A stretch of DNA of 64,000 nt, taken from Hyphomonadaceae bacterium (lineage in GTDB: Bacteria > Pseudomonadota > Alphaproteobacteria > Caulobacterales > Aquidulcibacteraceae). Under the pieces are notes generated by a model. It was not told the DNA's origin, ran no database searches, and saw nothing but the letters and a program-made list of their open reading frames with translations. The position numbers and the translations under genes were made by a program. Within the stretch, counting starts at the first letter, position 1. Each line of letters opens with the position of its first letter. The DNA lies in the NCBI GenBank assembly GCA_016791445.1, contig JAEUMP010000010.1, forward strand, positions 1 through 64,000. The letters run 5' to 3'. Positions 1 to 64,000 of the stretch are shown here, piece by piece.

Positions 1-1
1 C

Positions 2-322
2 CTGATCGCCGCCGCCGTCGTGTCGCGGCTGCGGCGGGTGAAGCGTCGGCGGCTGCCCGTTCACAGACGAAAAATGCCGCGCGGCTTCCGCTGGTCGGCG
101 CGCCGCGCGCCGGCGATCCGCTGCATCACGCGCGGCATCCGCCTGCGCACGCTCGCGCAGATGCGCCGCGTGCTCGACGCCTTCGAGTTTGCGGTCGACT
201 ACGCGCTCGCGAATGCGTCGCTGCCCTTCCGTGGCGGCGCGCTGGTGATGACGCATGCGCAAGAGCCGGCGCCGGTCGCCTTCTTCATCGCGCCCGCGAC
301 AGAGGCCGCAGACACGTCATGA
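2..322 (+). CDS. Hypothetical basic protein, 3' part only (paralogue of 9522-10016)
   Basis: The open frame enters from the left edge, so the start is missing; about 106 residues remain. No recognised domain. It is rich in Arg/Lys near the visible N-terminus (VKRRRLPVHRRK). It aligns over its whole visible length with the C-terminal half of the 164-residue protein at 9522-10016, sharing PRGxRWxARRxPAI, CITRGIRLRTLAxMRR and an identical EAADTS ending. The complete paralogue suggests about 55-60 residues are missing here. The two copies lie in opposite orientation about 9 kb apart and also share sequence downstream of the stop. Function unknown. The frame is convincing because it is conserved between the copies. 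Confidence 0.7.
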   Translation: MIAAAVVSRLRRVKRRRLPVHRRKMPRGFRWSARRAPAIRCITRGIRLRTLAQMRRVLDAFEFAVDYALANASLPFRGGALVMTHAQEPAPVAFFIAPATEAADTS

Positions 323-325
323 ACC

Positions 326-363
326 CTGAAACAGGACCGCCGGCGCCTCGCCGGCATTTTCAG
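326..363 (+). terminator. Hairpin just after the first gene, possible terminator
   Basis: Outer arms CTGAAA (326-331) and TTTCAG (358-363) enclose a perfect inner stem GCCGGC/GCCGGC (339-344 and 350-355). It begins 3 bases after the stop of the preceding gene. The T-run lies inside the 3' arm, so termination is plausible but not certain. Confidence 0.4.
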
Positions 364-369
364 CATCGA

Positions 370-436
370 GCAACGCGAGATTCCCCGGAGTCTGGCGGCG
401 CCGGCGCATGCGCAGCAGAAGCTGCGCGGTCCGGCA
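370..436 (+). repeat. Copy 1 of an element repeated downstream of both paralogous genes
   Basis: The first 28 bases (370-397) match the reverse complement of 9419-9446 at 27 of 28 positions, and similarity continues weakly to a shared GCGCGGTCCGGCA near 436. Both copies lie about 50-75 bases after the stop of the paralogous genes. Two GANTC sites (379-383 and 388-392) fall inside the conserved core. The element is noncoding as far as I can tell, although both copies can be read as a similar short peptide beginning ATRDSPESG. Confidence 0.6.
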
Positions 437-533
437 CGAGTACCGGCGCCATTTCTCCGACAGCCTTGCCATCAACACTTCCTTCGCCATGCTGCCACAC
501 GCTTTCCTAACCACCTTTCCCCACGGCTTCTTC

Positions 534-965
534 ATGCAGATCGGCGATAACCCCGCGCGCAGGCTTCTCGTGGTCGTCGCGGCTGCGCTCGTGGACGGGC
601 GCGGGCGCGTGCTGCTGGCGCAGCGGCCCGAAGGCAAGGCGTTTGCGGGCCTCTGGGAATTTCCCGGCGGCAAGCTCGAGCCGGGCGAGGGGCCGGAAGC
701 GGCGCTCGCGCGCGAACTGGATGAGGAGCTGGACGTGCGGGTCGAGAGGGAAGCGATGACGCCATTCGCGTTCGCCTCGCACGGCTATGCGGATTTCGAT
801 CTGCTCATGCCGCTCTATCTCGTGCGCCGCTGGTCGGGCGAGCCGCGCGCCGTCGAGGGCGGCGCGGTCGTCTGGGCGGGCGCGTCGGCGCTCGCGCGCT
901 ATGCGATGCCGCCGGCGGACGGGCCGCTGGTGGAAGATCTTCTCAGCCGGGGCGTGCTGCAATGA
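534..965 (+). CDS. mutT: Nudix hydrolase, MutT-like 8-oxo-dGTP diphosphatase
   Basis: 143 residues. MutT-type Nudix enzymes hydrolyse 8-oxo-dGTP to the monophosphate and so keep oxidised guanine out of DNA. The Nudix box is present (GGKLEPGE, then ARELDEEL) about 40 residues in, with the catalytic REL-x-EE. The usual final Gly of the box is Asp (ELDV), a small deviation. LWEFPGGK before it is typical of MutT. The frame is open further upstream, but homology begins close to ARRLLVVVAA, so ATG 534 is preferred. Its stop overlaps the pilin start (ATGA at 962-965), implying translational coupling. It could serve another oxidised nucleotide, but MutT is the best match. Confidence 0.85.
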   Translation: MQIGDNPARRLLVVVAAALVDGRGRVLLAQRPEGKAFAGLWEFPGGKLEPGEGPEAALARELDEELDVRVEREAMTPFAFASHGYADFDLLMPLYLVRRWSGEPRAVEGGAVVWAGASALARYAMPPADGPLVEDLLSRGVLQ

Positions 966-1129
966 TCGCGCGTTTTCTTCACGACAGGAACGGCGCCACC
1001 GCCATCGAGTACGCGATGATCGCGTCGCTCATCGCCATCCTGCTGATCAGCGCGCTGACCGGCATCGGCGTGAAGCTCGAGGACATTTTCGTCGCCGCCG
1101 AAGCAGGCTTCCAGGGCGTCACGCCCTGA
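962..1129 (+). CDS. flp: Flp/Fap-type pilin precursor
   Basis: 55 residues, type IVb Flp pilin of the Tad system. It has a short leader (MIARFLHDRNG) followed by ATAIEYAMIASLIAI, the signature cleaved by a TadV/CpaA prepilin peptidase and joined to a hydrophobic stretch that forms both membrane anchor and pilus core. The Glu at position 5 of the mature segment is present. It overlaps the last bases of mutT, so the two are probably co-translated. No tad/cpa assembly genes are visible nearby, so this is an orphan pilin relying on a locus elsewhere, or a pseudopilin. Confidence 0.88.
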   Translation: MIARFLHDRNGATAIEYAMIASLIAILLISALTGIGVKLEDIFVAAEAGFQGVTP

Positions 1130-1133
1130 AGTC

Positions 1134-2318
1134 TCAGCAGCGGCGCGTGTCGGTCATGTCGCCGAGGCAGCCGACGCCGGACGCCGCCGCACCCGCCGTC
1201 GTTCCCGCTGCAGACGTCACCCGGATCGCCGCGAGGACGACACGCGGAAAGTCGCGCCCGAACACCGCCACCAGCGATCGCTCCTGCTCACGCGGCGTGA
1301 ATTGCTGCGGGTTCCAGACCTCGCCGCGCTGGCTGAGGCCGACGCTGAAATAGCGCGTCGCCTGTTCGATCTGCGTGGCGTTCATGCCGGTGAGGTCGAT
1401 GATCGCCGCCTGCCGCTCATCGCTGCGCGTGACGACGAGGTAGGGGCCTGCGCCCGTGAGGTTCAGCTTGTCGCGGATCACCTGCGCGCGGTCGAAGTCA
1501 TAGCGCAAGAGCCGCTGCGAACATGCCGAGCCGCGCACCTGCAGGCGTTCGTTCACCGGCCAGTAGATCGGACGCAGCGCCGACACGGTCCCGTCCGCCT
1601 CGCGGCGCAGTCCGACTTCGACGTCCGACAGCGGAGCGTCATCGAAATTGCGCAGCAGGGATTCGCACAGTTGCAGGTTGCGCGTCCGCAGCGCCGCGGC
1701 GTTCTGCAACAGCACCACGGCGTGACCGCCATTCTGGTTCATGCGCGCCGAGGTCCGCCCGATCTGGACGAGCACGGGCTTGACCACCACGCGCGGCGCG
1801 GTCTTCGCGATGCCGCGCACGGGACCGGCGGGAGCGGCGACGCCGCGGTTCACCGGGCGGTCGTCGGTGGCGCCGGGTCGATCGATGATCGCAGGCGGCC
1901 GCGTCGGGTCACTGCGCGGGTCGGGCTGTACCGGACGCACGACCACGCCGCGCGTCCCGCCGGTTTCGCCGCCGCTTGCCGTCGCCGCAAGCCGGATGTC
2001 GGAAGCCGCGTACTCTCCGCCTCCCAGCGGGCAGACCTTGCCGATCACGGCGGGCCTTACCTCGGGATTAAGCTGGCGCAGGAAGAAGTTCCGGCAGCGC
2101 GCCGCGTCCGGCGCCTCATAGCGCACGACGCCGCCGCGACCATCACTGGACCAGGACTGGTCGGCGTCGTTCGGCGCGGTCCCGGCCGAGGCGCTGGCGA
2201 CGGCGCCGAAGAAGCTGCGGTCCTGCATCGTCAATGCGGCGGGCGACTGGGCATGCGCCGAAACCGAAAAACCGATGCCCGCGAGCGCGGCGATGGCGAC
2301 CAGAATCCTGCGCATCAT
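1134..2318 (-). CDS. Exported protein of unknown function, paralogue of 2386-3279
   Basis: 394 residues with a Sec signal peptide (MMRRILVAIAALAGIGFSVS, cleavage likely after AHA). A Pro/Arg-rich linker occupies about 125-175. The C-terminal half matches the neighbouring lipoprotein: ALRPxYW, CSxRLxRYDxxRA, then LTGAGPYxxVxRxDERxAA and IDLxG, ending in a short Cys-containing tail. Four ATGs cluster at the start; 2318 has AGGA 8 bases upstream. No known domain recognised. The tandem pair with conserved Cys residues suggests a periplasmic folded domain with disulfides. Both lie on the minus strand with 67 bases between them and may form one unit. Confidence 0.72.
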   Translation of the reverse strand: MMRRILVAIAALAGIGFSVSAHAQSPAALTMQDRSFFGAVASASAGTAPNDADQSWSSDGRGGVVRYEAPDAARCRNFFLRQLNPEVRPAVIGKVCPLGGGEYAASDIRLAATASGGETGGTRGVVVRPVQPDPRSDPTRPPAIIDRPGATDDRPVNRGVAAPAGPVRGIAKTAPRVVVKPVLVQIGRTSARMNQNGGHAVVLLQNAAALRTRNLQLCESLLRNFDDAPLSDVEVGLRREADGTVSALRPIYWPVNERLQVRGSACSQRLLRYDFDRAQVIRDKLNLTGAGPYLVVTRSDERQAAIIDLTGMNATQIEQATRYFSVGLSQRGEVWNPQQFTPREQERSLVAVFGRDFPRVVLAAIRVTSAAGTTAGAAASGVGCLGDMTDTRRC

Positions 2319-2385
2319 TCCCCACATCCTTCAGTCCCGCTCTCGGCGGTCTTTGCCCGGTGATCGCGCCGATTGTGCGGCGTTT

Positions 2386-3279
2386 TCAAGTGCACGGCGC
2401 ATCCTTGAGATCGCCCAGGCGGCAGCCGGCGCGCGCCGTCGGCGCGGAGACGAAGCCAAGCGCGGCCACGAGCGTCTCGCGGAAGCGGCTGCCGAAGAAG
2501 GCGGTCAGCGCCTCGCGTTTCTTGCTCGGGTCCGCGCGTGACGGATCCCAGATGTCGTTCTGAAACGCAAAGCCGTCGCGGAAATAGCGCACGAGATCGG
2601 CGACTTCACGGTCGGTGCGGCCGGATAGGTCGATGAGCGCCGCCATCCGCTCGTCGGCGCGCGCGACGAGAAAATAGGGGCCTGCGCCCGTCAGTCCGTA
2701 CTTGTCCTTGATCGTGCGTGCGCGCGCATAGTCATAGCGCGACAGACGTTCCGAACAGCTCGGCTCCGCCGCCGTCGTCGGCGACTGGTTCAACCAGTAC
2801 ATCGGACGCAGCGCTTCGACCGTGCCGTCATCGGCTTTGCGCAGGCCGACACGCACTTCCTGCGTCGTGGCGGTGTCCATGAGGTTCCAGATGTTCAGGC
2901 ACGTCACGGTGTTGCGATAGGTGTTCGCCGCGCCCTCGGTGAAAAGCACGACGGACGAACCGCCGTTGGCGGGATTGCGCGCCTGGTCGCGATTGATCTC
3001 GACGATTACCGGCGTCGCCACGACGCGAAGGCTGCGGGTGGTCACGCTCGGGGCGGACTCGACCGGCGCCGGCGCTTCGGCGCGCGGCGGCTCCGCCACG
3101 CCGGGATCGGGCGCGGGCGGCGGCGCGACATCAGTCGGGGACGGAGGCGTTTCCGGCGCAGGCGTCGCCGGCTCCTCGGCCGCGGGCGGCGGTGGTTCCG
3201 ACGTCCGGTCCGATTGCTCCGGCGCGGAGCAGGCGAACAGGGCGAAAGCCGAAACGATGGCTACGAGTGTCGCGCGCAT
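2386..3279 (-). CDS. Lipoprotein of unknown function, paralogue of 1134-2318
   Basis: 297 residues. The N-terminus MRATLVAIVSAFALFAC is a lipoprotein signal with Cys at 17 as the lipidation site. A long Pro/Glu/Ala-rich tether follows (about 20-65), then a folded region sharing ALRPMYW, CSERLSRYDYARA, LTGAGPYFLVARADER and IDLSG with the adjacent gene. It ends in a Cys-bearing tail. Start 3279 is chosen over ATG 3288 because AAGGA sits 7 bases before it and would abut the other. The differing export signals (one lipidated, one soluble) suggest the duplicates were placed in different envelope locations. Function unknown. Confidence 0.72.
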   Translation of the reverse strand: MRATLVAIVSAFALFACSAPEQSDRTSEPPPPAAEEPATPAPETPPSPTDVAPPPAPDPGVAEPPRAEAPAPVESAPSVTTRSLRVVATPVIVEINRDQARNPANGGSSVVLFTEGAANTYRNTVTCLNIWNLMDTATTQEVRVGLRKADDGTVEALRPMYWLNQSPTTAAEPSCSERLSRYDYARARTIKDKYGLTGAGPYFLVARADERMAALIDLSGRTDREVADLVRYFRDGFAFQNDIWDPSRADPSKKREALTAFFGSRFRETLVAALGFVSAPTARAGCRLGDLKDAPCT

Positions 3280-3377
3280 GGCGGTCATCCTTGCCGAAAA
3301 TCCGAGATCGGCGGCGAACCTAGAGGGCGCATGTCACGCCCGCAATGCGAAACCTGTCGTGCGCGCGATTGTGCCGG

Positions 3378-4352
3378 TCAGCGAGCGGGCGCGCCTGTTT
3401 CGGCCATGCGGCCGATGGCGAGGAACCGTTGACGGCGCTGCCGGCGCAATGCGTCGCCGTCCATGCCGTCGAAGGCGTCGATCGCCTTCGCCACCGCTGC
3501 GCCGACCGCCGCGATCGCCTGCTCGGGCGCGCGGTGGGCGCCGCCGACGGGTTCCTTGATGATGCCGTCGATCACCTTGAAGGCGAGACAGTTCTCCGCC
3601 GTGATCTTCATGGCGAGCGCCACGTCCTTCGCGCGTCCCGCGTCGCGGAAAAGAATCGAGGCGCCGGACTCAGGGCTGATGACGGAATAGACTGCGTGCT
3701 CCAGCATCAGCACCGTGTTCGCCGCCGCGATCGCAATGGCGCCCCCGGAGCCGCCTTCGCCGACGATGACAGACACCATCGGTACGCCGAGACTGAGGCA
3801 ACGTTCGGTCGAGCGCGCGATCGCTTCCGCGCCGCCGCGTTCTTCCGCGCCAAGGCCCGGATAGGCGCCCGCCGTGTCGACGAGCGAGACGACCGGCAGA
3901 CCGAAACGATCCGCCATGTCCATCAGGCGGATCGCCTTGCGATAGCCCTCTGGCCGCGCCATGCCGAAATTGTGCTTCAGCCGCTCCGACGTGGTGCGGC
4001 CTTTTTCATGACCCATGATCACGCAAGGCCGGCCGAGGAAGCGTCCGAGCCCGCCGACGATGGCGGCGTCCTCGGCGTATTTCCGGTCACCTGAAAGCTC
4101 GACGAAGTCGGTGACGAGGGCCGCCACATAATCCTTGAAGTGTGGTCGCTCCTGATGGCGTGCGACCTGCGTCTTCTGCCACGGGTCGAGTTTGGAATAG
4201 ATCTCGACGAGGAGCCGTTCGGCATTCTGCTTGAGCTTCGTGAGCTGCGCGCTCATCGCCGCCGCGCCGGACGATTCGGCGTTGGCGCTCAACTGGTCGA
4301 TCTGCTCCTCGATCAGTTTGATCGGCTTCTCGAAGTCCAGATATTGGGTCAC
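3378..4352 (-). CDS. accA: Acetyl-CoA carboxylase carboxyltransferase subunit alpha
   Basis: 324 residues, normal AccA length. With AccD it forms the carboxyltransferase that moves CO2 from carboxybiotin to acetyl-CoA, giving malonyl-CoA for fatty acid synthesis. The N-terminal YLDFEKPI, the helical region up to about residue 75, LSGDRKYAEDAAIVGG, DTAGAYPGLGAEERG and GEGGSGGAIAI are all diagnostic. The start is GTG at 4352, the only start preceding YLDFEKPI at the expected distance. It stands alone here, without accD, as is usual in alphaproteobacteria. Confidence 0.97.
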   Translation of the reverse strand: MTQYLDFEKPIKLIEEQIDQLSANAESSGAAAMSAQLTKLKQNAERLLVEIYSKLDPWQKTQVARHQERPHFKDYVAALVTDFVELSGDRKYAEDAAIVGGLGRFLGRPCVIMGHEKGRTTSERLKHNFGMARPEGYRKAIRLMDMADRFGLPVVSLVDTAGAYPGLGAEERGGAEAIARSTERCLSLGVPMVSVIVGEGGSGGAIAIAAANTVLMLEHAVYSVISPESGASILFRDAGRAKDVALAMKITAENCLAFKVIDGIIKEPVGGAHRAPEQAIAAVGAAVAKAIDAFDGMDGDALRRQRRQRFLAIGRMAETGAPAR

Positions 4353-4486
4353 GGCAGGGCTCGCGCGGGCGTTGGGGGCGGGGCTGGATTGAAGGGCCGG
4401 ACAATAGCCGCGCGGTTCTTGGGGGCAAGTCGGGACAACCGAAAGGGCCTTGCGGCGGCGGCGCGCGGCGAAGCGCGCGGACGCCG

Positions 4487-4714
4487 TCAGGCGATGATGT
4501 CCGGCATCAGCTGGTCCTCAATCCAGGTAATCTGGTCCTTGAGGGCGAGCTTTTCCTTTTTGAGGCGAGCGATCTGAAGCGCGTCAACGACGCCGCCCTC
4601 CTGCAGCGTGCGGATCGACTGGTCCAGTTCGCGGTGCTTCTCGCGCAGTTCACCCAGCCGCTGCTTGAGGCCGCGGGTTTCTTCGCTGTCGTCAAAGCCG
4701 TCATCGGCTCCCAT
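4487..4714 (-). CDS. YdcH/DUF465 family small coiled-coil protein
   Basis: 75 residues, mostly charged helix. The family pattern LKQRLGELREKHRELDQSI ... LKKEKLALKDQI is clear; DUF465 proteins are short helical hairpins of unknown function. Start 4714 has GGAG about 11 bases upstream; an alternative ATG at 4747 would add 11 residues without a good ribosome site. It is divergent from a second DUF465 gene at 4909, the two sharing a 194-base intergenic region. Confidence 0.8.
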   Translation of the reverse strand: MGADDGFDDSEETRGLKQRLGELREKHRELDQSIRTLQEGGVVDALQIARLKKEKLALKDQITWIEDQLMPDIIA

Positions 4715-4908
4715 CAGGCGCTGCGCTCCAATGGCCGCCAAGGTCATCGGCGGACAGCTAAGACATGCGTCACGAAAGCTGTAAAGCGCGGCGATGGTTG
4801 GTGAAGATTCACCATTCCGGCTTGCCTGCGGCGCCATTGCAACAAGTTGTGATCGGACAAGACTGCGCAACGGTGATTGCATGTCGAAGCCAGCACAGGA
4901 GGCGAAAT

Positions 4909-5088
4909 ATGGCCATCGAATCGCGGCTGCGCGAACTCGATTCCAAACATCGGGAACTCGAGGCGCGCATTGAAGACGCGAAGAAGCACCCCTCAATCGA
5001 CTGGACCCAGATTTCCGAATTGAAGCGTGTGAAGCTGAAGCTCAAGGAAGAACTGGAAGGCCTGCGAAGGCGAGACCGGCGCCACTAG
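4909..5088 (+). CDS. YdcH/DUF465 family small coiled-coil protein
   Basis: 59 residues: MAIESRLRELDSKHRELEAR, then a Pro/Asp turn (HPSIDWTQ) and LKRVKLKLKEELEGLRRR, a helical hairpin typical of DUF465. A near-perfect Shine-Dalgarno AGGAGG (4897-4902) lies 6 bases before ATG 4909 and decides the start against the longer open frame. It is divergent from another DUF465 gene, so the pair may be co-regulated or antagonistic partners; that is inference from arrangement only. Cellular role unknown. Confidence 0.85.
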   Translation: MAIESRLRELDSKHRELEARIEDAKKHPSIDWTQISELKRVKLKLKEELEGLRRRDRRH

Positions 5089-5199
5089 CGCCACCCCCAC
5101 ACCTCACCGCCGTTCCGCATCTGACTTTTGTCGGCGCTCCGCCGTGGCAGGAGCGGTAGCGCGAATGTGATGCGGCGCGAGGATATCGCCCAAAATGCA

Positions 5200-5227
5200 A
5201 GCGCCGAAGCCATCAGGCTCCGGCGCT
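5200..5227. terminator. Bidirectional terminator hairpin between convergent genes
   Basis: Twelve-base arms AGCGCCGAAGCC/GGCTCCGGCGCT with one mismatch and a 4-base loop (ATCA), followed on the plus strand by TTTT. It lies between the DUF465 gene and the convergent trcR gene. On the minus strand a TTTT follows 4 bases beyond the stem. Confidence 0.7.
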
Positions 5228-5250
5228 TTTCATTTCGGAAATCGGTGCGG

Positions 5251-5889
5251 TCAGACGTCCTGCTGGTCGCGCCGCTCGTAGGTCTCGGGATCGACCGTTT
5301 CGGTCGCCGGCTTCAGCGACGGGCCATCGTCTGCCTTCTTGCGCTTGGCGTCGTCCTTGGCCTTCACCTCGGCGGCCTTGCGGACCACTTCGTCGAGTTC
5401 GATCTGCGAGCACAGGCCGAGCGACACCGGGTCCACCGGCTTGATGTTGGTCGTGTTCCAGTGCGAGCGGGTGCGGACCTGCTCGATGGTCGCCTTGGTG
5501 GTGCCGATCAGCTTCACGATCTGGGCGTCGGACACTTCCGGGTGGTTCCGCAGGAACCAGGCGATGGCGTCCGGGCGGTCGCCGCGGCGGATGGTCGGGA
5601 TGTAGCGGGCGCCTTTGCGCTTGCGCTCGGGCAGCTCGATCTTCTTCTGTTCCGCCGCCTTCAGACGGTAGTTCGAATCCGCCTCGCCCTTGGCGATCTC
5701 CTCCCGGGAGAGGAAGCCGGCCGCGATCGGGTCGACGCCGCGTATGCCCTTGGCGACTTCTTCGTTGGCGATGCCGGAGACTTCCAGCGGGTGCAATTCA
5801 CAGAAGGCCGCGATCTGGTCGAACGAGAGCGCGGTTTCTTCGATGAGCCAGACGGCGGTGGCCTTGGGCATTAGGACTGTTGTGGACAT
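5251..5889 (-). CDS. trcR: TrcR/DUF1013 cell-cycle transcriptional regulator
   Basis: 212 residues, beginning MSTTVLMPKATAVWLIEETA, characteristic of the alphaproteobacteria-specific DUF1013 family (TrcR), annotated as a cell-cycle transcriptional regulator. A helix-turn-helix-like segment is visible at LSFDQIAAFCELHPLEVSGI (about 22-41) and a second possible one at VSDAQIVKLIGTTKATIEQV. The C-terminus is charged and probably flexible. GAGG lies about 10 bases before ATG 5889. A strong hairpin with a T-rich run sits only 26 bases upstream of the start, so either the promoter lies within it or expression depends on read-through. Confidence 0.88.
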   Translation of the reverse strand: MSTTVLMPKATAVWLIEETALSFDQIAAFCELHPLEVSGIANEEVAKGIRGVDPIAAGFLSREEIAKGEADSNYRLKAAEQKKIELPERKRKGARYIPTIRRGDRPDAIAWFLRNHPEVSDAQIVKLIGTTKATIEQVRTRSHWNTTNIKPVDPVSLGLCSQIELDEVVRKAAEVKAKDDAKRKKADDGPSLKPATETVDPETYERRDQQDV

Positions 5890-5914
5890 GCGCGCGCGTC
5901 CTCTGAAACAAAGA

Positions 5915-5938
5915 GAGCGCCCGGGTCGCCGAGCGCTC
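5915..5938 (-). terminator. Hairpin with T-rich tail between the HAD gene and trcR
   Basis: Read on the minus strand, GAGCGC (5938-5933) pairs with GCGCTC (5920-5915), followed by TCTTTGTTT. It fits a factor-independent terminator for the 6736-6025 gene pair. Its 3' edge is 26 bases from the trcR start, so it could equally act as an attenuator in the trcR leader. Confidence 0.55.
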
Positions 5939-6024
5939 AGAACGATTTGGCGAGGGCGGAAGTCGCTACCAGCGCCAGCCGCCATGCGTCAGATATAGCC
6001 CCCTTCACCCCCCCGCGCCAGAGG

Positions 6025-6552
6025 CTACCCGAGCAAGGCGAGCCCATTTCGCAGGGTCGTCAGCAAACTCCCCCCTGGGTAGAGAATGCCTCGAATTCCC
6101 GCCCGGCGGGCGGCCTCGACGTCGCGTTCGTGGTCCCCGATCATGAGGGTGCGGGCCGGGTCCAGATCGAAATCGGCCATGGCGCGCAAGAGCATTCCCG
6201 GATTCGGCTTGCGGTCGGGCGGGTCCGCCATGCGGTAGGCCGCGACGGTCGCGTCCTCCAGGTAGGGGCAGTGGTAGAAGGCATCGATCCGGGCGCCGGA
6301 CCGGGCGAGGTCGGCCTCCATCGCGGCGTGGAAGCGGTGGACGTCGGCCTCGTCGAAATAGCCCCGGCCGACGCCGGACTGGTTGGTCGCGACCAGCGCC
6401 GCGAAGCCCATGGCGTTGACCGTGCGCACCGCGTCGATGGCGCCGTCCATCCAGCGCAGGTCTTCCGGACGGTAGGTGTAGCCGGCGTCATGATTGAGCG
6501 TGCCGTCGCGATCGAAGATCACGCCGCCGCGTTTTTGTGTCGTACCTGTCAT
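6025..6552 (-). CDS. HAD-IIIA phosphatase, GmhB-like
   Basis: 175 residues. HAD phosphatase with the catalytic DRDGTLN (Asp14 and Asp16), a Thr/Asn motif VATNQSGVGRG, RKPNPGML and the metal-binding MIGDHERDVEAA. These match D-glycero-D-manno-heptose-1,7-bisphosphate phosphatase (LPS heptose pathway) and histidinol-phosphatase-type relatives. The usual Cys/His zinc loop of GmhB is mostly absent: only HCPYLED remains, without the downstream Cys pair, so substrate assignment is uncertain. ATG 6552 starts 7 bases after the stop of the small membrane protein, suggesting coupling. Envelope-sugar genes nearby (UDP-sugar dehydratase, galE, kdsD) support a saccharide role. Confidence 0.78.
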   Translation of the reverse strand: MTGTTQKRGGVIFDRDGTLNHDAGYTYRPEDLRWMDGAIDAVRTVNAMGFAALVATNQSGVGRGYFDEADVHRFHAAMEADLARSGARIDAFYHCPYLEDATVAAYRMADPPDRKPNPGMLLRAMADFDLDPARTLMIGDHERDVEAARRAGIRGILYPGGSLLTTLRNGLALLG

Positions 6553-6559
6553 CGGGATC

Positions 6560-6736
6560 TCACGGCGATGCACCGATGGCGGAAGCGGCGTGCAACGCGT
6601 CGATCTTGTCGGAGAGGTGCATGCTTGTCGCCACGGTGACGAAGAGGGTGATGCATTGCAGCACGAATATGAGGGCGATGGCGACAGTCGCGCGGCGCAC
6701 GCCGGTCTTGGCGTCGTCGATGATGGACAGGGGCAT
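6560..6736 (-). CDS. Small single-span membrane protein
   Basis: 58 residues: MPLSIIDDAKTGVRRATVAI leads into one hydrophobic helix (about 17-38, ALIFVLQCITLFVTVAT) and a short tail. A clear ribosome site GGGAG lies 7 bases before ATG 6736. It is followed after 7 bases by the HAD phosphatase start, so the two form an operon. Positive residues before the helix predict a cytoplasmic N-terminus. No family recognised; the good ribosome site, length and coupling support a real gene. Confidence 0.65.
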   Translation of the reverse strand: MPLSIIDDAKTGVRRATVAIALIFVLQCITLFVTVATSMHLSDKIDALHAASAIGASP

Positions 6737-6877
6737 GGGCGTTCTCCCGGTGAAAGGGACATGAACGCCTGATCGCCGGTTCCGCTCCCGAAGTGTGACC
6801 GCCGTCGCGGACCTGACACCGAATCCGGCTACGCTCCGGCCGGTCAGGCGCTGATTTCCGGGCGCCCGGGAGGAACC

Positions 6878-7441
6878 ATGCGGCCGCGCGACCGTAGGGC
6901 TGTGATGCGGCTGGCGATTCTACACGCTCCGGGAGACGAAGCGCTCGCGCACGCGGTCCGCGCGGAACTCGATCCCGGCGATGCTCTGGTCGCGCCGCTC
7001 GGCGCCCGCTTCTCCTTCGGCGATCATCTCGTTCTGCTCGTGCTCTGGACCGAAAGGGCCGCAGCGCTCGCTGCGAGGTTGCGGCAATTGGTCGGCGACC
7101 ATGCGTCGACGGTCGTCTGGCGGCGCGATGCGTCCGCGCCGCCCGATCTGGGGGAGACTGTTGCGGTGCTGGGACCGCAGAACGGCGTGGCGTCCATCGC
7201 ATCGGCCCTTCGGCTCGCCGAGATCGAGTACGGTCGCCCACGAGGCTTGCAGAAAGCGGCTCGGCGCGTCGGCCGGGGCGTCACGGCGACGGCGATCGGC
7301 GCGGTCGTCATTGCGACATTGGGCGCCGCCGGCGCTGCCGCCTTGATGCTCGAGAGCGAAGAGCCGCCGTCTTTCTCGACAGCCAGGCCGGAGCCCGCCG
7401 CCGCGCCGAGCCCCGACCTGCGGCTCACCACGCAGCCCTGA
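6878..7441 (+). CDS. Membrane-anchored protein with possible TIR-like N-terminal domain
   Basis: 187 residues. The N-terminal 115 residues alternate strand and helix (MRLAILHAPGDEALAHAVRA ... HLVLLVLWT ... STVVWRRD), recalling a TIR or flavodoxin-like fold, but I see no certain catalytic Glu or family signature. A transmembrane helix spans about 130-158 (TATAIGAVVIATLGAAGAAA), followed by a short Pro-rich tail. A strong GGGAGG sits before ATG 6878; ATG 6905 is an alternative beginning right at the first strand. It converges with the next gene with 4 bases between stops. Function unknown. Confidence 0.65.
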   Translation: MRPRDRRAVMRLAILHAPGDEALAHAVRAELDPGDALVAPLGARFSFGDHLVLLVLWTERAAALAARLRQLVGDHASTVVWRRDASAPPDLGETVAVLGPQNGVASIASALRLAEIEYGRPRGLQKAARRVGRGVTATAIGAVVIATLGAAGAAALMLESEEPPSFSTARPEPAAAPSPDLRLTTQP

Positions 7442-7445
7442 TGCG

Positions 7446-8108
7446 TCAGCTGACGGGTTTCATCGATACGCGGGTGATCTCGACGCCGTAGTTGTAATCG
7501 GACTTGTCGCTGATGACCCAGATGCCCAGTCCTTTCGGCGGCGCGCCGTCGACTGCGGGCAGGTCGAAGGCCATGACGCCGTTCTCGGCAGGTAGCGGAC
7601 CGCCGGACCAGAAGGCCGGGCCGCCGTTCTGCAGGCTGGTCGCCAGACCCTGCGCGGTGGTGATGCTGATGCGCCGGAAGGTGATCTCGACGCGGACCGG
7701 CTTGCCGGCGAAGGCCGCGGCGTCGGCGGGATCGATCTGGAAGAGGGCCCCGACGGAGTCCGGCGCAGGCTGGCCGCGGCCCGGCTCCACCCCGATGCGC
7801 ACTGCGCGCGGGCTCACGCCGAAATCGCGGACGACGTGGCGCAGATGGCCGTTCGTCGGGTCGATGCCGTCGGCGAGTTGCGCTGGCCCGTAAATGAAGG
7901 CTTCGCCGTCGCGCTGGCCCCGCTGCGGCGACCCGTCCCTGTCGAAGGCGTCCGCCCCCAGGCTGACGATGATCAGCGCCGCCGCGACGAGCGCGAGCAG
8001 GGGATAGAACCACCAGTCCGTCGCGCCGTGGACCTTGAGCGCCTTGGTCCTGCGCTCTCCCAGACCGGACAGGTCGTGGGTGTTTTCGGGGCGCGGGACG
8101 TCGGTCAT
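7446..8108 (-). CDS. Single-span membrane protein of unknown function
   Basis: 220 residues with a cytoplasmic charged N-terminus (GERRTKALKVH), one transmembrane helix at about 32-53 (WWFYPLLALVAAALIIVSL) and a periplasmic domain rich in strands. The domain contains VRIGVEPG, VRVEITFRRISITTA and GVEITRVSMKPVS, giving a beta-sandwich impression. No catalytic motif or known family seen. It converges with the preceding gene. ATG 8108 is the first start before the hydrophobic helix. Confidence 0.68.
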   Translation of the reverse strand: MTDVPRPENTHDLSGLGERRTKALKVHGATDWWFYPLLALVAAALIIVSLGADAFDRDGSPQRGQRDGEAFIYGPAQLADGIDPTNGHLRHVVRDFGVSPRAVRIGVEPGRGQPAPDSVGALFQIDPADAAAFAGKPVRVEITFRRISITTAQGLATSLQNGGPAFWSGGPLPAENGVMAFDLPAVDGAPPKGLGIWVISDKSDYNYGVEITRVSMKPVS

Positions 8109-8253
8109 GGGCCCCGCTGTAGCGGCTTTGGCGCGGGCGCGCCACGGCGTCGCGACGGTTTCGACTGTCATGAAGCGTTGGTAGGGGTGCGATCCGCCCG
8201 ACAAACATCTCGCCTTGGCGCGCGACGGCGGGTAAGGCTCGCGCAGGGGAAGA

Positions 8254-9366
8254 ATGAAGAGGATTCGGATGCAGGCGCCGGCGCCCGCCGAGATGCACCC
8301 AGATGTCGTCGCAAGGCTGCTGGGACGGGAACCGCGCGTGCGTGACATGCGCGCGGCGCGTGATTTCGTGCGCGGCAAGACGGTGCTCGTCACCGGCGCG
8401 GGCGGCTCGATCGGCTCCGAACTCTGCCGCGAGCTGGCGGCCATGGGCTGCCGCAGGCTCATCGCGCTCGACCACTCCGACCACGCGCTCATCGATCTGC
8501 ACGAGGCGCTCGGCGAAACGCGCACGCAGATCGTCGACGTGCTCTGCGACGTGCGCGATGCGCAACGCCTCGCGGCCGCCTTCGAGCGCACGCGCCCTGA
8601 CGTCGTCATCCACGCCGCCGCGCTGAAGCACGTCCACATGGGCGAACGTCACCCCGGCGAAAGCGTGCTGACCAATCTCATCGGCGTGCGCAACGCGGTG
8701 GAGGCCGCGGCGAAAGCGGGCGTCGGGCACTTCCTGCTCATTTCGTCCGACAAGGCCGCAGCCCCCGGCAGCGTGATGGGCGCCTCCAAGCGCCTCGCCG
8801 AACTCTACCTGCGCACGGTCGGCGCCGGTTCGGACATGCGCGCGCTTTCAGTGCGCTTCGGCAATGTGCTCGGCTCGAAGGGCTCGGTCGCGCCGCTCTT
8901 CGCGCGGCAGATCGCGGCCGGCGGACCGATCACCGTCACGCACCCCGACATGCGCCGCTATTTCATGACGGTGCAGGAAGCGGTGCAGCTGATCCTGCTC
9001 GTGCTCGCGAAGGGCGAAGCGGAAAGCGCCACCTACCTCCTCGACATGGGCGAACCCGTCCGCATCATGGACATCGCGCGCCGCATGATCGAGGCCGCTG
9101 GCACGATGACGCCGGTGATCGTCACGGGCCTGCGCGAGGGCGAAAAGCTCGACGAGGAATTGTTCGACGATTTCGAGGACGTCGAGCCCGCGGCCATCGA
9201 CGGCGTCTCGCGGATCCGCCCGGCGTCGGTCGACTACGCCATCACCGCCGCCGACATCGGCGAGCTTGAACGCGTGGTGCGCACCCAGAGCGACGACATC
9301 GTCCGCCACCGCATCTTCGCGCTGCTCGACGGCCGGCTGGCGCAGGGCGTTTCCGACGTCGGATAG
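8254..9366 (+). CDS. UDP-sugar 4,6-dehydratase/epimerase, short SDR form
   Basis: 370 residues. The extended short-chain dehydrogenase fold shows VLVTGAGGSIGSELCREL (NAD-binding, about 44-61), AAALKHVHMGERHP and ISSDKAAAPGSVMGASKRLA, where Met replaces the usual Tyr of YxxxK as in C4,6-dehydratases of the CapD/FlaA1/PglF group. It lacks the N-terminal transmembrane domain of the long forms and so is a soluble enzyme. It makes 4-keto-6-deoxy UDP-sugars for surface polysaccharides or protein glycans. ATG 8254 lies before the dehydratase region; a start at 8293 is also possible. Neighbouring galE and kdsD fit envelope sugar synthesis. Confidence 0.85.
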   Translation: MKRIRMQAPAPAEMHPDVVARLLGREPRVRDMRAARDFVRGKTVLVTGAGGSIGSELCRELAAMGCRRLIALDHSDHALIDLHEALGETRTQIVDVLCDVRDAQRLAAAFERTRPDVVIHAAALKHVHMGERHPGESVLTNLIGVRNAVEAAAKAGVGHFLLISSDKAAAPGSVMGASKRLAELYLRTVGAGSDMRALSVRFGNVLGSKGSVAPLFARQIAAGGPITVTHPDMRRYFMTVQEAVQLILLVLAKGEAESATYLLDMGEPVRIMDIARRMIEAAGTMTPVIVTGLREGEKLDEELFDDFEDVEPAAIDGVSRIRPASVDYAITAADIGELERVVRTQSDDIVRHRIFALLDGRLAQGVSDVG

Positions 9367-9379
9367 GCGCCGCCATCCA

Positions 9380-9446
9380 TGCCGGACCGCGCACCGCCCG
9401 CTGCGCAAGCGCCCGCGTCGCCAGACTCCGGAGAATCTCGCGTTGC
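9380..9446 (-). repeat. Copy 2 of the element downstream of the paralogous hypothetical genes
   Basis: The reverse complement of 9419-9446 matches 370-397 at 27 of 28 bases, and the flank to 9380 shares TGCGCGGTCCGGCA with copy 1. It lies downstream of the minus-strand paralogue at 9522-10016. Both GANTC sites of the core are preserved. Confidence 0.6.
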
Positions 9447-9493
9447 AAGCGGAGCATGGGCGACCCCGCCCATTCCTATTGGCGAAAGGGGTA

Positions 9494-9517
9494 CGCGGAC
9501 GAGGTCGTCCGCGCTCC
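9494..9517. repeat. GC palindrome with CGCTCC tail (REP-like)
   Basis: Perfect 8-base arms CGCGGACG/CGTCCGCG around AGGT, with the tail CGCTCC at 9512-9517. Similar palindromes with 8-13 base arms, 4-base loops and a CGCTCC or GGAGCG flank occur at 10255-10280 and twice at 34018-34091. Confidence 0.5.
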
Positions 9518-9521
9518 ATGG

Positions 9522-10016
9522 TCATGACGTGTCTGCGGCTTCAGTTTCGGAAGCGATGAAGAACGCGATCGGCGCCGGCTTCTGCGCGTGCGTCAGCACG
9601 AGCACGCCGCTGCGGCGGACGCGCGGCAGGTTCGCGAGGGCGCGGTCCACCACCTTCTCGAAGTCATCCAGCGCGCGGCGCATGTCGGCGAGCGTGCGCA
9701 GACGAATGCCGCGCGTGATGCAGCCGATAGCGGGCGAACGTCGTGCGGCCCAGCGGTAGCCACGGGGCAGTCTGCTTTTGTGCAGTTGGACGCGCCGCCG
9801 CTTCACCTTGCGCATCCGCGATATGACGGCGGCGGCGATGAGAAGGCGGATGTCGCTGCGCACGCGGCGCAGTTGGCTTTGCATCCAGAGACGGGCGTCA
9901 CGCGGCAAGGGTGCGTATTCCGCGACCCAGGCGAGGATCTGCAGCACCCAGAGTCGAAGCGCCGCCAGCGCTTCGGCGACTTGCGCGGTGAAATCCGGCG
10001 TTCTCACGAACTGCAT
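9522..10016 (-). CDS. Hypothetical basic protein, complete paralogue of 2-322
   Basis: 164 residues. The N-terminal part has a hydrophobic/amphipathic stretch (VAEALAALRLWVLQILAWVA, about 10-29), followed by a basic region (RMRKVKRRRVQLHKSRLPRG) and the block shared with the first gene of the window, CITRGIRLRTLAxMRR, ending VLVLTHAQKPAPIAFFIA and EAADTS. ATG 10016 has GGAGAGGAG about 7-9 bases upstream, which decides it against the longer open frame. No known domain. The amphipathic start plus basic middle could suit peripheral membrane or nucleic-acid association, but that is speculation. Confidence 0.72.
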   Translation of the reverse strand: MQFVRTPDFTAQVAEALAALRLWVLQILAWVAEYAPLPRDARLWMQSQLRRVRSDIRLLIAAAVISRMRKVKRRRVQLHKSRLPRGYRWAARRSPAIGCITRGIRLRTLADMRRALDDFEKVVDRALANLPRVRRSGVLVLTHAQKPAPIAFFIASETEAADTS

Positions 10017-10359
10017 GGCGGTGCTCCTCTCCGTGGCCTCCGGACCATCCGGATGCGACGTGGGAGAAGCGTGACTCAGGTTTCGACCCGGTCGGATTGC
10101 GGAGGCGATTTTTCTGCAGCGGGGGAGCGGAGCCCTTGCGCGCCATGGGAAAATTTTTTTGAGATCTGCCGAAAGCGAGGGACGAAGGGCCTGACAATCC
10201 CTCCATGTGCGGTTGCGGCGACGCCCCCGTCGCCGCAACCCTCTCGCAGAAGAACGGCGGCGAGGGCGCCGCCGCTCCGTGGTCTTCACCTCTCCTCCGC
10301 TGCAGCGCGAAAGATCGGCTTGTGGCTTGGGATGTCGGTTATTGGCCCGAAGCGGACAT
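10017..10359. other. 343-base intergenic region with two palindromes
   Basis: No gene seen. It holds the leader of the 9522-10016 gene, a T-rich patch at 10152-10158, and two perfect GC palindromes at 10211-10274. The right side adjoins the end of a frameshifted gene. Confidence 0.6.
10211..10274. repeat. Pair of GC palindromes (REP-like)
   Basis: The first has perfect 13-base arms GGTTGCGGCGACG/CGTCGCCGCAACC with loop CCCC (10211-10240). The second has 8-base arms CGGCGGCG/CGCCGCCG with loop AGGG (10255-10274), followed by CTCCG. The cores resemble the inverted repeat at 34018-34091. Confidence 0.6.
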
Positions 10360-10868
10360 TCAACTGTCGGGAAGCCCTAACATCGCGTCCCATGAATAAG
10401 TGAAGGTCCTCGGGCAATGGAGCGCGGACGGATCGATAATTGTGAAGCGGCGATAGATTTGTGCGTCGCGAGTAGTGCCTGTCAGCGCCGCACCTTCGAG
10501 TCGAATGACGGTCCTGTCTTCGCCGTCAGAAAAACGGGTCGTTCCGCGAATTGCATACTCTCGAGCGCGCGCTCTCAGCCGATACACTCGCGTCCCATCG
10601 CGATCGGAAACAAGTCGCCCAAGTCTCGGCGTCGCGAAGATTTCGCTCTCCCCGATGCGATACGCGCCCGCCCGGCCTTCAACCGTCACAGCCATGCCCT
10701 CGGCGCCGCCCTCAAATCCGACATTCGCTCTCCGTCGTCGAGTGAGAAGGCACTGTATTTGAAGCAGACCTGCGTCGGCCCTACGACAGGATCGTCGAGC
10801 GGCTCCGCATTGGCGGTGGCAGGAAGTAGCGTCAACAATGCGGGCAAGAGGAGTGCGGCTGGCTTCAT
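10360..10868 (-). pseudogene. Secreted protein gene broken by a one-base frameshift
   Basis: From ATG 10868 the frame gives a clear signal peptide (MKPAALLLPALLTLLPATANA) and CFKYSAFSLDDGERMSD, then leaves the conserved frame and stops near 10686. The other frame continues at once with GGAEGMAVTVEGRAGAYRIG and ESEIFATP, and runs to a stop at 10360. Adding one T within the short A/T run at 10714-10716 joins them as SDFEGGAEGMAV, giving one protein of about 169 residues. This is therefore either a true one-base deletion or a sequencing error. Downstream text such as RTVIRLEGAALTGT is well formed, so decay would be recent. No domain recognised. Confidence 0.7.
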
Positions 10869-10928
10869 CACCTCGCAGTATGCCGTCAGGGCCAATGTCT
10901 GCAATCGGCGATATAGCGGACGCACGCC

Positions 10929-11921
10929 CTACCCGAACACCTTCGCCTCTTCCCGCGCGTGCCAGGCCCATGCGCCGGCGACGATCTCGTCGAGATTGCG
11001 TTTCGGGGTCCAGCCGAGATCGCGGGCGGCTTTGGCGGAGTTTGCGACGAGCGCGGAAGGATCGCCCGCGCGTCGGTCGGCCTTGATGAGCGGGATCTTG
11101 CGGTTCGACGCGCGCTCCACGGCGGTAACGATTTCCTTGACGGTCGTGCCGTCGCCGGTGCCGAGATTGTAGGCGTCGCCTTGGGCGCCGTCGATCAGCT
11201 GGCGCGCGGCGCGCAGATGCGCGTCAGCGAGATCGAGGACGTGGATGTAGTCGCGCACGCAGGAGCCGTCGCGGGTGTCGTAGTCCTCGCCGAACATGGT
11301 GAAGCTCTCGCGCTTGCCCAGCAGCGAGAACATGGCGAGCGGGATGACGTGCGTTTCCGGATCGTGGTGCTCGCCGAGGCCGTGCTCGGGCGCCGCGCCC
11401 GCGGCGTTGAAGTAGCGCAGCCACGTCGAGCGCTGGCCATAGGCGGCGCGGAAATCTGCAAACATCCGTTCGGCGCAGAATTTCGTCCAGCCATACGGGT
11501 TGATCGGCCATTGCGGATGCGTCTCGTCGAGCGCGGGCGTCTGCGGCAGGCCGTAGGTCGCGCAGGTGGACGAGAAGACGATCGGCGGCATGCCGTTGGC
11601 GCGCGCCGCGTTGAGCAGCGAGAGCACGCCGCCCACATTCACGTCGTAGAAGTCCGCCGGATCGCGCACGCTGACGCCGGCTTCGATGAGCGCCGCGAAG
11701 TGGATGATGGCGGCGGGCTTGTGCTGCGCGATGACGGAAGAGAGACGCTGGGTGTCGCGGATGTCGCCTTGTTCGAGCGGGCCGAATTTCGCGAACTGGC
11801 GGTGGCCGTGAATCAGGCTGTCATAGACGACGACCCTGTAACCCGCCTGCGAGAGCGCGAGGCAGGTGTGCGAGCCGATATAGCCGGCGCCGCCGAGTAC
11901 GAGGATGGTTTCGCCGCTCAT
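10929..11921 (-). CDS. galE: UDP-glucose 4-epimerase
   Basis: 330 residues. It interconverts UDP-glucose and UDP-galactose using bound NAD. The signature residues are LVLGGAGYIGSH at the N-terminus, FSSTCATYG, NPYGWTKFCAERM (catalytic YxxxK), YFNAAGA and YNLGTGDGTTVKE. ATG 11921 overlaps the stop of the upstream oxidoreductase (ATGA), so the two are co-translated. It supplies UDP-galactose for LPS or capsule, consistent with the sugar enzymes around it. Confidence 0.95.
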   Translation of the reverse strand: MSGETILVLGGAGYIGSHTCLALSQAGYRVVVYDSLIHGHRQFAKFGPLEQGDIRDTQRLSSVIAQHKPAAIIHFAALIEAGVSVRDPADFYDVNVGGVLSLLNAARANGMPPIVFSSTCATYGLPQTPALDETHPQWPINPYGWTKFCAERMFADFRAAYGQRSTWLRYFNAAGAAPEHGLGEHHDPETHVIPLAMFSLLGKRESFTMFGEDYDTRDGSCVRDYIHVLDLADAHLRAARQLIDGAQGDAYNLGTGDGTTVKEIVTAVERASNRKIPLIKADRRAGDPSALVANSAKAARDLGWTPKRNLDEIVAGAWAWHAREEAKVFG

Positions 11922-13078
11922 GTCGTTTGAACCTTGATGTCGAGACGGGCGCAGCACTCGGCCGCGATCGCGAGAGAAGAGGTGAGGCCGGGGCTTTCGA
12001 TGCCGAAGAGATGGATAAGGCCGTCGAGGCCGTGATGCTCGGGGCCGTCGATGCGGAAATCCGCCGCCGGCTGGCCGGGTCCGGAGAGTTTCGGACGCAC
12101 GCCGGAATAATCGGGCGTCAGCGCGCCGTCGGGCAGGTCTTTCCAGTAGGTGCGAATGGCGGCGTAAAAGCTGTCGGCGCGGCGCGGATCGACCGTGTAG
12201 TCGATTTGGTCCGGATCGTTGAAGTCGAGCCATTCGACGTCGGGGCCGAAACGCATCCGGCCATTGAGATCGAGCGTGAGATGCACGCCGAGGCCGCCGT
12301 CGACCGGCGCAGGGTAGATGAGGCGATTGAAGGCGGGTTTGCCGGCGCAACCATAGTAATTGCCTTTCGCGATGACGAAGGGCGGCGTGTGCGCGGCGTC
12401 GTAGCCGTCGAAATTCGACGCGACGCGATGGGCATAGAGACCGGCGCTGTTGATCAGGTAACGCGTGCGGATGCGCGTGGGCTCGGCGCCGCCGGTCCAT
12501 ACTTCGAAGCCGCCGCCGGGCAGCGCGGCGATTTTTTCCACGGGTGTTTCGAAGACGACGGCGCCGCCATTGTCCTCAAGCTCGCCCTGATAGGCGAGCA
12601 TGAGGCCGTGGCTGTCCATGACGCCGGTTTCGGAGGACATGAGGGCCGCGGTGCAGGTAAGGTTCGGCTCAAGCGCGATGGCGTCACGGCCATCCATGAG
12701 CCAGCAGCCCTCGACCTCGTTGGCCTTGGACGTCGCAAAGAGCGCTTCGATTTTTTTTGTCTCGGCCTCGCTCGTCGCGACGATGAGCTTTTCCGCCTTC
12801 CAGTGGCGTACGCCGCGCGCGGCCATGTAGGGGTAGAGCATGCGCCGGCCGGCCACGCACATGCGGTGACGGAGGCTCCCGGTGGGATAGTAAATGCCGG
12901 CGTGGACGACCTCGCTGTTGCGCGAGGATGTGCCGGAACCGATCAGGTCCGTCGCTTCCAGCGCCAGCGTGTAGAGCCCGTGACGCGACAGCGTCGCCGC
13001 GCAAGCAAGCCCCACGGCCCCAGCGCCGATCACGATCGCGTCCGCGTCGAACGACGCCCTGCCAGAACCGTCAGCCAT
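11918..13078 (-). CDS. FAD-dependent oxidoreductase, L-2-hydroxyglutarate oxidase-like
   Basis: 386 residues, DAO-type fold: AIVIGAGAVGLACAATLSRH (FAD-binding, about 13-32), SGTSSRNSEVVHAGIYYP (typical of LhgO/L2HGDH), HLTLDLNGRMRFGPDVEW and a C-terminal IESPGLTSSLAIA. L2HGDH-type enzymes oxidise L-2-hydroxyglutarate to 2-oxoglutarate, passing electrons to oxygen or quinone. ATG 13078 is placed before the first strand. It precedes galE with a 4-base overlap, an unexpected pairing of metabolite repair with sugar epimerisation. Substrate inferred from family motifs only. Confidence 0.88.
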   Translation of the reverse strand: MADGSGRASFDADAIVIGAGAVGLACAATLSRHGLYTLALEATDLIGSGTSSRNSEVVHAGIYYPTGSLRHRMCVAGRRMLYPYMAARGVRHWKAEKLIVATSEAETKKIEALFATSKANEVEGCWLMDGRDAIALEPNLTCTAALMSSETGVMDSHGLMLAYQGELEDNGGAVVFETPVEKIAALPGGGFEVWTGGAEPTRIRTRYLINSAGLYAHRVASNFDGYDAAHTPPFVIAKGNYYGCAGKPAFNRLIYPAPVDGGLGVHLTLDLNGRMRFGPDVEWLDFNDPDQIDYTVDPRRADSFYAAIRTYWKDLPDGALTPDYSGVRPKLSGPGQPAADFRIDGPEHHGLDGLIHLFGIESPGLTSSLAIAAECCARLDIKVQTT

Positions 13079-13166
13079 GCCGCTTCTCAATGCCCGATGG
13101 CGCTCCGCATGCAAGTCTCTGGCCCCCGCCGTTTGGTAAATGGCGCGGTTCGGCTAAGAGGCGGGC

Positions 13167-14138
13167 ATGACAACAGACACCGCCGCCCGCGCGTCCGCCA
13201 AGCGCGTCATCGAAGCCGAAGCCGAAGCGCTCCACACCCTGGCCCGCGCGATCGACGGCCCGCTCGGCGCGCCGTTCGCCAGGGCCGTGGCGCTGCTCGA
13301 CGGCGCGAAGGGGCGCGCGATCATCACCGGCATGGGCAAGAGCGGCCACATCGCCCGCAAGATCGCCGCGACCATGGCGTCCACCGGCCGCCCGGCCATG
13401 TTCGTCCATCCGGCCGAGGCGAGCCACGGCGATCTCGGCATGATCACGGAGGACGATTGCGTGCTCGCGCTCTCGCGCTCCGGCGAGACGAGCGAGCTGA
13501 ACGATCTCCTCTTCCACTGCCACCGGCTGAAGATCCCGCTCGTCGCGATCACGTTCAAACCGGAATCGACGCTCGCGAAAGCCGCCGACGTGGCGCTGAT
13601 CCTGCCCGAATGCGGCGAGGCGAGCGTCGATGCGCCGGCGCCGACGACATCGACGACCATGTCCATCGCGATGGGCGATGCGCTCGCCATCGCCATGCTC
13701 GAAGCCAATGGCTTCACCGCCGACCATTTCGGCGCGATCCATCCGGGCGGCAAGCTCGGCGCGCTTCTGAAACGCGTGCGCGACGTGATGCGCACGACGC
13801 CGGGCCTGCCGCTCGTCGAACCGTCCACGCCGACGCCGGACGTGCTGAAGGCGATGAGTGACGGCGGCATCGGTTGCGTGGGCGTGGTGAAGGGCGGGGC
13901 GCTTGTCGGCGTCGTGACCGATGGCGATCTGCGCCGACGTCTCGATGCGGCGGCCTTTTCCAGGACCGCCGAAGCGTTGATGACGCCTTCGCCCAAGACC
14001 ATAGCGCCCGACGCGCCGCTCGCCGACGCCATCGTGCTGATGACGGACATGCGCATCACCGCGCTCTTCGCGGTCGAAGACCAAAAGCCCGTCGGCGTGG
14101 TGCACATGCACGATCTTCTTGCCGCCGGCGTCCGCTAG
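13167..14138 (+). CDS. kdsD: Arabinose-5-phosphate isomerase
   Basis: 323 residues. It converts D-ribulose-5-phosphate to D-arabinose-5-phosphate, the first step to KDO in LPS. An N-terminal SIS domain (about 40-175) has GMGKSGHIARKIAATMAS and LSRSGETSEL; HPGGKLG closes it. Two CBS domains follow (about 200-323), the second ending VVHMHDLLAAG. Length matches KdsD/KpsF. It is divergent from the oxidoreductase-galE operon across 88 bases and converges with the antiporter gene, 4 bases between stops. Confidence 0.95.
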   Translation: MTTDTAARASAKRVIEAEAEALHTLARAIDGPLGAPFARAVALLDGAKGRAIITGMGKSGHIARKIAATMASTGRPAMFVHPAEASHGDLGMITEDDCVLALSRSGETSELNDLLFHCHRLKIPLVAITFKPESTLAKAADVALILPECGEASVDAPAPTTSTTMSIAMGDALAIAMLEANGFTADHFGAIHPGGKLGALLKRVRDVMRTTPGLPLVEPSTPTPDVLKAMSDGGIGCVGVVKGGALVGVVTDGDLRRRLDAAAFSRTAEALMTPSPKTIAPDAPLADAIVLMTDMRITALFAVEDQKPVGVVHMHDLLAAGVR

Positions 14139-14142
14139 CGCG

Positions 14143-15945
14143 TCAGTCGCGCTTCCAGCGGGGCGCTTCCGGCACCGGCGCGTTGCCGAGGATCATGTTG
14201 CGCGCCGCGCTGTCATAGATGCCGCCGCAGATTTCGATGTCGAGACGTTCGGCGTCGCGGCTGCGGACCTCGCTCTTGATGCGTTCCGCCTCTTCCGGCG
14301 TGTCGCCGAGTGTGATCAGCGCGCGTTCCCCGAGCAGCAAGGCGGATTCGAACGTGTCACGGATCTGGTATTCGACGCCCGCCTTGATGAGATCGGCGGC
14401 GTGTTCGCGATCCATCGCCCGCGCCAGCACCGGCACCTGCGGAAATTCGTGCCGGACCAGTTCGGCGATGGCGTGGGAGGCCTTTTCGTCGTCGATGGCG
14501 ATGATGATCGCCTTGGCGTGCTCGGCGCCGGCGGCGTGCAGCACGTCGAGACGCGAACCGTCGCCGTAGTACACCTTGAATCCGAAGTCCGAGGAATCGC
14601 GGATGAGGGTCGTGTTCGTCTCGATGATCGACAGCGCATGACCGCGCGCGAGCAGCGGCTGGCTCGCAATCTGTCCGAAGCGGCCGAAGCCGATCAGGAG
14701 GACGCTGCCCGCGAGGCTTGAGGCTTCCTCCACGCCATCCATGGAATCCACGCTCTTCGGCGACAGCCTGTCGTGCGCGATGATCATCAGCGGCGTGAGA
14801 ACCATCGAGACGATGATGATGGCGGTGAGGATCGCGTTTGCGTCGCCGTCGATGATGCCGACGCCCGCGGCGGCGGCGTACAGCACGAAGGCGAACTCGC
14901 CGCCCTGCGCCATGAGGACCGCACGTTCGAGCGACTCCGCGTGGTTGGCCTTCAGCAGGCGCGCCACGCCGTAGATGACGATGGCCTTGAGCGTCATGTA
15001 GGCGGCCACGCAGATCGCGATGAGACGCCAGTTCGCGGCGATGACGCCGAGATCTAGCGCCATGCCGACGCCGAGAAAGAACAGCCCCAGCAGCAGGCCG
15101 CGGAACGGTTCGATGTCGGCTTCCAGCTGGTGACGGAAGGTCGATTCCGACAAGAGGACGCCCGCGAGGAACGCGCCCATCGCCATCGAGAGTCCGCCCA
15201 GTTGCATGACGAGCGCGGCGCCCAGCACGACGAGCAGCGCCGCTGCGGTCATGACCTCGCGCGCCTGCGCCTGCGCGAGAATCCGGAACATCGGGTTGAG
15301 CAGGTAGCGTCCCGCGAGCACGACGCCCGTGATGGCCGCAAGGCCGATGGCGATGCCGGTCAGCCGGTCCTGCATCGATACGTCGCCGCCGCCCGGCGCC
15401 AGGAACGCCACCAGCGCGAGCAGCGGCACGATCGCCAGATCCTCGAAGAGGAGTACGGAGACGATGCGTCGGCCCTTCGGCGCCTGCATCGCGCCGCGCT
15501 CCTGCAGCATCTGCATCACGATGGCGGTGGAGGTGAGCACAAAGCCCGTGCCTGCGACAAAGGACTGCGCGACCGGAAAACCGAGCGCGAGACCCACGCA
15601 CGTCAGCGCCGCAATGGCAGCGCCCACCTGCAGCAGGCCCAGTCCAAAAATCTCGCTGCGCATCGACCAAAGTCGCGACGGCTGCATTTCGAGACCGATG
15701 ATGAAGAGGAAGAGGACGACCCCCAGCTCCGCCACATGGATGATGCTCATGGCGTCCGTGAAGACGCCGAGGCCGAACGGCCCGATGACGAGACCCGCCG
15801 CGAGGTAACCGAGCACCGAGCCGAGGCGCAGCCGCTTGAACAGCGGCGCCGCGATCACCGCCGCGCCGAGCAGGGTGACCACGGGAACGAGGTCGAAGCC
15901 ATGCGCGGCGGCGTGATGGGCGGCTTCAGCGGCTTCGGCGGCCAT
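14143..15945 (-). CDS. CPA2 monovalent cation:proton antiporter (KefB/KefC-like)
   Basis: 600 residues. The N-terminal two-thirds has about 12 hydrophobic segments including GSVLGYLAAGLVIGPFGLG, LFLFIIGLEM, LTSTAIVMQ, LLFEDLAIVPLLALVAF and GVLLSESTFRHQ, standard for Kef-type K+/H+ exchange. A cytosolic TrkA-N domain starts near 415 (LLIGFGRFGQIASQPLL), with Asp-rich nucleotide-binding turns (IAIDDEKASHAIAEL). AGGAAT lies 7 bases before ATG 15945. The N-terminus has a His/Ala-rich run (AAEAAHHAAAHG). It may protect against electrophiles or acidify the cytoplasm; glutathione gating cannot be judged from sequence alone. Confidence 0.92.
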   Translation of the reverse strand: MAAEAAEAAHHAAAHGFDLVPVVTLLGAAVIAAPLFKRLRLGSVLGYLAAGLVIGPFGLGVFTDAMSIIHVAELGVVLFLFIIGLEMQPSRLWSMRSEIFGLGLLQVGAAIAALTCVGLALGFPVAQSFVAGTGFVLTSTAIVMQMLQERGAMQAPKGRRIVSVLLFEDLAIVPLLALVAFLAPGGGDVSMQDRLTGIAIGLAAITGVVLAGRYLLNPMFRILAQAQAREVMTAAALLVVLGAALVMQLGGLSMAMGAFLAGVLLSESTFRHQLEADIEPFRGLLLGLFFLGVGMALDLGVIAANWRLIAICVAAYMTLKAIVIYGVARLLKANHAESLERAVLMAQGGEFAFVLYAAAAGVGIIDGDANAILTAIIIVSMVLTPLMIIAHDRLSPKSVDSMDGVEEASSLAGSVLLIGFGRFGQIASQPLLARGHALSIIETNTTLIRDSSDFGFKVYYGDGSRLDVLHAAGAEHAKAIIIAIDDEKASHAIAELVRHEFPQVPVLARAMDREHAADLIKAGVEYQIRDTFESALLLGERALITLGDTPEEAERIKSEVRSRDAERLDIEICGGIYDSAARNMILGNAPVPEAPRWKRD

Positions 15946-16028
15946 GGGCGATTCCTGATGTGGGTGAGTTGGCGTGATCCTAGCAGGCGCCCGCCCATTG
16001 CCTAGGCGGGCGCACGGCGCAGGCGCGT

Positions 16029-16595
16029 TCAGCGCCGAAGCGCCTCCGTCAACGCCCACACGCCGAGCGCCAGAAACACCAGCGCCGCGCCGATGCGCAC
16101 ATATTTCAGCGGCACGATTTGCGTCACGCGTTCGCCGAGGAAGACGGCCGGCACATTCGCCAGCATCATGCCGAGCGTCGTGCCGGCGGTGACGAAGGCG
16201 ATATCCTTGAAGCGCGCGGCGAGCGCGGTGGTGGCGATCTGCGTCTTGTCGCCGATCTCCACGAGGAAGAAGGCGATGGCCGTGGCGAGAAACACGCCGC
16301 CGGCGCCGGCGGCGGCGGGCGCATCTTCTTCCTTGTCCGGGATCAGCACCCAGCCGGCCATGACGATGAAGCCGATGGCGACCGCGATGCGGAAAGCCTG
16401 CCCGTCGAGCAATCCGGCGACGAGATAGCCTGCGGTCGCGGCGAGGCCGTGATTGGCGAGTGTCGCCGCGAGAATGCCGGCGATGATCGGCCAGGGCTTG
16501 CGGTAGCGCGCGGCGAGCACGATCGCGAGGAGCTGCGTCTTGTCGCCGATTTCGGCGATCGCGACGAGCAGGGCGGAGAGGGTGAAGGCTTCCAC
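16029..16595 (-). CDS. GDT1/TMEM165 family manganese exporter
   Basis: 188 residues, six predicted membrane segments as two related halves, each with the UPF0016 signature E-x-G-D-K-T (AEIGDKTQLL near 14 and VEIGDKTQIA near 115). Family members move Mn2+ (or Ca2+) in exchange for protons. Start is GTG 16595 with TGGAAG 6-8 bases upstream. A manganese-type riboswitch lies directly upstream on the same strand, which strongly supports Mn2+ export under Mn2+ control. The loop between halves is Ala/Asp-rich. Confidence 0.93.
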   Translation of the reverse strand: MEAFTLSALLVAIAEIGDKTQLLAIVLAARYRKPWPIIAGILAATLANHGLAATAGYLVAGLLDGQAFRIAVAIGFIVMAGWVLIPDKEEDAPAAAGAGGVFLATAIAFFLVEIGDKTQIATTALAARFKDIAFVTAGTTLGMMLANVPAVFLGERVTQIVPLKYVRIGAALVFLALGVWALTEALRR

Positions 16596-16609
16596 GGGAT
16601 GACTTCCAG

Positions 16610-16643
16610 GCCGGCGGACACGACGGAACCGGACGCCGCCGGC
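16610..16643 (-). promoter_or_regulatory. Hairpin between riboswitch aptamer and ribosome site
   Basis: On the minus strand GCCGGCGG (16643-16636) pairs perfectly with CCGCCGGC (16617-16610), 18-base loop. It ends 2-3 bases before the TGGAAG ribosome site of the exporter. It is a likely part of the expression platform, acting on translation rather than termination since no T-run follows. Inference from position. Confidence 0.5.
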
Positions 16644-16660
16644 ATCGCCGACGTCCTGTT

Positions 16661-16772
16661 CCGTGGTCTCGCCAATCCGGGACGGGTCCCGGCGCGTGCG
16701 CCATGGCTCCGAAGAGCCAAGTATGTTGACGCGCGCCCCTCATGAGCTGCGAGGGCGGCTACTCCCCAAGGA
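16661..16772 (-). promoter_or_regulatory. yybP-ykoY manganese riboswitch
   Basis: Read on the minus strand, the conserved parts are in order: CTTGGGGAGTAGCC (around 16770-16757), GTCAACATAC (16730-16721) and GGCGAGACCACGG (16673-16661). The outer stem CCTTGG/CCACGG closes it with one mismatch. GGGGAGUAG, GUCAACAUAC and GAGACCA are the hallmark sequences of this class, which binds Mn2+ and turns on Mn exporters. It sits about 65 bases upstream of a GDT1-type exporter, a usual partner. Confidence 0.93.
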
Positions 16773-17008
16773 GAGCGGGGGTGGTAGGCGGGGACTGGCG
16801 CCTGGTCAACATCGCGTGACGGCAATCGCGGCGAAACGCGGGCTTCATCCTTTGGCCCTAGACAGAGCCCGGCGCGGGGGTCGTGGGTGGTCGCGCCGAT
16901 GTGACACTGTGCGTGTCGTGCGCCTCCTTGCACGCCGCAGCGACACCCGCTGTAACGCTGGTCCGTGGCCGGGACGCTCGGACAGGCGAAGGAATGCGGG
17001 GCGCAGTC

Positions 17009-18475
17009 ATGACCGAACGGATCGTTGTCGTCGGCGCGGGCGTTGCGGGCCTGTGCGCCGCCATGTCGCTCGCCCGCGAGGGGCGGCGCGTGACCGTGCT
17101 TGATCGCGATCCGCCGCCGCCCGATCTCGATCCTGACGCGGCGTTCCACGACTGGTCGCGGCGCGGCGTGACGCAGCTGCGCCACAGTCACGTTTTCATC
17201 GGTCGTCTCGTGGCCACGCTGCGCGACCGCCATCCCGCGCTCTGGGAAAAACTGCTCGAGGCGGGCGCGCGGGAAGTGACGTTCGGCGACGCGCTGCCCT
17301 ATGCCCTGCGCGACGACTACAGCTACGCCCCCGGCGACGAGGCGCTGTCCTTCCTGTTCAGCCGTCGGTCGACGCTCGAACTGATCATGCGCCGCCATGC
17401 GGCGTCGCTGCCGGGCGTGGAGTTCATCACCGAGGTCTTCGTCAACGGCATCGAGACGGAAACGACAGATGGCGTCGTCGCCGTCACCGGCGTGCGCGGC
17501 GTGAAGGACGGGGAGAAGATTGTCTGGTTCGCCGACAGTTTCGTCGACGCCACCGGCCGCACGACGCAAGGCGCCGACTGGCTGCGCGCCGCGGGCGCCG
17601 AGATCGCCGAAGAGGAATCGCCCGCGGGCATTCTCTATTTCACCCGCCACTATCGCCTGCGCGATGGGTACGGCGAGCCGGATCGCGGGATCGCGCAGGG
17701 TGCGGGCGATCTGGGCTATCTGAAGTACGGCGTGTTCGCCGCCGACAACCGCCATTTCTCCATCACGCTCGCGTGCCCGGAGATCGAGACGGAAATGCGC
17801 GTCGCGCTGCCTTCGGGTGAGGTGTTCGATCGCGTTTGCGCGATGCTGCCGGGCGTGGCGCGCTGGACGGATCCTGTGCGCGCCGAACCGGTGAGCAAGG
17901 TCTTCGCCATGGGCGCGCTGAAAAACGTGTGGCGCAGCTTCGTCAGGGACGGGCAGCCTGTCACCACAAACTGGTACGCCATCGGCGACGCGGCCATCCG
18001 CACGAATCCGCTCTACGGTCGCGGCTGCACCACGGGCGCCGTGCAGGCGTTTCTCCTGGGCGAGATCTTCGACGAAACGCGCGACCCTGCGGCGCGGCTG
18101 CGCGCGCTCGATGCACGCACGCGGACGGAGATCCGGCCCTTCTTCGACGCCATGGTGCGCCAGGACAAGGCCGCCATCCGTCGCGCGGAGCGCGAGCGCT
18201 CCGGCGAGGATGTAAGGCCCAGCCTGCGCGGACGCATCACCAAGAGCTTTCTCGACGACGCCATCGGCCCCGCTTCGCGTGGCGACGTCCATGTGCTGCG
18301 CGCGCTGATGAAGCCTTTCCACATGCACGAAGCGCCTACGGCGTGGATGCAGCGCGCGGACGTGATGGCGCGCGTGTTCGTCATGTGGATGCGCGCGAAA
18401 AGCCAGAAAGCGAATTTCTACCTGCCGCCGCTCGGCCCGCAGCGCGCGGAGATGCTGAAGACGCTGGGGATTTGA
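17009..18475 (+). CDS. FAD-dependent monooxygenase-like protein
   Basis: 488 residues. It starts with an FAD-binding Rossmann motif (IVVVGAGVAGLCAAMSLARE), then a conserved LRHSHVFIGRL segment, VDATGRTT and a second FAD region WYAIGDAAIRTNPLYGRGC (about 325-345). These match the PHBH/squalene-epoxidase-like group that includes flavin halogenases and epoxidases, but I see no Trp-halogenase WxWxIP motif. The helical C-terminus (about 380-488) has no known signature. ATG 17009 is chosen as nearest the first strand; ATG 16994 is an alternative. Substrate unknown. It is divergent from the manganese exporter. Confidence 0.78.
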   Translation: MTERIVVVGAGVAGLCAAMSLAREGRRVTVLDRDPPPPDLDPDAAFHDWSRRGVTQLRHSHVFIGRLVATLRDRHPALWEKLLEAGAREVTFGDALPYALRDDYSYAPGDEALSFLFSRRSTLELIMRRHAASLPGVEFITEVFVNGIETETTDGVVAVTGVRGVKDGEKIVWFADSFVDATGRTTQGADWLRAAGAEIAEEESPAGILYFTRHYRLRDGYGEPDRGIAQGAGDLGYLKYGVFAADNRHFSITLACPEIETEMRVALPSGEVFDRVCAMLPGVARWTDPVRAEPVSKVFAMGALKNVWRSFVRDGQPVTTNWYAIGDAAIRTNPLYGRGCTTGAVQAFLLGEIFDETRDPAARLRALDARTRTEIRPFFDAMVRQDKAAIRRAERERSGEDVRPSLRGRITKSFLDDAIGPASRGDVHVLRALMKPFHMHEAPTAWMQRADVMARVFVMWMRAKSQKANFYLPPLGPQRAEMLKTLGI

Positions 18476-18520
18476 AGCTCTGTTCCTTTTCCTCCCGGGG
18501 GAAGAATGCATGCAGCGCTT

Positions 18521-19129
18521 CTAGAACGGCCACCACCAGCGGTTCAGCTGGTCTTCGCAGCGGCTGAGCTGGGACTGGTAGGCGCTGGCGAAGCCCTGCA
18601 CGCGGTTCGCCGCCGCGATGACGCCGGATTTGCCGCGATAGCTCCCGCGACGATAGCCGCCGAGGCCTTCGTGGTAGGCCAGATAGTGCCCGCGCGCATC
18701 GCTGAACGGCACGCCGAGTTCGCGCCGCACGCGCCCCGTATACCAGGAAACGAAATCGGCCGCGTCGCGGAATTCGTCCCGGTCAACGCCGCGATCGCCG
18801 GCAGCGCGGGCGTATTCTTCCCAGGAGCCTTCGAGCGCTTGCGCATAGCCGTGCGCGCTCGAGGCGCGTCGTCCCGGAAAGAAGAACAGGAACTTGCCGC
18901 GCGGCGGGCGTGCATTGTGGTCGAAGCCGCTTTCCTGGCGGATGATGGCGAGCTGCAGCGCCGGCGGCGCGCCCCAGCGGCGTTCCGCCCGCTTCACGGC
19001 CTTCCACCACGCCTCGTGCTGCCGGAAAATCGCGCACGCGTCGCCCGGCTCGTCGGGTTTCGCCGTCGATACGCAGCCGCCGAGCGCAAGCAGGGCGAGC
19101 AGGAGACCGCGGCGATCGACGCCGGTCAT
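18521..19129 (-). CDS. Lytic transglycosylase-like lipoprotein
   Basis: 202 residues. Lipoprotein signal MTGVDRRGLLLALLALGGC with lipid site Cys19. The body is an SLT-type lysozyme-like domain: IIRQESGFDHNA carries the presumed catalytic Glu66, followed by AHGYAQALEGSWEEY and YLAYHEGLGGYRRGSY. Such enzymes cleave peptidoglycan strands, producing anhydro-muramyl ends. The C-terminus has Cys and a Trp-rich end. Its ATG overlaps the stop of the ATPase gene (TGATG at 19131-19127), indicating translational coupling. It converges with the monooxygenase-like gene. Confidence 0.85.
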   Translation of the reverse strand: MTGVDRRGLLLALLALGGCVSTAKPDEPGDACAIFRQHEAWWKAVKRAERRWGAPPALQLAIIRQESGFDHNARPPRGKFLFFFPGRRASSAHGYAQALEGSWEEYARAAGDRGVDRDEFRDAADFVSWYTGRVRRELGVPFSDARGHYLAYHEGLGGYRRGSYRGKSGVIAAANRVQGFASAYQSQLSRCEDQLNRWWWPF

Positions 19130-20718
19130 CACCGGCGCTTCTTCATGTTGCCGAAGATGCCGCGCACGAGTTCGCGACCGATGGTGGACAGCACATTGCC
19201 GCCGACGCGTTCGGCCGTGCGGCTCGCGGCGCTGCGGGTGCGGCGCGCGGGCGCGCGGCCACGGTTTTTCTCGCGCTCGCGTGCGAGCGCATCTTCGGCC
19301 TTCTGCCAGGCCCTTTCGGCGGCATCGAGTTCCTTCTGCCGCGCGGCGTCGAGCTTGGCCTGCTCCTTGGCCTTCGTCGCGGCGGCCTTTTCTTCCTGCG
19401 TCTTCTTCGCCTCGGCCTCCGCCGCAGCGGCGCTCTCGGCGGCGCGGCCCGAGAGGATCTCGTAGGCGCTCTCGCGATCGACGGCGTCCTTGTATTTCAG
19501 CGCCATGTCGCTCGCGACGAGGATTTTCGCGCGTTCATCGGAGGTGCAGGGCCCCACGCGCGAGAAGGGCGGGCGGATAATTGTGCGCTGCACTGGCGTC
19601 GGCGCGCCCTTGTCGTCGAGTGTCGAGACGAGCGCCTCGCCCACGCCGAGTTCCTGGATTTCCTTCTGCACGTCGACACCGGGATTGGCGCGGAAGGACT
19701 GTGCGGCGGCGCGCACGGCCTTCTGGTCCTGGGGCGTGTAGGCGCGCAGCGCGTGCTGCACGCGGTTGCCGAGTTGCGCGAGCACCGCGTCGGGAATGTC
19801 AGTTGGTGATTGCGTGATGAAATAGATGCCGACGCCCTTGGAGCGGATGAGGCGCGCCACCTGCTCGATGCGATCCAGCAGCGCTTTCGGCGCGTCCTTG
19901 AAGAGAAGATGCGCCTCGTCGAAGAAGAACACCATCTTCGGCTTGTCGAGGTCGCCCGCTTCGGGAAGCTCCTCCCAGAGCTCGCTCATAAGCCAGAGCA
20001 GGAAGGTCGCGTAGAGGCGCGGCGACTGGATGAGCTTGTCGGCCATCAAGAGGTTCACGACGCCCTTGCCGTCCGCGGTGGTGCGGATCATGTCGGCAAG
20101 CTCGAGCGCCGGTTCGCCGAAGAAATTGTCGGCGCCGTCGGTTTCGATCTGCAAGAGCTTGCGTTGCATCGCCGCGATCGTCTGCGGCGAAACGAGGCCG
20201 TACTTCTTGCCGATCTCGTCGGTGTTCTCGGCGATGTGGTTGAAGACGGCGCGCAGGTCCTTCAGGTCGAGCAGCAGGAGGCCGCGTTCGTCGGCGATGC
20301 GGAAGGCGATGGTCAGCGCGCCGTCCTGCGCTTCGGTGAGGTCGAGAATGCGCGACAGCAGCAGCGGCCCCATCTCGCTGATCGTCGTGCGCACCGGGTG
20401 GCCGTCACGCCCGTAGATGTCCCAGAAGACCACAGGCGCGGCGATGGCCGAATAGTTCTCCACGCCCACTTCCGCGGCGCGCTTCACCCAGCGCTCGTGC
20501 ATGTCGGACGGCTGCGCGATGCCGGAGAGGTCGCCTTTCACGTCCGCCGCGAAGACCGCGACGCCCGCGTGGGAGAAGGCCTCCGCCATCATCTGCAGGG
20601 TGACGGTCTTGCCGGTGCCGGTTGCGCCCGCGATCAGGCCGTGACGATTGGCGCGCTTCAGGGTGAGTTCGACAGGGCCATCCGCACTCTTGCCGATGAG
20701 AAAGGTCTTGTCCGCCAT
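19129..20718 (-). CDS. HerA-like ATPase, DUF853 family
   Basis: 529 residues. Walker A GATGTGKT at 31-38, Walker B MVFFFDEAHLLF at 262-273 and an ITQSPTDIPDAVL segment place it in the DUF853 branch of HerA/FtsK-type ATPases, often annotated as putative helicases. Residues about 415-480 form an Ala/Glu/Lys-rich coiled coil, then a basic tail (RGRAPARRTR). Start ATG 20718 has GGAG 7 bases upstream. It is coupled to the following lytic transglycosylase gene. Role unproven: DNA processing or cell-envelope work are both possible. Confidence 0.9.
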   Translation of the reverse strand: MADKTFLIGKSADGPVELTLKRANRHGLIAGATGTGKTVTLQMMAEAFSHAGVAVFAADVKGDLSGIAQPSDMHERWVKRAAEVGVENYSAIAAPVVFWDIYGRDGHPVRTTISEMGPLLLSRILDLTEAQDGALTIAFRIADERGLLLLDLKDLRAVFNHIAENTDEIGKKYGLVSPQTIAAMQRKLLQIETDGADNFFGEPALELADMIRTTADGKGVVNLLMADKLIQSPRLYATFLLWLMSELWEELPEAGDLDKPKMVFFFDEAHLLFKDAPKALLDRIEQVARLIRSKGVGIYFITQSPTDIPDAVLAQLGNRVQHALRAYTPQDQKAVRAAAQSFRANPGVDVQKEIQELGVGEALVSTLDDKGAPTPVQRTIIRPPFSRVGPCTSDERAKILVASDMALKYKDAVDRESAYEILSGRAAESAAAAEAEAKKTQEEKAAATKAKEQAKLDAARQKELDAAERAWQKAEDALAREREKNRGRAPARRTRSAASRTAERVGGNVLSTIGRELVRGIFGNMKKRR

Positions 20719-20840
20719 GGGGTGCTCCAAATCAGTCGCGCCCGCTTAGCATGATCCGCGCGCGCGGAGCCAACTCCCCCCGGCGCCCGCCGCCGGCGAA
20801 CGCCATCGCCTCCGAGCGCGATCCGGTGCATGACGCCGCC

Positions 20841-21908
20841 ATGGACCAAAGCGCAAAAGCCGCCCTCTGGATCGTCGCCACCGGCGTGATCGCGGCGGGG
20901 CTCTATTTCTTTCGGGATTCGCTGACGCAGTTCGCGCTGGCGATGATTCTGTGGTTCGCCATCAGCGGCCTTGCGCGCTGGCTGGATGATTTGTCGACGC
21001 GGATTCCCCGCTGGGTGGCGATGCCTGTGGCGTTCGCGCTGGTGCTGACGCTGGTGGCGGGGATCGGCGTGGTGGTGACGCGCAACGTCGCCGAGATCGC
21101 CGGCGGCATCGCCGGGCAGGGCGCCCGGCTGAACGATCTGGTGGCCGACATCTATCGCAGCTTCGGCATCGCAGGGCCGCCGCCGACGGTGGATGCGATG
21201 ATCGCGGACGCCGACCCGGCGGAACTTCTGCGCGTGATCGGCGCAGCGCTACAGGGCATCCTCGCCGACACGGTATTCATCCTCATCTATCTCGGCTTCA
21301 TATTCGCCGCTGCGGCGCAATTCCCCGCCAAGCTCGACATCATCTTCCGCCGCCGCGCGCAGCGCGACCGCGCGCGCATGGTGCTCACCGAGATCCGGAC
21401 GTCGATGGAGAAGTATCTTCTCTCGCAGACAATCATGAGCCTGCTCATCACCGGCCTCACGCTCGTGACGCTGCTGGTCATCGGACTGCCGAACGCGCTG
21501 TTCTGGGCGTTCCTCATCTTTTTCCTCAACTACATCCCGACCATCGGCTCGCTCATGGCGGTGGTCCTCGCGACGCTTGCAGCGGTGGTGGCGTTCCCGA
21601 CGCCGGGGCCGGTGATCGCCGTCGCGGCGGGCGTGGGGCTTTGGCAGTTCGTGATCGGAAACTTCATCCAGCCAAGGTTTACGGGCGATTCACTCAATCT
21701 TTCGGCGGTGGTCGTGCTTCTCGCGCTCGCGCTGTGGGGGTCGCTCTGGGGGATCGCCGGCGCGTTCCTGGCGGCGCCCATGACGGTGATGTTGATGGTC
21801 GTTCTCGCGCAGATCGACGACGCGCGCTGGATCGCAGTGCTGCTTTCCGCAGACGGCAAGCCGAAGATATTCCAGCGCCGGATTCCGGACGTTTCCGTCA
21901 GCGACTGA
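20841..21908 (+). CDS. AI-2E family transporter-like membrane protein
   Basis: 355 residues with seven to eight hydrophobic segments in the pattern of the PerM/AI-2E exporter family: an N-terminal pair, the variable periplasmic helix region (about 90-140), then TVFILIYLGFIFAAA, a cytosolic basic segment, SLLITGLTLVTLLVIGLP, FLNYIPTIGSLMAVVLATL and GNFIQPRFTGDSLNLSAVVV. The IQPR-x6-LNLS motif is diagnostic. Actual substrate in this family is often unknown. ATG 20841 is preferred over 20829. Divergent from the HerA-like gene. Confidence 0.87.
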   Translation: MDQSAKAALWIVATGVIAAGLYFFRDSLTQFALAMILWFAISGLARWLDDLSTRIPRWVAMPVAFALVLTLVAGIGVVVTRNVAEIAGGIAGQGARLNDLVADIYRSFGIAGPPPTVDAMIADADPAELLRVIGAALQGILADTVFILIYLGFIFAAAAQFPAKLDIIFRRRAQRDRARMVLTEIRTSMEKYLLSQTIMSLLITGLTLVTLLVIGLPNALFWAFLIFFLNYIPTIGSLMAVVLATLAAVVAFPTPGPVIAVAAGVGLWQFVIGNFIQPRFTGDSLNLSAVVVLLALALWGSLWGIAGAFLAAPMTVMLMVVLAQIDDARWIAVLLSADGKPKIFQRRIPDVSVSD

Positions 21909-22622
21909 CAGTGAGAAAAATGCGCTGCCCAAAATGGGCGGAAGGCCGCATTCACAATGAATTTGTCGCGCCATTTTCAATGCGCAGGCGAGCATGGACG
22001 AAGTTTACTGTCTCGACATGCGCAGTGGCCTTGCGCGCGCATGGGGAGGGGGGTAACACCGATTCAGCCAAGCTGAGTTGTGGGGGGCTTGAGGGCGTTT
22101 CGCGCCGCTACCATCCGCACCGCTGCATGGTCAGGTCATCGCGAGATGTCCGACTGAAATTGGCGTATGTGTGGGGCGGCCTTGGCCGAAGCGCATGCGC
22201 CTCCGAAAACAGGCCTCCGCGTGCGTCCCCCACCCAGCCTGCGAGCGAGGCCTGCCAGGCGCCCGTCAGCACTATGTCCCCGCTGGCGGGCGCCGCCTTA
22301 TCTGGCCCCTGAAATCGCCTCTGACATCGCGAGACCCGTCGGCGCCGCGCATCGGCTGTGCGTTGCGGAGGGTCGGATGACGCCGCCGCGAGTTCAAGCC
22401 GCCGACGCCGGAATGCGGCGAAAATGTGCATCATGCGCGCGCGAGCGCGGAGACCCGCCGTTTCGCAGGCGCAAAATCTCTCGCGTGCATCGCTCTTATG
22501 CGCACGACAGACCCCCATTCCCGCGTCGCAGCGGTTGCGCCTTTCGCCTTTGAGGCTAGGTTCCGCGCCAATCCTTCCGTTGCGAGTCCCCCATGCCGGG
22601 CGGACCCAGGAGCCATATCCAG
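21909..22622. other. 714-base region without a convincing gene
   Basis: No open frame here has a good start, ribosome site and coherent protein. Base composition is a little less GC-rich in its first 150 bases. It contains a 5-base hairpin (GCCCA/TGGGC) shortly after the transporter stop and, at 22206-22294, two stacked hairpins that would end in TTTT on the minus strand. The last 200 bases are the likely promoter and leader of the glutamate dehydrogenase gene. Confidence 0.6.
22206..22294 (-). other. Possible structured small RNA with terminator, minus strand
   Basis: On the minus strand, 13-base arms at 22294-22282 and 22270-22258 pair with one G-T wobble around an 11-base loop. Next, CAGGCCTC (22254-22247) pairs with GAGGCCTG (22217-22210), followed immediately by TTTT (22209-22206). 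That resembles the 3' end of an independently terminated RNA. The 5' end and promoter cannot be placed and no known RNA family is recognised. Confidence 0.35.
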
Positions 22623-25600
22623 ATGGACACCGGCGCCCACGCCCCGTTCGCCAACACCCTCGACGACTTCCTGCGACTGGCGCTCGCGCCCGAATGGCCC
22701 GCCTTCCGCGGCGCGGACGGGCTCGACCCGGCGGCGCAGTCTTTCCTTGCCCAGATCCATGAGGATGCGGACCCGGACGATCTGCGCGGCATGGAGCCGG
22801 CCGATCTCGTCGCCCTGGCGCACGAGATCTGGGCCTATGCGGCGGCCCGCAAGGGTGACGCGCGGCTGGTGCGGGTGCGGCGCGCGCTGGGCGCGGGCGG
22901 GCGCGACCTCGGTCGCGACGTCATCGAGGTGGCGGGTCCCGACGCGCACTTTCTCGTGGATTCGGTCATGGCGGAGCTGCGCGCGCAGGGCGCGCTGTCG
23001 CTGGCGCTGTTTCATCCGGTCGTGAAAATGGCGGGCGGCGGCAAGCTGTCGATGATCCAGGCGCACCTGGAGCCCATGTCGCCGGCGCGCGCGCAGGCGC
23101 TCGAGCACGGCGTGCGCCAGACGCTCGACGACGTGGACGCGGCCAACACCGATTTCCTCGCCATGAAGGCGCGCATGCATGCGTGTGCGGAGGAACTCCG
23201 CAAGACCGCAACCAACGCCAGCGAGGAGGAGCGCGCGGAGGGCGTGGCGTTCCTCGAATGGCTGGCGGCCGACAACTTCACCTTCCTCGGCGTTCGCGAC
23301 TACCAGTTCGCGCGCGACGAGAAAGGCAACTTCATTCCCGAAGAACCCATCGTGCTCGAAGAGACGGGGCTCGGCATATTGCGCGATCCGGATCGCTTCG
23401 TGCTGCGGCGCGGCTCCGAGCCGTCGATGATCACGCCGGAAATCCAGCGCTTCCTGCAGGAGCCGACGCCGCTCGTGGTGTCGAAATCGAACCTCATGAG
23501 CCGCGTGCACCGGCGGGTGTATGCCGACTATGTCGGCATGAAGCGCTACGATGCGAAGGGCGAGGTTGTCGGGGAGACGCGTTTCGTCGGGCTCTTCACG
23601 GCCGTGGCCTATGACAGCGCCACGCGCGACGTGCCGCTCTTGCGCCGCAAGACACGCCGCGTTCTTGAGCGTGCGGCGAAGGATCCGGCGAGCCACAACG
23701 GCAAGACGCTGCAGAACATCGTCGAGAATTATCCGCGCGATGAACTCTTCCAGATATCGGAGGACGAACTGCTGCAGACTTCGCTCGCCATCCTGCACCT
23801 GTTCGACCGTCCGCGCGCCAAAGTGTTCGCGCGCCGCGACCGGTTCGACCGCTTCGCGTCGGTGATGGCTTTCGTGCCGAAGGAGCGCTTCAATTCAACG
23901 GTGCGCGAAGCCATCGGGCTGGCGATCGCGCGCGCGTACGGTGGGCGCGTTTCGGCGTTCTACCCGCTGTACGGCGACGCTCCGCTGGCGCGCATCCACT
24001 TCATCATCGGCGGTCTGACGCGCAACAGCCCCAATCCCGATCCTGTCGCGCTCGATGTCGAGGTCGCGGCGCTGACGCGCACCTGGGAAGACGCCTACGA
24101 GTCGTCGAGCGCCGACAGCGACGTGCCGGACGAACTCGCCGACGCCTACGCGCGCGCCTTCACACTCGGCTACAAGGAGCGCTTCGATCACGTCGAAGGC
24201 CTCGTCGATGTCCGGGAAATCGCGAAGTTTGCGCCGCACGAGACGGTGCGCGTGCGAGCCTTCGCAGCGCGGGACGGTCGCGCCGACAAGATCTGCTGCA
24301 AGGTCTATGCGAAGAACGCGCCCGTGCACCTTTCCGCCGGCCTGCCGGTGCTGGAGAATATGGGTCTGTTCGTCGAGAACGAACTGACGTTCCCGGTGCG
24401 CCCGACGACGGGCGGCACACTGTACATCCACGACATCGAGATGCGGTCGAAGGACGGCAAGCCGATCGATTTCGCGGCGGTGGAGAACTCCTTCGAGGAA
24501 GCGTTCGCCGCCGTCTGGACGGGACGCGCGGAAAACGACGGCTTCAACGCGCTGATCCTCAAGCTTGGCATGTCATGGCGCGAAGCGGCCCTCATCCGCG
24601 CGCTCGCACGGTATCGCCAGCAGACCGGACTCGATCCCTCGCAGCCGGTGCAGGAGCAGGCGCTCTGCGACCATCCGGAAATCGTGCGCCTCATCCTCGG
24701 TCTCTTCCGCGTGCGTTTCAGCCCGGATCTGCCGGAGCCCGTGAAGGAACGCGAAACTTGGGCGCGCCAGCTTGAGGAGCAGATCGACAAGGCGCTTGAG
24801 GCGGTCGTCAGTCTCGATGCGGACCGCGTGCTGCGCCGCATTGCGCGCCTCGTGTCCAATATCCTGCGTACGAACTTCTACCAGACGGACCTCGATGGCG
24901 CGCCGAAGGCCTATATGAGCTTCAAGATCGCGAGCGCCGATCTCGAAGACCTGCCGGCGCCGAAACCGTATCGCGAAATCTGGGTGTCCTCGCCGGACGT
25001 GGAGGGCGTGCACCTGCGGTTCGGTCCCGTCGCGCGCGGCGGCCTGCGCTGGTCGGATCGTCGCGACGATTTCCGCACCGAAGTGCTCGATCTCGTGAAG
25101 GCGCAGCAGGTGAAGAACGCCATCATCGTGCCGGTCGGCGCGAAGGGCGGATTCTTCCCGAAGAAACTCCCGCCGCGCACTGATCCCAACTGGGCGCAGG
25201 TGGGGCAGGACGCCTACAAGACCTTCCTGCGCGGTCTGCTCGACATCACCGACAACATCGTCGCCGACAAGGTGAAGCCGCCCGTCGATGTCATCCGCTG
25301 GGACGGCGACGATCCCTATCTCGTGGTCGCCGCCGACAAGGGCACGGCCACATTCTCCGACATCGCCAACGGCATTTCCGCCGAATACGGCCACTGGCTC
25401 GGCGATGCGTTCGCGTCGGGCGGTTCGGTCGGCTACGACCACAAGGGCATGGGCATCACCGCCAAGGGCGCGTGGGTCGCGGTGCAGCGGCACTTCCGCG
25501 AAATCGGCAAGGATATTCAGAAGGAAGACTTCACCGTCATCGGCGTGGGCGACATGTCGGGCGACGTGTTCGGCAACGGCATGCTGCTCTCGCCGCACAT

Positions 25601-27443
25601 CAAGCTCGTCGCGGCGTTCGATCACCGCGACATCTTCCTCGATCCTTCGCCCGATCCGGCGAAGAGCTTTGCCGAGCGCAAGCGTCTGTTCGACCTGCCG
25701 CGGTCGAGCTGGAAGGACTACGATCCGAAACTCCTGTCCAAGGGCGGCGGCATCTACAGCCGCAGCGAGAAATCCATTCCGCTGACGGAAGAAGTGCGCG
25801 CGCTGGTCGGCTTCACGCGCGACCGCGCGACGCCGACGGAGCTGATGAACGCATTGCTGAAGGCGCCGTGCGAATTGCTGTGGTTCGGCGGCATCGGCGC
25901 CTATGTCAAAGCAGCCCATGAAAGCAACGCAGACGTCGGCGACAAGGCCAACGACGCCATCCGCGTCGACGGTCGCGACGTGCGCGCGGCGGTGATCGGC
26001 GAGGGCGCCAATCTCGGTGTGACGCAGGCCGGCCGCATCGAATTCGCCCGCAAAGGCGGGCGGATCAATACGGACGCGGTCGACAATTCCGCTGGCGTCG
26101 ATACCTCCGACCACGAGGTGAACATCAAGATCCTGCTGGCCGAAGCCGAACGCCAGGGCGCGATGAAGCCGGCCGAGCGCGTGCCCCTGCTCGAAGCCAT
26201 GACCGACGATGTCGGGCGTCTCGTCCTCGACGACAACTACGACCAGACGCGCGCGCTGACGCTCGCGCAGGCGAGCGCCGTGAGCGACCTCGACAGCGCG
26301 GAACGCTTCATGGAGCGGCTCGAGAAAGCGGGCAAACTCTCCCGCACCGTGGAGGGCCTGCCGAGCACGGAAGAGATCCGCGTGCTGCGCGAGCAGAAGC
26401 TCGGTCTCACGCGGCCGGAACTCGCCAAACTTCTCGCCTATGCGAAGATCGATGCGTTCGACGCCATCGTCGCGTCCGATGTGCCGGACGATGCGCATTT
26501 CGAGGACGCACTCGTTGCGTATTTCCCGCCGCAGGTGGCGAAATACAAGCCGGCGATGCTGCGTCACCGCCTGCGTCGCGAGATCGTGGCGACGGGCCTC
26601 GCGGACGATCTCGTCAACATGGGCGGGCCGACCTTTGTCGATCGTGTGCGCGAAACCGCGCGCGCCGATACGCCCGCCATCGCTCGCGCCTTCGAAGTCG
26701 CGCGCCGCGTGTTCCGCTTCGAGGATCTCAGCGCGCGCATCGATGCGCTCGACAACAAGGCGCCGGCCGCGACACAATCGGCGCTCTATCAGGAAATGGC
26801 GCGCGCGGTGACGCGGGCGTCGATCTATCTCCTCCGGCGCAGCCGGAGCGGGGATCTCGGCGCGGCGATTGCGGCTTACCAGAGCGCCGTCGACGCGCAG
26901 CGCGCCGTCATCTGGGATCAGATGACGGAGCAGGAACGCCAGCGCGCCGACGCGCGCGCCGAGCGTTTCGCACAGGATGGCGCGCCCGCCGATCTCGCGC
27001 GTGACGCGGCCGCCTTGCCGCCGCTCGTTGCGGCGCTCGACGTGGCTGATATAGCCGAACGCACCGCATGGCCCGTTCCCGCCGCTGCAACGGTGTTCCG
27101 TCAGGTGGGCGCAGCGTTCGGCATTGATCGTCTGCGTGGCGCGGCGATGAACTTCACGCTGGAGCAGCACTGGGATCGCCTCGCGCTCCGCCGCACGCTG
27201 GAAGAGCTTTACGAGGACCAGCGCATGCTCGCCGAAGCGGTGATCCGCCATGCGGGCGCTGCGCCGAAGGCGGAGGATTCAGCCGCGCCGGCGGTGGCTG
27301 TGCGGGCATGGATGAGCGTCAATGACGCGCGCGTTTCCAGCGTCCTCGCCACGATCGGTGAACTGGAAGCCACCGGCGCGTGGACCTTCGCCAAGACCAT
27401 CCTCGCAGCCACGGAAATTCGAGGACTCTCGACGACGGCGTAG
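22623..27443 (+). CDS. gdhZ: NAD-specific glutamate dehydrogenase, large (about 180 kDa) type
   Basis: 1606 residues, the size of the long NAD-GDH family known as GdhZ in Caulobacter. It deaminates glutamate to 2-oxoglutarate and ammonia, yielding NADH. N-terminal ACT-like regions lead to a catalytic core with FRTEVLDLVKAQQVKNAII, VGAKGGFFPKKLP, GDMSGDVFGNGMLLS and VIGEGANLGVTQAGR, followed by a long helical C-terminus. ATG 22623 has AGGAG 11 bases upstream; ATG 22593 would add 10 residues without a ribosome site. Caulobacter GdhZ also affects FtsZ and couples metabolism to division; whether that holds here is not visible. It converges with the LuxR gene, 3 bases apart. Confidence 0.96.
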   Translation: MDTGAHAPFANTLDDFLRLALAPEWPAFRGADGLDPAAQSFLAQIHEDADPDDLRGMEPADLVALAHEIWAYAAARKGDARLVRVRRALGAGGRDLGRDVIEVAGPDAHFLVDSVMAELRAQGALSLALFHPVVKMAGGGKLSMIQAHLEPMSPARAQALEHGVRQTLDDVDAANTDFLAMKARMHACAEELRKTATNASEEERAEGVAFLEWLAADNFTFLGVRDYQFARDEKGNFIPEEPIVLEETGLGILRDPDRFVLRRGSEPSMITPEIQRFLQEPTPLVVSKSNLMSRVHRRVYADYVGMKRYDAKGEVVGETRFVGLFTAVAYDSATRDVPLLRRKTRRVLERAAKDPASHNGKTLQNIVENYPRDELFQISEDELLQTSLAILHLFDRPRAKVFARRDRFDRFASVMAFVPKERFNSTVREAIGLAIARAYGGRVSAFYPLYGDAPLARIHFIIGGLTRNSPNPDPVALDVEVAALTRTWEDAYESSSADSDVPDELADAYARAFTLGYKERFDHVEGLVDVREIAKFAPHETVRVRAFAARDGRADKICCKVYAKNAPVHLSAGLPVLENMGLFVENELTFPVRPTTGGTLYIHDIEMRSKDGKPIDFAAVENSFEEAFAAVWTGRAENDGFNALILKLGMSWREAALIRALARYRQQTGLDPSQPVQEQALCDHPEIVRLILGLFRVRFSPDLPEPVKERETWARQLEEQIDKALEAVVSLDADRVLRRIARLVSNILRTNFYQTDLDGAPKAYMSFKIASADLEDLPAPKPYREIWVSSPDVEGVHLRFGPVARGGLRWSDRRDDFRTEVLDLVKAQQVKNAIIVPVGAKGGFFPKKLPPRTDPNWAQVGQDAYKTFLRGLLDITDNIVADKVKPPVDVIRWDGDDPYLVVAADKGTATFSDIANGISAEYGHWLGDAFASGGSVGYDHKGMGITAKGAWVAVQRHFREIGKDIQKEDFTVIGVGDMSGDVFGNGMLLSPHIKLVAAFDHRDIFLDPSPDPAKSFAERKRLFDLPRSSWKDYDPKLLSKGGGIYSRSEKSIPLTEEVRALVGFTRDRATPTELMNALLKAPCELLWFGGIGAYVKAAHESNADVGDKANDAIRVDGRDVRAAVIGEGANLGVTQAGRIEFARKGGRINTDAVDNSAGVDTSDHEVNIKILLAEAERQGAMKPAERVPLLEAMTDDVGRLVLDDNYDQTRALTLAQASAVSDLDSAERFMERLEKAGKLSRTVEGLPSTEEIRVLREQKLGLTRPELAKLLAYAKIDAFDAIVASDVPDDAHFEDALVAYFPPQVAKYKPAMLRHRLRREIVATGLADDLVNMGGPTFVDRVRETARADTPAIARAFEVARRVFRFEDLSARIDALDNKAPAATQSALYQEMARAVTRASIYLLRRSRSGDLGAAIAAYQSAVDAQRAVIWDQMTEQERQRADARAERFAQDGAPADLARDAAALPPLVAALDVADIAERTAWPVPAAATVFRQVGAAFGIDRLRGAAMNFTLEQHWDRLALRRTLEELYEDQRMLAEAVIRHAGAAPKAEDSAAPAVAVRAWMSVNDARVSSVLATIGELEATGAWTFAKTILAATEIRGLSTTA

Positions 27444-27446
27444 TGC

Positions 27447-28547
27447 TCAGTGTTCGTCCGGCAGCCGCGCGAGCAACGCCACGAGTTCGCCGATGCGGTT
27501 GCGGCCGGTCTTGGACAGAATGCTCTTCACGACCTGACGCACGTAGGACGTCTGAAGCCCCAGCGCTTCTGCGATCCGCGCAGGGTCGCCGCCGACGGCG
27601 ATGCGCTGGGCGATCTCGATTTCTCGCGGCGACAGGCCGTATAGCGCGCGCATCGGCTCGGCGCGCGGCGTGGGATGGTTCTGTAAATCGCTGAGGCGCA
27701 CAACGATCTGCGGGCCGGGCAGGGCGTCGAGCGGCGGCGCACGCACGCGCAACGGCGTGACCATCACCGGCCCGACGCCGCCGCGCGGAATGAAGAATTC
27801 CTGGGCCTGCGGCAGTTGCAGGTTTTTCATCCCCGCCGCGCCGTTGCGCGCGGCGATCGAAATGTTGTGCAGGCGCTCGTTGGCGTCCGGCAGCGCCGAG
27901 AACAGTTTTCCGTCACGAATGCAGAGCGCGTCGTGGTCGAGCATGCCGCGCGCGCGCGGCGATACATGCGTCACCATCCCCACATGATTGTAGATCACGT
28001 AGGGCCGGTCCCGTGAATCGAGTGCTTCGCGCATGCCGCGCGCGCGCGCCGCACTCGACTGGTTCAGCAGCGCCAAGCAGCGCGACACGCGCGGCGCGAT
28101 GGCGGTGAGCAGTGCGCGGTCGGCGTCGCCGAACACACCTTGCGCAGCGCTGCGCATGATCGTGAGCGCCCACGGTTCGCCGTCGAGATCGAAGATCCAG
28201 CCCGCGCCGTACTTCACGTCGAATGCCGCGAGGAACTCCGTGAAGAACCGGCTCGACTCGATGATCTGCGGCGTCAGGAAGTCCTGGATGAACACGACCG
28301 CGTCGCGCGGCATGCCGCGCACGGTTGGCGTCAGCACGTCGGAGGATTTCCAGTTGAGGGTCTGGTAGTCCCGCTGCATCTCGGGCGCGAAGGCCCCGCC
28401 GATCAGGCCGGGGCGCATCTCCTCGGTGCTGAACATCATGGCGCCCGATCCGCCGCCGAGCCGCGCGAGGGCGTCGAAGGCGTCGCCCAGCGAGGTCCGA
28501 CCGACAGCCGCGTCCTCGAAATGCCTGATCAGGTCGTCGGGCGTCAT
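27447..28547 (-). CDS. LuxR-type transcriptional regulator
   Basis: 366 residues. The C-terminal LuxR/GerE helix-turn-helix is clear: LSPREIEIAQRIAVGGDPAR, IAEALGLQTSYVRQVVKSIL and a Lys/Thr/Arg end (about 300-360). The N-terminal 280 residues look like a PAS or GAF-like sensor, with LTIMRSAAQGVFGDADRALL, no receiver Asp pocket and no acyl-homoserine-lactone pocket signature. No synthase or sensor kinase is adjacent. A short palindrome lies about 58 bases upstream and could be an autoregulatory site. The signal sensed is unknown. Confidence 0.85.
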   Translation of the reverse strand: MTPDDLIRHFEDAAVGRTSLGDAFDALARLGGGSGAMMFSTEEMRPGLIGGAFAPEMQRDYQTLNWKSSDVLTPTVRGMPRDAVVFIQDFLTPQIIESSRFFTEFLAAFDVKYGAGWIFDLDGEPWALTIMRSAAQGVFGDADRALLTAIAPRVSRCLALLNQSSAARARGMREALDSRDRPYVIYNHVGMVTHVSPRARGMLDHDALCIRDGKLFSALPDANERLHNISIAARNGAAGMKNLQLPQAQEFFIPRGGVGPVMVTPLRVRAPPLDALPGPQIVVRLSDLQNHPTPRAEPMRALYGLSPREIEIAQRIAVGGDPARIAEALGLQTSYVRQVVKSILSKTGRNRIGELVALLARLPDEH

Positions 28548-28604
28548 GTCGTTGGTCGCTCCGGGGGGCGAGTGTGGCTTTCGTGCACGGACTGCAGAAT
28601 AGGC

Positions 28605-28619
28605 TTTGGGTGTACCAAA
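28605..28619. promoter_or_regulatory. Short palindrome upstream of the LuxR gene
   Basis: TTTGG-GTGTA-CCAAA, perfect 5-base arms, centred about 65 bases before the LuxR-type start. A dyad in this position could be an operator, but it is short and unproven. Confidence 0.3.
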
Positions 28620-28797
28620 TGGTAGTGTCAGGTCGTTCGCGGCCCGCTAGTGTCCAGTTGGGTTGAGGGCGCACGCGGGGGCCGATCGTGCGGGCAGGTC
28701 GGGCCCGGGCGATCGGCGGCGCGTGTCGCAAGCCGGGAGCCCGGTGCGAGCGAGCCCTTCAGTTGCACCCTCGCACGGGCGCTGTTACGCGCGAGCG

Positions 28798-29466
28798 ATG
28801 GCCCAGGTGTTGATCGCCCCATCGATTCTCTCGGCGGATTTCGCGCGGCTCGGCGACGAGGTGCGCGCCATCGACGCCGCCGGCGCCGATCTCATCCATG
28901 TCGACGTGATGGACGGTCATTTCGTGCCCAACATCACCATCGGCCCCATGGTCGTGAAGGCGCTGAAGCCGCACACGACGAAGCCGATGGACGTGCATCT
29001 GATGATCACGCCGGTCGATCCGTTCGTGGACGCCTATGTCGACGCGGGCGCGGCGATCATCACCTTCCACCCGGAAGCCGGCCCGCATCCGCACCGCACG
29101 ATCCAGGCCATCAAGAGGGCCGGCGCCAAGGCGGGCATGTCGCTCAATCCCGGCACGCCGATCGCCGCGATCGAGGAGCTGCTCGAGGATCTCGATCTCG
29201 TGCTGGTGATGTCGGTCAATCCGGGTTTCGGCGGGCAGAAATTCATCGACAGCCAGCTCCGCAAGATCGAGGCGCTGCGCAAGCGCATCGACGCCACGCG
29301 CAAGGACATCATCCTCGAAGTCGATGGCGGCGTGACGGCGGCGAACGCAGCGCGGGTGATCGGCGCGGGCGCGACGGCGCTCGTCGCGGGCACGGCGGTG
29401 TTCGGCGACGGGCCGGACATGTACGCGAAGAATATCGCAAAGCTCCGGGGCGCGGGCGCGGCCTAG
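28798..29466 (+). CDS. rpe: Ribulose-phosphate 3-epimerase
   Basis: 222 residues, TIM barrel. It interconverts ribulose-5-phosphate and xylulose-5-phosphate. Typical stretches are IAPSILSADFARLGDEV, HVDVMDGHFVPNITIGP, MDVHLMI, VMSVNPGFGGQKFI and EVDGGVTAANA, with metal-binding His/Asp residues in place. ATG 28798 begins MAQVLIAPSIL as in homologues. The next gene starts on the base after its stop codon. Confidence 0.97.
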   Translation: MAQVLIAPSILSADFARLGDEVRAIDAAGADLIHVDVMDGHFVPNITIGPMVVKALKPHTTKPMDVHLMITPVDPFVDAYVDAGAAIITFHPEAGPHPHRTIQAIKRAGAKAGMSLNPGTPIAAIEELLEDLDLVLVMSVNPGFGGQKFIDSQLRKIEALRKRIDATRKDIILEVDGGVTAANAARVIGAGATALVAGTAVFGDGPDMYAKNIAKLRGAGAA

Positions 29467-31158
29467 ATGGCCGGTTCGATCCTTCCGCCGCGCGCGTGGC
29501 GCGGGCTACTGTCCGCAGCGTCGGAGGAATGGCGCGCGACGCCGTTCTACAAACTCGTGCTGCGCGGCGCAGACCCGGAAGGGATCACGCAGTGGGGACG
29601 GGATGCGCGTCTCGGCGATTTCGCGCGCGGCATGGACATCGTGCGCGGCCAATGGCGCATCGCGAGCGAAAAGCTGCCCGGCATGCACCCCATGCCATGG
29701 AGCGCGCCGCCGCCGTCTCTGCACTTCGCGGCGCGCCTGCACAGCTTTTCGTGGCTCGTGGACGTGGCGAGTGTGGGCGTCAGCGGACAGGAAGCGGGCG
29801 CGGCGCTGATCGAGTCCTGGGTCGAAGGTTTCGGCAAGGATTTCCACGCGGCGGCCTGGGCGCCGGAGCTTGTCGCGGAGCGGTTGTTCGCCTGGCTCTG
29901 CCATGGACGCCACGCCTTCGAGCAGGGTGATCCGCACCGCCGCGCCGATCTTCTGCAATCGCTGGCGCGACAGGCGCGGCATCTGCAGCTGGCGGTGAAG
30001 GATCTGCGCGAGCCGCTGTCGCGCGTGAAGGCCGGCGCGACGCTTGTGCTGGCGGGCGTCAGCGGCATTCCCGAAGGCGAGCGCCTGCGCGAGGAAGGCG
30101 AGGAGACGCTTGAAGAGGCGTGCGCCTCGCAATTTCTTTCCGACGGCGGTCACGCCTCACGCTCGCCGCTCGCGCTCTACGAGGCGTTTTGCGATCTGAT
30201 CGCCGCTGACGATGCGCTCGTGCGCGCGGGAATAGAGACGCCGCAACTCATCCGCGAGGCGTTGCCGCGCATGGCGACGATGCTGCGCTTCTTCCGGATG
30301 AGCGACGGGAGGCTCGCCTGCTTCAACGGCGGCGCCGAAGGTTCCGGCGATGCGATCGCGGCGGTGCTGCGCGAAGTCGCGGGCGGACGGGATTTCAACT
30401 ACGCGACGCAGTCCGGCTACCAGCGCCTCGTCGCGGGCGATGTGACGGTGCTCATGGACGTCGGCGGCGCGCCGCCGCCGGCCTACGGCGAACGCGCGCA
30501 CGCGGGCGCGCTGGCGTTCGAGTTTTCCTGCGGGCCTGACAGGCTTATCGTGAATGTCGGCGGCGGTCTGGATTTGTTGCCGGACTGGCGCGCTGCGGGC
30601 CGCGCCACGAATGGGCATTCCACACTCGTCATCGACGACGCGCTCTCCGCAAGTTTCTCGCAGCGGCGCGCGGGGCGTGGGGCGGCGCATCCCATCGGCC
30701 CCGTCGTCGGCCAGCGGCGGACGGAAGAGGACGACGGCGTGCTCGTGGATGCCCACCACGACGGCTATCGCGCGAGTTTCGGCTATCTGCATCGGCGTCG
30801 CATCTTTCTCGCCTCCGACGGCAAGCAGATGTGGGGTCAGGACGCGGCGGCGCCGCCGCTCGGCGGTGCGCGTGCGGGGTTGAAACCTGTGAAGTTCGCC
30901 GTGCGCTTCCACCTGCATCCCACCGTGCGCGTGGAGCGTTCCGATGTGCACCAGATGACGATCACGCCGCAGAACGGGCCGGCGTGGAATTTCGTCACCG
31001 ATGCGAGAAAGATGGATATCGAAGCCTCCATACACCTCTCTGGCCAGCACGGGCCCCAGCGTTCGAGGCAAATTGTGCTGTGGGGCGAGACGAATCCGAA
31101 TGCACCCGAAGACAAGAGCCCGAACCTCGTGAAGTGGAAACTGTCGCGAGTGGCGTGA
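29467..31158 (+). CDS. Heparinase II/III family protein
   Basis: 563 residues. The N-terminal alpha/alpha barrel (about 40-300) contains WAPELVAERLFAWLCHG, FLSDGGHASRSPL and MLRFFRMSDGRLACFNGG; the C-terminal beta-sandwich (about 330-560) has the heparinase II/III-like FEFSCGPDRLIVNVGG, NGHSTLVIDD, VDAHHDGYRASFGYLHRRR and RFHLHPTV. Family members are polysaccharide lyases, but in alphaproteobacteria this gene is usually found beside purH and has no known substrate. No signal peptide is seen, so it may act in the cytosol. It starts directly after the rpe stop, hence the same transcript. Confidence 0.9.
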   Translation: MAGSILPPRAWRGLLSAASEEWRATPFYKLVLRGADPEGITQWGRDARLGDFARGMDIVRGQWRIASEKLPGMHPMPWSAPPPSLHFAARLHSFSWLVDVASVGVSGQEAGAALIESWVEGFGKDFHAAAWAPELVAERLFAWLCHGRHAFEQGDPHRRADLLQSLARQARHLQLAVKDLREPLSRVKAGATLVLAGVSGIPEGERLREEGEETLEEACASQFLSDGGHASRSPLALYEAFCDLIAADDALVRAGIETPQLIREALPRMATMLRFFRMSDGRLACFNGGAEGSGDAIAAVLREVAGGRDFNYATQSGYQRLVAGDVTVLMDVGGAPPPAYGERAHAGALAFEFSCGPDRLIVNVGGGLDLLPDWRAAGRATNGHSTLVIDDALSASFSQRRAGRGAAHPIGPVVGQRRTEEDDGVLVDAHHDGYRASFGYLHRRRIFLASDGKQMWGQDAAAPPLGGARAGLKPVKFAVRFHLHPTVRVERSDVHQMTITPQNGPAWNFVTDARKMDIEASIHLSGQHGPQRSRQIVLWGETNPNAPEDKSPNLVKWKLSRVA

Positions 31159-31232
31159 GGCCCATTCCGGGGCGGGCCTTTACATGCCGGATTGTGGGCG
31201 CAAGCTCCTTCCCGACAGAGGAGGGCAGGACG

Positions 31233-31976
31233 ATGGCGCTCGGCGACGGTCTCTTCGGGGCTGATCTGCAGGACACGCTGACGATCGGCATTTCCGGCGT
31301 CGCGCTGGTGGCGGCGGTGGTCGCGAATGTCTCCAACTCGATGACCAAGAAGGCCGATGACCGGCGTGCGGCGCGCGCGCGGGTGAACGATCTCTGCGTG
31401 CGCATCGCCGAACTCAACACGACCATCCAGGTGCACCGGGTCGAGCAGAACGCGGTGGAGGGCCTCGGCGTCTACAACACAAAGGTGAATTCGCTCGTCC
31501 GGCAGGTCGTCGCGCTCGCCACGCTGGCGCGCGACATCCTCGCGCAATCGAACATCAAGGCCGCCGCCGTCGAATATGCGCTGCTGGCCGATGCGATCGC
31601 GTTGAGCGGCGATCCCGGCGCGGGCGCCTTGTGGGAGAAAGCGGTATCGGCCGCGACGACCACCCATGACCGTGTCGATCTCCTGCAGAGGCAGGCGGAC
31701 TACCTGTTCACCGTTGGCGATGTGGCGGGCGGCGAGAAGGCCTATGCGGAGGCGCGGCGCGCCATGGGGCCGGATGCCAGCGCGTTTCACGTCGGTCGCA
31801 ACCAGCAGCTGCTCGCCATGTCGAATGCGAATGTCGGCCGCGTGGACATAGCACGCGCGCAGTTCGAGGATGCGCAGCGTCTCTACGAAGCAATGCCCGA
31901 ATCGCCGAACCGGACGTACGCGCTCAACACGCTGGCGGACGCGCGGCGTCGTACGCTGGGAGAGACCGCGGCCTGA
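31233..31976 (+). CDS. Membrane-anchored TPR-like protein of unknown function
   Basis: 247 residues. After ATG 31233 (AGAGGAGGG upstream) comes one hydrophobic helix at about 15-36 (LTIGISGVALVAAVVANVS), then a long helical cytosolic region. Residues about 110-240 show TPR-like repetition (AAAVEYALLADAIALSGDPG, DLLQRQADYLFTVGDVAGGE, RAQFEDAQRLYEAMPESPNR). No enzyme motif. It is inserted between the heparinase-like gene and purH, which are commonly adjacent in related genomes. It may be an accessory scaffold; this is a guess. Confidence 0.7.
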   Translation: MALGDGLFGADLQDTLTIGISGVALVAAVVANVSNSMTKKADDRRAARARVNDLCVRIAELNTTIQVHRVEQNAVEGLGVYNTKVNSLVRQVVALATLARDILAQSNIKAAAVEYALLADAIALSGDPGAGALWEKAVSAATTTHDRVDLLQRQADYLFTVGDVAGGEKAYAEARRAMGPDASAFHVGRNQQLLAMSNANVGRVDIARAQFEDAQRLYEAMPESPNRTYALNTLADARRRTLGETAA

Positions 31977-32042
31977 CGCGCAGGTTTTCACTCCCCGGCG
32001 CACCCATGCTACCGGTGCGCCCACCGATTCCGGAAGGCCGCC

Positions 32043-33632
32043 ATGACCACCGACATCCGCCCCGTGCGCCGGGCGCTCATTTCCGTTTCCGACAAGACGG
32101 GTCTCGTCGAACAGGCTGGCGCGCTGGCGCAGGCGGGGGTCGATCTTGTCTCCACCGGCGGCACGAAGGCGGCGATCGCGGCGGCGGGTCTTGAGGTGCG
32201 CGACGTGAGCGACATCACCGGTTTCCCGGAGATGATGGACGGGCGCGTGAAGACGCTGCATCCGGGCGTGCATGGCGGCCTGCTCGCGCGGCGCGATGCG
32301 CCCGATCACATGGCGTCGATGAAAGCCCACAACATCGAGGAAATCGATCTCCTCTATGTGAACCTCTATCCCTTCGAAGCGACCGTCGCGGCAGGCAAGC
32401 CGTGGGACGATTGCATCGAGAATATCGACATCGGCGGCCCGGCCATGCTGCGCGCGGCGTCGAAGAACCATGAATTCGTCGCGGTCTGCACCGACGCGGA
32501 CGATGTGGCGGCGGCGCTTGCAGAGATCGCGGAGAAGGGCGGCACGACGCTTGCGCTGCGCAAGCGTCTCGCGGCCAAGACCTATGCGCGCACGGCGGCC
32601 TACGATGCGGCGATCTCGAACTGGTTTGCCGCGCAGCTCGGCGAGGAGGCGCCCGCGTGGCGCGCCGTGGGCGGCAAGCTGAAACAGTCGCTGCGCTACG
32701 GCGAAAATCCGCACCAGTCGGCGGCGTTCTATGTCGACGGCAGCGCGCGTCCGGGCGTGGCGACGATCCGCCAGCTGCAGGGCAAGGAGCTTTCCTACAA
32801 CAATCTCAACGACACCGACGCGGCCTATGAACTCGTTGCGGAGTTCGATCCCGCGAAGTCTGCAGCGGTGGCGATCATCAAGCACGCCAATCCCTGCGGC
32901 GTGGCGGTGGGCAAGGACTTGCTGGAAGCCTATTCCCGCGCGCTGGCGTGCGATGCTGTGTCGGCGTTCGGCGGCATCGTCGCGGTGAACCGCAGGCTCG
33001 ACCGCGCGGCGGCGGAAGCGATCGCGCAGATCTTCACCGAAGTCGTCATCGCGCCGGATGCGGACGAAGACGCCATCGCCGTCTTCTCGAAGAAGAAGAA
33101 TCTGCGCCTGCTGGTTGCGGGCGGTCTGCCGGATCCAGGCGCGCCCGGCTTCACCGCCAAGACCGTGGCGGGCGGCATGCTTGTGCAGTCGCGCGATGCG
33201 GGCCGCGTGACGCGCGAGACGCTGAAGGTGGTGACAAAACGCGCGCCGACCGAAGCGGAAATTGCCGACATGCTCTTCGCCTTCGCCATCGCCAAGCACG
33301 TGAAGTCGAACGCCATCGTCTATGCGAAGGACGGACAGACCGTGGGCATCGGGGCCGGCCAGATGAATCGCCGCGACAGCGCGCGCATCGCCGCGATCCG
33401 CGCCGCGGAAGCTGCCGAAGCCGCGACCGATTACAAGCCCGTGCTGAAGGGGTGCGCCTGTGCGTCTGACGCCTTTTTCCCGTTCGCGGATGGTCTCCTG
33501 CAGGCGGCGGAAGCCGGCGCGACGGCGGTGATCCAGCCCGGCGGCTCCATGCGCGATGAGGAAGTCATCAAGGCCGCCGACGACGCGGGCCTCGCCATGG
33601 TCTTCACCGGCATGCGGCACTTCCGGCACTGA
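32043..33632 (+). CDS. purH: Bifunctional AICAR transformylase/IMP cyclohydrolase
   Basis: 529 residues. It performs the last two steps of IMP synthesis. The N-terminal MGS-like cyclohydrolase domain has [20 protein letters not shown] and [20 protein letters not shown]; the transformylase domain has [30 protein letters not shown] and [10 protein letters not shown], ending [17 protein letters not shown]. All are standard. ATG 32043 begins the expected N-terminus. The next gene begins 1 base after its stop. Confidence 0.98.
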
Positions 33633-33633
33633 G

Positions 33634-34011
33634 ATGCGCATCGGCGCCGTCACGCTGCTCGTGCGCGACTATGACGAGGCGATCGCGTTCTATGTGGACG
33701 CGCTTGGTTTCGACCTTCTGGAAGACACCGATCTCGGCGGCGGCAAGCGCTGGGTCCGCGTCGCGCCGAAGGGCGCCGAGACCTGTCTGCTTCTCGCGAA
33801 AGCGACGACGCCGGAACAAGTCGCGCGCATCGGCGACCAGACGGGCGGTCGCGTCGGCTTTTTCCTACACACCGACGATTTCGCACGCGTTCACGCGGCG
33901 ATGCTCGCGAAGGGCGTGCGGTTTCTCGAAGCGCCGCGCCACGAGGCCTACGGATCGGTTGCGGTGTTCGTCGATCCGTTCGGGAACAGGTGGGATTTGA
34001 TCGGACCTTAG
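33634..34011 (+). CDS. VOC (glyoxalase/bleomycin resistance) family protein
   Basis: 125 residues, one vicinal-oxygen-chelate domain made of paired beta-alpha-beta modules: [54 protein letters not shown] and [18 protein letters not shown]. Conserved Glu/His metal positions are partly recognisable, but the reaction is unknown. It starts 1 base after purH ends and is probably co-transcribed. It is followed by a strong inverted repeat. Confidence 0.85.
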
Positions 34012-34017
34012 AGCGAT

Positions 34018-34091
34018 CCGGAGCGGCGACGCCCTCGTCGCCGGTCCCTGCGCCGCTGGACCAGACGGCGACGGGGGCGTCGCCGCTCCGG
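34018..34091. repeat. 25-base inverted repeat between convergent genes
   Basis: Arms 34018-34042 and 34067-34091 pair over 25 bases with a single G-T wobble, enclosing a small hairpin (GGTCC/GGACC). Each arm is itself an 8-base palindrome (CGGCGACG/CGTCGCCG with loop CCCT or GGGG) flanked by GGAGCG or CGCTCC. It probably serves as a bidirectional terminator and is a paired form of the REP-like element seen near 9.5 and 10.2 kb. Confidence 0.75.
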
Positions 34092-34099
34092 CCTCATGC

Positions 34100-34825
34100 T
34101 CACGTCGCCGCTTTCACCGCGATCAGAAAATAATTCATCGACACGTCGTCGCTCAGCTTCCACATCCCGCTCAGCGGATTGAAGCTCAGCCCCACTGGCG
34201 CGCGGCATTCGAGCGGCAGCAGGGCGGCGGCGAGTTCGTCGGGCTTCACGAGCTTGTCGAACTCGTGCGTGCCGTCCGGCACCCAGCGCAGGACGCGCTC
34301 GGCGGCGGTGATGGCGAGCGCGCGCGCTTTCACCGTGCGGTTGATGGTAGAGAGAATGGCGAGGCCGCCGGGCTTCACGAGCTTGCCCACCGACTCGCAG
34401 AAGGCGTGCATGTCCGCGACGTGCTCGACGATCTCGAGCGCCAGCACGACATCGAACTGCGCGCCGGAGGCGGCGAGGTCTTCCGCCGTGCCTTGGCGAT
34501 AGTCGATACTGAGCCCGCCCTGGGCGGCGTGCGCTGCGGCGGCGTTGACGCTTTCGAGCGCGCCGTCGAGGCCGACCACGGTGGCGCCCAGCCTGGCCAT
34601 CGGTTCGGTGGCGAGGCCGCCGCCACAGCCGACGTCGATCAGGCTGAGGCCCTCGAAGGGTCGGCGCCCGCCATGGCGGCCGAAATGGTCGGCGATGGCG
34701 GCGCGCAGGAAGCCCAGACGCACGGGGTTCATCCGGTGCAGGGGCGCGAAATCGCCCTTGGGGTCCCACCAGGCGTCGGCCATGGCGGCGAACTTGGCGA
34801 TCTCGGCGGGGTCGAGGGTGGTCAT
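34100..34825 (-). CDS. ubiG: Ubiquinone biosynthesis O-methyltransferase UbiG
   Basis: 241 residues. SAM-dependent class I methyltransferase carrying out both O-methylations in ubiquinone synthesis. Motif I is LIDVGCGGGLATEPMARLG; the N-terminal FAAMADAWWDPKGDFAPLHR and MNPVRLGFL and the later LEIVEHVADMHAFCESVGKL and LSTINRTVKARALAI are specific to UbiG. Start ATG 34825. It lies convergent to the VOC gene and divergent from lysC, with a 103-base gap. Confidence 0.96.
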   Translation of the reverse strand: MTTLDPAEIAKFAAMADAWWDPKGDFAPLHRMNPVRLGFLRAAIADHFGRHGGRRPFEGLSLIDVGCGGGLATEPMARLGATVVGLDGALESVNAAAAHAAQGGLSIDYRQGTAEDLAASGAQFDVVLALEIVEHVADMHAFCESVGKLVKPGGLAILSTINRTVKARALAITAAERVLRWVPDGTHEFDKLVKPDELAAALLPLECRAPVGLSFNPLSGMWKLSDDVSMNYFLIAVKAAT

Positions 34826-34928
34826 GGCGGCAATAGGCCGTGGTCGGTCGGCATTGAAAAGGGGGCCTTTCGACGCGACCGCCGATTGCCTAGTGCCTCG
34901 CGCGGGTCTCATCCGCTATGACCGGCCC

Positions 34929-36194
34929 ATGACTCGCGTGGTGATGAAATTCGGCGGCACGTCCGTGGGCGATGTGGAGCGTATCCGGCGCGTGGCGCGG
35001 ATCGTGGCGGCGGAGCGCAAGCCCGGCAAAGGCGTGGCCGTGGTGGTGTCCGCCATGTCCGGGGAGACCGACAAGCTCGTGAAGCTCGCCCGGGACGCGG
35101 GCGGCGAGACGCCGAACGGCCCCGCCGTCGGCGGCGCGGGCTTCGATGACGAGTACGATGTCATCGTCTCCACCGGCGAGCAGGTGACGACGGGGCTCCT
35201 CGCGCTCGCGCTGCGCCAGCTCGGCATCCCGGCGCGCTCCTGGCAGAACTGGCAGATGCCGCTCAAGACAGACGCGGCGCACGCCAAAGCGCGGATCGAC
35301 GCCATCGACGAGAAGGGCGAGCTTGCGCGCGCCATCGACGCCGGGGAGGTCGCGGTGATCCCGGGCTTCCAGGGCGTGACGGCGGAGGGGCGCATCACCA
35401 CGCTCGGACGCGGCGGATCGGATACCTCGGCGGTGGCGGTCGCGGCGGCGCTGAAGGCCGACCGTTGCGACATCTATACGGATGTGGACGGCGTCTACAC
35501 GACCGATCCGCGCATCGTTCCCAAGGCGCGCCGCCTCGACAAGATATCCTATGAGGAGATGCTGGAGATGGCGTCGCTCGGCGCCAAGGTGCTGCAGACG
35601 CGCTCGGTCGAACTGGCCATGGCGCAGCGCGTGCCGGTGCGCGTGCTTTCGAGTTTTGTCGAGCCCGGCGAACCCAACGCCGGCACCATCGTGTGCGATG
35701 AGGAAGAGATCGTGGAAAAGCAGATCGTGTCGGGCGTGGCCTATTCGCGCGACGAAGCGAAGGTGTCGCTGATCGGCGTGGCGGACGCGCCGGGCGTGGC
35801 GGCGGAAATCTTCGGCCGTCTCGCGGACGCCAATATCAACGTCGACATGATCGTGCAGAGCCAGTCGCGCCAGGAAGGCAAGCAGAACATCGTGTTCACC
35901 TGCCCGGACCGCGATGCGCCGCGCGCGAGCGACATCCTCAAAACGGCGCGCGACAGGATCGCCTTCGACGAACTGCACATCAAGCGCGATGTCGCGAAAG
36001 TCTCCGTGATCGGCATCGGCATGAAGAGCCAGGTGGGCGTGGCGCGCACCATGTTCTCCGCGCTCGCCGCCAAGGGCATCAACATTGAGGTCATCTCGAC
36101 GTCGGAAATCAAGATCTCCGTGCTGATCGACAGCCAGTATGTGGAACTCGCCGTGCGCGCCCTGCATACGGCATATGGCCTCGATGCGGCGTAG
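34929..36194 (+). CDS. lysC: Aspartate kinase
   Basis: 421 residues. It phosphorylates aspartate, the entry to Lys, Thr and Met. MKFGGTSVGDVERI at the N-terminus, SAMSGETDKLV, GFQGVTAEGRITTLGRGGSD and YTDVDGVYTTDPRI form the kinase domain; two ACT domains (about 265-420) include VADAPGVAAEIFGRLADANI and SEIKISVLID, the feedback-regulatory part. ATG 34929 matches homologous starts. It is followed by a palindrome-rich gap and ptsP, an order often seen in alphaproteobacteria. Confidence 0.97.
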   Translation: MTRVVMKFGGTSVGDVERIRRVARIVAAERKPGKGVAVVVSAMSGETDKLVKLARDAGGETPNGPAVGGAGFDDEYDVIVSTGEQVTTGLLALALRQLGIPARSWQNWQMPLKTDAAHAKARIDAIDEKGELARAIDAGEVAVIPGFQGVTAEGRITTLGRGGSDTSAVAVAAALKADRCDIYTDVDGVYTTDPRIVPKARRLDKISYEEMLEMASLGAKVLQTRSVELAMAQRVPVRVLSSFVEPGEPNAGTIVCDEEEIVEKQIVSGVAYSRDEAKVSLIGVADAPGVAAEIFGRLADANINVDMIVQSQSRQEGKQNIVFTCPDRDAPRASDILKTARDRIAFDELHIKRDVAKVSVIGIGMKSQVGVARTMFSALAAKGINIEVISTSEIKISVLIDSQYVELAVRALHTAYGLDAA

Positions 36195-36245
36195 GGCGGA
36201 GCCCCGTTTCCTCCTCCGTGAAGCGAAGCGGAACGGGGGGGGTGA

Positions 36246-36332
36246 CTCGCGACGCCGTCGCGAGACGGAGGGGGCGCGGCCTTTCCCCCATCCCCCGGCT
36301 TCGCCGGGTACTTCCCCCGCAGGCGGGGGAAG
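36246..36332. repeat. Cluster of three palindromes between lysC and ptsP
   Basis: CTCGCGACG/CGTCGCGAG (36246-36264), CCCGGC/GCCGGG around TTC (36294-36308) and CTTCCCCCGC/GCGGGGGAAG (36311-36332). The second and third sit back to back with 2 bases between. They could end the lysC transcript or be intergenic mosaic repeats. The C/G-rich stretch is unlike the coding sequence around it. Confidence 0.6.
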
Positions 36333-36350
36333 AAAACCAATGGTATCCCC

Positions 36351-38612
36351 ATGACCACCGCCCCCGGAACCGGCGCGGCGCGCGTGATCATGCGCAAGCT
36401 GCGCGACATCGTGCACACCTCCGAGCCCGCGCAGGAAAAGCTCAACAAGCTCGTCTCCATGATCGCTTCGGCGATGGTCGCCGACGTGTGCTCGATCTAT
36501 CTGAAGCGCGGCATCATTCATGAGCTTTTCGCGACCGAAGGATTGAAGCCGGAGGCCGTACACCGCACGCGCCTGAAGGAGAATGAAGGGCTTGTCGGTC
36601 TCGTCGCGGAGACGGCGCGCCCGCTCAACATCGCCGATGCGCCGCAGCACCCGCGCTTTTCCTACCGCCCGGAAACCGGCGAGGATCCGTTCAACGCCTT
36701 TCTCGGCGTGCCCATCGTTCGGTCGGAGCGCGTGTTCGGGGTGCTCGTGGTCCAGAACCGCGCGGCGCGTGTCTACACGGAGGAGGAAGTCGAGTCGCTG
36801 CAGACGGTGGCGATGGTCCTCATGGAGATGGTCGCGGCCGGCAATTTCGGCGATCTCTCTGGGCTGCAGGAAGTGGAAGTCCGGCCGAGTCGGCCCGAAC
36901 GTCTCGTCGGCAAGGGCTTCGCGGACGGCCTCGCAATCGGTCGCGCAGTCTTGCACGAGCCGCACGCCCCGCTGGGGCGGGCGTTCGCCGATGATCCGGC
37001 GCGCGAAGAGGCACGGCTTGATGCGGCGCTCGCGCGGGTCCGCAAATCCATCGACGAGCACATCACCAACGATCCCGGTCGGCTTTCGGGGCAATCGCGC
37101 GAGGTGCTCGAAACCTTCCGCATGCTCGCCAACGATCACAGCTGGGAGAGCCGGCTGAAGCGCGGCGTGCGCGACGGGCTTTCGGCGGAAGCGGCGGCGG
37201 AGCGTGCGCGCGCCGAACACCGCGCCCGCATGCAGGGGGCGCAGAACGCCATCCTGCGCGAGCAGATGCATGACCTCGAGGATCTCGACAATCGTCTGAT
37301 GCGCGCGCTCGCCTCGCCGGACGGCGACGACAAGCTCGCGCTGCCGGACGACGCGATCCTCATCGCGCGCGACATTGGTCCCGCCGAACTGCTCGACTAC
37401 GGCGAGCGTTTGCGCGGGGTGGCGCTGGAGGAGGGCGGGGCGTCCTCGCACGCGACCATCATCGCCAAGGCGCTCGGCATTCCGCTGGTGGGGCGGCTTA
37501 CGCAGCTCGGCGCGCGGGTGGAGGCGGGCGACCGCATCGTGCTCGACGGCGAACGGGGCGAAGCGCGGCTGCGTCCGGAGCCGGAAGTCGTCATCGCCTA
37601 CGAACAGCGGCTCGAACTGCGCTACGCTCAGGCCGAGGAGTTCGCCCGCCAGCGCGACGCGCCTGCCGTCACGCGCGACGGCGCGGAAATCAAGCTGCTG
37701 CTCAACGCCGGTCTCATGCTCGATGTGCAGCATCTCGGCGAAGTCGGGGCGGAGGGGATCGGGCTTTTCCGCACCGAGTTCCAGTTCATGGTCTCAGAGC
37801 GGCTGCCGCGCACCGCCGAACAGATCCAGCTCTACAGCGACGTCCTCGCCGCAGCCGGCGACAGGCCCGTGACGTTCCGCACCCTCGATGTCGGCGGCGA
37901 CAAGGTGCTGCCCTACATGTCGAGCGAACGGGAGGAAAACCCCGCCCTCGGCTGGCGCGCGCTGCGCATGGGGCTGGAGCGACCGGCGCTGCTGCGCACA
38001 CAGGTGCGCGCGCTGATCGAGGCCGCCGAGGGCAAGCATCTGCGGATCATGTTCCCGCTCGTCACCGTCGCGCAGGAATTCATCGACGCGCGCGAGCTGG
38101 TGGAGAAGGAACTCGCCGTCGCGCAGGGCCGCGGGCGCAAGGGGCCGGCAAAGCTCGAAGTGGGCGTCATGATCGAGGCGCCGGCGATCGCCTTCGGCAT
38201 TTCGATCCTCGCCGGGAAGGCGGATTTCCTGTCCATCGGCACCAATGACCTAATGCAGTACTTCTTCGCGGCGGACCGCGCCAATCCGCGTGTTTCGGAC
38301 CGCTACGACATCCTCTCGGCGCCGGCCCTGAAGTTCCTGCGCTTCATCCGGGAGGAAGCCGCGCGGGCCGGCCTGCCGTTGTCGGTGTGCGGGGAGGCGG
38401 CGGGCAAGCCGCTGGAGGCGATGGCGCTGATTGCGCTCGGCTATGACCGGCTGTCCATGCCGGCGGCGGGCGTCGGCCCCGTCAAGCGCATGCTCCGCAA
38501 TCTCGACGCCCAGGCGGCGCATGCCGTGGTCGAGAGCCTGCTGACTTCCGAACGGCCCTCGGTCCGGGCGGACCTTGCCGCATGGGCCAATGCCGAGAAT
38601 GTGCCGCTCTGA
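36351..38612 (+). CDS. ptsP: Phosphoenolpyruvate-protein phosphotransferase PtsP (EI-Ntr)
   Basis: 753 residues. First enzyme of the nitrogen phosphotransfer system, passing phosphate from PEP to NPr. A GAF domain (about 20-165) precedes the EI N-terminal region. The phosphorylated His is in GGASSHATIIAKALG at residue 367, and the C-terminal PEP-binding barrel has FRTEFQFM, RTLDVGGDKVLPY, EVGVMIEAPA, SIGTNDLMQY and VCGEAAG with Cys680. No transporter genes are nearby, consistent with a regulatory PTS. GAF-type EI-Ntr responds to glutamine/2-oxoglutarate in several proteobacteria. Start ATG 36351, weak ribosome site. Confidence 0.97.
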   Translation: MTTAPGTGAARVIMRKLRDIVHTSEPAQEKLNKLVSMIASAMVADVCSIYLKRGIIHELFATEGLKPEAVHRTRLKENEGLVGLVAETARPLNIADAPQHPRFSYRPETGEDPFNAFLGVPIVRSERVFGVLVVQNRAARVYTEEEVESLQTVAMVLMEMVAAGNFGDLSGLQEVEVRPSRPERLVGKGFADGLAIGRAVLHEPHAPLGRAFADDPAREEARLDAALARVRKSIDEHITNDPGRLSGQSREVLETFRMLANDHSWESRLKRGVRDGLSAEAAAERARAEHRARMQGAQNAILREQMHDLEDLDNRLMRALASPDGDDKLALPDDAILIARDIGPAELLDYGERLRGVALEEGGASSHATIIAKALGIPLVGRLTQLGARVEAGDRIVLDGERGEARLRPEPEVVIAYEQRLELRYAQAEEFARQRDAPAVTRDGAEIKLLLNAGLMLDVQHLGEVGAEGIGLFRTEFQFMVSERLPRTAEQIQLYSDVLAAAGDRPVTFRTLDVGGDKVLPYMSSEREENPALGWRALRMGLERPALLRTQVRALIEAAEGKHLRIMFPLVTVAQEFIDARELVEKELAVAQGRGRKGPAKLEVGVMIEAPAIAFGISILAGKADFLSIGTNDLMQYFFAADRANPRVSDRYDILSAPALKFLRFIREEAARAGLPLSVCGEAAGKPLEAMALIALGYDRLSMPAAGVGPVKRMLRNLDAQAAHAVVESLLTSERPSVRADLAAWANAENVPL

Positions 38613-38863
38613 GAGCGGTTTCCTTACGCATGTGAACGCTTCGTTAGCAGCCTCGTCGTTGAATGAATCGGCGCGTCTGCGTAGAAGGGTCCCGCTGCGG
38701 GGCCTCAAGACTTTCACTTCGACTGCGCCTCGCGCGGTCGACGGGAACACGGCATACAATGTTCACCTCACCCCCAGGCGCTCCCCATGACGGAAACGAA
38801 ACGCCGGCTGCGCGTCCTGCGGTCCGATCGCCCGTCGCGGGCGCCGCCGCACTGGAGCCGGGC

Positions 38864-39619
38864 ATGAGGGCAGGATCGAAACTGCGCGCCGCGCGGGAAG
38901 CCAAGGGGCTTTCGCTCGAACAGGTGGCCAAGGACACGCGGATCCGCGTGGAATACCTCGCCGCGCTCGAGACGATGAACGTCAACCTGATCCCCGGGAA
39001 GGCATACGCGAAGGCCTATCTTCGCAGCTATGTGAAGTATCTGGCGCTGACCGAGGAAGAATTGGTCATCCAGTACGAGAACGAGAGCGCGCGCCTGCGC
39101 GAGGACGACAGCGACCAGATCCGCAACCCGGACTCCAAGCCCGCGCCGGAGCGCCCCTGGTTCTGGGCGGCGGTGCTCGGCGTGGTCTGCCTGGCCTTCG
39201 TCGGCTGGCGAGCGCTTCAGGATTCCGCTCCCGAGCTCTTTGCGCCCAAGGCGCCTGCCGAGCGTCGTGCAGATGCCGCCGAGACGACGACGCCGGCGCC
39301 CCTGCCGGAAGCCGCGCCGGCCCCGCCCGAAGTCTGGACGACGGACGTGGTGATCGAGGTTGTCGCGCTGAAGCCGGAATGGCTGGAGGTCCGTGGCGCC
39401 GACGGCACCATCTTCGCGTCCCGCAACATGGCGACCGGAGAAGTCTATCGCCCGGACGTCGGCGCCAACTGGACGCTCCACGCCAAGGACGGCGGGGCCT
39501 TCGAGATCCGGGTCAACGGCGCAAAGGTCGGGCCGCTGGGCGATCCTGGCGCGCCGGTTCTGGGCCGTCCGGTGGACAAGATCGCGCCGCCGAACACCCT
39601 CGCCGCCGGCGGACGATAG
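38864..39619 (+). CDS. RodZ-like protein: HTH domain plus membrane anchor
   Basis: 251 residues from ATG 38864, which has GGAG 6 bases upstream; the frame is open to ATG 38759, which would add 35 residues of less typical codon use. An XRE-like helix-turn-helix fills about 3-65 (LRAAREAKGLSLEQVAKDTR, then AYAKAYLRSYVKYLAL), a transmembrane helix lies at about 98-118 (PWFWAAVLGVVCLAFVGWRA), then an Ala/Pro-rich linker and a DUF4115-type periplasmic domain (about 165-240). This is the layout of RodZ, which links MreB to the elongation machinery. It precedes ispG, a common alphaproteobacterial pairing. Confidence 0.85.
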   Translation: MRAGSKLRAAREAKGLSLEQVAKDTRIRVEYLAALETMNVNLIPGKAYAKAYLRSYVKYLALTEEELVIQYENESARLREDDSDQIRNPDSKPAPERPWFWAAVLGVVCLAFVGWRALQDSAPELFAPKAPAERRADAAETTTPAPLPEAAPAPPEVWTTDVVIEVVALKPEWLEVRGADGTIFASRNMATGEVYRPDVGANWTLHAKDGGAFEIRVNGAKVGPLGDPGAPVLGRPVDKIAPPNTLAAGGR

Positions 39620-39664
39620 CGGCGCCCGTTCCGGGCGTCCCGGAATGCGCCTAGAGTGTCGGCC

Positions 39665-40783
39665 ATGACCGACCTCCACCACATCCGCCCCTGGCGGCGC
39701 ATCGAACGGCGCGTCTCGCGCCAGATCCATGTCGGCAAGGTGCCCGTGGGCGGCGGCGCGCCGATCACCGTCCAGACGATGACGAACACGCTGACGGCGG
39801 ATGCTGCGGCGACGATCGCGCAGATCCGGCGGGCGGAGGAGGCGGGGGTCGATATCGTCCGCGTCTCGTGCCCGGACGTGGAGTCGACCGCGGCGCTGCC
39901 GGAGATCGTGAAGGCCGCGTCCGTCCCGATCGTCGCGGACATCCACTTTCACTACAAGCGCGGCATCGAGGCGGCGAAGGCGGGCGCGGCGTGCCTGCGG
40001 ATCAATCCCGGCAATATCGGCTCAAGCGCGCGCGTGAAGGAAGTGGTGCAGGCCGCGAAGGATCATGGCTGCTCCATGCGCATCGGCGTGAATGCGGGGT
40101 CGCTCGAAAGCGAGCTGCTGGAGAAGTACGGCGAGCCGTGCCCCGAGGCGATGGTGGAAAGCGCGCTGCGCCACGCCGCCATGCTCGAGGAGCATGACTT
40201 CCGCGAGTACAAGATTTCCGTGAAGGCGTCGGACGTCTTCCTCACGGTCGCGGCCTATCAGGCGCTGAGCGAAGCGACGGACGCGCCGCTGCATCTCGGC
40301 GTCACCGAAGCGGGCGCGCTGCGCACGGGCACGGTGAAATCCGCCATCGGCGTGGGCTCGCTCCTGTGGGCCGGCATCGGCGACACGATCCGCGTCTCGC
40401 TCGCGGCGGACCCGGTGGAAGAAGTGAAAGTCGGCCACGATCTGCTGAAGTCGCTCGGTTTGCGTCAGCGCGGCGTGAACATCATCGCGTGTCCCTCGTG
40501 TGCGCGGCAGGGCTTCAACGTCATCGAGACGGTGGAGAAGCTCGAACAGCGCCTCGCGCACATCGCCGAACCGATCACGCTCTCGATCATCGGCTGTGTC
40601 GTGAACGGCCCCGGCGAAGCACTGATGACCGATCTCGGATTTACGGGCGGCGGCGCGGGTTCGGGCATGATGTATGTGAGCGGCAAGCCCGATCACAAGG
40701 TGTCGAACGACGCGATGGTGGAGCACATCGTGGAGCTGGTGGAAGAGCGGGCGAAATCGATGCGGAAAGCCGCCGCCCTTTGA
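39665..40783 (+). CDS. ispG: 4-hydroxy-3-methylbut-2-enyl-diphosphate synthase
   Basis: 372 residues. MEP-pathway enzyme (GcpE) that reduces MEcPP to HMBPP using a 4Fe-4S cluster. Cluster ligands are Cys276 and Cys279 in ACPSCARQG and Cys311 in [38 protein letters not shown] and HLGVTEAG are standard barrel motifs. ATG 39665 gives the expected short N-terminus. It follows the RodZ-like gene by 45 bases. Confidence 0.97.
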
Positions 40784-40789
40784 ACGAGA

Positions 40790-41239
40790 CTACTCCGGCA
40801 TCCAGTCCGCGTTCTTCGCCTGATCCATCGTGAAGGGCGGCGCTTCAGGAAAAGCGCCCACGTCCATGTCCGTTTCGCTCGACGCCTCCAGGCGCGCGTT
40901 TTCGTAGGCGTCGAGATACTCCTCCGCCTCGATCGATTTCAGGCCTGGATTGCGGCGCAAATGCTTGGCGATGGCGCGGCGTTGCGTGGTGATCGTGTTG
41001 CTCCAGCTGCGGCTTCGTCGGTCCGGCTGGTAGACCCATTTCAGCAGATGTGTCAGCAGCACCACATATCGGGAACCGAGCTCCATTTCCTCGGAGGTCC
41101 CCAACGAATTCAGCTCCTCGGCGAGTTTGTCCCAGTCGAGTTCGTTCGCGGACCGGCGCTTCAGGGCATCGGCCTGCTCCTTGGTCCATGAGTAGAAATC
41201 GGCTTCGTAGGTCTTGGACATGTGCTGAGTGTAGCACAT
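40790..41239 (-). CDS. DUF29 family protein
   Basis: 149 residues from ATG 41239 (GGAGG 7 bases upstream) or 143 from ATG 41221. DUF29 features are plain: YEADFYSWTKEQADALKRR, LDWDKLAEELNSLGTSE, LLTHLLKWVYQPDRRSRSW and the mostly helical end. DUF29 proteins are common in cyanobacteria and proteobacteria and have no known function. A perfect 10-base inverted repeat covers both possible start codons, suggesting control at the start site. Confidence 0.88.
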   Translation of the reverse strand: MCYTQHMSKTYEADFYSWTKEQADALKRRSANELDWDKLAEELNSLGTSEEMELGSRYVVLLTHLLKWVYQPDRRSRSWSNTITTQRRAIAKHLRRNPGLKSIEAEEYLDAYENARLEASSETDMDVGAFPEAPPFTMDQAKNADWMPE

Positions 41240-41242
41240 GTC
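41217..41242. promoter_or_regulatory. Perfect inverted repeat across the DUF29 start codons
   Basis: GACATGTGCT (41217-41226) and AGCACATGTC (41233-41242), 6-base spacer GAGTGT. Both candidate ATGs (41221 and 41239 on the minus strand) lie inside the arms. In mRNA it would form a 10-pair hairpin hiding the start codons just after the GGAGG ribosome site; in DNA it is a dyad suited to a dimeric repressor. Confidence 0.6.
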
Positions 41243-41302
41243 AGAACCTCCCTTCACTCAGGCCGGAAGTCGCGGAAAGGCCGGCGACAAGGACGGCGCA
41301 CT

Positions 41303-41677
41303 CTAGGACGGACCATGGAGCAGCTGCTGAAAGCGCAGGCTGTTGCCATCCGCGTCCTCCACATACAGTTCGCGCGTGCCCCACGTCTGGTCCGTCGGCG
41401 GCATGCGGATCGCCGCGCCTTTCGCGATGAATTCCGCGTGCAGCGCATCGACGTCTGCGGCGAGGATCGTCGCCACATGGCCGGAGACTCCGTCGCCCGA
41501 AAATGAAGAGAGATGCAGCACCGCATCGTCGCGCTGCACGACCAGGTAGGCGGGATCGGGCAGGGCGTCGTCGGCGCGAACTTCCGAGTGCACGGCAAAA
41601 CCCAGCTGGTCGACATAGATGCGCCACGCGTCCGCCATGCGCCCCACGTGCAGCAATGGAATTGATCGACCCAGCAT
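41303..41677 (-). CDS. VOC family protein (glyoxalase superfamily)
   Basis: 124 residues. RSIPLLHVGRMADAWRIYVD, LGFAVHSEVRADDALPDPAY, GHVATILAADVDALHAEF and TWGTRELYVEDADGNSLRF form a single VOC unit resembling bleomycin-resistance-type proteins. ATG 41677 is preceded by AGGAG at 8 bases, favoured over the GTG at 41707. It shares no close similarity with the other VOC protein at 33634. Substrate unknown. Confidence 0.85.
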   Translation of the reverse strand: MLGRSIPLLHVGRMADAWRIYVDQLGFAVHSEVRADDALPDPAYLVVQRDDAVLHLSSFSGDGVSGHVATILAADVDALHAEFIAKGAAIRMPPTDQTWGTRELYVEDADGNSLRFQQLLHGPS

Positions 41678-41781
41678 TTCGGCTCTCCTGTCGGCGACCA
41701 CGGTCACATTACCACCTCGAAACGAGCCCCAGAAACGCGCCGGTGCTAAGCCAGCGCCGCCAGCAGAAGGGACAGTTTCAC

Positions 41782-42147
41782 ATGGCCATCGATATCTCGA
41801 AAATCCTCTCCTCTCTCGGTGACGATCTCGTCGCGCAGGCGGGCGAGCCCGTGGGCCTCGACAAGGACACCTCCGTGCGTGTGGCGAAGGCGTTGTCGCA
41901 GCACATCGGCGGCGGCAAGGATCTCGCGATCAAGGCGGCGGCGGCGGATACGGGCCTCACCGAGGAGGTGATCTCGCAGATGCTGGGGAAGCTCATAGAC
42001 ACGGGCAAGGAAAAGCTGATGAACGACAGCGGCGTCACCGGCGCCATCGATGACGCCAAGGCGCAGGCGATGGGCGCTATCGGCGCCATCGGCGGCGAAG
42101 CCACGAAGGGCATCTTCGGCAAGCTTTTTGGAAAGAAGGCCGGATAG
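41782..42147 (+). CDS. Small helical protein of unknown function
   Basis: 121 residues: MAIDISKILSSLGDDLVAQA, a middle segment KALSQHIGGGKDLAIKAAAA and a Gly/Lys-rich end GGEATKGIFGKLFGKKAG. Alternating short helices with Gly turns recall DUF937/YidB-like proteins, but I cannot confirm membership. GAAGGGACAG precedes ATG 41782 by about 7 bases. No signal peptide or membrane helix. It stands alone upstream of the H-NOX pair, separated by a strong hairpin. Confidence 0.68.
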   Translation: MAIDISKILSSLGDDLVAQAGEPVGLDKDTSVRVAKALSQHIGGGKDLAIKAAAADTGLTEEVISQMLGKLIDTGKEKLMNDSGVTGAIDDAKAQAMGAIGAIGGEATKGIFGKLFGKKAG

Positions 42148-42187
42148 TCCCTACAGGCTGGGCAATTGTGCCTACCCCATTTGCGGG

Positions 42188-42228
42188 CGGTCGCGTGATC
42201 GCCTGCAAATGCAGGCATTTCGCGACCG
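42188..42228 (+). other. Nested hairpin upstream of the H-NOX gene
   Basis: Outer arms CGGTCGCG (42188-42195) and CGCGACCG (42221-42228); inner arms GCCTGC (42201-42206) and GCAGGC (42211-42216) with loop AAAT. All pairs are perfect. No T-run follows. It could be a terminator for the gene before it, a leader structure of the H-NOX gene or an intergenic repeat. Confidence 0.5.
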
Positions 42229-42315
42229 TACATCCGTCGTCGGCAACAAACTGGAAAGGATGAATCCGCGATCCTCCCGAGCGCGTCCGCTGCGGCGCTC
42301 AGGGAAGTTGCGACC

Positions 42316-42864
42316 ATGTATGGCATGATCCACCGCGCAGCCCGCACGATGTGTATCGAAGTGCTGGGGGAGGCGGCGTGGGCGGAGCTGGCGGCTTCCG
42401 CCGGCTTCAACGAGAGCGACTTTCTTTCCGCGCAAGTCTATCCCGACGGACGCACGATGGCGCTGGTGACGGCGATCGCCGCGAAGGCGAACCTCACCAC
42501 GGACCAGACGCTCGAGGCTTTCGGACGGTTCTGGATCACGTTCGCAGACAAGTCCGCCTACGGCCCCGTCATGCGGATGAACGGCGACACTCTGGCGGAA
42601 TTCCTGTCCAATCTCGATCGCATGCACGACACGATCCAGCGCGTCATGACGGACACGCGCATGCCTTCCTTCCATGTGGAGGCCGCGAGCGCCGCGCACA
42701 TCGACGTCCTCTACCAGTCGGAGCGCACGGGGCTGGAACCTTTCGTGTGCGGCTTGCTGCAGGGGCTGATGGCGCGCTTCGGCGATACCGGCGAGATCAC
42801 CCATGCGCCGGCGCCGGACGGCGTGCGGTTTCGCATCGCGATGGCTGCAGCGCAGGCCGCCTGA
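42316..42864 (+). CDS. H-NOX heme NO/O2-binding sensor
   Basis: 182 residues, full H-NOX length. The hallmarks are all present: MYGMIHRA at the N-terminus, proximal heme ligand His104 in NLDRMHDTI, the heme-bending Pro117 in MPSFH, and Y133-x-S135-x-R137 (LYQSERTG) contacting the heme propionates. Such proteins sense nitric oxide (or redox state) and control a partner enzyme. The partner is the histidine kinase starting 3 bases later, a well-known pairing. No distal-pocket Tyr is obvious, which would favour NO over O2 binding. Confidence 0.95.
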   Translation: MYGMIHRAARTMCIEVLGEAAWAELAASAGFNESDFLSAQVYPDGRTMALVTAIAAKANLTTDQTLEAFGRFWITFADKSAYGPVMRMNGDTLAEFLSNLDRMHDTIQRVMTDTRMPSFHVEAASAAHIDVLYQSERTGLEPFVCGLLQGLMARFGDTGEITHAPAPDGVRFRIAMAAAQAA

Positions 42865-42867
42865 ACG

Positions 42868-44082
42868 ATGCTCTTTCTCGACGACAGCGAACTGGACAAG
42901 CTCTATCCGGCGCGGCTGGTCGTGGCGGCGTCCGGCGTCATCGAGGTGGCGGGGCCGTCCTTCCGTCGTCTGCTCAGTCGTGACATCGCCGGCGCGCATT
43001 TCGACGACGTGTTCCGACTGACGCCGCGTCGACGCGGCGGGGCGGAGACCTTTGAAGAGGGTGCCTTCACGACGCCGTTGAAAATCGTGACGCGGGGCGC
43101 AGCGCCGCTGCATTTCCGCGGCGCGGTCGTGGAGACGCACGGCCGGCGACATCTTCTGCTGAGCGGGGTGCCGGACGGCAGCGCTGCTTCGGAGCGCTTC
43201 CGCTACGGCGACTTCTCGCCGACGGACGGCGCGATAGACCTGCTCCTCGCCATGCAGGCGCACAGCGCTTCGCTCGACGATGCGCGCCATCTCTCCGAGC
43301 AGCTCGTGGAGGCGCGCGCCGCCGAAGCCGCGAGCGTCGCGAAGTCGCGCTTCCTCGCCAGCATGAGCCATGAGCTGCGCACGCCGCTCAATGCGATCAT
43401 CGGCTTCACCGAAATCGTCATCGACGATCTCGCCGAGGCCGGCGTCGAGGGATCGACGGAAGACCTCGCACGGGTGCTGCGCGCGGCGACGCATCTTCTG
43501 GCGCTCGTCAACGACGTGCTCGATCTGGCCAAGATCGAAGCGGGCAAGATGACCGTGCGGCCGGAGGCGATGGACTTCGCCGAAGTCGTTTCCGATGTCG
43601 CGGGCACGCTCGGGCCGTTGGCGCGACGGGCGGGCAACAGGCTTGAAGTGGAACTCCAGGCGCCGACGCTGCCCGGTTTCAGCGATGAGAATCGCATCCG
43701 CCAGTGCCTGATCAATCTGATCGGCAACGCGCTGAAGTTCACGAGCGACGGGAAGGTGACGGCCACACTCGCCGTCGAGACCGTCCATGCCCGCGAGGAG
43801 ATCGTCATCCGCGTGACCGACACCGGGATCGGCATGTCGCCTGAACAGGTGGATCGACTCTTCCGTCCCTTCGTCCAGGCGACGACGGATATCGCTGCAT
43901 CCTTCGGCGGCACGGGACTGGGGCTGGTCATCACGCAGGAGTCTGCACGGCTGCTCGGCGGTTCGGTGTCGGTGGAGAGCACGCTCGGCGTGGGCAGCAC
44001 CTTCACGCTGCGCGCGCCGCGCTGGATGGAGTCGAACGCCGAGGCGGAGATTCCGCAGGACAGCGCCTGGGTCGTCGCCTAG
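42868..44082 (+). CDS. H-NOX-associated histidine kinase
   Basis: 404 residues. Residues about 1-115 resemble the HNOBA/PAS-like sensor region found with H-NOX partners (LYPARLVVAASGVIEVAGPS). A coiled segment (about 125-160) leads to the dimerisation domain with FLASMSHELRTPLN, phosphorylated His168, and the ATPase domain with NLIGNALKF, DTGIGMSPEQ and FGGTGLGL. No membrane segment or receiver domain, so it is a soluble kinase needing a separate response regulator, which is not in the window. Its stop overlaps that of the convergent maiA gene by two bases. Confidence 0.93.
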   Translation: MLFLDDSELDKLYPARLVVAASGVIEVAGPSFRRLLSRDIAGAHFDDVFRLTPRRRGGAETFEEGAFTTPLKIVTRGAAPLHFRGAVVETHGRRHLLLSGVPDGSAASERFRYGDFSPTDGAIDLLLAMQAHSASLDDARHLSEQLVEARAAEAASVAKSRFLASMSHELRTPLNAIIGFTEIVIDDLAEAGVEGSTEDLARVLRAATHLLALVNDVLDLAKIEAGKMTVRPEAMDFAEVVSDVAGTLGPLARRAGNRLEVELQAPTLPGFSDENRIRQCLINLIGNALKFTSDGKVTATLAVETVHAREEIVIRVTDTGIGMSPEQVDRLFRPFVQATTDIAASFGGTGLGLVITQESARLLGGSVSVESTLGVGSTFTLRAPRWMESNAEAEIPQDSAWVVA

Positions 44083-44726
44083 CGCGCGTCGGGCTGACGC
44101 GTCGGATGGGCTGCCTGGAAGGCGGGATGCGCGGCGGCCGCCATGTCGATCTCCGCGAGGCGGCGGTAGTAGCGGATGTCGAGCGCGTAGCGTGAGACCG
44201 CCGCATAGATCTGCGGAACGAGACACACGTCCGCCAGCGTCGGCTCCTTGCCCCAGCACCATGGGCCGCCCGGTCCGTCCGCGAGCATCTGCTCGATCGC
44301 GCCGAAGCCGTCCTTGATCCAGCGCATCGACCATTCGGCGACGCCCGCATCGTCCTGCGCGTATTCTTTCCGCAGGTACTGCAGCACGCGCAGATTGCCG
44401 AGGGGGTGGATGTCGCACGCGACGGCGTTGGCGATGGCGCGGACTTTCGCGCGCGCGACGGGGTCTTTCGGCAAGAGCGGCGGTTCGGGATGCGTTTCCT
44501 CGAGCCACTCGATGATCGCCATCGACTGCGTCAGCGTTTCGCCGTCCTCGGTTTCGAGCGCAGGCACGAGACCTTGCGGGTTGCGTGCGAGAAAATCCGC
44601 TTCGCGTTGCGCCGCCGCCGTGAGTTCGACGGGGACGTAGGTGTAGTCGAGCCCCTTCAGCGCCAGCGCGATGCGCGTGCGATGCGAGGTGCCCGAGCGC
44701 CAGTAATTGTAGAGCGTCAGCATCAT
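44079..44726 (-). CDS. maiA: Maleylacetoacetate/maleylpyruvate isomerase (zeta-class GST)
   Basis: 215 residues. Zeta glutathione transferase: TLYNYWRSGTSHRTRIALAL carries the Ser/Thr-rich active site, then LARNPQGLVPALETEDGETL and QSMAIIEWLEE. The C-terminal domain has CDIHPLGNLRVLQYL and GKEPTLADVCLVPQIYAA. It isomerises the cis-diketoacid produced from homogentisate or gentisate. Its ATG 44726 overlaps the stop of the FAH gene (ATGA), so both are co-translated and act in sequence in aromatic breakdown. Confidence 0.92.
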   Translation of the reverse strand: MMLTLYNYWRSGTSHRTRIALALKGLDYTYVPVELTAAAQREADFLARNPQGLVPALETEDGETLTQSMAIIEWLEETHPEPPLLPKDPVARAKVRAIANAVACDIHPLGNLRVLQYLRKEYAQDDAGVAEWSMRWIKDGFGAIEQMLADGPGGPWCWGKEPTLADVCLVPQIYAAVSRYALDIRYYRRLAEIDMAAAAHPAFQAAHPTRQPDAR

Positions 44727-45406
44727 GCGATCTCGACTTCGATGCGCGCCACGCCGTCGACGCGCGCGGTGATGAAATCGCCCCGCGCGATGCGGCCGAC
44801 GCCTTCGGGCGTGCCGGTGTAGATGAGGTCGCCCGGCGCGAGCGACCATACTTCGGAGAGGCGCGCGATGATCGCCGGCACCGGCAGGATCATGTCCGCG
44901 AGATCGCCGTGCTGGCGCATCTCGCCGTTCACCGCGAGTTCGATGGCGCCGCGCTTGGGATGGCCGATGCGCTCGGCAGGGACGATGGGCGTGATCGGCG
45001 CGGACGCCTCGAACGCCTTCGCGCGCTCCCAGGGCTGGCCCTTTGCTTTCGCATCTGCCTGGCGGTCGCGCTTGGTGAGGTCGATGCCGACGGCGTAGCC
45101 GTAGACGAGATCGAGCGCCTGTTCGTAGGTCACGTCCCAGCCGCCGCGACCGATGGCGACGACGAGTTCGACCTCGTGATGGAGATTGTCAGTGTCGGGC
45201 GGATAAGGCGCCTTCGGCCCGACGACGAGCGCATCCGCCGGCTTCATGAAGAAGAAGGGCGGCTCGGCGGCGGGATCGGAGCCCATCTCCCGCACATGCG
45301 CCGCGTAGTTCTTGCCCACGCAATAGATGCGCCGGACGGGGAAGGCGCGGTCCGAACCTTCAATGGGAACGGCGGGCGGGGCGAGGGGAAAGAGGAGCTG
45401 GGTCAT
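44723..45406 (-). CDS. Fumarylacetoacetate/fumarylpyruvate hydrolase family protein
   Basis: 227 residues, FAHD1-like short form. RRIYCVGKNYAAHVREMGS, PFFFMKPADALV, LHHEVELVVAIGRGG (metal-binding Glu residues), YAVGIDLTKRDRQ and LIYTGTPEGVGRI are characteristic. It would hydrolyse fumarylpyruvate or fumarylacetoacetate after the isomerase encoded immediately downstream. That pair suggests the gentisate or homogentisate ring-cleavage route, though no dioxygenase is present here. Start ATG 45406. Confidence 0.92.
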   Translation of the reverse strand: MTQLLFPLAPPAVPIEGSDRAFPVRRIYCVGKNYAAHVREMGSDPAAEPPFFFMKPADALVVGPKAPYPPDTDNLHHEVELVVAIGRGGWDVTYEQALDLVYGYAVGIDLTKRDRQADAKAKGQPWERAKAFEASAPITPIVPAERIGHPKRGAIELAVNGEMRQHGDLADMILPVPAIIARLSEVWSLAPGDLIYTGTPEGVGRIARGDFITARVDGVARIEVEIA

Positions 45407-45543
45407 GAGCGGATCGGTGGCATACGCCGACGTCGCCTGTCACCCCCGGCAGGCTTGCGGACATGCGGTGGCGTTCGCGGAATCGCTTCTGGAAAAACGA
45501 CGCCGCGGCGGATTGCTCGCACAAGAATGGCCGGCGGGCGCGC

Positions 45544-45867
45544 TCAGCAGCGCGCGGGCGAAAACCTCGCAGGGCGACGCAGACGCGCGAGCGCGGCGGG
45601 CCACCGGGGTGGCCGCACGTCCGCACGACGCAGACAGGCAAGAAGGGACCGCTCACACAACGGGCCCGGCGCGCGCGGCGCAGAATTCAGGGAGCGCGCA
45701 CGGGCGCCGCGCGAGGTTCTCCGACGGCGGGCGAGAGGGGCGGCGACGCACTGCCGCGCCCCGCCGGGCGACCGCGATGCGCCGGCGCCGTCCGGACGCG
45801 CCGAAACGCCCCGCCAAAGCAGGAGCCCTCCGATCGCCAGAACCAACACCACAAACATCGCGAACAC
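45544..45867 (-). CDS. Small membrane protein behind a LexA box (SOS candidate)
   Basis: 107 residues if started at GTG 45867, which has GGAGG 5 bases upstream. A single hydrophobic helix comes first (MFVVLVLAIGGLLLWRGVSA after three residues), then a long Arg/Pro/Ala-rich tail of low complexity that may not all be genuine. About 30 bases upstream a LexA box overlaps a TATAGT -10 element. Short membrane proteins under LexA control act as division inhibitors in other bacteria (SidA in Caulobacter, YneA in Bacillus). No sequence match to those can be claimed. An earlier GTG at 45894 is nearly leaderless and less likely. Confidence 0.5.
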   Translation of the reverse strand: MFAMFVVLVLAIGGLLLWRGVSARPDGAGASRSPGGARQCVAAPLARRRRTSRGARARSLNSAPRAPGPLCERSLLACLRRADVRPPRWPAALARLRRPARFSPARC

Positions 45868-45899
45868 CGTCGCCTCCGTCCAAAAAACCTGCACCGAAT

Positions 45900-45914
45900 G
45901 TTCACTATATGTTC
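45900..45914 (-). promoter_or_regulatory. LexA (SOS) box
   Basis: GTTC-ACTATAT-GTTC on the plus strand equals GAAC-N7-GAAC on the minus strand, an exact match to the alphaproteobacterial SOS box. The minus-strand TATAGT (45910-45905) inside it makes a plausible -10, placing transcription start near 45898, directly ahead of the small membrane protein gene. Confidence 0.75.
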
Positions 45915-45992
45915 TATCCGCGCAAGTGAACTTCCAGACAGGTTTCGGGGCTGTTCAGGGTCCGCAGCCCGTCGGGCGGATTTCGCGCCTGC

Positions 45993-46769
45993 TCAATCCG
46001 CCATGCTGAACCGCGCCGCGTCCCCCTTTGCCGGCGTGCGCACCTCCTGCGGCCCGAAACGGACCGGTCGCAGCACCTTGAAACGGCTGAAGCCGAGATC
46101 GACGAGCCGTTGCAGGTCGAAGTCCACCATGCCGCGGAACTCGCGCGCCTTCATGTGGCCGGAGCAGAGCAGCTCGCTGACGCCGTCCTTGTTGAACTTC
46201 GAGATCGAGCGGTAGCAGATCTTCGACGGGCAGGTGAGCGCGCAGGCGGCGTTGGCGAAGAGCGTGATGCGCGACTTGTCCGGCAGGCCAGCGAGAAAGG
46301 CCTCGTCCTCGCAGAGATCCATCGGCAGCACGGCGGTGTCGTAGAGATCGAGCGCCTGGGCGATCTTGTCGTAGGTGCGCAGATTCTTGATGACGCTCGC
46401 CTCGATACGGTAGCGCGGATAGTCGCGCCGCACCCAGCGCGCGAGCGCGTCGTTGGTGACGATCACGGCGTTACCGTCGCGATGATACTTCTCGAAGACC
46501 GGCGCGCTTTCCGCATATTCGTGCGGCTCCGCGAAATGGTTCGTGAACGGGATGCGCACGCCGATGCCGGCGCCGTAGAGTGCGTCCACGTCCGGAGGAA
46601 TGAGTTCGGCGCCCTCGAAGATGCGACCGCCATAGAGCGGGCTGCGCTCGACGAATCCGAAGACGCTGTCGATGTATTTGAGCGGGATCCCCGGAAAACC
46701 GCGCGCGAGATAGTCGAGCACCGGCTCGTCATTCTTCTTGCTGCGGCCGGAAATGGTGAAACGCAGCAT
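45993..46769 (-). CDS. Cys-containing U32-like TIM-barrel protein, function unknown
   Basis: 258 residues from ATG 46769; a TTG at 46805 is less likely. Repeating strand-helix units (VRIPFTNHF, AVIVTNDALARWVRR, YRIEASVIKNLRTYDKIAQA, TAVLPMDLCEDEAFLAGL, SRITLFANAACALTCPSKIC) look like the half-barrel of peptidase U32-type proteins. Cysteines arranged C-x3-C-x4-C plus one in ELLCSGH could bind a metal or Fe-S cluster. U32 relatives UbiU/UbiV work in oxygen-independent ubiquinone synthesis, but this is not clearly either. An FNR-type box lies upstream at the class II distance, pointing to low-oxygen expression. Confidence 0.75.
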   Translation of the reverse strand: MLRFTISGRSKKNDEPVLDYLARGFPGIPLKYIDSVFGFVERSPLYGGRIFEGAELIPPDVDALYGAGIGVRIPFTNHFAEPHEYAESAPVFEKYHRDGNAVIVTNDALARWVRRDYPRYRIEASVIKNLRTYDKIAQALDLYDTAVLPMDLCEDEAFLAGLPDKSRITLFANAACALTCPSKICYRSISKFNKDGVSELLCSGHMKAREFRGMVDFDLQRLVDLGFSRFKVLRPVRFGPQEVRTPAKGDAARFSMAD

Positions 46770-46829
46770 TGTCTCTGCCCCGACGTTCCGGATGACCGAG
46801 AACAATGGTCACGCGGTATGCAGATGCAT

Positions 46830-46843
46830 TTGATTTGAATCAA
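46830..46843. promoter_or_regulatory. FNR/FixK-type box
   Basis: TTGAT-TTGA-ATCAA is a perfect consensus Fnr/FixK palindrome, in the 209-base gap between the divergent U32-like gene and the universal stress gene. A minus-strand CATTGT (46807-46802) sits 32 bases from the box centre, the spacing of a class II activated promoter for the U32-like gene. Confidence 0.8.
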
Positions 46844-46978
46844 TCAACCCAAGGAAAGTCGCGTTTGAGCTGCATTTCCCCATGTAGAGGTGAATTTCTG
46901 CAACTGGCACGAAATGTTGAATTGGCGTCGCGCGCGCCTTCAGGCGAAGCATGTCGCCTTCATTCAGGAGGGCGTGTC

Positions 46979-47809
46979 ATGCCTGTGTCCAAGATAGTTG
47001 TTGGCGTGGATCACTCGGACAGATCCGATCGCGCCCTGCGCAGGGGGTTTGAGATCGCCGCTGCGCATGATGCGGATGTCATCGTCGAATACGCGCTTGA
47101 TGTCGGTTCGTCGCAGAAGCTGAAATCCCTTCTCGAGCGCGTCGCCGTGGAAGAAACGCGCGAGCGCGCCGGACAGATCGCTGGAGCGGCATCCATCAAG
47201 TACAAGGTCGACGCAACGGCAGGGCGCCCGTTTCAGGTTCTTCGCGATGTGGGCAAGGACTGCGAGGCGGACCTGATCGTTCTGGGGACCCATCGTTCGG
47301 GAAAGGACCATTCCATTTTCGCCGGATCGACGGCGCGCCGTCTCATCAATGAAGCGCCGGCGCCGGTCCTGATTGTGGGGTCGCCGCCGGAGGCGCCGTA
47401 TCGCCGGGTATTGGTGGGTTTTGATGACAGCCCTGCCGCGCGGAAGGCCTTTCAGTTCGCCAGGATGCTCGCGCCGGACGCCAGGTTCACCGTGCTGACC
47501 GCGTGCATGATTCCGTTTTCGTCACGCAACGAAGATCCGGTCCTGAAGCAGCAAGTGGAAGACGACGCCCGACGCATGACCATTGAAGCTCTGGGAAAGC
47601 AGGGCGTGACCGATCCCGGCGAAGTCGAGATCGTCACCCGCGTCGGTGAATCGTTCGGAACGATCCTGAAAGTTCAGCGCGAGGTGCAGCCCGACTTGCT
47701 CGTTCTGGGCACATCGATGCCGGCGCTCTACCGGCAGATGTTCGGCGGGGGGATCGTCGACATGATCGCTGCCGACCCGCCGTGCGATCTTCTGGTGGTG
47801 AAGTCCTGA
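46979..47809 (+). CDS. Universal stress protein, tandem UspA domains
   Basis: 276 residues, two UspA folds: first ending near 138 with ADLIVLGTHRSGKDHSIFAG, STARRLINEAPAPVLIVG; second ending with PDLLVLGTSMPALYRQMFGG. The G-2x-G-9x-G-S/T ATP motif is near-complete in the first domain only (GTHRSG ... GST). Such proteins help survival under starvation, oxygen limitation or DNA damage. GAGGG lies 7 bases before ATG 46979. The shared FNR-type box upstream supports induction at low oxygen, as seen for many Usp genes. Confidence 0.92.
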   Translation: MPVSKIVVGVDHSDRSDRALRRGFEIAAAHDADVIVEYALDVGSSQKLKSLLERVAVEETRERAGQIAGAASIKYKVDATAGRPFQVLRDVGKDCEADLIVLGTHRSGKDHSIFAGSTARRLINEAPAPVLIVGSPPEAPYRRVLVGFDDSPAARKAFQFARMLAPDARFTVLTACMIPFSSRNEDPVLKQQVEDDARRMTIEALGKQGVTDPGEVEIVTRVGESFGTILKVQREVQPDLLVLGTSMPALYRQMFGGGIVDMIAADPPCDLLVVKS

Positions 47810-47859
47810 TCGCGGAGGAGCGCAGGATCGCTCGAACGCAGAAGGCGCGAGCGTGGCTT

Positions 47860-48051
47860 CTACGCCTGCGTCGGCATCCGCGCGGCGGTGATCATGGTCT
47901 TGAGGCGACCGACGAGCGCGGTGCCGCGTACGGCGTCCGGGTTCGGATAGTCTTCCTTGGAGAGTTGTTCGCGGATGGCGGCGATGGACTCGCACTTGCC
48001 GGACTTCGCCAGCTGGAATGCGCGTTCGATGACGGAGGGACGGTTATCCAT
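47860..48051 (-). CDS. Small conserved hypothetical protein
   Basis: 63 residues: MDNRPSVIERAFQLAKSGKC, then ESIAAIREQLSKEDYPNPDA and RGTALVGRLKTMITAAR. This matches a small family I have seen in sphingomonads and hyphomonads with the pattern IERAFxLAxSG ... IRxxLxxEGY, probably helical and possibly DNA- or protein-binding, function unknown. AGAGGG stands close before ATG 48051. Convergent to the universal stress gene. Confidence 0.7.
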   Translation of the reverse strand: MDNRPSVIERAFQLAKSGKCESIAAIREQLSKEDYPNPDAVRGTALVGRLKTMITAARMPTQA

Positions 48052-48135
48052 CCCTCTTTCTAAGGCGTTTTGCCGAAAAAGGCGAGGCGACGGCCTGACG
48101 CGGGAACCACCACTGCATTTTCGCAGACATTTCTG

Positions 48136-48183
48136 GGGGTTGCCGCAGGGTTTTGCGCAGGGCGTTCCGCAGGGGTTTCGCGG
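48136..48183. repeat. Four imperfect 12-base tandem units
   Basis: Units resemble GGGGTTTCCGCA: GGGGTTGCCGCA, GGGTTTTGCGCA, GGGCGTTCCGCA and GGGGTTTCGCGG, without spacers. They lie in the gap between the small hypothetical gene and the FAH gene, close to both starts. Confidence 0.65.
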
Positions 48184-48210
48184 CGTCAGGGGCGCCGCTA
48201 GGCTCGCGCC

Positions 48211-49218
48211 ATGAAACTCGCTTCGCTGAAACATGGCCGCGACGGCCGCCTCGTCGTTGTCTCCGATGATCTCGCCTGGTGCGTGGACGCTTCGCCCGTG
48301 GCGGAAACGCTGCAGGCCGCGCTCGACGACTGGGCGCATGCGGAGCCGAAGCTGCGCGCGCTGAAGGAAAACCTCCTGCACGGCAGCGTTCCGAAGGAGC
48401 GCTTCCACGAGCGCGAATGCGCCTCGCCCCTGCCGCGCGCGTTCCAGTGGGCGGACGGCTCGGCTTACGTCAATCACGTCGAACTGGTGCGCAAGGCGCG
48501 CGGCGCGGAAATGCCCGAGAGCTTCTGGACAGATCCGCTGATGTATCAGGGCGGCAGCGATGCGTTTCTCGGGCCGCGCGATCCGATCCCGCTGGGCGAT
48601 GAAGCGTGGGGCTGCGATTTCGAGGCGGAAATCGCCGTCGTCGTCGATGATGTGAAGCAGGGCGCGAGTCCAGCGGAAGCGGGCGCCGCGATCCGCCTCG
48701 TGATGCTCGTGAACGACGTGAGCCTGCGCAATCTCATCCCGAACGAACTCGCCAAGGGCTTCGGCTTCTTCAACGCCAAGCCGTCGAGCGCCTTCTCGCC
48801 CGTCGCCGTCACGCCCGATGCGCTGGGCGATGCATGGAAGGACGGCAAGCTGCATCTGCCGCTTCTGTCGACATTGAACGGCAAGCCCTTCGGCAAGCCG
48901 AATGCAGGGCAGGAGATGACCTTCGATTTTCCCACGCTCATCGCGCACGCCGCGAAGACGCGCCCGCTGTGTGCGGGATCGATCATCGGCTCGGGCACGG
49001 TCTCCAATCGCGATCCCGACGGCTCGCCCGGACGTCCCGTCAGCGAAGGCGGCCTCGGCTATTCGTGCATCGCGGAACTTCGCACGGTGGAGACGATCAG
49101 GGCCGGCAAGCCCGTCACGCCATTCCTGAAGTACGGCGACCGCGTGGAAATCGAAGTGCTGGACGCGAAGGGCCACTCGATCTTCGGCCGCATCGAGCAG
49201 GAAGTCGTCCCGCTCTAG
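48211..49218 (+). CDS. Fumarylacetoacetate hydrolase family protein
   Basis: 335 residues, long FAH form. MKLASLKHGRDGRLVVVSDD at the N-terminus, FEAEIAVVVDDV with metal-ligand Glu residues, LVMLVNDVSLRNLIPNEL, KPSSAFSPVAVTPDAL and GSIIGSGTVSNRDPDGS are typical. It would cleave a C-C bond in a diketo acid, the last step of Tyr/Phe breakdown if the substrate is fumarylacetoacetate. It is not adjacent to maiA, so there are two FAH-type enzymes 3 kb apart. Its stop overlaps the convergent gene's stop. Confidence 0.92.
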   Translation: MKLASLKHGRDGRLVVVSDDLAWCVDASPVAETLQAALDDWAHAEPKLRALKENLLHGSVPKERFHERECASPLPRAFQWADGSAYVNHVELVRKARGAEMPESFWTDPLMYQGGSDAFLGPRDPIPLGDEAWGCDFEAEIAVVVDDVKQGASPAEAGAAIRLVMLVNDVSLRNLIPNELAKGFGFFNAKPSSAFSPVAVTPDALGDAWKDGKLHLPLLSTLNGKPFGKPNAGQEMTFDFPTLIAHAAKTRPLCAGSIIGSGTVSNRDPDGSPGRPVSEGGLGYSCIAELRTVETIRAGKPVTPFLKYGDRVEIEVLDAKGHSIFGRIEQEVVPL

Positions 49219-49721
49219 GCCCGCACGCGGCGCGCATCGGTGAGGCGATAGAAGAAGTTGTCGGGATCGCTGTCGAGCAGCGACAGGCGTCCCTCCACGA
49301 TCATCAGGTCCTGACTGACGGGCTCGCCCGCGCGTGACAGCACATCGATGAAGTACGCCGGCCCGATGTCGAGACAGAAGGGGCAGCTCGGCGGAAACGC
49401 CATGAGCAGGTAGCGGGTCTGCCGCGGCGCGGTGCTCATGGCATACATGTAGCCCGGCACGCGCACGGTGCGGCCGTCGAGACTGCGCACCGCCGCCGGG
49501 AACACCGGCGCAAGCATGGTGAAGCCGCCCACGCTGCGCTCGACGCCGCGCGTGGCGCCGAGAATGTCCCAGCCTGTCGCGCCGCGCGGGCCGGCGGCGG
49601 GGCGGAAGCCGTGGTCGTTGATGCGTTCGCCGGTGGTGGTCACCACCGTGCCGGGCGCCCGGGCGTGCGCGACCGAGAGAGGCAGCGTCAGACCGGCGGC
49701 GAGGAGGGTGCGTCGAAGCAT
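49215..49721 (-). CDS. Exported DUF3299-like protein
   Basis: 168 residues with a signal peptide (MLRRTLLAAGLTLPLSVAHA). The mature part resembles DUF3299-type periplasmic proteins: LDGRTVRVPGYMYAMS, YLLMAFPPSCPFCLDIGPAY with a CPFC dithiol, and YRLTDARRV at the end. In this family the Cys-containing loop is usually a conserved metal or disulfide site. ATG 49721 begins the signal peptide. It lies divergent from the S46 peptidase, with 127 bases between starts. Function unknown; a role in metal or redox handling is possible. Confidence 0.75.
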   Translation of the reverse strand: MLRRTLLAAGLTLPLSVAHARAPGTVVTTTGERINDHGFRPAAGPRGATGWDILGATRGVERSVGGFTMLAPVFPAAVRSLDGRTVRVPGYMYAMSTAPRQTRYLLMAFPPSCPFCLDIGPAYFIDVLSRAGEPVSQDLMIVEGRLSLLDSDPDNFFYRLTDARRVRA

Positions 49722-49848
49722 GGCCGCACCATGCGCGGCGCGGCCCTGAAGGCCAAGCGTCGCAGGCGCCGCAGCGGGTCGATTGGCGCTTGAAATCCGG
49801 GGGCGCCTCGGCATGAATGCGCCACCTTCAGCGGAGTTATACAATAAC

Positions 49849-51897
49849 ATGAAGCGGACCGCCCTCGCCGGCCTTCTCGCCGCATCCCTCCTGATCGTCG
49901 CGCCCGCCAGCGCCGATGAGGGCATGTGGACCTTCGACAACATCCCCGCCGCCCAGATGCGCCAGTCCATCGGCTTCGCGCCGGACCAGGCGTGGCTCGA
50001 CCGCGTGCGGCTCGGCTCCGCGAAGTTCGGGGGCGGCTGCTCGGCGGCCATCGTCTCCCGCGAAGGCCTCGTGCAGACGAACCAGCACTGCGCGCGCTCG
50101 TGCCTGCAGAACCTCTCGCGTCCCGGACAGGATGTCGTGCGCGACGGCTTCTCCGCCGCCACCCGCGCCGAGGAGCGCCAGTGCCCCGGGCTCGCCGTGG
50201 AAGTGCTGACCGCGTCCGCCGACATCACGCCGCGCATCCTCGCCGCCACGCAGGGCCAGACGGGACAGGCCTTCGTCACCGCGCGCAACGCCGCCACCGC
50301 CGCCATCGAAGCCGAGTGCAAGGCCGGCGCGGCGGATCGCCGTTGCCAAGTCGTGGCGCTCTATCGCGGCGGCCAGTACGCGCTCTACACCTACAAGCGC
50401 TACGACGACGTGCGTCTCGTCTTCGCGCCGGACAACGCGGCCGCCTTCTTCGGCGGCGACCCCGACAACTTCAACTTCCCGCGCTACGCCTTCGATGTCG
50501 CCTTTACGCGCGTCTACGAAAACGGTCGTCCTGCAGCCACGCCGAACCGGCTGAAGTGGCGCTCCACGCCGCTCGTCGAAAACGAGCCCGTCTTCATCCC
50601 CGGCAATCCCGGCGGCACGAGCCGCCTGATGACGACGGCGCAGCTCGAATTCCAGCGCGATCGCGCGCTGCCGTACCGCCTTGAACAGCTCTCCGAAATG
50701 CGCGGCCGCCTGACCCAGTTCGGATCGCTGAGCCCGGAGAACCGCCGCATGGCGGCGTCCGCGCTGTTCGGCACGGAAAACTCCTACAAGGGCATTGGGG
50801 GGCGTCGCCTCACGCTCTCCGATCCGTCGGTGTTCGCGCTGAAAGCCCAGCAGGAGAACGAATTCCGTGCGCGTCTTGCGGGCGATCGCGACACGCTTGC
50901 GGCCTACGACGAGATCGCTGCGGCGATGACGACCTACCGCACCTTCTGGAAGGCGCACGACCTCGTGGAGCTCTCTCCTGGGCAGAACCGCCTGGTTGGC
51001 TGGGCGCGCACGCTCGTGCGCGGTGCTGCAGAGCGTGAGAAGGCGAGCGGCGAACGCCTGCCGGAATTTGCGGATGCGCGCCTGCCCGCGACATCGCGAA
51101 ATCTCCTTTCCGATCAGCCTGCCGAAGCGCCGCTGATGCAGCTCCAGATCGAATTCTGGCTGACGAAACTGCGCGAGCATCTCACCGTCGATGATCCGAT
51201 GGTGAAGCAGATCCTCGGACGCGAAAGCCCTGAAGCGCTCGCGGCGCGTCTCGTCGCGGGCACGAAGCTCGCCGATCCGGCGGAGCGCAAGCGTCTGTGG
51301 GACGGCGGCGCGGCGGCCATCGCGGCCTCGAACGATCCGCTCATCGTGTTCGTCCGCAATTTCGATGCGCAGGCGCGGGCAATCCGTGCACGCTACGAAA
51401 ATGAAGTCGACGGCCCGATCTCGCGCGGGCAGGAGCGCATCGCCAAGGCGCGCTTCCGCGTCTATGGCAATGCGATCTATCCCGACGCCACGGGCACGCT
51501 GCGCCTGAGCTATGGCCGCGTCGCGGGCTGGACGTATGCCGGCCAGACTATCGCGCCGTTCACGCGCACGCCCGGGCTCTTCGCGCGTGCCACCGGCGTC
51601 GATCCGTTCCTCCCGGACGCGCGCTGGACGACCGCGCAGTCGCGCCTCTCGCCGAACACGATCTTCAACGTGTCGACGACGCACGACATCATCGGCGGCA
51701 ATTCCGGCTCGCCGCTGGTGGATCGCAATGGGGACGTCGTGGGCGCCGTGTTCGACGGCAACATCCACAGTCTCGGCGGCGAGTATGTCTATGACGGCGC
51801 GACGAACCGCGCGGTGAGCGTGACGTCCACGATCATCGAAGAGGCGCTCGCGAAGGTGTACGGCCGCGCCGATCTCGTGGCGGAACTGAAGCGGTAG
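49849..51897 (+). CDS. S46 family peptidase (dipeptidyl-peptidase 7/11-like)
   Basis: 682 residues. Signal peptide MKRTALAGLLAASLLIVAPA, then EGMWTFDNIPAAQM. The chymotrypsin-like triad is visible: His80 in LVQTNQHCARS, an Asp in between (in the FGGDPDNFNFPRYAFD region) and Ser619 in GGNSGSPLVDRNGD. A helical domain sits between halves. S46 enzymes release dipeptides from oligopeptide N-termini in the periplasm, feeding protein-degrading bacteria. ATG 49849 begins the signal peptide; an in-frame ATG at 49813 is less likely. It shares a terminator with the convergent M13 gene. Confidence 0.93.
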   Translation: MKRTALAGLLAASLLIVAPASADEGMWTFDNIPAAQMRQSIGFAPDQAWLDRVRLGSAKFGGGCSAAIVSREGLVQTNQHCARSCLQNLSRPGQDVVRDGFSAATRAEERQCPGLAVEVLTASADITPRILAATQGQTGQAFVTARNAATAAIEAECKAGAADRRCQVVALYRGGQYALYTYKRYDDVRLVFAPDNAAAFFGGDPDNFNFPRYAFDVAFTRVYENGRPAATPNRLKWRSTPLVENEPVFIPGNPGGTSRLMTTAQLEFQRDRALPYRLEQLSEMRGRLTQFGSLSPENRRMAASALFGTENSYKGIGGRRLTLSDPSVFALKAQQENEFRARLAGDRDTLAAYDEIAAAMTTYRTFWKAHDLVELSPGQNRLVGWARTLVRGAAEREKASGERLPEFADARLPATSRNLLSDQPAEAPLMQLQIEFWLTKLREHLTVDDPMVKQILGRESPEALAARLVAGTKLADPAERKRLWDGGAAAIAASNDPLIVFVRNFDAQARAIRARYENEVDGPISRGQERIAKARFRVYGNAIYPDATGTLRLSYGRVAGWTYAGQTIAPFTRTPGLFARATGVDPFLPDARWTTAQSRLSPNTIFNVSTTHDIIGGNSGSPLVDRNGDVVGAVFDGNIHSLGGEYVYDGATNRAVSVTSTIIEEALAKVYGRADLVAELKR

Positions 51898-51921
51898 AAG
51901 CCGACTGCTTCGCAAGGAAAA

Positions 51922-51949
51922 GGGCCCGCGAGAGTGATCTCGCGGGCCC
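51922..51949. terminator. Strong bidirectional terminator
   Basis: Perfect 12-base stem GGGCCCGCGAGA/TCTCGCGGGCCC with loop GTGA. TTTT follows at once on the minus strand and GTTTC on the plus strand. It lies between the convergent S46 and M13 peptidase genes, 24 bases after the S46 stop. Confidence 0.85.
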
Positions 51950-51976
51950 CGTTTCATTCAGCTCTGTGTCTTGCGG

Positions 51977-54058
51977 CTACCAGATCGTCACGCGCTGGTC
52001 CGGCGGCAGATAGAGCTTCTGGCCGGGCTGGATGTTGAAGGCCTCGTACCAGGCGGCCATGTTGCGCACGGTGCCGTTGACGCGGAACTCCGGCGGCGAG
52101 TGCGGGCCGGTGATGACCTGATTGCGCAGACGCTCCTCGCGGTAGTGCGTGCGCCACACCTGCGCCCACGACAGGAAGAAGCGCTGGTCGCCCGTCAATC
52201 CGGCGAGCACCGGCGCCGGCTGTCCGCCGAGCGAGAGCTTGTAGGCGTAGTGCGCGACCGAAAGCCCGCCATTGTCGCCGATGTTTTCGCCGAGCGTGAG
52301 GCGCCCGTTGAGCTTCAGTCCCGGCAAGGCCTCGAACTCGGAGTATTGCGCGGCGAGCCTGTCGGTGAGCGCCTTGAACGACGCGACATCCTCCGCGCTC
52401 CACCAGTCGCGCAGCACGCCGCGCGCGTCGGACTTCGCGCCCTGGTCGTCGAAGCCATGGCCCATTTCGTGGCCGATGACGCCGCCGATGCCGCCGTAAT
52501 TGATGGCCGGGTCGGCGTTCGGATCGAAGAACGGCGGCTGCAGGATGGCGGCCGGGAACACGATCTCGTTGAACACCGAGTTGTAATAGGCGTTCACGGT
52601 CTGCGGCGTCATCGCCCACTCATCGCGGTCCGTCGGGCCGTTGATGCGCGAGACGCGGCGATTGTAGTCGAAGAGCGCCGCGCGCTTGCCGTTCTCGATG
52701 GGATTGTCCGGCGTGACCTCAAGGCCGCTATAGTCGCGCCACTTGTCCGGGTAACCGATCTTCACGCGGAACGCGGCGAGCTTTTCGCGCGCCACCACCT
52801 TGGAGGACGCCGTCATCCACGGCAGCGCGTCGATGCGTTGGGCGTACGCCTTGCGCACATTCTCCACGAGATCGAGCATCTTGGCCTTGGCGTCGGCCGG
52901 GAAGTGCCGCTGCACATAGATTTGGCCGATGGCTTCGCCCATGGCGCCGCTGACGGCGTCGACGCCGCGCTTCCAGCGATCGCGCTCCTGCGGCTGGCCG
53001 TTGAGCGTGCGCCCGTAGAAGGCGAAGCGTTCCTCGGCGAGCGCCTTCGGCAGCAGGCCTGCATTGCCGGAGATGCACGCGAAGGTCATGTAGTCCTTCC
53101 ACGTCGCCAGCGGCGTGGTGCGGAAGAGCGTGGCGAGCCGGGGCATCGCATCGAGTTCGCGCACGACGAATTCGGTCTGGTCGGTGAGCTTGAGCGACTC
53201 CAGCGCCGCCTGCACGGGGAAGCCGTTGAGCAGCGCGACGAGTTCGGCCTTCGTCTTGCGGTTGTAGGTGCGGTCGCGATCGCGCCGGTCGGCGACGGGC
53301 CAGTGCAGTTTTGCGATTTCGGTTTCGATGGCGAGGATGCGGCGGGCCTTGGCGGCGCCGTTCGTCTGCCCCGCGAGCGTCAGCGTCTTCTCGATATGCG
53401 CAACGTATTTCGCGCGGATGTCGGTGAATTTGGCGTCAGCGTTCAGGTAGTATTCGCGCTCCGGCAGGCCGAGACCCGCGTGCGTGATTGAGACGATGTA
53501 TTTGTCGGGGTTCTTCTGGTCGAGTCCGATGAAGGCCACGATCGGCAGGCGCGTGTTGAACGTCGGCTCGGCGGCGATTTTCACGAGTTCGGCGTGGTTG
53601 CGCGCCGCCGCGAGGCGCGCGAGATCGCCCTGGATCGGCGTAAGGCCCGCGGCCTCGATCGCTTCCTCGTTCATGAACGCGCGATAGTAATCGCCGATCT
53701 TGCGCTCGATGGAGCCGGCCGGCGCGTCCTTTGCGGCAAGCTCATCGATGATGGCGCGCACGTCTGATTCGGACTTGGCGCCGAGCATGTCGAACGTGCC
53801 CCAGCGCGTGCGGTCGGCGGGAATGGGATTGTTCTTCAGCCATGCGCCGCTGGCGTGCTGGTAGAAGTTGTCGCCCGCGAGGACGGCCGGATCGCCCGCC
53901 GTGAGATCGAGGCCGAAGTCGCCGATCACGGCCTTGGGGCCGGCGGGAAGGGCGGGCGCCGGCTGGGCGACGACGGTATCGGCGCCCTTCGAGGCGCACG
54001 CCGCGAGCGTGACGGTGACGGCGCTTGCGCCGGCGGACAGGAAAAATCTGCGGTTCAT
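51977..54058 (-). CDS. M13 family metallopeptidase (PepO/neprilysin-like lipoprotein)
   Basis: 693 residues. N-terminus MNRRFFLSAGASAVTVTLAA carries a twin-Arg-like start and a lipobox (LAAC, Cys21), so it is a lipoprotein. The zinc site is His530-Glu-Met-Gly-His534 in IGHEMGHGFDDQG, with the third ligand Glu in LGENIGDNGGL and the NAYYN substrate motif upstream. The N-terminal PF05649-like region fills about 45-420. These are oligoendopeptidases. ATG 54058 has GGGAGA 7 bases upstream. It faces the S46 gene, so two secreted peptidases share a terminator. Confidence 0.95.
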   Translation of the reverse strand: MNRRFFLSAGASAVTVTLAACASKGADTVVAQPAPALPAGPKAVIGDFGLDLTAGDPAVLAGDNFYQHASGAWLKNNPIPADRTRWGTFDMLGAKSESDVRAIIDELAAKDAPAGSIERKIGDYYRAFMNEEAIEAAGLTPIQGDLARLAAARNHAELVKIAAEPTFNTRLPIVAFIGLDQKNPDKYIVSITHAGLGLPEREYYLNADAKFTDIRAKYVAHIEKTLTLAGQTNGAAKARRILAIETEIAKLHWPVADRRDRDRTYNRKTKAELVALLNGFPVQAALESLKLTDQTEFVVRELDAMPRLATLFRTTPLATWKDYMTFACISGNAGLLPKALAEERFAFYGRTLNGQPQERDRWKRGVDAVSGAMGEAIGQIYVQRHFPADAKAKMLDLVENVRKAYAQRIDALPWMTASSKVVAREKLAAFRVKIGYPDKWRDYSGLEVTPDNPIENGKRAALFDYNRRVSRINGPTDRDEWAMTPQTVNAYYNSVFNEIVFPAAILQPPFFDPNADPAINYGGIGGVIGHEMGHGFDDQGAKSDARGVLRDWWSAEDVASFKALTDRLAAQYSEFEALPGLKLNGRLTLGENIGDNGGLSVAHYAYKLSLGGQPAPVLAGLTGDQRFFLSWAQVWRTHYREERLRNQVITGPHSPPEFRVNGTVRNMAAWYEAFNIQPGQKLYLPPDQRVTIW

Positions 54059-54143
54059 CTTGGTCTCCCGAAGTCCCGATACTTTCACGCCTGTCCCCGC
54101 AGCGCGACGGCCGGGCGGGGCGGAGCGTTCACAATCGTGCGAA

Positions 54144-54176
54144 CGCGTGGGTCTGATCTTTCGTCGGACCCACGCG
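54144..54176. terminator. Hairpin between the RND operon and the M13 gene
   Basis: CGCGTGGGTC (54144-54153) pairs with GACCCACGCG (54167-54176), perfect 10-base arms, 13-base loop. It lies 30 bases beyond the stop of the RND permease, at the end of the efflux operon. No clean T-run on either side. Confidence 0.55.
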
Positions 54177-54205
54177 CGCGTTTGTCGAGCGAAAGTCGAT
54201 CAACG

Positions 54206-57200
54206 TCATTCGGCGGGCGTCGCCTCGGGCGCACGGCCGTTCCAGCCCCGCATCCAGAGGCGGCGGGCGGCGCCGACAAGCCCCTTGATGTCCTTGCCGA
54301 TGGCGTACCAGGTCGGCGTCAGGATCAGCGTCACCGGCATGCACAACAGCACCCCGAACGCCAGCGACAGCGCCATCGGCTTCAGGAACTGCGCGATCGC
54401 CGCGCTCTCGAGGATCATCGGCGCCATGCCCACGAACTCCGTCACCGAGGTGAGGAAGATCTGGCGGAACCGCGAGACGCCGCCTTCCAGGGCGCCGTGC
54501 TGCACGGTGACGCGCGCCAGCGTGTAGCCCTCCGCCTCCGTCTCCTGCACCTGTTCGACAAGATCGCGGCCGCGCACCTTCGGGTCGCTGCTGCGCAGGA
54601 GTTCGATCGGCCCGCCGCGGAATCCGGCGGCGATGCCCTGTTCGAGAAGTTTCTCGTTCAGGTCGAGATCGGCGCCGATCTGCTTGACCTCCCAGCGTGA
54701 GCCGTCTTCGGCGACGAACTCCCGGATCTTCTCGCCTTCGGCGACGGATTGCCCTGGCGCGAGCTGGCGGATGCCGAAGAAAGCGCGGATCTGGTTGATC
54801 TTGTCGACGAGGACGACGTTGTCGTTCACCACCACGCCCGCCGCCGCGATGATGCCGAGATAGGAGAAGAGGGCGAACGACGTCCCCGATATCGCGTGTC
54901 CGAAGGTGGAGCCCACGAAGGCGAACGGGATCGCCGACATGATCAGCGCCGGCTGCCAGTAGGAGCGGAACACGATCGCCAGCAGCATGTACATCGCAAA
55001 CAGCGACATGAGGATCAGCGGCCCGAGTTCGGCGAAGAACTCCTGCTGTGCTTCGGCCTCGCCGAGATTGCGGCGCGAGACGGTCGGGTATTTCTGCAGC
55101 AATTGCGGGAAGAACTGCTCGTTCAGTTCCGCAAGGATTTTCGGACGCTCCTCCTTCACGCCTTCCGCCTCGACCATGATCGAGCGCAGTCGCTGGCGAC
55201 GGTCGAGACCGGTGACGCCGGGCGCGAATTCCACTTCCGCGACAGAGGACAGCGGCACCTCGCGCCCATCCGCCGTGCGGATGCGGAACTGCTGCAGGCT
55301 TTCCAGCGTGCGCCGCTCCTCGCGCGGATAGCGGACATAGACGCGCACGTCGTCGCCGTCGCGCGGCAGGCGCTGCGCCTCTTCGCCGAAATAGGCCTGA
55401 CGCACCTGGCGGGAGAGATCGGAGATCGTGATCCCCGTCTGCTCGGCGCCGGGCTTCAGCGTGAAGCGCAGTTCCTCGATGGCCGCCTCCTGGCTGTCGC
55501 GCACCGACGAGATGGCGGAATAAGTGAGGAGCTTGGCCTTCAGTTCATCGACGGCGGCGCGCAGGTCATCGGAGTTCTCGCCGAGAATGGCGATCTGGAT
55601 TTCCGGCCCCGTGTCATTGCCGGAAAGCGAGAAGGAGATGCGCTCGGCGTCCGGCACCGGGCCCATCATTTCCTCGAGCCGCTTGGTCACCTCCTTGGAG
55701 CGCAGGTCCGGACGCGTCTGGGGCGGCGTGAGGCCCACCCACGCGCGAATGGTCGTCTCCTGGATGGATTGGCTCCACGAACGCACGACCCCGCGCGACA
55801 TCGCGTTGGTGTTCGGGTCCTCGTAGGCGACCTCGGAAGTCGCCGCTTCGAGCTGTGCGCGCGCGCGGTCGAGCTGGTTGGCGATTTCCTCCATGCGCGA
55901 GAAGGGCGTCGTCTGCGGCAGCTCGATGGAGACCATCATGAAGTCGCCTTCGACGTCGGGCATGAAGGTCTGCTTGATGCGGCCGGTGCCCACATAGCTC
56001 ACCGCGATGAAGAACGTGCCGATGAACACCGCCAGCGTCAGGTAGCGCCACTTGATCGCGGTGCGCAGCAGCGGGCCGTGGATGTTCTTGGCTACCCAGA
56101 TGACCGAGTGCGCGCATTTCTGCTGCAGCGCCATCAGGCGGCCGAGGAAGCTCGAATTCGCTTTCGGCAGGGTCACATGCGCCAGGTGCGCCGGCAGGAT
56201 GATGAGGGACTCGATCAGCGAGAATACGAGCGTCGAGATCACCACGATGGAGATCGAGCGGGTGAACTGCTGCACTTCGCTCTGCAGCAGCATCCACGGC
56301 GAGAAGGCGATCATGGTCACGAAGACCGACGCCATCAGCGGCTTCAGCACCAGCTGCGTGGCGAGGATGGAGGCGTCCGCCCCGTGCTCGCCGCGTTCAA
56401 CGCGCTCATAGACCGCCTCGCCGACGATGATCGCATCGTCGACCATGATGCCCAGCACCAGGAGGAAGCCGAACACCGTCATGAAGTTCAGCGAGACGTT
56501 GAGATAGGGCAGGATGAAGAAGGAGCCGAGGAAGGCGGTCATCACGCCCACCGTCGCCCACGCCGCCACCTTCGGGTGCAGCGTCAGCAAGAGCAGCAGG
56601 AAGATGAGGCCGAAGCCCTGCATCGCGTTCGAGAACAGGATGCCGATGAGGGCGTTGTAGTCCTCGCTCTCGTTGTAGACGGTGGTGATCTCGACGTCGG
56701 CGGGGAGTTGCGCGCGCGCTTTCTTGATCGTCTCGTCGACCTTCTTGCTCACGTCCCAGATGTTGAAGACGTCGCCGACATTGACCATCACCAGAACGGA
56801 ATTCTCGCCGTTCATGCGCATGTACGAATTGACGTCCTCGAAGCCGTCGATGACGCGGGCGACGTCGCCGATGCGCACCACGCCGCCGTCCGGCGTCTGC
56901 CGCAGCACGATCCGCTCGAAGTCGATGCGCGTGTCCGCAAGATTACGCGCGCGCAGCTGGTAGTCGCCTTCGTCTGTGCGCACCGAACCGGAGGACAGGT
57001 TGATCGAGGAACGGCGGATCGCGCCCGCCACGTCGTCGAAGGTCAACCCGTAGGCGCGCAGCGACTCTTCGGAGACCTCGATCGACACTTCCTGGTTGCG
57101 GGCGCCGACGACTTCCGAGTTCGACGCGCCGTCGATGATGGCCAGCTGGTCGCGCAGCCGGTCGGCGGCCTGGCGCAGCGTGCGCTCGTCGGCCTTGCCG

Positions 57201-57631
57201 TGCAGCGAGATGATGTAGGTCTGGTTGCGGAAGGTGCGCTGTTCGACGCGCACGGGCTCCATGCTCGACGGCAGGCCGCTGACGCTGTCGATCTTGGAGC
57301 GCGCTTCCGCCGTGAGATTCTGGATGTCGACGCCGGGATTGGCGTTGAGATTGATCCACGCAAAGCCCTCGCCGGAGCGCGAACGCACCCAGTTGATGCC
57401 CTGAAGGTCCGCGACCGCCTCTTCGAGGCGCACCGTCACCTGGCTTTCCATGTCCTCCGGCGAGGCGCCCGGCCAGAACGCCTGGATGTAGACGGACTGG
57501 TCCTTGCCCGGCGGGAAGAACTCCTTCTCCATCTTCTGGAAGGACAAGAGGCCTGCGATCGCGCACGCCAGCATCAGGAGGTTGCCGGCGACGGGGTTGC
57601 GCCCCCACCAGTCGACGATGCCCTTCATCAT
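54206..57631 (-). CDS. RND efflux permease
   Basis: 1141 residues. AcrB-type inner-membrane pump: MKGIVDWWGRNPVAGNLLML, EKEFFPPGKDQSVYIQAFWP, GASPEDMESQVTVRLEEAV and a full 12-helix pattern (LVLGIMVDDAIIVGEAVYER with the Asp-Asp proton-relay pair in helix 4, AAGVVVNDNVVLVDKINQIR in the second half). The family is HAE-1/MmpL-like drug, metal or lipid exporters; substrate not readable. It is the third gene of an outer-membrane-adaptor-permease operon read from 60348. Two ATGs start it; 57631 is the first. Confidence 0.95.
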   Translation of the reverse strand: MMKGIVDWWGRNPVAGNLLMLACAIAGLLSFQKMEKEFFPPGKDQSVYIQAFWPGASPEDMESQVTVRLEEAVADLQGINWVRSRSGEGFAWINLNANPGVDIQNLTAEARSKIDSVSGLPSSMEPVRVEQRTFRNQTYIISLHGKADERTLRQAADRLRDQLAIIDGASNSEVVGARNQEVSIEVSEESLRAYGLTFDDVAGAIRRSSINLSSGSVRTDEGDYQLRARNLADTRIDFERIVLRQTPDGGVVRIGDVARVIDGFEDVNSYMRMNGENSVLVMVNVGDVFNIWDVSKKVDETIKKARAQLPADVEITTVYNESEDYNALIGILFSNAMQGFGLIFLLLLLTLHPKVAAWATVGVMTAFLGSFFILPYLNVSLNFMTVFGFLLVLGIMVDDAIIVGEAVYERVERGEHGADASILATQLVLKPLMASVFVTMIAFSPWMLLQSEVQQFTRSISIVVISTLVFSLIESLIILPAHLAHVTLPKANSSFLGRLMALQQKCAHSVIWVAKNIHGPLLRTAIKWRYLTLAVFIGTFFIAVSYVGTGRIKQTFMPDVEGDFMMVSIELPQTTPFSRMEEIANQLDRARAQLEAATSEVAYEDPNTNAMSRGVVRSWSQSIQETTIRAWVGLTPPQTRPDLRSKEVTKRLEEMMGPVPDAERISFSLSGNDTGPEIQIAILGENSDDLRAAVDELKAKLLTYSAISSVRDSQEAAIEELRFTLKPGAEQTGITISDLSRQVRQAYFGEEAQRLPRDGDDVRVYVRYPREERRTLESLQQFRIRTADGREVPLSSVAEVEFAPGVTGLDRRQRLRSIMVEAEGVKEERPKILAELNEQFFPQLLQKYPTVSRRNLGEAEAQQEFFAELGPLILMSLFAMYMLLAIVFRSYWQPALIMSAIPFAFVGSTFGHAISGTSFALFSYLGIIAAAGVVVNDNVVLVDKINQIRAFFGIRQLAPGQSVAEGEKIREFVAEDGSRWEVKQIGADLDLNEKLLEQGIAAGFRGGPIELLRSSDPKVRGRDLVEQVQETEAEGYTLARVTVQHGALEGGVSRFRQIFLTSVTEFVGMAPMILESAAIAQFLKPMALSLAFGVLLCMPVTLILTPTWYAIGKDIKGLVGAARRLWMRGWNGRAPEATPAE

Positions 57632-57661
57632 GGGAAGTCTCTCGGCTTTCTTGCTGGACGA

Positions 57662-58927
57662 CTATTCCGCGCGCTGGCGCAGACCGTCGGGCTCCGTGGA
57701 CGCCGTCGATGCGGCGCGTGCGATGGGGGTGACCTTCATGCCCTGGCGCGGCGTGGGCAGGTGCGAGATGACGACGCGTTCGCCCGGCTTCACGCCGTTG
57801 CGGAAATAGACCTCGTCGCCCGTCGTCTGCGCGGCGCGCACCGTGCGGATGTCGATGGTGTTGTCGGCGGTGACGACATAGATGAACTCGTTGCGCTTGA
57901 GCGCCGAGCGCGGCGCGGCGGAGAAGGTTTCCGTCCGCGCGCCGTCAATGTGGGCGGTGACGAAGAGGCCGGGCGCGAGCGGCGCCCCGTGGCGGCTCGA
58001 GAAGGGATCGCGCACTTCCACCGTGCCGTAGACAAGGCGCGTCTGCGCATCGACGGTGGCTTCGGTGCGCACGAGGCGGCCTTCCCATTTGCGCAGCTGG
58101 CCGCCGACGGGCGCGCTCAGATGCGCTTCCGCGCCGCGGTTCGCGCCGGTGGCGTTGAACCCGACCGTCGTCTGCAGCAGCGCGAGATCGCCATCGGCAA
58201 GCGGCACGCGCACTTCCATCACGTCGGTCGCGAAGACCTCGCCGACGACCGCGCCGGGGCCGACATAGTCGCCGACATTGGCGCGACGGGTGCGCACGCG
58301 GCCGTCGAACGGCGCGCGTACATGGGTGCGCTCGAGATCGAGTTCCGCGGAACGAAGTTGCGCCTGCGCGGCGTCGAGCGCGGCCTTCGCCTGTGCGAGC
58401 TGCGGTTCGCGCAACGCGAGCGCGGACGCCTTCTGGCCCTGGCCCAGCGCCTCCCAGTCACGGCGGGCGAGTTCGGATTCCGCTTCCTCGCGCGCAACGC
58501 CTTCGCGCGCCTGCGCCACCTGGCTGCGTGCGCGGATGACGGCGAGGCGATAGTCGGCGTCGTCGATGCGCACGAGCGTCTGGCCCTGGCGGAACGCGCC
58601 GCCCGCGGCGAAGGCGGGATCGACGGAGACGATGCGGCCGGCCACCTGCGCGGCCAGCGCTGCCTGCGTGCGCGGCGTCGCCTGTCCCTGCACGGTGATG
58701 GAAAGGCGCGTCGAGCGCGCCTCTACCGGCGCCACCTGCACGGCGAGCGGTCCTGGCGCCTCGTCCTTCTTCTCCGGCTTCGGTTTCGTCGCATCGAGCA
58801 CGCCCATCACGACGAACACGCCGACCACGACGCCGATCGGCGCCACGATCATCGCCGAGCGGCGCAGCCAGCCCATCACGCCAACGCTCTTGCGTTCGAT
58901 GACGTCGTTCTCTTCAGGGCCGTTCAT
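57662..58927 (-). CDS. RND efflux periplasmic adaptor (membrane-fusion protein)
   Basis: 421 residues. One transmembrane helix near the N-terminus (RRSAMIVAPIGVVVGVFVVM, about 22-41), then a lipoyl-like domain (VAGRIVSVDPAFAAGGAFRQ), a helical hairpin (about 120-190, coiled QAREGVAREEAESELARRDW) and barrel domains (RVRTRRANVGDYVGPGAVVG). It bridges the permease to the outer-membrane channel. Its ATG overlaps the stop of the outer-membrane component (ATGA at 58927-58924). Confidence 0.94.
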   Translation of the reverse strand: MNGPEENDVIERKSVGVMGWLRRSAMIVAPIGVVVGVFVVMGVLDATKPKPEKKDEAPGPLAVQVAPVEARSTRLSITVQGQATPRTQAALAAQVAGRIVSVDPAFAAGGAFRQGQTLVRIDDADYRLAVIRARSQVAQAREGVAREEAESELARRDWEALGQGQKASALALREPQLAQAKAALDAAQAQLRSAELDLERTHVRAPFDGRVRTRRANVGDYVGPGAVVGEVFATDVMEVRVPLADGDLALLQTTVGFNATGANRGAEAHLSAPVGGQLRKWEGRLVRTEATVDAQTRLVYGTVEVRDPFSSRHGAPLAPGLFVTAHIDGARTETFSAAPRSALKRNEFIYVVTADNTIDIRTVRAAQTTGDEVYFRNGVKPGERVVISHLPTPRQGMKVTPIARAASTASTEPDGLRQRAE

Positions 58928-60348
58928 CGGTCTTTCTCCCGGGAAGTCATGGGTGCGGCGAGGCCGCCTGTTTCAGCGCCGCCGCCGAGCGCCACATGGT
59001 AAGTGACGCGGTTGGACGCGCGCGCCGCGCGCGCCTGGATCAGGCCGCGTTCGGCGTCGATGCGGCGCGTGTAGGCGTCGATGAGTTCGAAGATGGTTGC
59101 GGTGCCGCTTGCGTACTGACGTTCGGCGAGCAGTTGCGCCTCTCGCGCTTCCTCCGCCGCGCTCGCGAGCTCGGTTTCGCGCACGGCGAAGGCCGTGTCC
59201 GCCGACAGCGCGCCTTCCACTTCGCTCCACGCAGTCAGCGCCGTCGTGACGTAGTTCGACGCGGAGGCGCGTGCATCGGCCTGTGCGGCGCGCGCTTCCG
59301 CGCGCAGGGCGCCGCCGTTGAAGAGGGGCGCGGTCAGTCCCGCAAGCACCTGCGTGATGAGGCCGTCCACATCGGTGATGTCGCGCAGGCCGTCGCCGGC
59401 GCCGGAAGCAGTCGCGCTCAACGTCAGGCGCGGCAGGAGCGCCTTGCGCGCCTGGCTTGCACGCAATCCCGAGGATTCAAGGCGCGCTTCCGCCGCCGCC
59501 ACGTCGGGACGACGCGCAAGCAGATCCGCCGGCGCGCCGGCGGCGGCGATGGGCGCAAGCACGGGAAGCTCCGTCTGCGTGCGCAGCGCGCCGTCGGGAT
59601 AGCGGCCGAGCAGGAATTGCAGCCGGCGCGACGCTTGCAGCAACGCATCTTCCTGCGCCGCACGTTGCGCGCGCGCCGAAGCGACCTGACTGCGCGCGGT
59701 GCGCAGCGACAGCGCGTTGAGCAGCCCGCTTTCGTAGCGTCGCTGCGTGATGTCGAGCGCGCGTTCGCGCTGCGCGAGATCTTCTTCCGCAAGCGCAAGC
59801 AGCTGGCGCGCCTGCACGAGATCGATCCACGCGCCCGCGGTCTGCCCCGCAACGGAAAGGCGCGCGCCGTCATAGTCTGCGTTGGCGGCGCGGCTGTCGG
59901 CGAAACTTGCGCGCGTACCGTCGAGCACGCGGCCCCAGAGATCGGCTTCCCACGTCGTGGAGAGGCGCGATGTCGATTGATCGAAGCGCACGCGATCATC
60001 CGTGCCCGCCACGGGCGTTTCGGTGCGCGACGTGCCGAGCGAAATGTTGAGATCCGGCAGCCAGCTGCCGGCCGAGGCGCGCGCGCGTTCGCGTGACGCG
60101 CGTGCGCGTTCGCCCGCGGCCTGCAGACCCGGATTGCCCTTCAGCGCCTCGGCGACGTAGCCGGTCAGTTCCGGCGTGGCGAAATGTTCGATCCACGCTT
60201 CTTCCGGCGCCTGCGCCGCCGCGTCCGGCGTCTCGGTCGCGCCCGCGGCTGCCGCATAGGCGGCCGGCGCGTCAGGCAGATCGGCCTTCGTGGCGCAGGA
60301 CCCCGCGAGCGCCGCGAGCCCGACCCCGATCCACAGATGTCGCACCAT
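58924..60348 (-). CDS. RND outer-membrane channel, NodT family lipoprotein
   Basis: 474 residues. Lipoprotein signal MVRHLWIGVGLAALAGSC (lipid site Cys18). Two OEP repeats follow: PGLQAAGERARASRERARAS, STTWEADLWGRVLDGTRAS, ARQLLALAEEDLAQRERALD and RRPDVAAAEARLESSGLRAS, with PLFNGGALRAEARAAQADAR in the second. TolC-like trimers of this kind span the outer membrane. ATG 60348 has GGGGAAG upstream; the GTG at 60357 is an alternative. It is the first gene of the operon and sits behind a promoter with an operator-like palindrome. Confidence 0.93.
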   Translation of the reverse strand: MVRHLWIGVGLAALAGSCATKADLPDAPAAYAAAAGATETPDAAAQAPEEAWIEHFATPELTGYVAEALKGNPGLQAAGERARASRERARASAGSWLPDLNISLGTSRTETPVAGTDDRVRFDQSTSRLSTTWEADLWGRVLDGTRASFADSRAANADYDGARLSVAGQTAGAWIDLVQARQLLALAEEDLAQRERALDITQRRYESGLLNALSLRTARSQVASARAQRAAQEDALLQASRRLQFLLGRYPDGALRTQTELPVLAPIAAAGAPADLLARRPDVAAAEARLESSGLRASQARKALLPRLTLSATASGAGDGLRDITDVDGLITQVLAGLTAPLFNGGALRAEARAAQADARASASNYVTTALTAWSEVEGALSADTAFAVRETELASAAEEAREAQLLAERQYASGTATIFELIDAYTRRIDAERGLIQARAARASNRVTYHVALGGGAETGGLAAPMTSREKDR

Positions 60349-60394
60349 GCTTTTCACTTCCCCGTGACCCCCGCCCGGTAGTCAGGCCAATCGC

Positions 60395-60436
60395 GAATGT
60401 CAATAAAAGAATATCGACATTCAATAATAATGTAAA
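60395..60436 (-). promoter_or_regulatory. Promoter and operator-like palindrome of the RND operon
   Basis: Minus strand: -35 TTTACA (60436-60431), 17-base spacer, -10 TATTCT (60413-60408), a near-consensus sigma-70 promoter in an unusually AT-rich patch. The palindrome GAATGTC (60395-60401) / GACATTC (60416-60422), arm starts 21 bases apart, has one arm in the spacer and one past the -10. This is the classic layout for a TetR- or MarR-type repressor. Confidence 0.7.
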
Positions 60437-60607
60437 CCATCGCCCCGCACGGACCTCGGCCTCCGACCCAGATGATGCACCTGCGGGGCGGATTGGATGC
60501 GCCGGCGCCGTATCGCTTCCGACTGCGCCCGTTAGGGTTTGCCTCGCAGCGAGTCGGTCCTTACGTCGCTCGCTGGTCCGGTAGTTTTTCCGTTGGGGAC
60601 CGAGTCC

Positions 60608-61978
60608 ATGCGTGTTCCCGATATGTTCATATCACGATGGTCGCGCCCTGTCCTCATCGGCGTGGGCGCGGTCTGTGCGTCGGCGCTGGTGCTCGAGCTC
60701 GCCGGCGCGGGGCGGGGATGGACGCTGCTCGCCCTGTTTCTCGCGACTGTCGCCGCCGGCGCCGCGCTCTGGCTCGAGGGCGCGGGCCGCGCGCCCGCCG
60801 CGACCGTCGTCGAAGCCCCTGCAACCCCCGGTGCGCCGGACGCCGAGAAGCGCCTCGGCGATCTCGCGCCCCTCATCGAGGCGTTGCCGGAGGCGACGCT
60901 GCTCGTTGACCGGGACGGGCGCGTGGTCGCGTCCAACCGCGAAGCTCGCCGTCAGCTCCAGTTCGAGGCGCAGGGACTGCGGCTCTCCGCAATCCTGCGC
61001 CATCCCGAGATTCTCGATGCCTCTCACGACGCCGCGGTCGACGGCGTCACGCGCGTGGTCGAGTACGAGAACGCCGCCCCGGTGGAGGAGCATTTCCGCG
61101 TCTATGTCGCGCCCATCGCCTGGGGCGAGGACACGGCGGCGCTGATGATCTTCCACGACCAGACGACGCACATCGTCACCGAGCGCATGCGCGCGGACTT
61201 CCTCGCCAACGCCAGCCATGAACTGAAGACGCCCGTCACATCGATCTCGCTGCTGATCGAAACGCTCGGCGGCGCCGCCCGCGACGACGGCGCGGCGCGG
61301 GAGCGTTTCCTCGGCCTGATGGAACAGCAGGTCGACCGCATGCGCCGGCTCATCGACGACCTGCTCTCGCTCTCCAAGATCGAGATCAACGAACACGTCC
61401 CGCCCAACGAGCGCGCCGACATGGTGCTGATCGCGCGCGAGGCCGCCGACGCCATGGCCACGGTCGCGCGCGGGCGCGGCGTGACCGTCGAACTGGTCTC
61501 CGAGGCGGCGGCGCACCATGTGACGGGAGACCGTTTTCAGCTCACCCAGGTCGCGCAGAACCTGATCGACAACGCGGTCAAGTACTCCAACCCCGACGGC
61601 GTCGTGACGGTGGAGATCGGCGTCGCCGACGGGCGCGAGGCGGCGGCCGACATGGCTGCGCGGCGGTGGCCGGAGGCTTCGCGCATCTCCCTGCTGACGC
61701 CGGGGGCGCCGGCGTCGCGGCGCTATGTCTTTCTGCGGGTGAGCGACCAGGGCCCGGGCATTCCGCGCCGCCACCTGCCGCGCCTGAGCGAACGCTTCTT
61801 CCGCGTGGAACGCGATCAGCAGGCCGTAGAGCGCGAGGGCACCGGCCTCGGCCTCGCCATCGTCAAGCACATCGTGAACCGCCACCGGGGCGGCTTCGCC
61901 GTGGAGAGCGAGCCGGGGCGGGGCTCGGCGTTCGCCATTTACCTAGAACAGGCGCGACCAGACGCCGGTGGCGCGTGA
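60608..61978 (+). CDS. phoR: Phosphate regulon sensor kinase PhoR
   Basis: 456 residues. Two membrane segments (about 13-33 and 39-57), a PAS domain (about 88-185: LPEATLLVDRDGRVVASN), dimerisation with FLANASHELKTPVTSISLLI (phosphorylated His204) and the ATPase domain with NLIDNAVKYSNPDG, SDQGPGIPRRHLPRL and GTGLGLAIVKHIV. The PAS-then-HisKA order and the following pstB-phoU-phoB identify it. A partly matched ribosome site GGGGA lies upstream. It would phosphorylate PhoB when phosphate is scarce. Confidence 0.95.
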   Translation: MRVPDMFISRWSRPVLIGVGAVCASALVLELAGAGRGWTLLALFLATVAAGAALWLEGAGRAPAATVVEAPATPGAPDAEKRLGDLAPLIEALPEATLLVDRDGRVVASNREARRQLQFEAQGLRLSAILRHPEILDASHDAAVDGVTRVVEYENAAPVEEHFRVYVAPIAWGEDTAALMIFHDQTTHIVTERMRADFLANASHELKTPVTSISLLIETLGGAARDDGAARERFLGLMEQQVDRMRRLIDDLLSLSKIEINEHVPPNERADMVLIAREAADAMATVARGRGVTVELVSEAAAHHVTGDRFQLTQVAQNLIDNAVKYSNPDGVVTVEIGVADGREAAADMAARRWPEASRISLLTPGAPASRRYVFLRVSDQGPGIPRRHLPRLSERFFRVERDQQAVEREGTGLGLAIVKHIVNRHRGGFAVESEPGRGSAFAIYLEQARPDAGGA

Positions 61979-61983
61979 CATGT

Positions 61984-62001
61984 CCGTCACGATAGTGTCA
62001 C
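61984..62001 (+). promoter_or_regulatory. Candidate Pho box before pstB
   Basis: CCGTCAC-GATA-GTGTCAC: two 7-base direct repeats 4 bases apart, each matching CTGTCAT at 5 of 7. Placed directly after the phoR stop and about 100 bases before pstB. It fits PhoB control of pstB-phoU-phoB. Confidence 0.6.
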
Positions 62002-62104
62002 GCAAGGCCGGTATGGAGCGCCCGTCCGCACATGGGGGCTCCGATTCTGCCGGGAGCCTGCGGGGACGCGCGCGGACGCGCCGGGAATTCGAGGAGCATT
62101 CGCC

Positions 62105-62953
62105 GTGAACTTCCAGGCGTCGCAGCCGAACGACAGCGCCGGGGCGTCGATCACCCCCGCGCCGACCGTCCAGAACGCGCCGCACCAGGCCGGCGCGCCG
62201 GTCAAGGTCGAGGCGAGGGATGTGAACGTCCACTACGGCGAGAAGCAGGCGCTGTTCAACGTCTCGATCACGATCCCGGACCGTGCGGTCACGGCGTTCA
62301 TCGGCCCCTCCGGCTGCGGCAAGACCACCTTCCTGCGCTGCATCAACCGGATGAACGATCTCATCCAGGGCTGCCGCGTGAACGGCGTCGTCGAGATCGA
62401 CGGCAAGAACGCCTACGGCAAGAATGTCGATCCCGTCGTGCTGCGCGCGCGCATCGGCATGGTGTTCCAGAAGCCGAACCCGTTCCCGAAATCCATCTAC
62501 GAAAACGTCGCCTACGGGCCGCGCATCCACGGCATGGCGTCCAACAAGGCCGAGCTTGATGCGATCGTGGAGAAATCCCTGCGTCGCGCCGGACTCTGGG
62601 AAGAGGTGAAGGATCGCCTCCTTCAGTCGGGCGCAGGCCTCTCCGGCGGCCAGCAGCAGCGCCTCGTCATCGCACGCACCGTTGCGGTCGATCCCGACGT
62701 CATCCTCATGGACGAGCCGTGTTCGGCGCTCGATCCCATCGCCACCGCGCGGATCGAGGAACTGATCGACGAGCTGCGGGAAAATTACTGCATCATCATC
62801 GTCACGCACTCGATGGCGCAGGCCGCGCGCGTCTCGCAGAAGACGGCCTTCTTCCATCTCGGCACGCTGGTGGAGACCGGCAGCACGGAAGAAATCTTCC
62901 AGAATCCCCGCGACAAGCGCACACAGGACTACATCACCGGCCGCTTCGGCTGA
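62105..62953 (+). CDS. pstB: Phosphate ABC transporter ATP-binding protein PstB
   Basis: 282 residues with a long unique N-terminal tail (about 30 residues). ATPase core: [20 protein letters not shown] (Walker A), [20 protein letters not shown] (Q-loop region), [15 protein letters not shown] (signature) and [15 protein letters not shown] (Walker B). Starts at GTG 62105 with GAGGAG 8 bases upstream. Its partners PstC and PstA are not beside it, which is unusual since they normally lie between phoR and pstB. Confidence 0.97.
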
Positions 62954-62979
62954 GCTGACACAGGATCGGAACGCCGCCT

Positions 62980-63678
62980 ATGGGCGACCATATCGTCAGG
63001 GCCTACGACCAGGCGCTCGAACACCTCTCCAGCGATCTCGCCAAGATGGGCGGGCTTGCGGAATCGCAGGTCAATGACGCCATCACCGCCATCACCCGCC
63101 GCGACACCGCACTCGCGCAGACCGTCATCCAGCGCGACGCGAAGATCGACGCGGCGCAGAAGGAAGTGGAGAAGCGCTGCACCTCGCTTCTCGCGCTGCG
63201 CCAGCCGATGGCCAACGATCTGCGCGAGGTCATGGCCGCGTGGAAGATCTCCAGCGATCTCGAACGCGTGGGCGATCTCGCCAAGAACATCGCCAAGCGC
63301 ACGCTGGTCATCAACCAGTCCGATCCAATCCAGCTGACGAAGTCCATCGAACGCATGGGCCGTCTCGCAGCGGCGCATCTCAAGCAGGTGCTCGACGCCT
63401 ACTCCTCGCGCGAGGTGGCGCCGGCGCTCGCCATCTGGTTCCAGGACGAGGACATCGACGCGCACTACAATTCGCTGTTCCGCGAACTCCTCACCTACAT
63501 GATGGAAGACCCGCGCACGATCGGGCCGTGCGCCCATCTCCTCTTCGTGGCCAAGAACATCGAACGCATCGGCGACCACTCGACCAATATCGCCGAAACC
63601 CTGCACTACCTCGTGACCGGCGAGGAGATCGCGACCGAGCGTCCCAAGGCTGACGATGAAAGACCGCTGGATTCCTGA
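62980..63678 (+). CDS. phoU: Phosphate signalling protein PhoU
   Basis: 232 residues, two PhoU helical bundles. Characteristic repeats: GGLAESQVNDAITAITRRDT, LRQPMANDLREVMAAWKISS, DLERVGDLAKNIAKR and NIERIGDHSTNIAETLHYLV (the E-R-x-G-D metal motif in both halves). It links PstB activity to PhoR. ATG 62980 lies 26 bases after the pstB stop and 3 bases separate it from phoB. Confidence 0.97.
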   Translation: MGDHIVRAYDQALEHLSSDLAKMGGLAESQVNDAITAITRRDTALAQTVIQRDAKIDAAQKEVEKRCTSLLALRQPMANDLREVMAAWKISSDLERVGDLAKNIAKRTLVINQSDPIQLTKSIERMGRLAAAHLKQVLDAYSSREVAPALAIWFQDEDIDAHYNSLFRELLTYMMEDPRTIGPCAHLLFVAKNIERIGDHSTNIAETLHYLVTGEEIATERPKADDERPLDS

Positions 63679-63681
63679 CCC

Positions 63682-64000
63682 ATGCAGATGAACCCGCACG
63701 TCCTCATCGTCGAAGACGAAGAGCCCATCGCCCAGCTGCTCAAGTACAATCTGGAGAAAGAGGGCTACCGGGTTTCCGTCGCGGGGGACGGCGAGGAAGC
63801 GCTGCTTCTAGCCGATGAAGGCAAGCCGGATCTCGTCGTGCTCGACTGGATGCTGCCGAAGCTCGCGGGCATCGAGGTCTGCCGGCGCCTGCGCAGCGCG
63901 CGCGACAGCCGCAACACCCCGATTGTCATGCTCACCGCGCGCGGCGAGGAGGGCGATCGCATCCGCGGTCTCGACACCGGCGCCGACGACTACGTCGTGA
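63682..64000 (+). CDS. phoB: Phosphate regulon response regulator PhoB (5' part)
   Basis: The window ends after 106 residues, inside the receiver domain; the DNA-binding domain would follow. Acidic pocket at Glu11-Asp12, phosphorylation site Asp55 in VVLDWMLPK, and Thr85 in MLTARGEE, with GADDYVV at the edge. Adjacent to phoU and in the same operon as phoR, this is PhoB. Confidence 0.93.
   Translation, partial: MQMNPHVLIVEDEEPIAQLLKYNLEKEGYRVSVAGDGEEALLLADEGKPDLVVLDWMLPKLAGIEVCRRLRSARDSRNTPIVMLTARGEEGDRIRGLDTGADDYVV

Follow-up and report, generated by a model that had tools for sequence, protein, structure and literature searches.

The question raised by this locus is whether an exact LexA box in front of a short open frame marks a true SOS-controlled membrane protein and, if so, what that protein might do. 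The window analysed is the whole stretch of 64,000 nucleotides. On its minus strand, between 45867 and 45914, there is an exact LexA box with a TATAGT -10 element inside it, followed by GGAGG and a GTG start. The earlier note had described this arrangement, together with an N-terminal helix in the encoded protein, and we confirmed all of its elements. The features of the locus are the following:

45927..45932, minus strand: putative -35 element (AGTTCA in the window copy), 17 nt upstream of the -10 element in the anchored alignment of 18 copies
45900..45914, minus strand: LexA box GAACATATAGTGAAC (GTTCACTATATGTTC on the plus strand), GTTC-N7-GTTC, with 8/8 positions invariant in 18 copies
45904..45909, minus strand: putative -10 element TATAGT, read from the sequence, in the spacer of the LexA box
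45873..45877, minus strand: ribosome-binding site GGAGG, 5 nt before the GTG, with GGAGG in 17/18 copies
45865-45867, minus strand: GTG start codon, kept in 18/18 copies
45544..45867, minus strand: open frame of 107 codons from the GTG start to a TGA stop, intact in 18/18 copies, with in-frame indels only
45802..45864, minus strand: predicted membrane helix, residues 2-22, from hydropathy and AlphaFold2 (mean pLDDT 95 for residues 1-10 and 90 for residues 11-20)
45649..45726, minus strand: core of the tail, residues 48-73 (RRRTSRG...RAPGPLCER), with S52, R53, R65, A66, P67, G68, C71 and E72 invariant in 18 copies
45476..45507, minus strand: conserved hairpin 3' of the stop, with 97.4% of cells paired and three pairs changed on both sides

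The 107-codon frame is predicted to encode a single-span membrane protein with an Arg-rich tail. An in-frame ATG is also present three codons downstream of the GTG; the GTG is the better start because it is kept in all 18 copies. An overlapping frame with its own ATG (MCSRFLWCWF...) was rejected, as it is interrupted in several copies.

Taken alone, the LexA box of the window is near chance and not significant: the 64 kb contain three exact boxes where 1.68 are expected, and three or more occurred in 21 of 100 shuffles. Across the genome, 93 exact boxes were counted against 57 for the reversed control. An exact LexA-type box (GTTCCCGATATGTTC) is also present at window positions 60614-60628, at the start of a PhoR-like sensor kinase frame (60539-61978, plus strand); it overlaps possible start codons of that frame and could be due to chance. 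Elsewhere in the window, a manganese riboswitch (yybP-ykoY, RF00080, 60.3 bits) lies at 16677-16779 on the minus strand.

The box at our locus becomes significant because its paralogs conserve it. The family was first found by searching a 461-bp stretch in this genome and its relatives. A protein profile then gave 18 paralogous units in all, the window locus included: this genome and another species of the genus have nine each. These copy numbers are minimum values, since both genomes are fragmented, and the E-values of the family search are per genome. All 18 units keep the box, the ribosome-binding site, the GTG start, the open frame and the 3' hairpin. The reading as a single gene, which the earlier note had adopted, is therefore rejected in favour of a dispersed family with nine loci per genome; neither the multiple copies nor the hairpin had been noticed there.

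Concerning the distribution of the family, the same profile found zero copies in the third species of the genus and in the remainder of the 60 family genomes. Among 398 genomes of the order, only marginal matches were obtained (E 0.0016-0.009), to short or stop-broken stretches, and we take these as chance. A scan of public genomes matched only the other species, recorded as the Caulobacteraceae metagenome-assembled genome X3_MaxBin.015. The family was unmatched in viral contigs, plasmids and phages, and with zero matches in those collections a phage, plasmid or viral origin was rejected. PHROGs and NCBIfam also gave zero matches, and Pfam and PADLOC only single-member matches at chance level. 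As far as these sequence searches extend, the family appears confined to two species. The tree of the copies is star-like, from which concerted evolution was suspected; this is unsupported, as the two sites common to both species (of nine) hold syntenic pairs with similarities of 0.77 and 0.76, above the between-species mean of 0.67.

In the anchored alignment of the 18 copies, all eight positions of the LexA box are invariant and found at the same place, compared with 2 of 45 positions upstream and 3 of 14 downstream. The spacer of the box is 80% A+T and contains the -10 element (ATATAGT, AAAAAGG and similar). A TCACTTG block is conserved upstream of the box (45923-45929 in the window) and is overlapped by the putative -35 element of the window copy; in three paralogs, TTGTCA stands at that position, 17 nt from the -10 element. 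The ribosome-binding site is preceded by a conserved CAGGTTTTT. The LexA operator of Caulobacter has the consensus (T/A)TGTTC(N6)TGTTC (PMC13384398; see also PMC12700426), to which the window box is a perfect fit. The genome encodes both LexA and RecA, and exact boxes are present upstream of its own lexA (C14:75203) and recA (C10:75084), at the 5' end, and at the 5' end of its ssb, which was recognised by sequence. Of the nine sites in the genome that combine a box with GGAGG, eight are family members. LexA-type control of the family is thus well supported by comparison of its sequences, and the SOS promoter proposed by the earlier note gains support from the conservation of the box in 18/18 copies and from the fit to the Caulobacter consensus. 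More generally, a comparison of many paralogs can turn a promoter motif at chance level into strong evidence.

The same comparison bears on translation. Nine distinct lengths separate the start from RAPG in the 18 copies, and seven separate CER from the stop, all of them multiples of three, whereas the intervals from the box to the start and from the stop to the hairpin represent every residue modulo 3. No stop is found in the frame in any copy, against 24 and 31 in the other two forward frames. Among codons with a single difference, the synonymous share is 0.47 for the helix and 0.47 for the tail (0.32 and 0.30, respectively, expected without selection), and for helix and tail it exceeds that of both shifted frames. 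Variability by codon position is nearly equal (0.20, 0.24 and 0.23), which indicates that constraint at the protein level is uneven overall and, apart from the helix and some stretches of the tail, modest; the spacer between the helix and the core evolves almost freely. The family is well supported as a real, translated gene, because length variants are multiples of three inside the frame and not outside it, and because stops are absent. A non-coding repeat was rejected on account of this frame-keeping. The conserved open frame behind a LexA box, for which the earlier note had asked, is thus present in every copy, and it is very probable that the family is both translated and LexA-regulated.

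The length of the proteins varies from 97 to 139 amino acids. In their alignment, M(L/F)AFLVVLVLAVGGLLLWR is followed by a spacer that varies, by RRRKTSRDAxVRRSxxHASRAPGPLCERA and by a basic end, likewise variable and often with PARC; twelve columns are invariant in the 18 members, and the conserved pattern of the Arg-rich tail is SR..A...RAPGxLCER. At the N-terminus of the window protein a hydrophobic stretch of 17-20 residues has a mean hydropathy of 2.84, and AlphaFold2 predicts a helix there at high confidence and the remainder as disordered or at low confidence; both support the short membrane protein with a single N-terminal helix that had been proposed. The Arg-rich tail, which the earlier note had called unusual, is real: it is conserved in all 18 copies and is not spurious read-through. 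It contains 14-21 Arg, and its net charge ranges from +7 to +20. In 15 of the 18 copies, none of the residues 1-17 is charged; in the other three there is one Arg, located where the helix ends. Since the N-terminus is uncharged and the tail strongly basic, the positive-inside rule predicts an N-out, C-in topology, in which the disordered tail would be cytoplasmic.

A hairpin follows the stop by about 36 nt in every copy and is likely a transcript end or a stability element; as no T run comes after it, a terminator can only be inferred. Upstream, the copies resemble one another as far as about 75 nt before the start codon; downstream, the resemblance reaches about 85 nt past the stop. The flanks are unrelated between copies (AraC-type regulator, sensor kinase, RlmJ, CoA transferase, acyl-CoA dehydrogenase, M23 peptidase, MmeI and others), and a function based on neighbouring genes was rejected for that reason. 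tRNA genes are found near two copies. One site is occupied in this genome and has about 38 bp instead in the other species; the difference there is 1.24 kb, with the unit included. The FAA-hydrolase flank of the window copy is present without the unit in both other species of the genus. In the other species, a reverse-transcriptase-like gene and an MmeI-type restriction gene are found close to two copies (L119 3037-4005 and L120 5346-8147), which suggests variable regions.

A second, unrelated repeat of about 0.4-0.5 kb was also observed, at L056:950-1480 (minus strand) and in L051, L053, L055, L058, L060, L067, L069 and L073. It has 12 matches in this genome and 9 and 14 in two other species, many of them at contig ends. 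Its arms co-vary around a constant loop (CCGGTG-ATGAACAG-CACCGG and TCTGCG-ATGAACAG-CGCAGA), so that it looks like a structured RNA by sequence; Rfam returned no match for it. Nine of its copies in this genome end in a LexA-like box (e.g. GAACAAAAACAGAAC), whereas such a box is absent from most copies checked in the other species.

The proposed function, in which we infer both the target and the physiological effect of the family, would be as follows. LexA would occupy the -10 element and block transcription, until RecA filaments trigger its cleavage and all nine copies are derepressed together. Each copy would give an inner-membrane protein of about 100 residues, whose helix might dock on an integral-membrane target, for example the septal synthase complex FtsW/FtsI/FtsN, and whose basic tail, via its RAPGxLCER core, could strengthen binding to anionic lipid, nucleic acid or a divisome partner in the cytoplasm. 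The whole account, a dispersed, lineage-restricted SOS family acting as a damage-induced membrane brake on division or growth, is tentative, and we give it somewhat less than an even chance; for a brake on division in particular our confidence is also below even, and slightly lower. By analogy, the 'undescribed SOS division inhibitor' of the earlier note is plausible. Nine copies should be more than a single-purpose inhibitor is expected to need, which argues against one. A stronger version is possible though rather unlikely: a dispersing and recently arisen LexA-repressed membrane family in which the shared SR..A / RAPGxLCER core would bind one cytoplasmic target while the spacer and the C-terminus vary, forming a multigene SOS checkpoint. 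If it were true, DNA damage would fire many membrane brakes at once instead of a single inhibitor. Known SOS division inhibitors come from a small number of lineages, mostly as single genes. A family of nine loci would show an SOS regulon acquiring many new membrane effectors within one genus, and the RAPGxLCER motif and the helix are concrete candidates for testing against divisome partners.

Short membrane frames with a ribosome-binding site were also sought within 160 nt of exact boxes. Among the boxes examined (part of the 93), the family aside, one such frame was found, of 58 aa; its box is probably there by chance. In the third species of the genus, the boxes examined were not followed by any convincing frame of this kind. 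As that species has neither the family nor, behind those boxes, a convincing substitute, the function would be dispensable or replaceable, and its role not universal in the genus. Both L039 (own genome, near C6:98808) and L200 (third species) contain a conserved small membrane protein frame (MRRRRRRG...ILIGLAGIAVVFGFVYLMNVADGVDPQRSEKRIELPDAFKS) at a distance of about 135 nt from an exact box; the boxes near it may be due to chance.

The main rival to a membrane brake is an SOS membrane toxin like TisB or DinQ, whose helix would insert into the membrane, lower its potential and slow growth; an antisense RNA might or might not be involved. The family resembles small membrane toxins in style through its SOS control, its one hydrophobic helix and its several copies, and DinQ is itself a LexA-controlled, single-span toxin with a GTG start (PMC3567139). 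Its 27 aa, however, contrast with the 97-139 aa and the long conserved basic tail of the family. The strong ribosome-binding site is set in a short leader (29-32 nt from box to start), whereas the leaders of type I toxins are long and structured; an Rfam scan of some copies gave no antitoxin match, nor did an antisense RNA or a promoter on the opposite strand come to light. We consider a toxin unlikely. A little less likely still is that the family is selfish or mobile: a unit of about 0.5 kb, comprising promoter, ORF and hairpin, would spread in the genome as a cassette, the SOS promoter would link this spread to DNA damage, and the protein would serve the unit and not the cell. Several observations fit such mobility: the neighbours are unrelated, one site occupied here has about 38 bp instead in the other species, the FAA-hydrolase flank lacks the unit in both other species, and no more than two of the nine sites were observed in both species. 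Against it, no transposase or RNA partner was seen and no terminal repeats or target duplication were recognised, the genome-specific stretch at the empty site (1.24 kb) is larger than the unit, and similarity stops at about -75 and +85 without the ends of a mobile element.

It is improbable that the short helix is a signal peptide, cleaved to release an Arg-rich peptide to the periplasm or the outside, for example as a damage-induced bacteriocin-like product. In many copies AAPA directly follows the helix and fits an A-X-A cleavage site, but this candidate site is missing from some copies; the positively charged n-region is also absent (most copies have no charge in residues 1-17), and no immunity or export gene was recognised beside the copies examined. 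Least probable is a structured SOS RNA or a DNA element with an incidental open frame: the nearly frozen synonymous positions of the core and the conserved paired hairpin could be read in that way, but in-frame indels and the lack of any stop in 18 copies oppose it.

Concerning known systems, several small membrane proteins inhibit late division after DNA damage: SidA, DidA, YneA, ChiZ and SosA (PMC4211646, PMC13396833). SidA of Caulobacter crescentus (29 aa, interacting with FtsW; PMC4211646) is, like the family, a LexA-controlled small inner-membrane protein with one helix. It is set apart by its description, as it is essentially a helix, compared with the 97-139 aa of the family, its 29 aa leave no room for an Arg-rich tail of this size, and one gene is described against nine family loci. 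When one other genome of the order was scanned, no combination of a box and a short membrane ORF turned up. DidA, also of C. crescentus (71 aa, interacting with FtsN; PMC4211646), is a single-span, damage-induced division inhibitor too, but it is controlled by DriD and independent of SOS, whereas all family copies have an exact LexA box. The E. coli peptides DinQ and TisB share LexA control and a single span with the family; DinQ differs in its 27 aa, its membrane-depolarising action and its antisense-RNA partner. ChiZ (Mycobacterium), YneA (Bacillus) and SosA (Staphylococcus) are SOS- or damage-induced single-span blockers of late division, and the helices of these three and of SidA have been modelled on FtsW, with a confidence that the authors state to be low (PMC13396833). 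YneA and ChiZ have an extracytoplasmic LysM domain, of which zero matches were found in the 18 family members, whereas the family has about 85 mostly disordered basic residues after the helix. Like the family tail, a cytoplasmic region of ChiZ is disordered and rich in Arg (64 residues with 13 Arg and a net charge of +10; PMC7355643). Because the family has neither the size of SidA nor the LysM domain of YneA and ChiZ, we assign it to no known group, although it shares its control and its general design with the known inhibitors.
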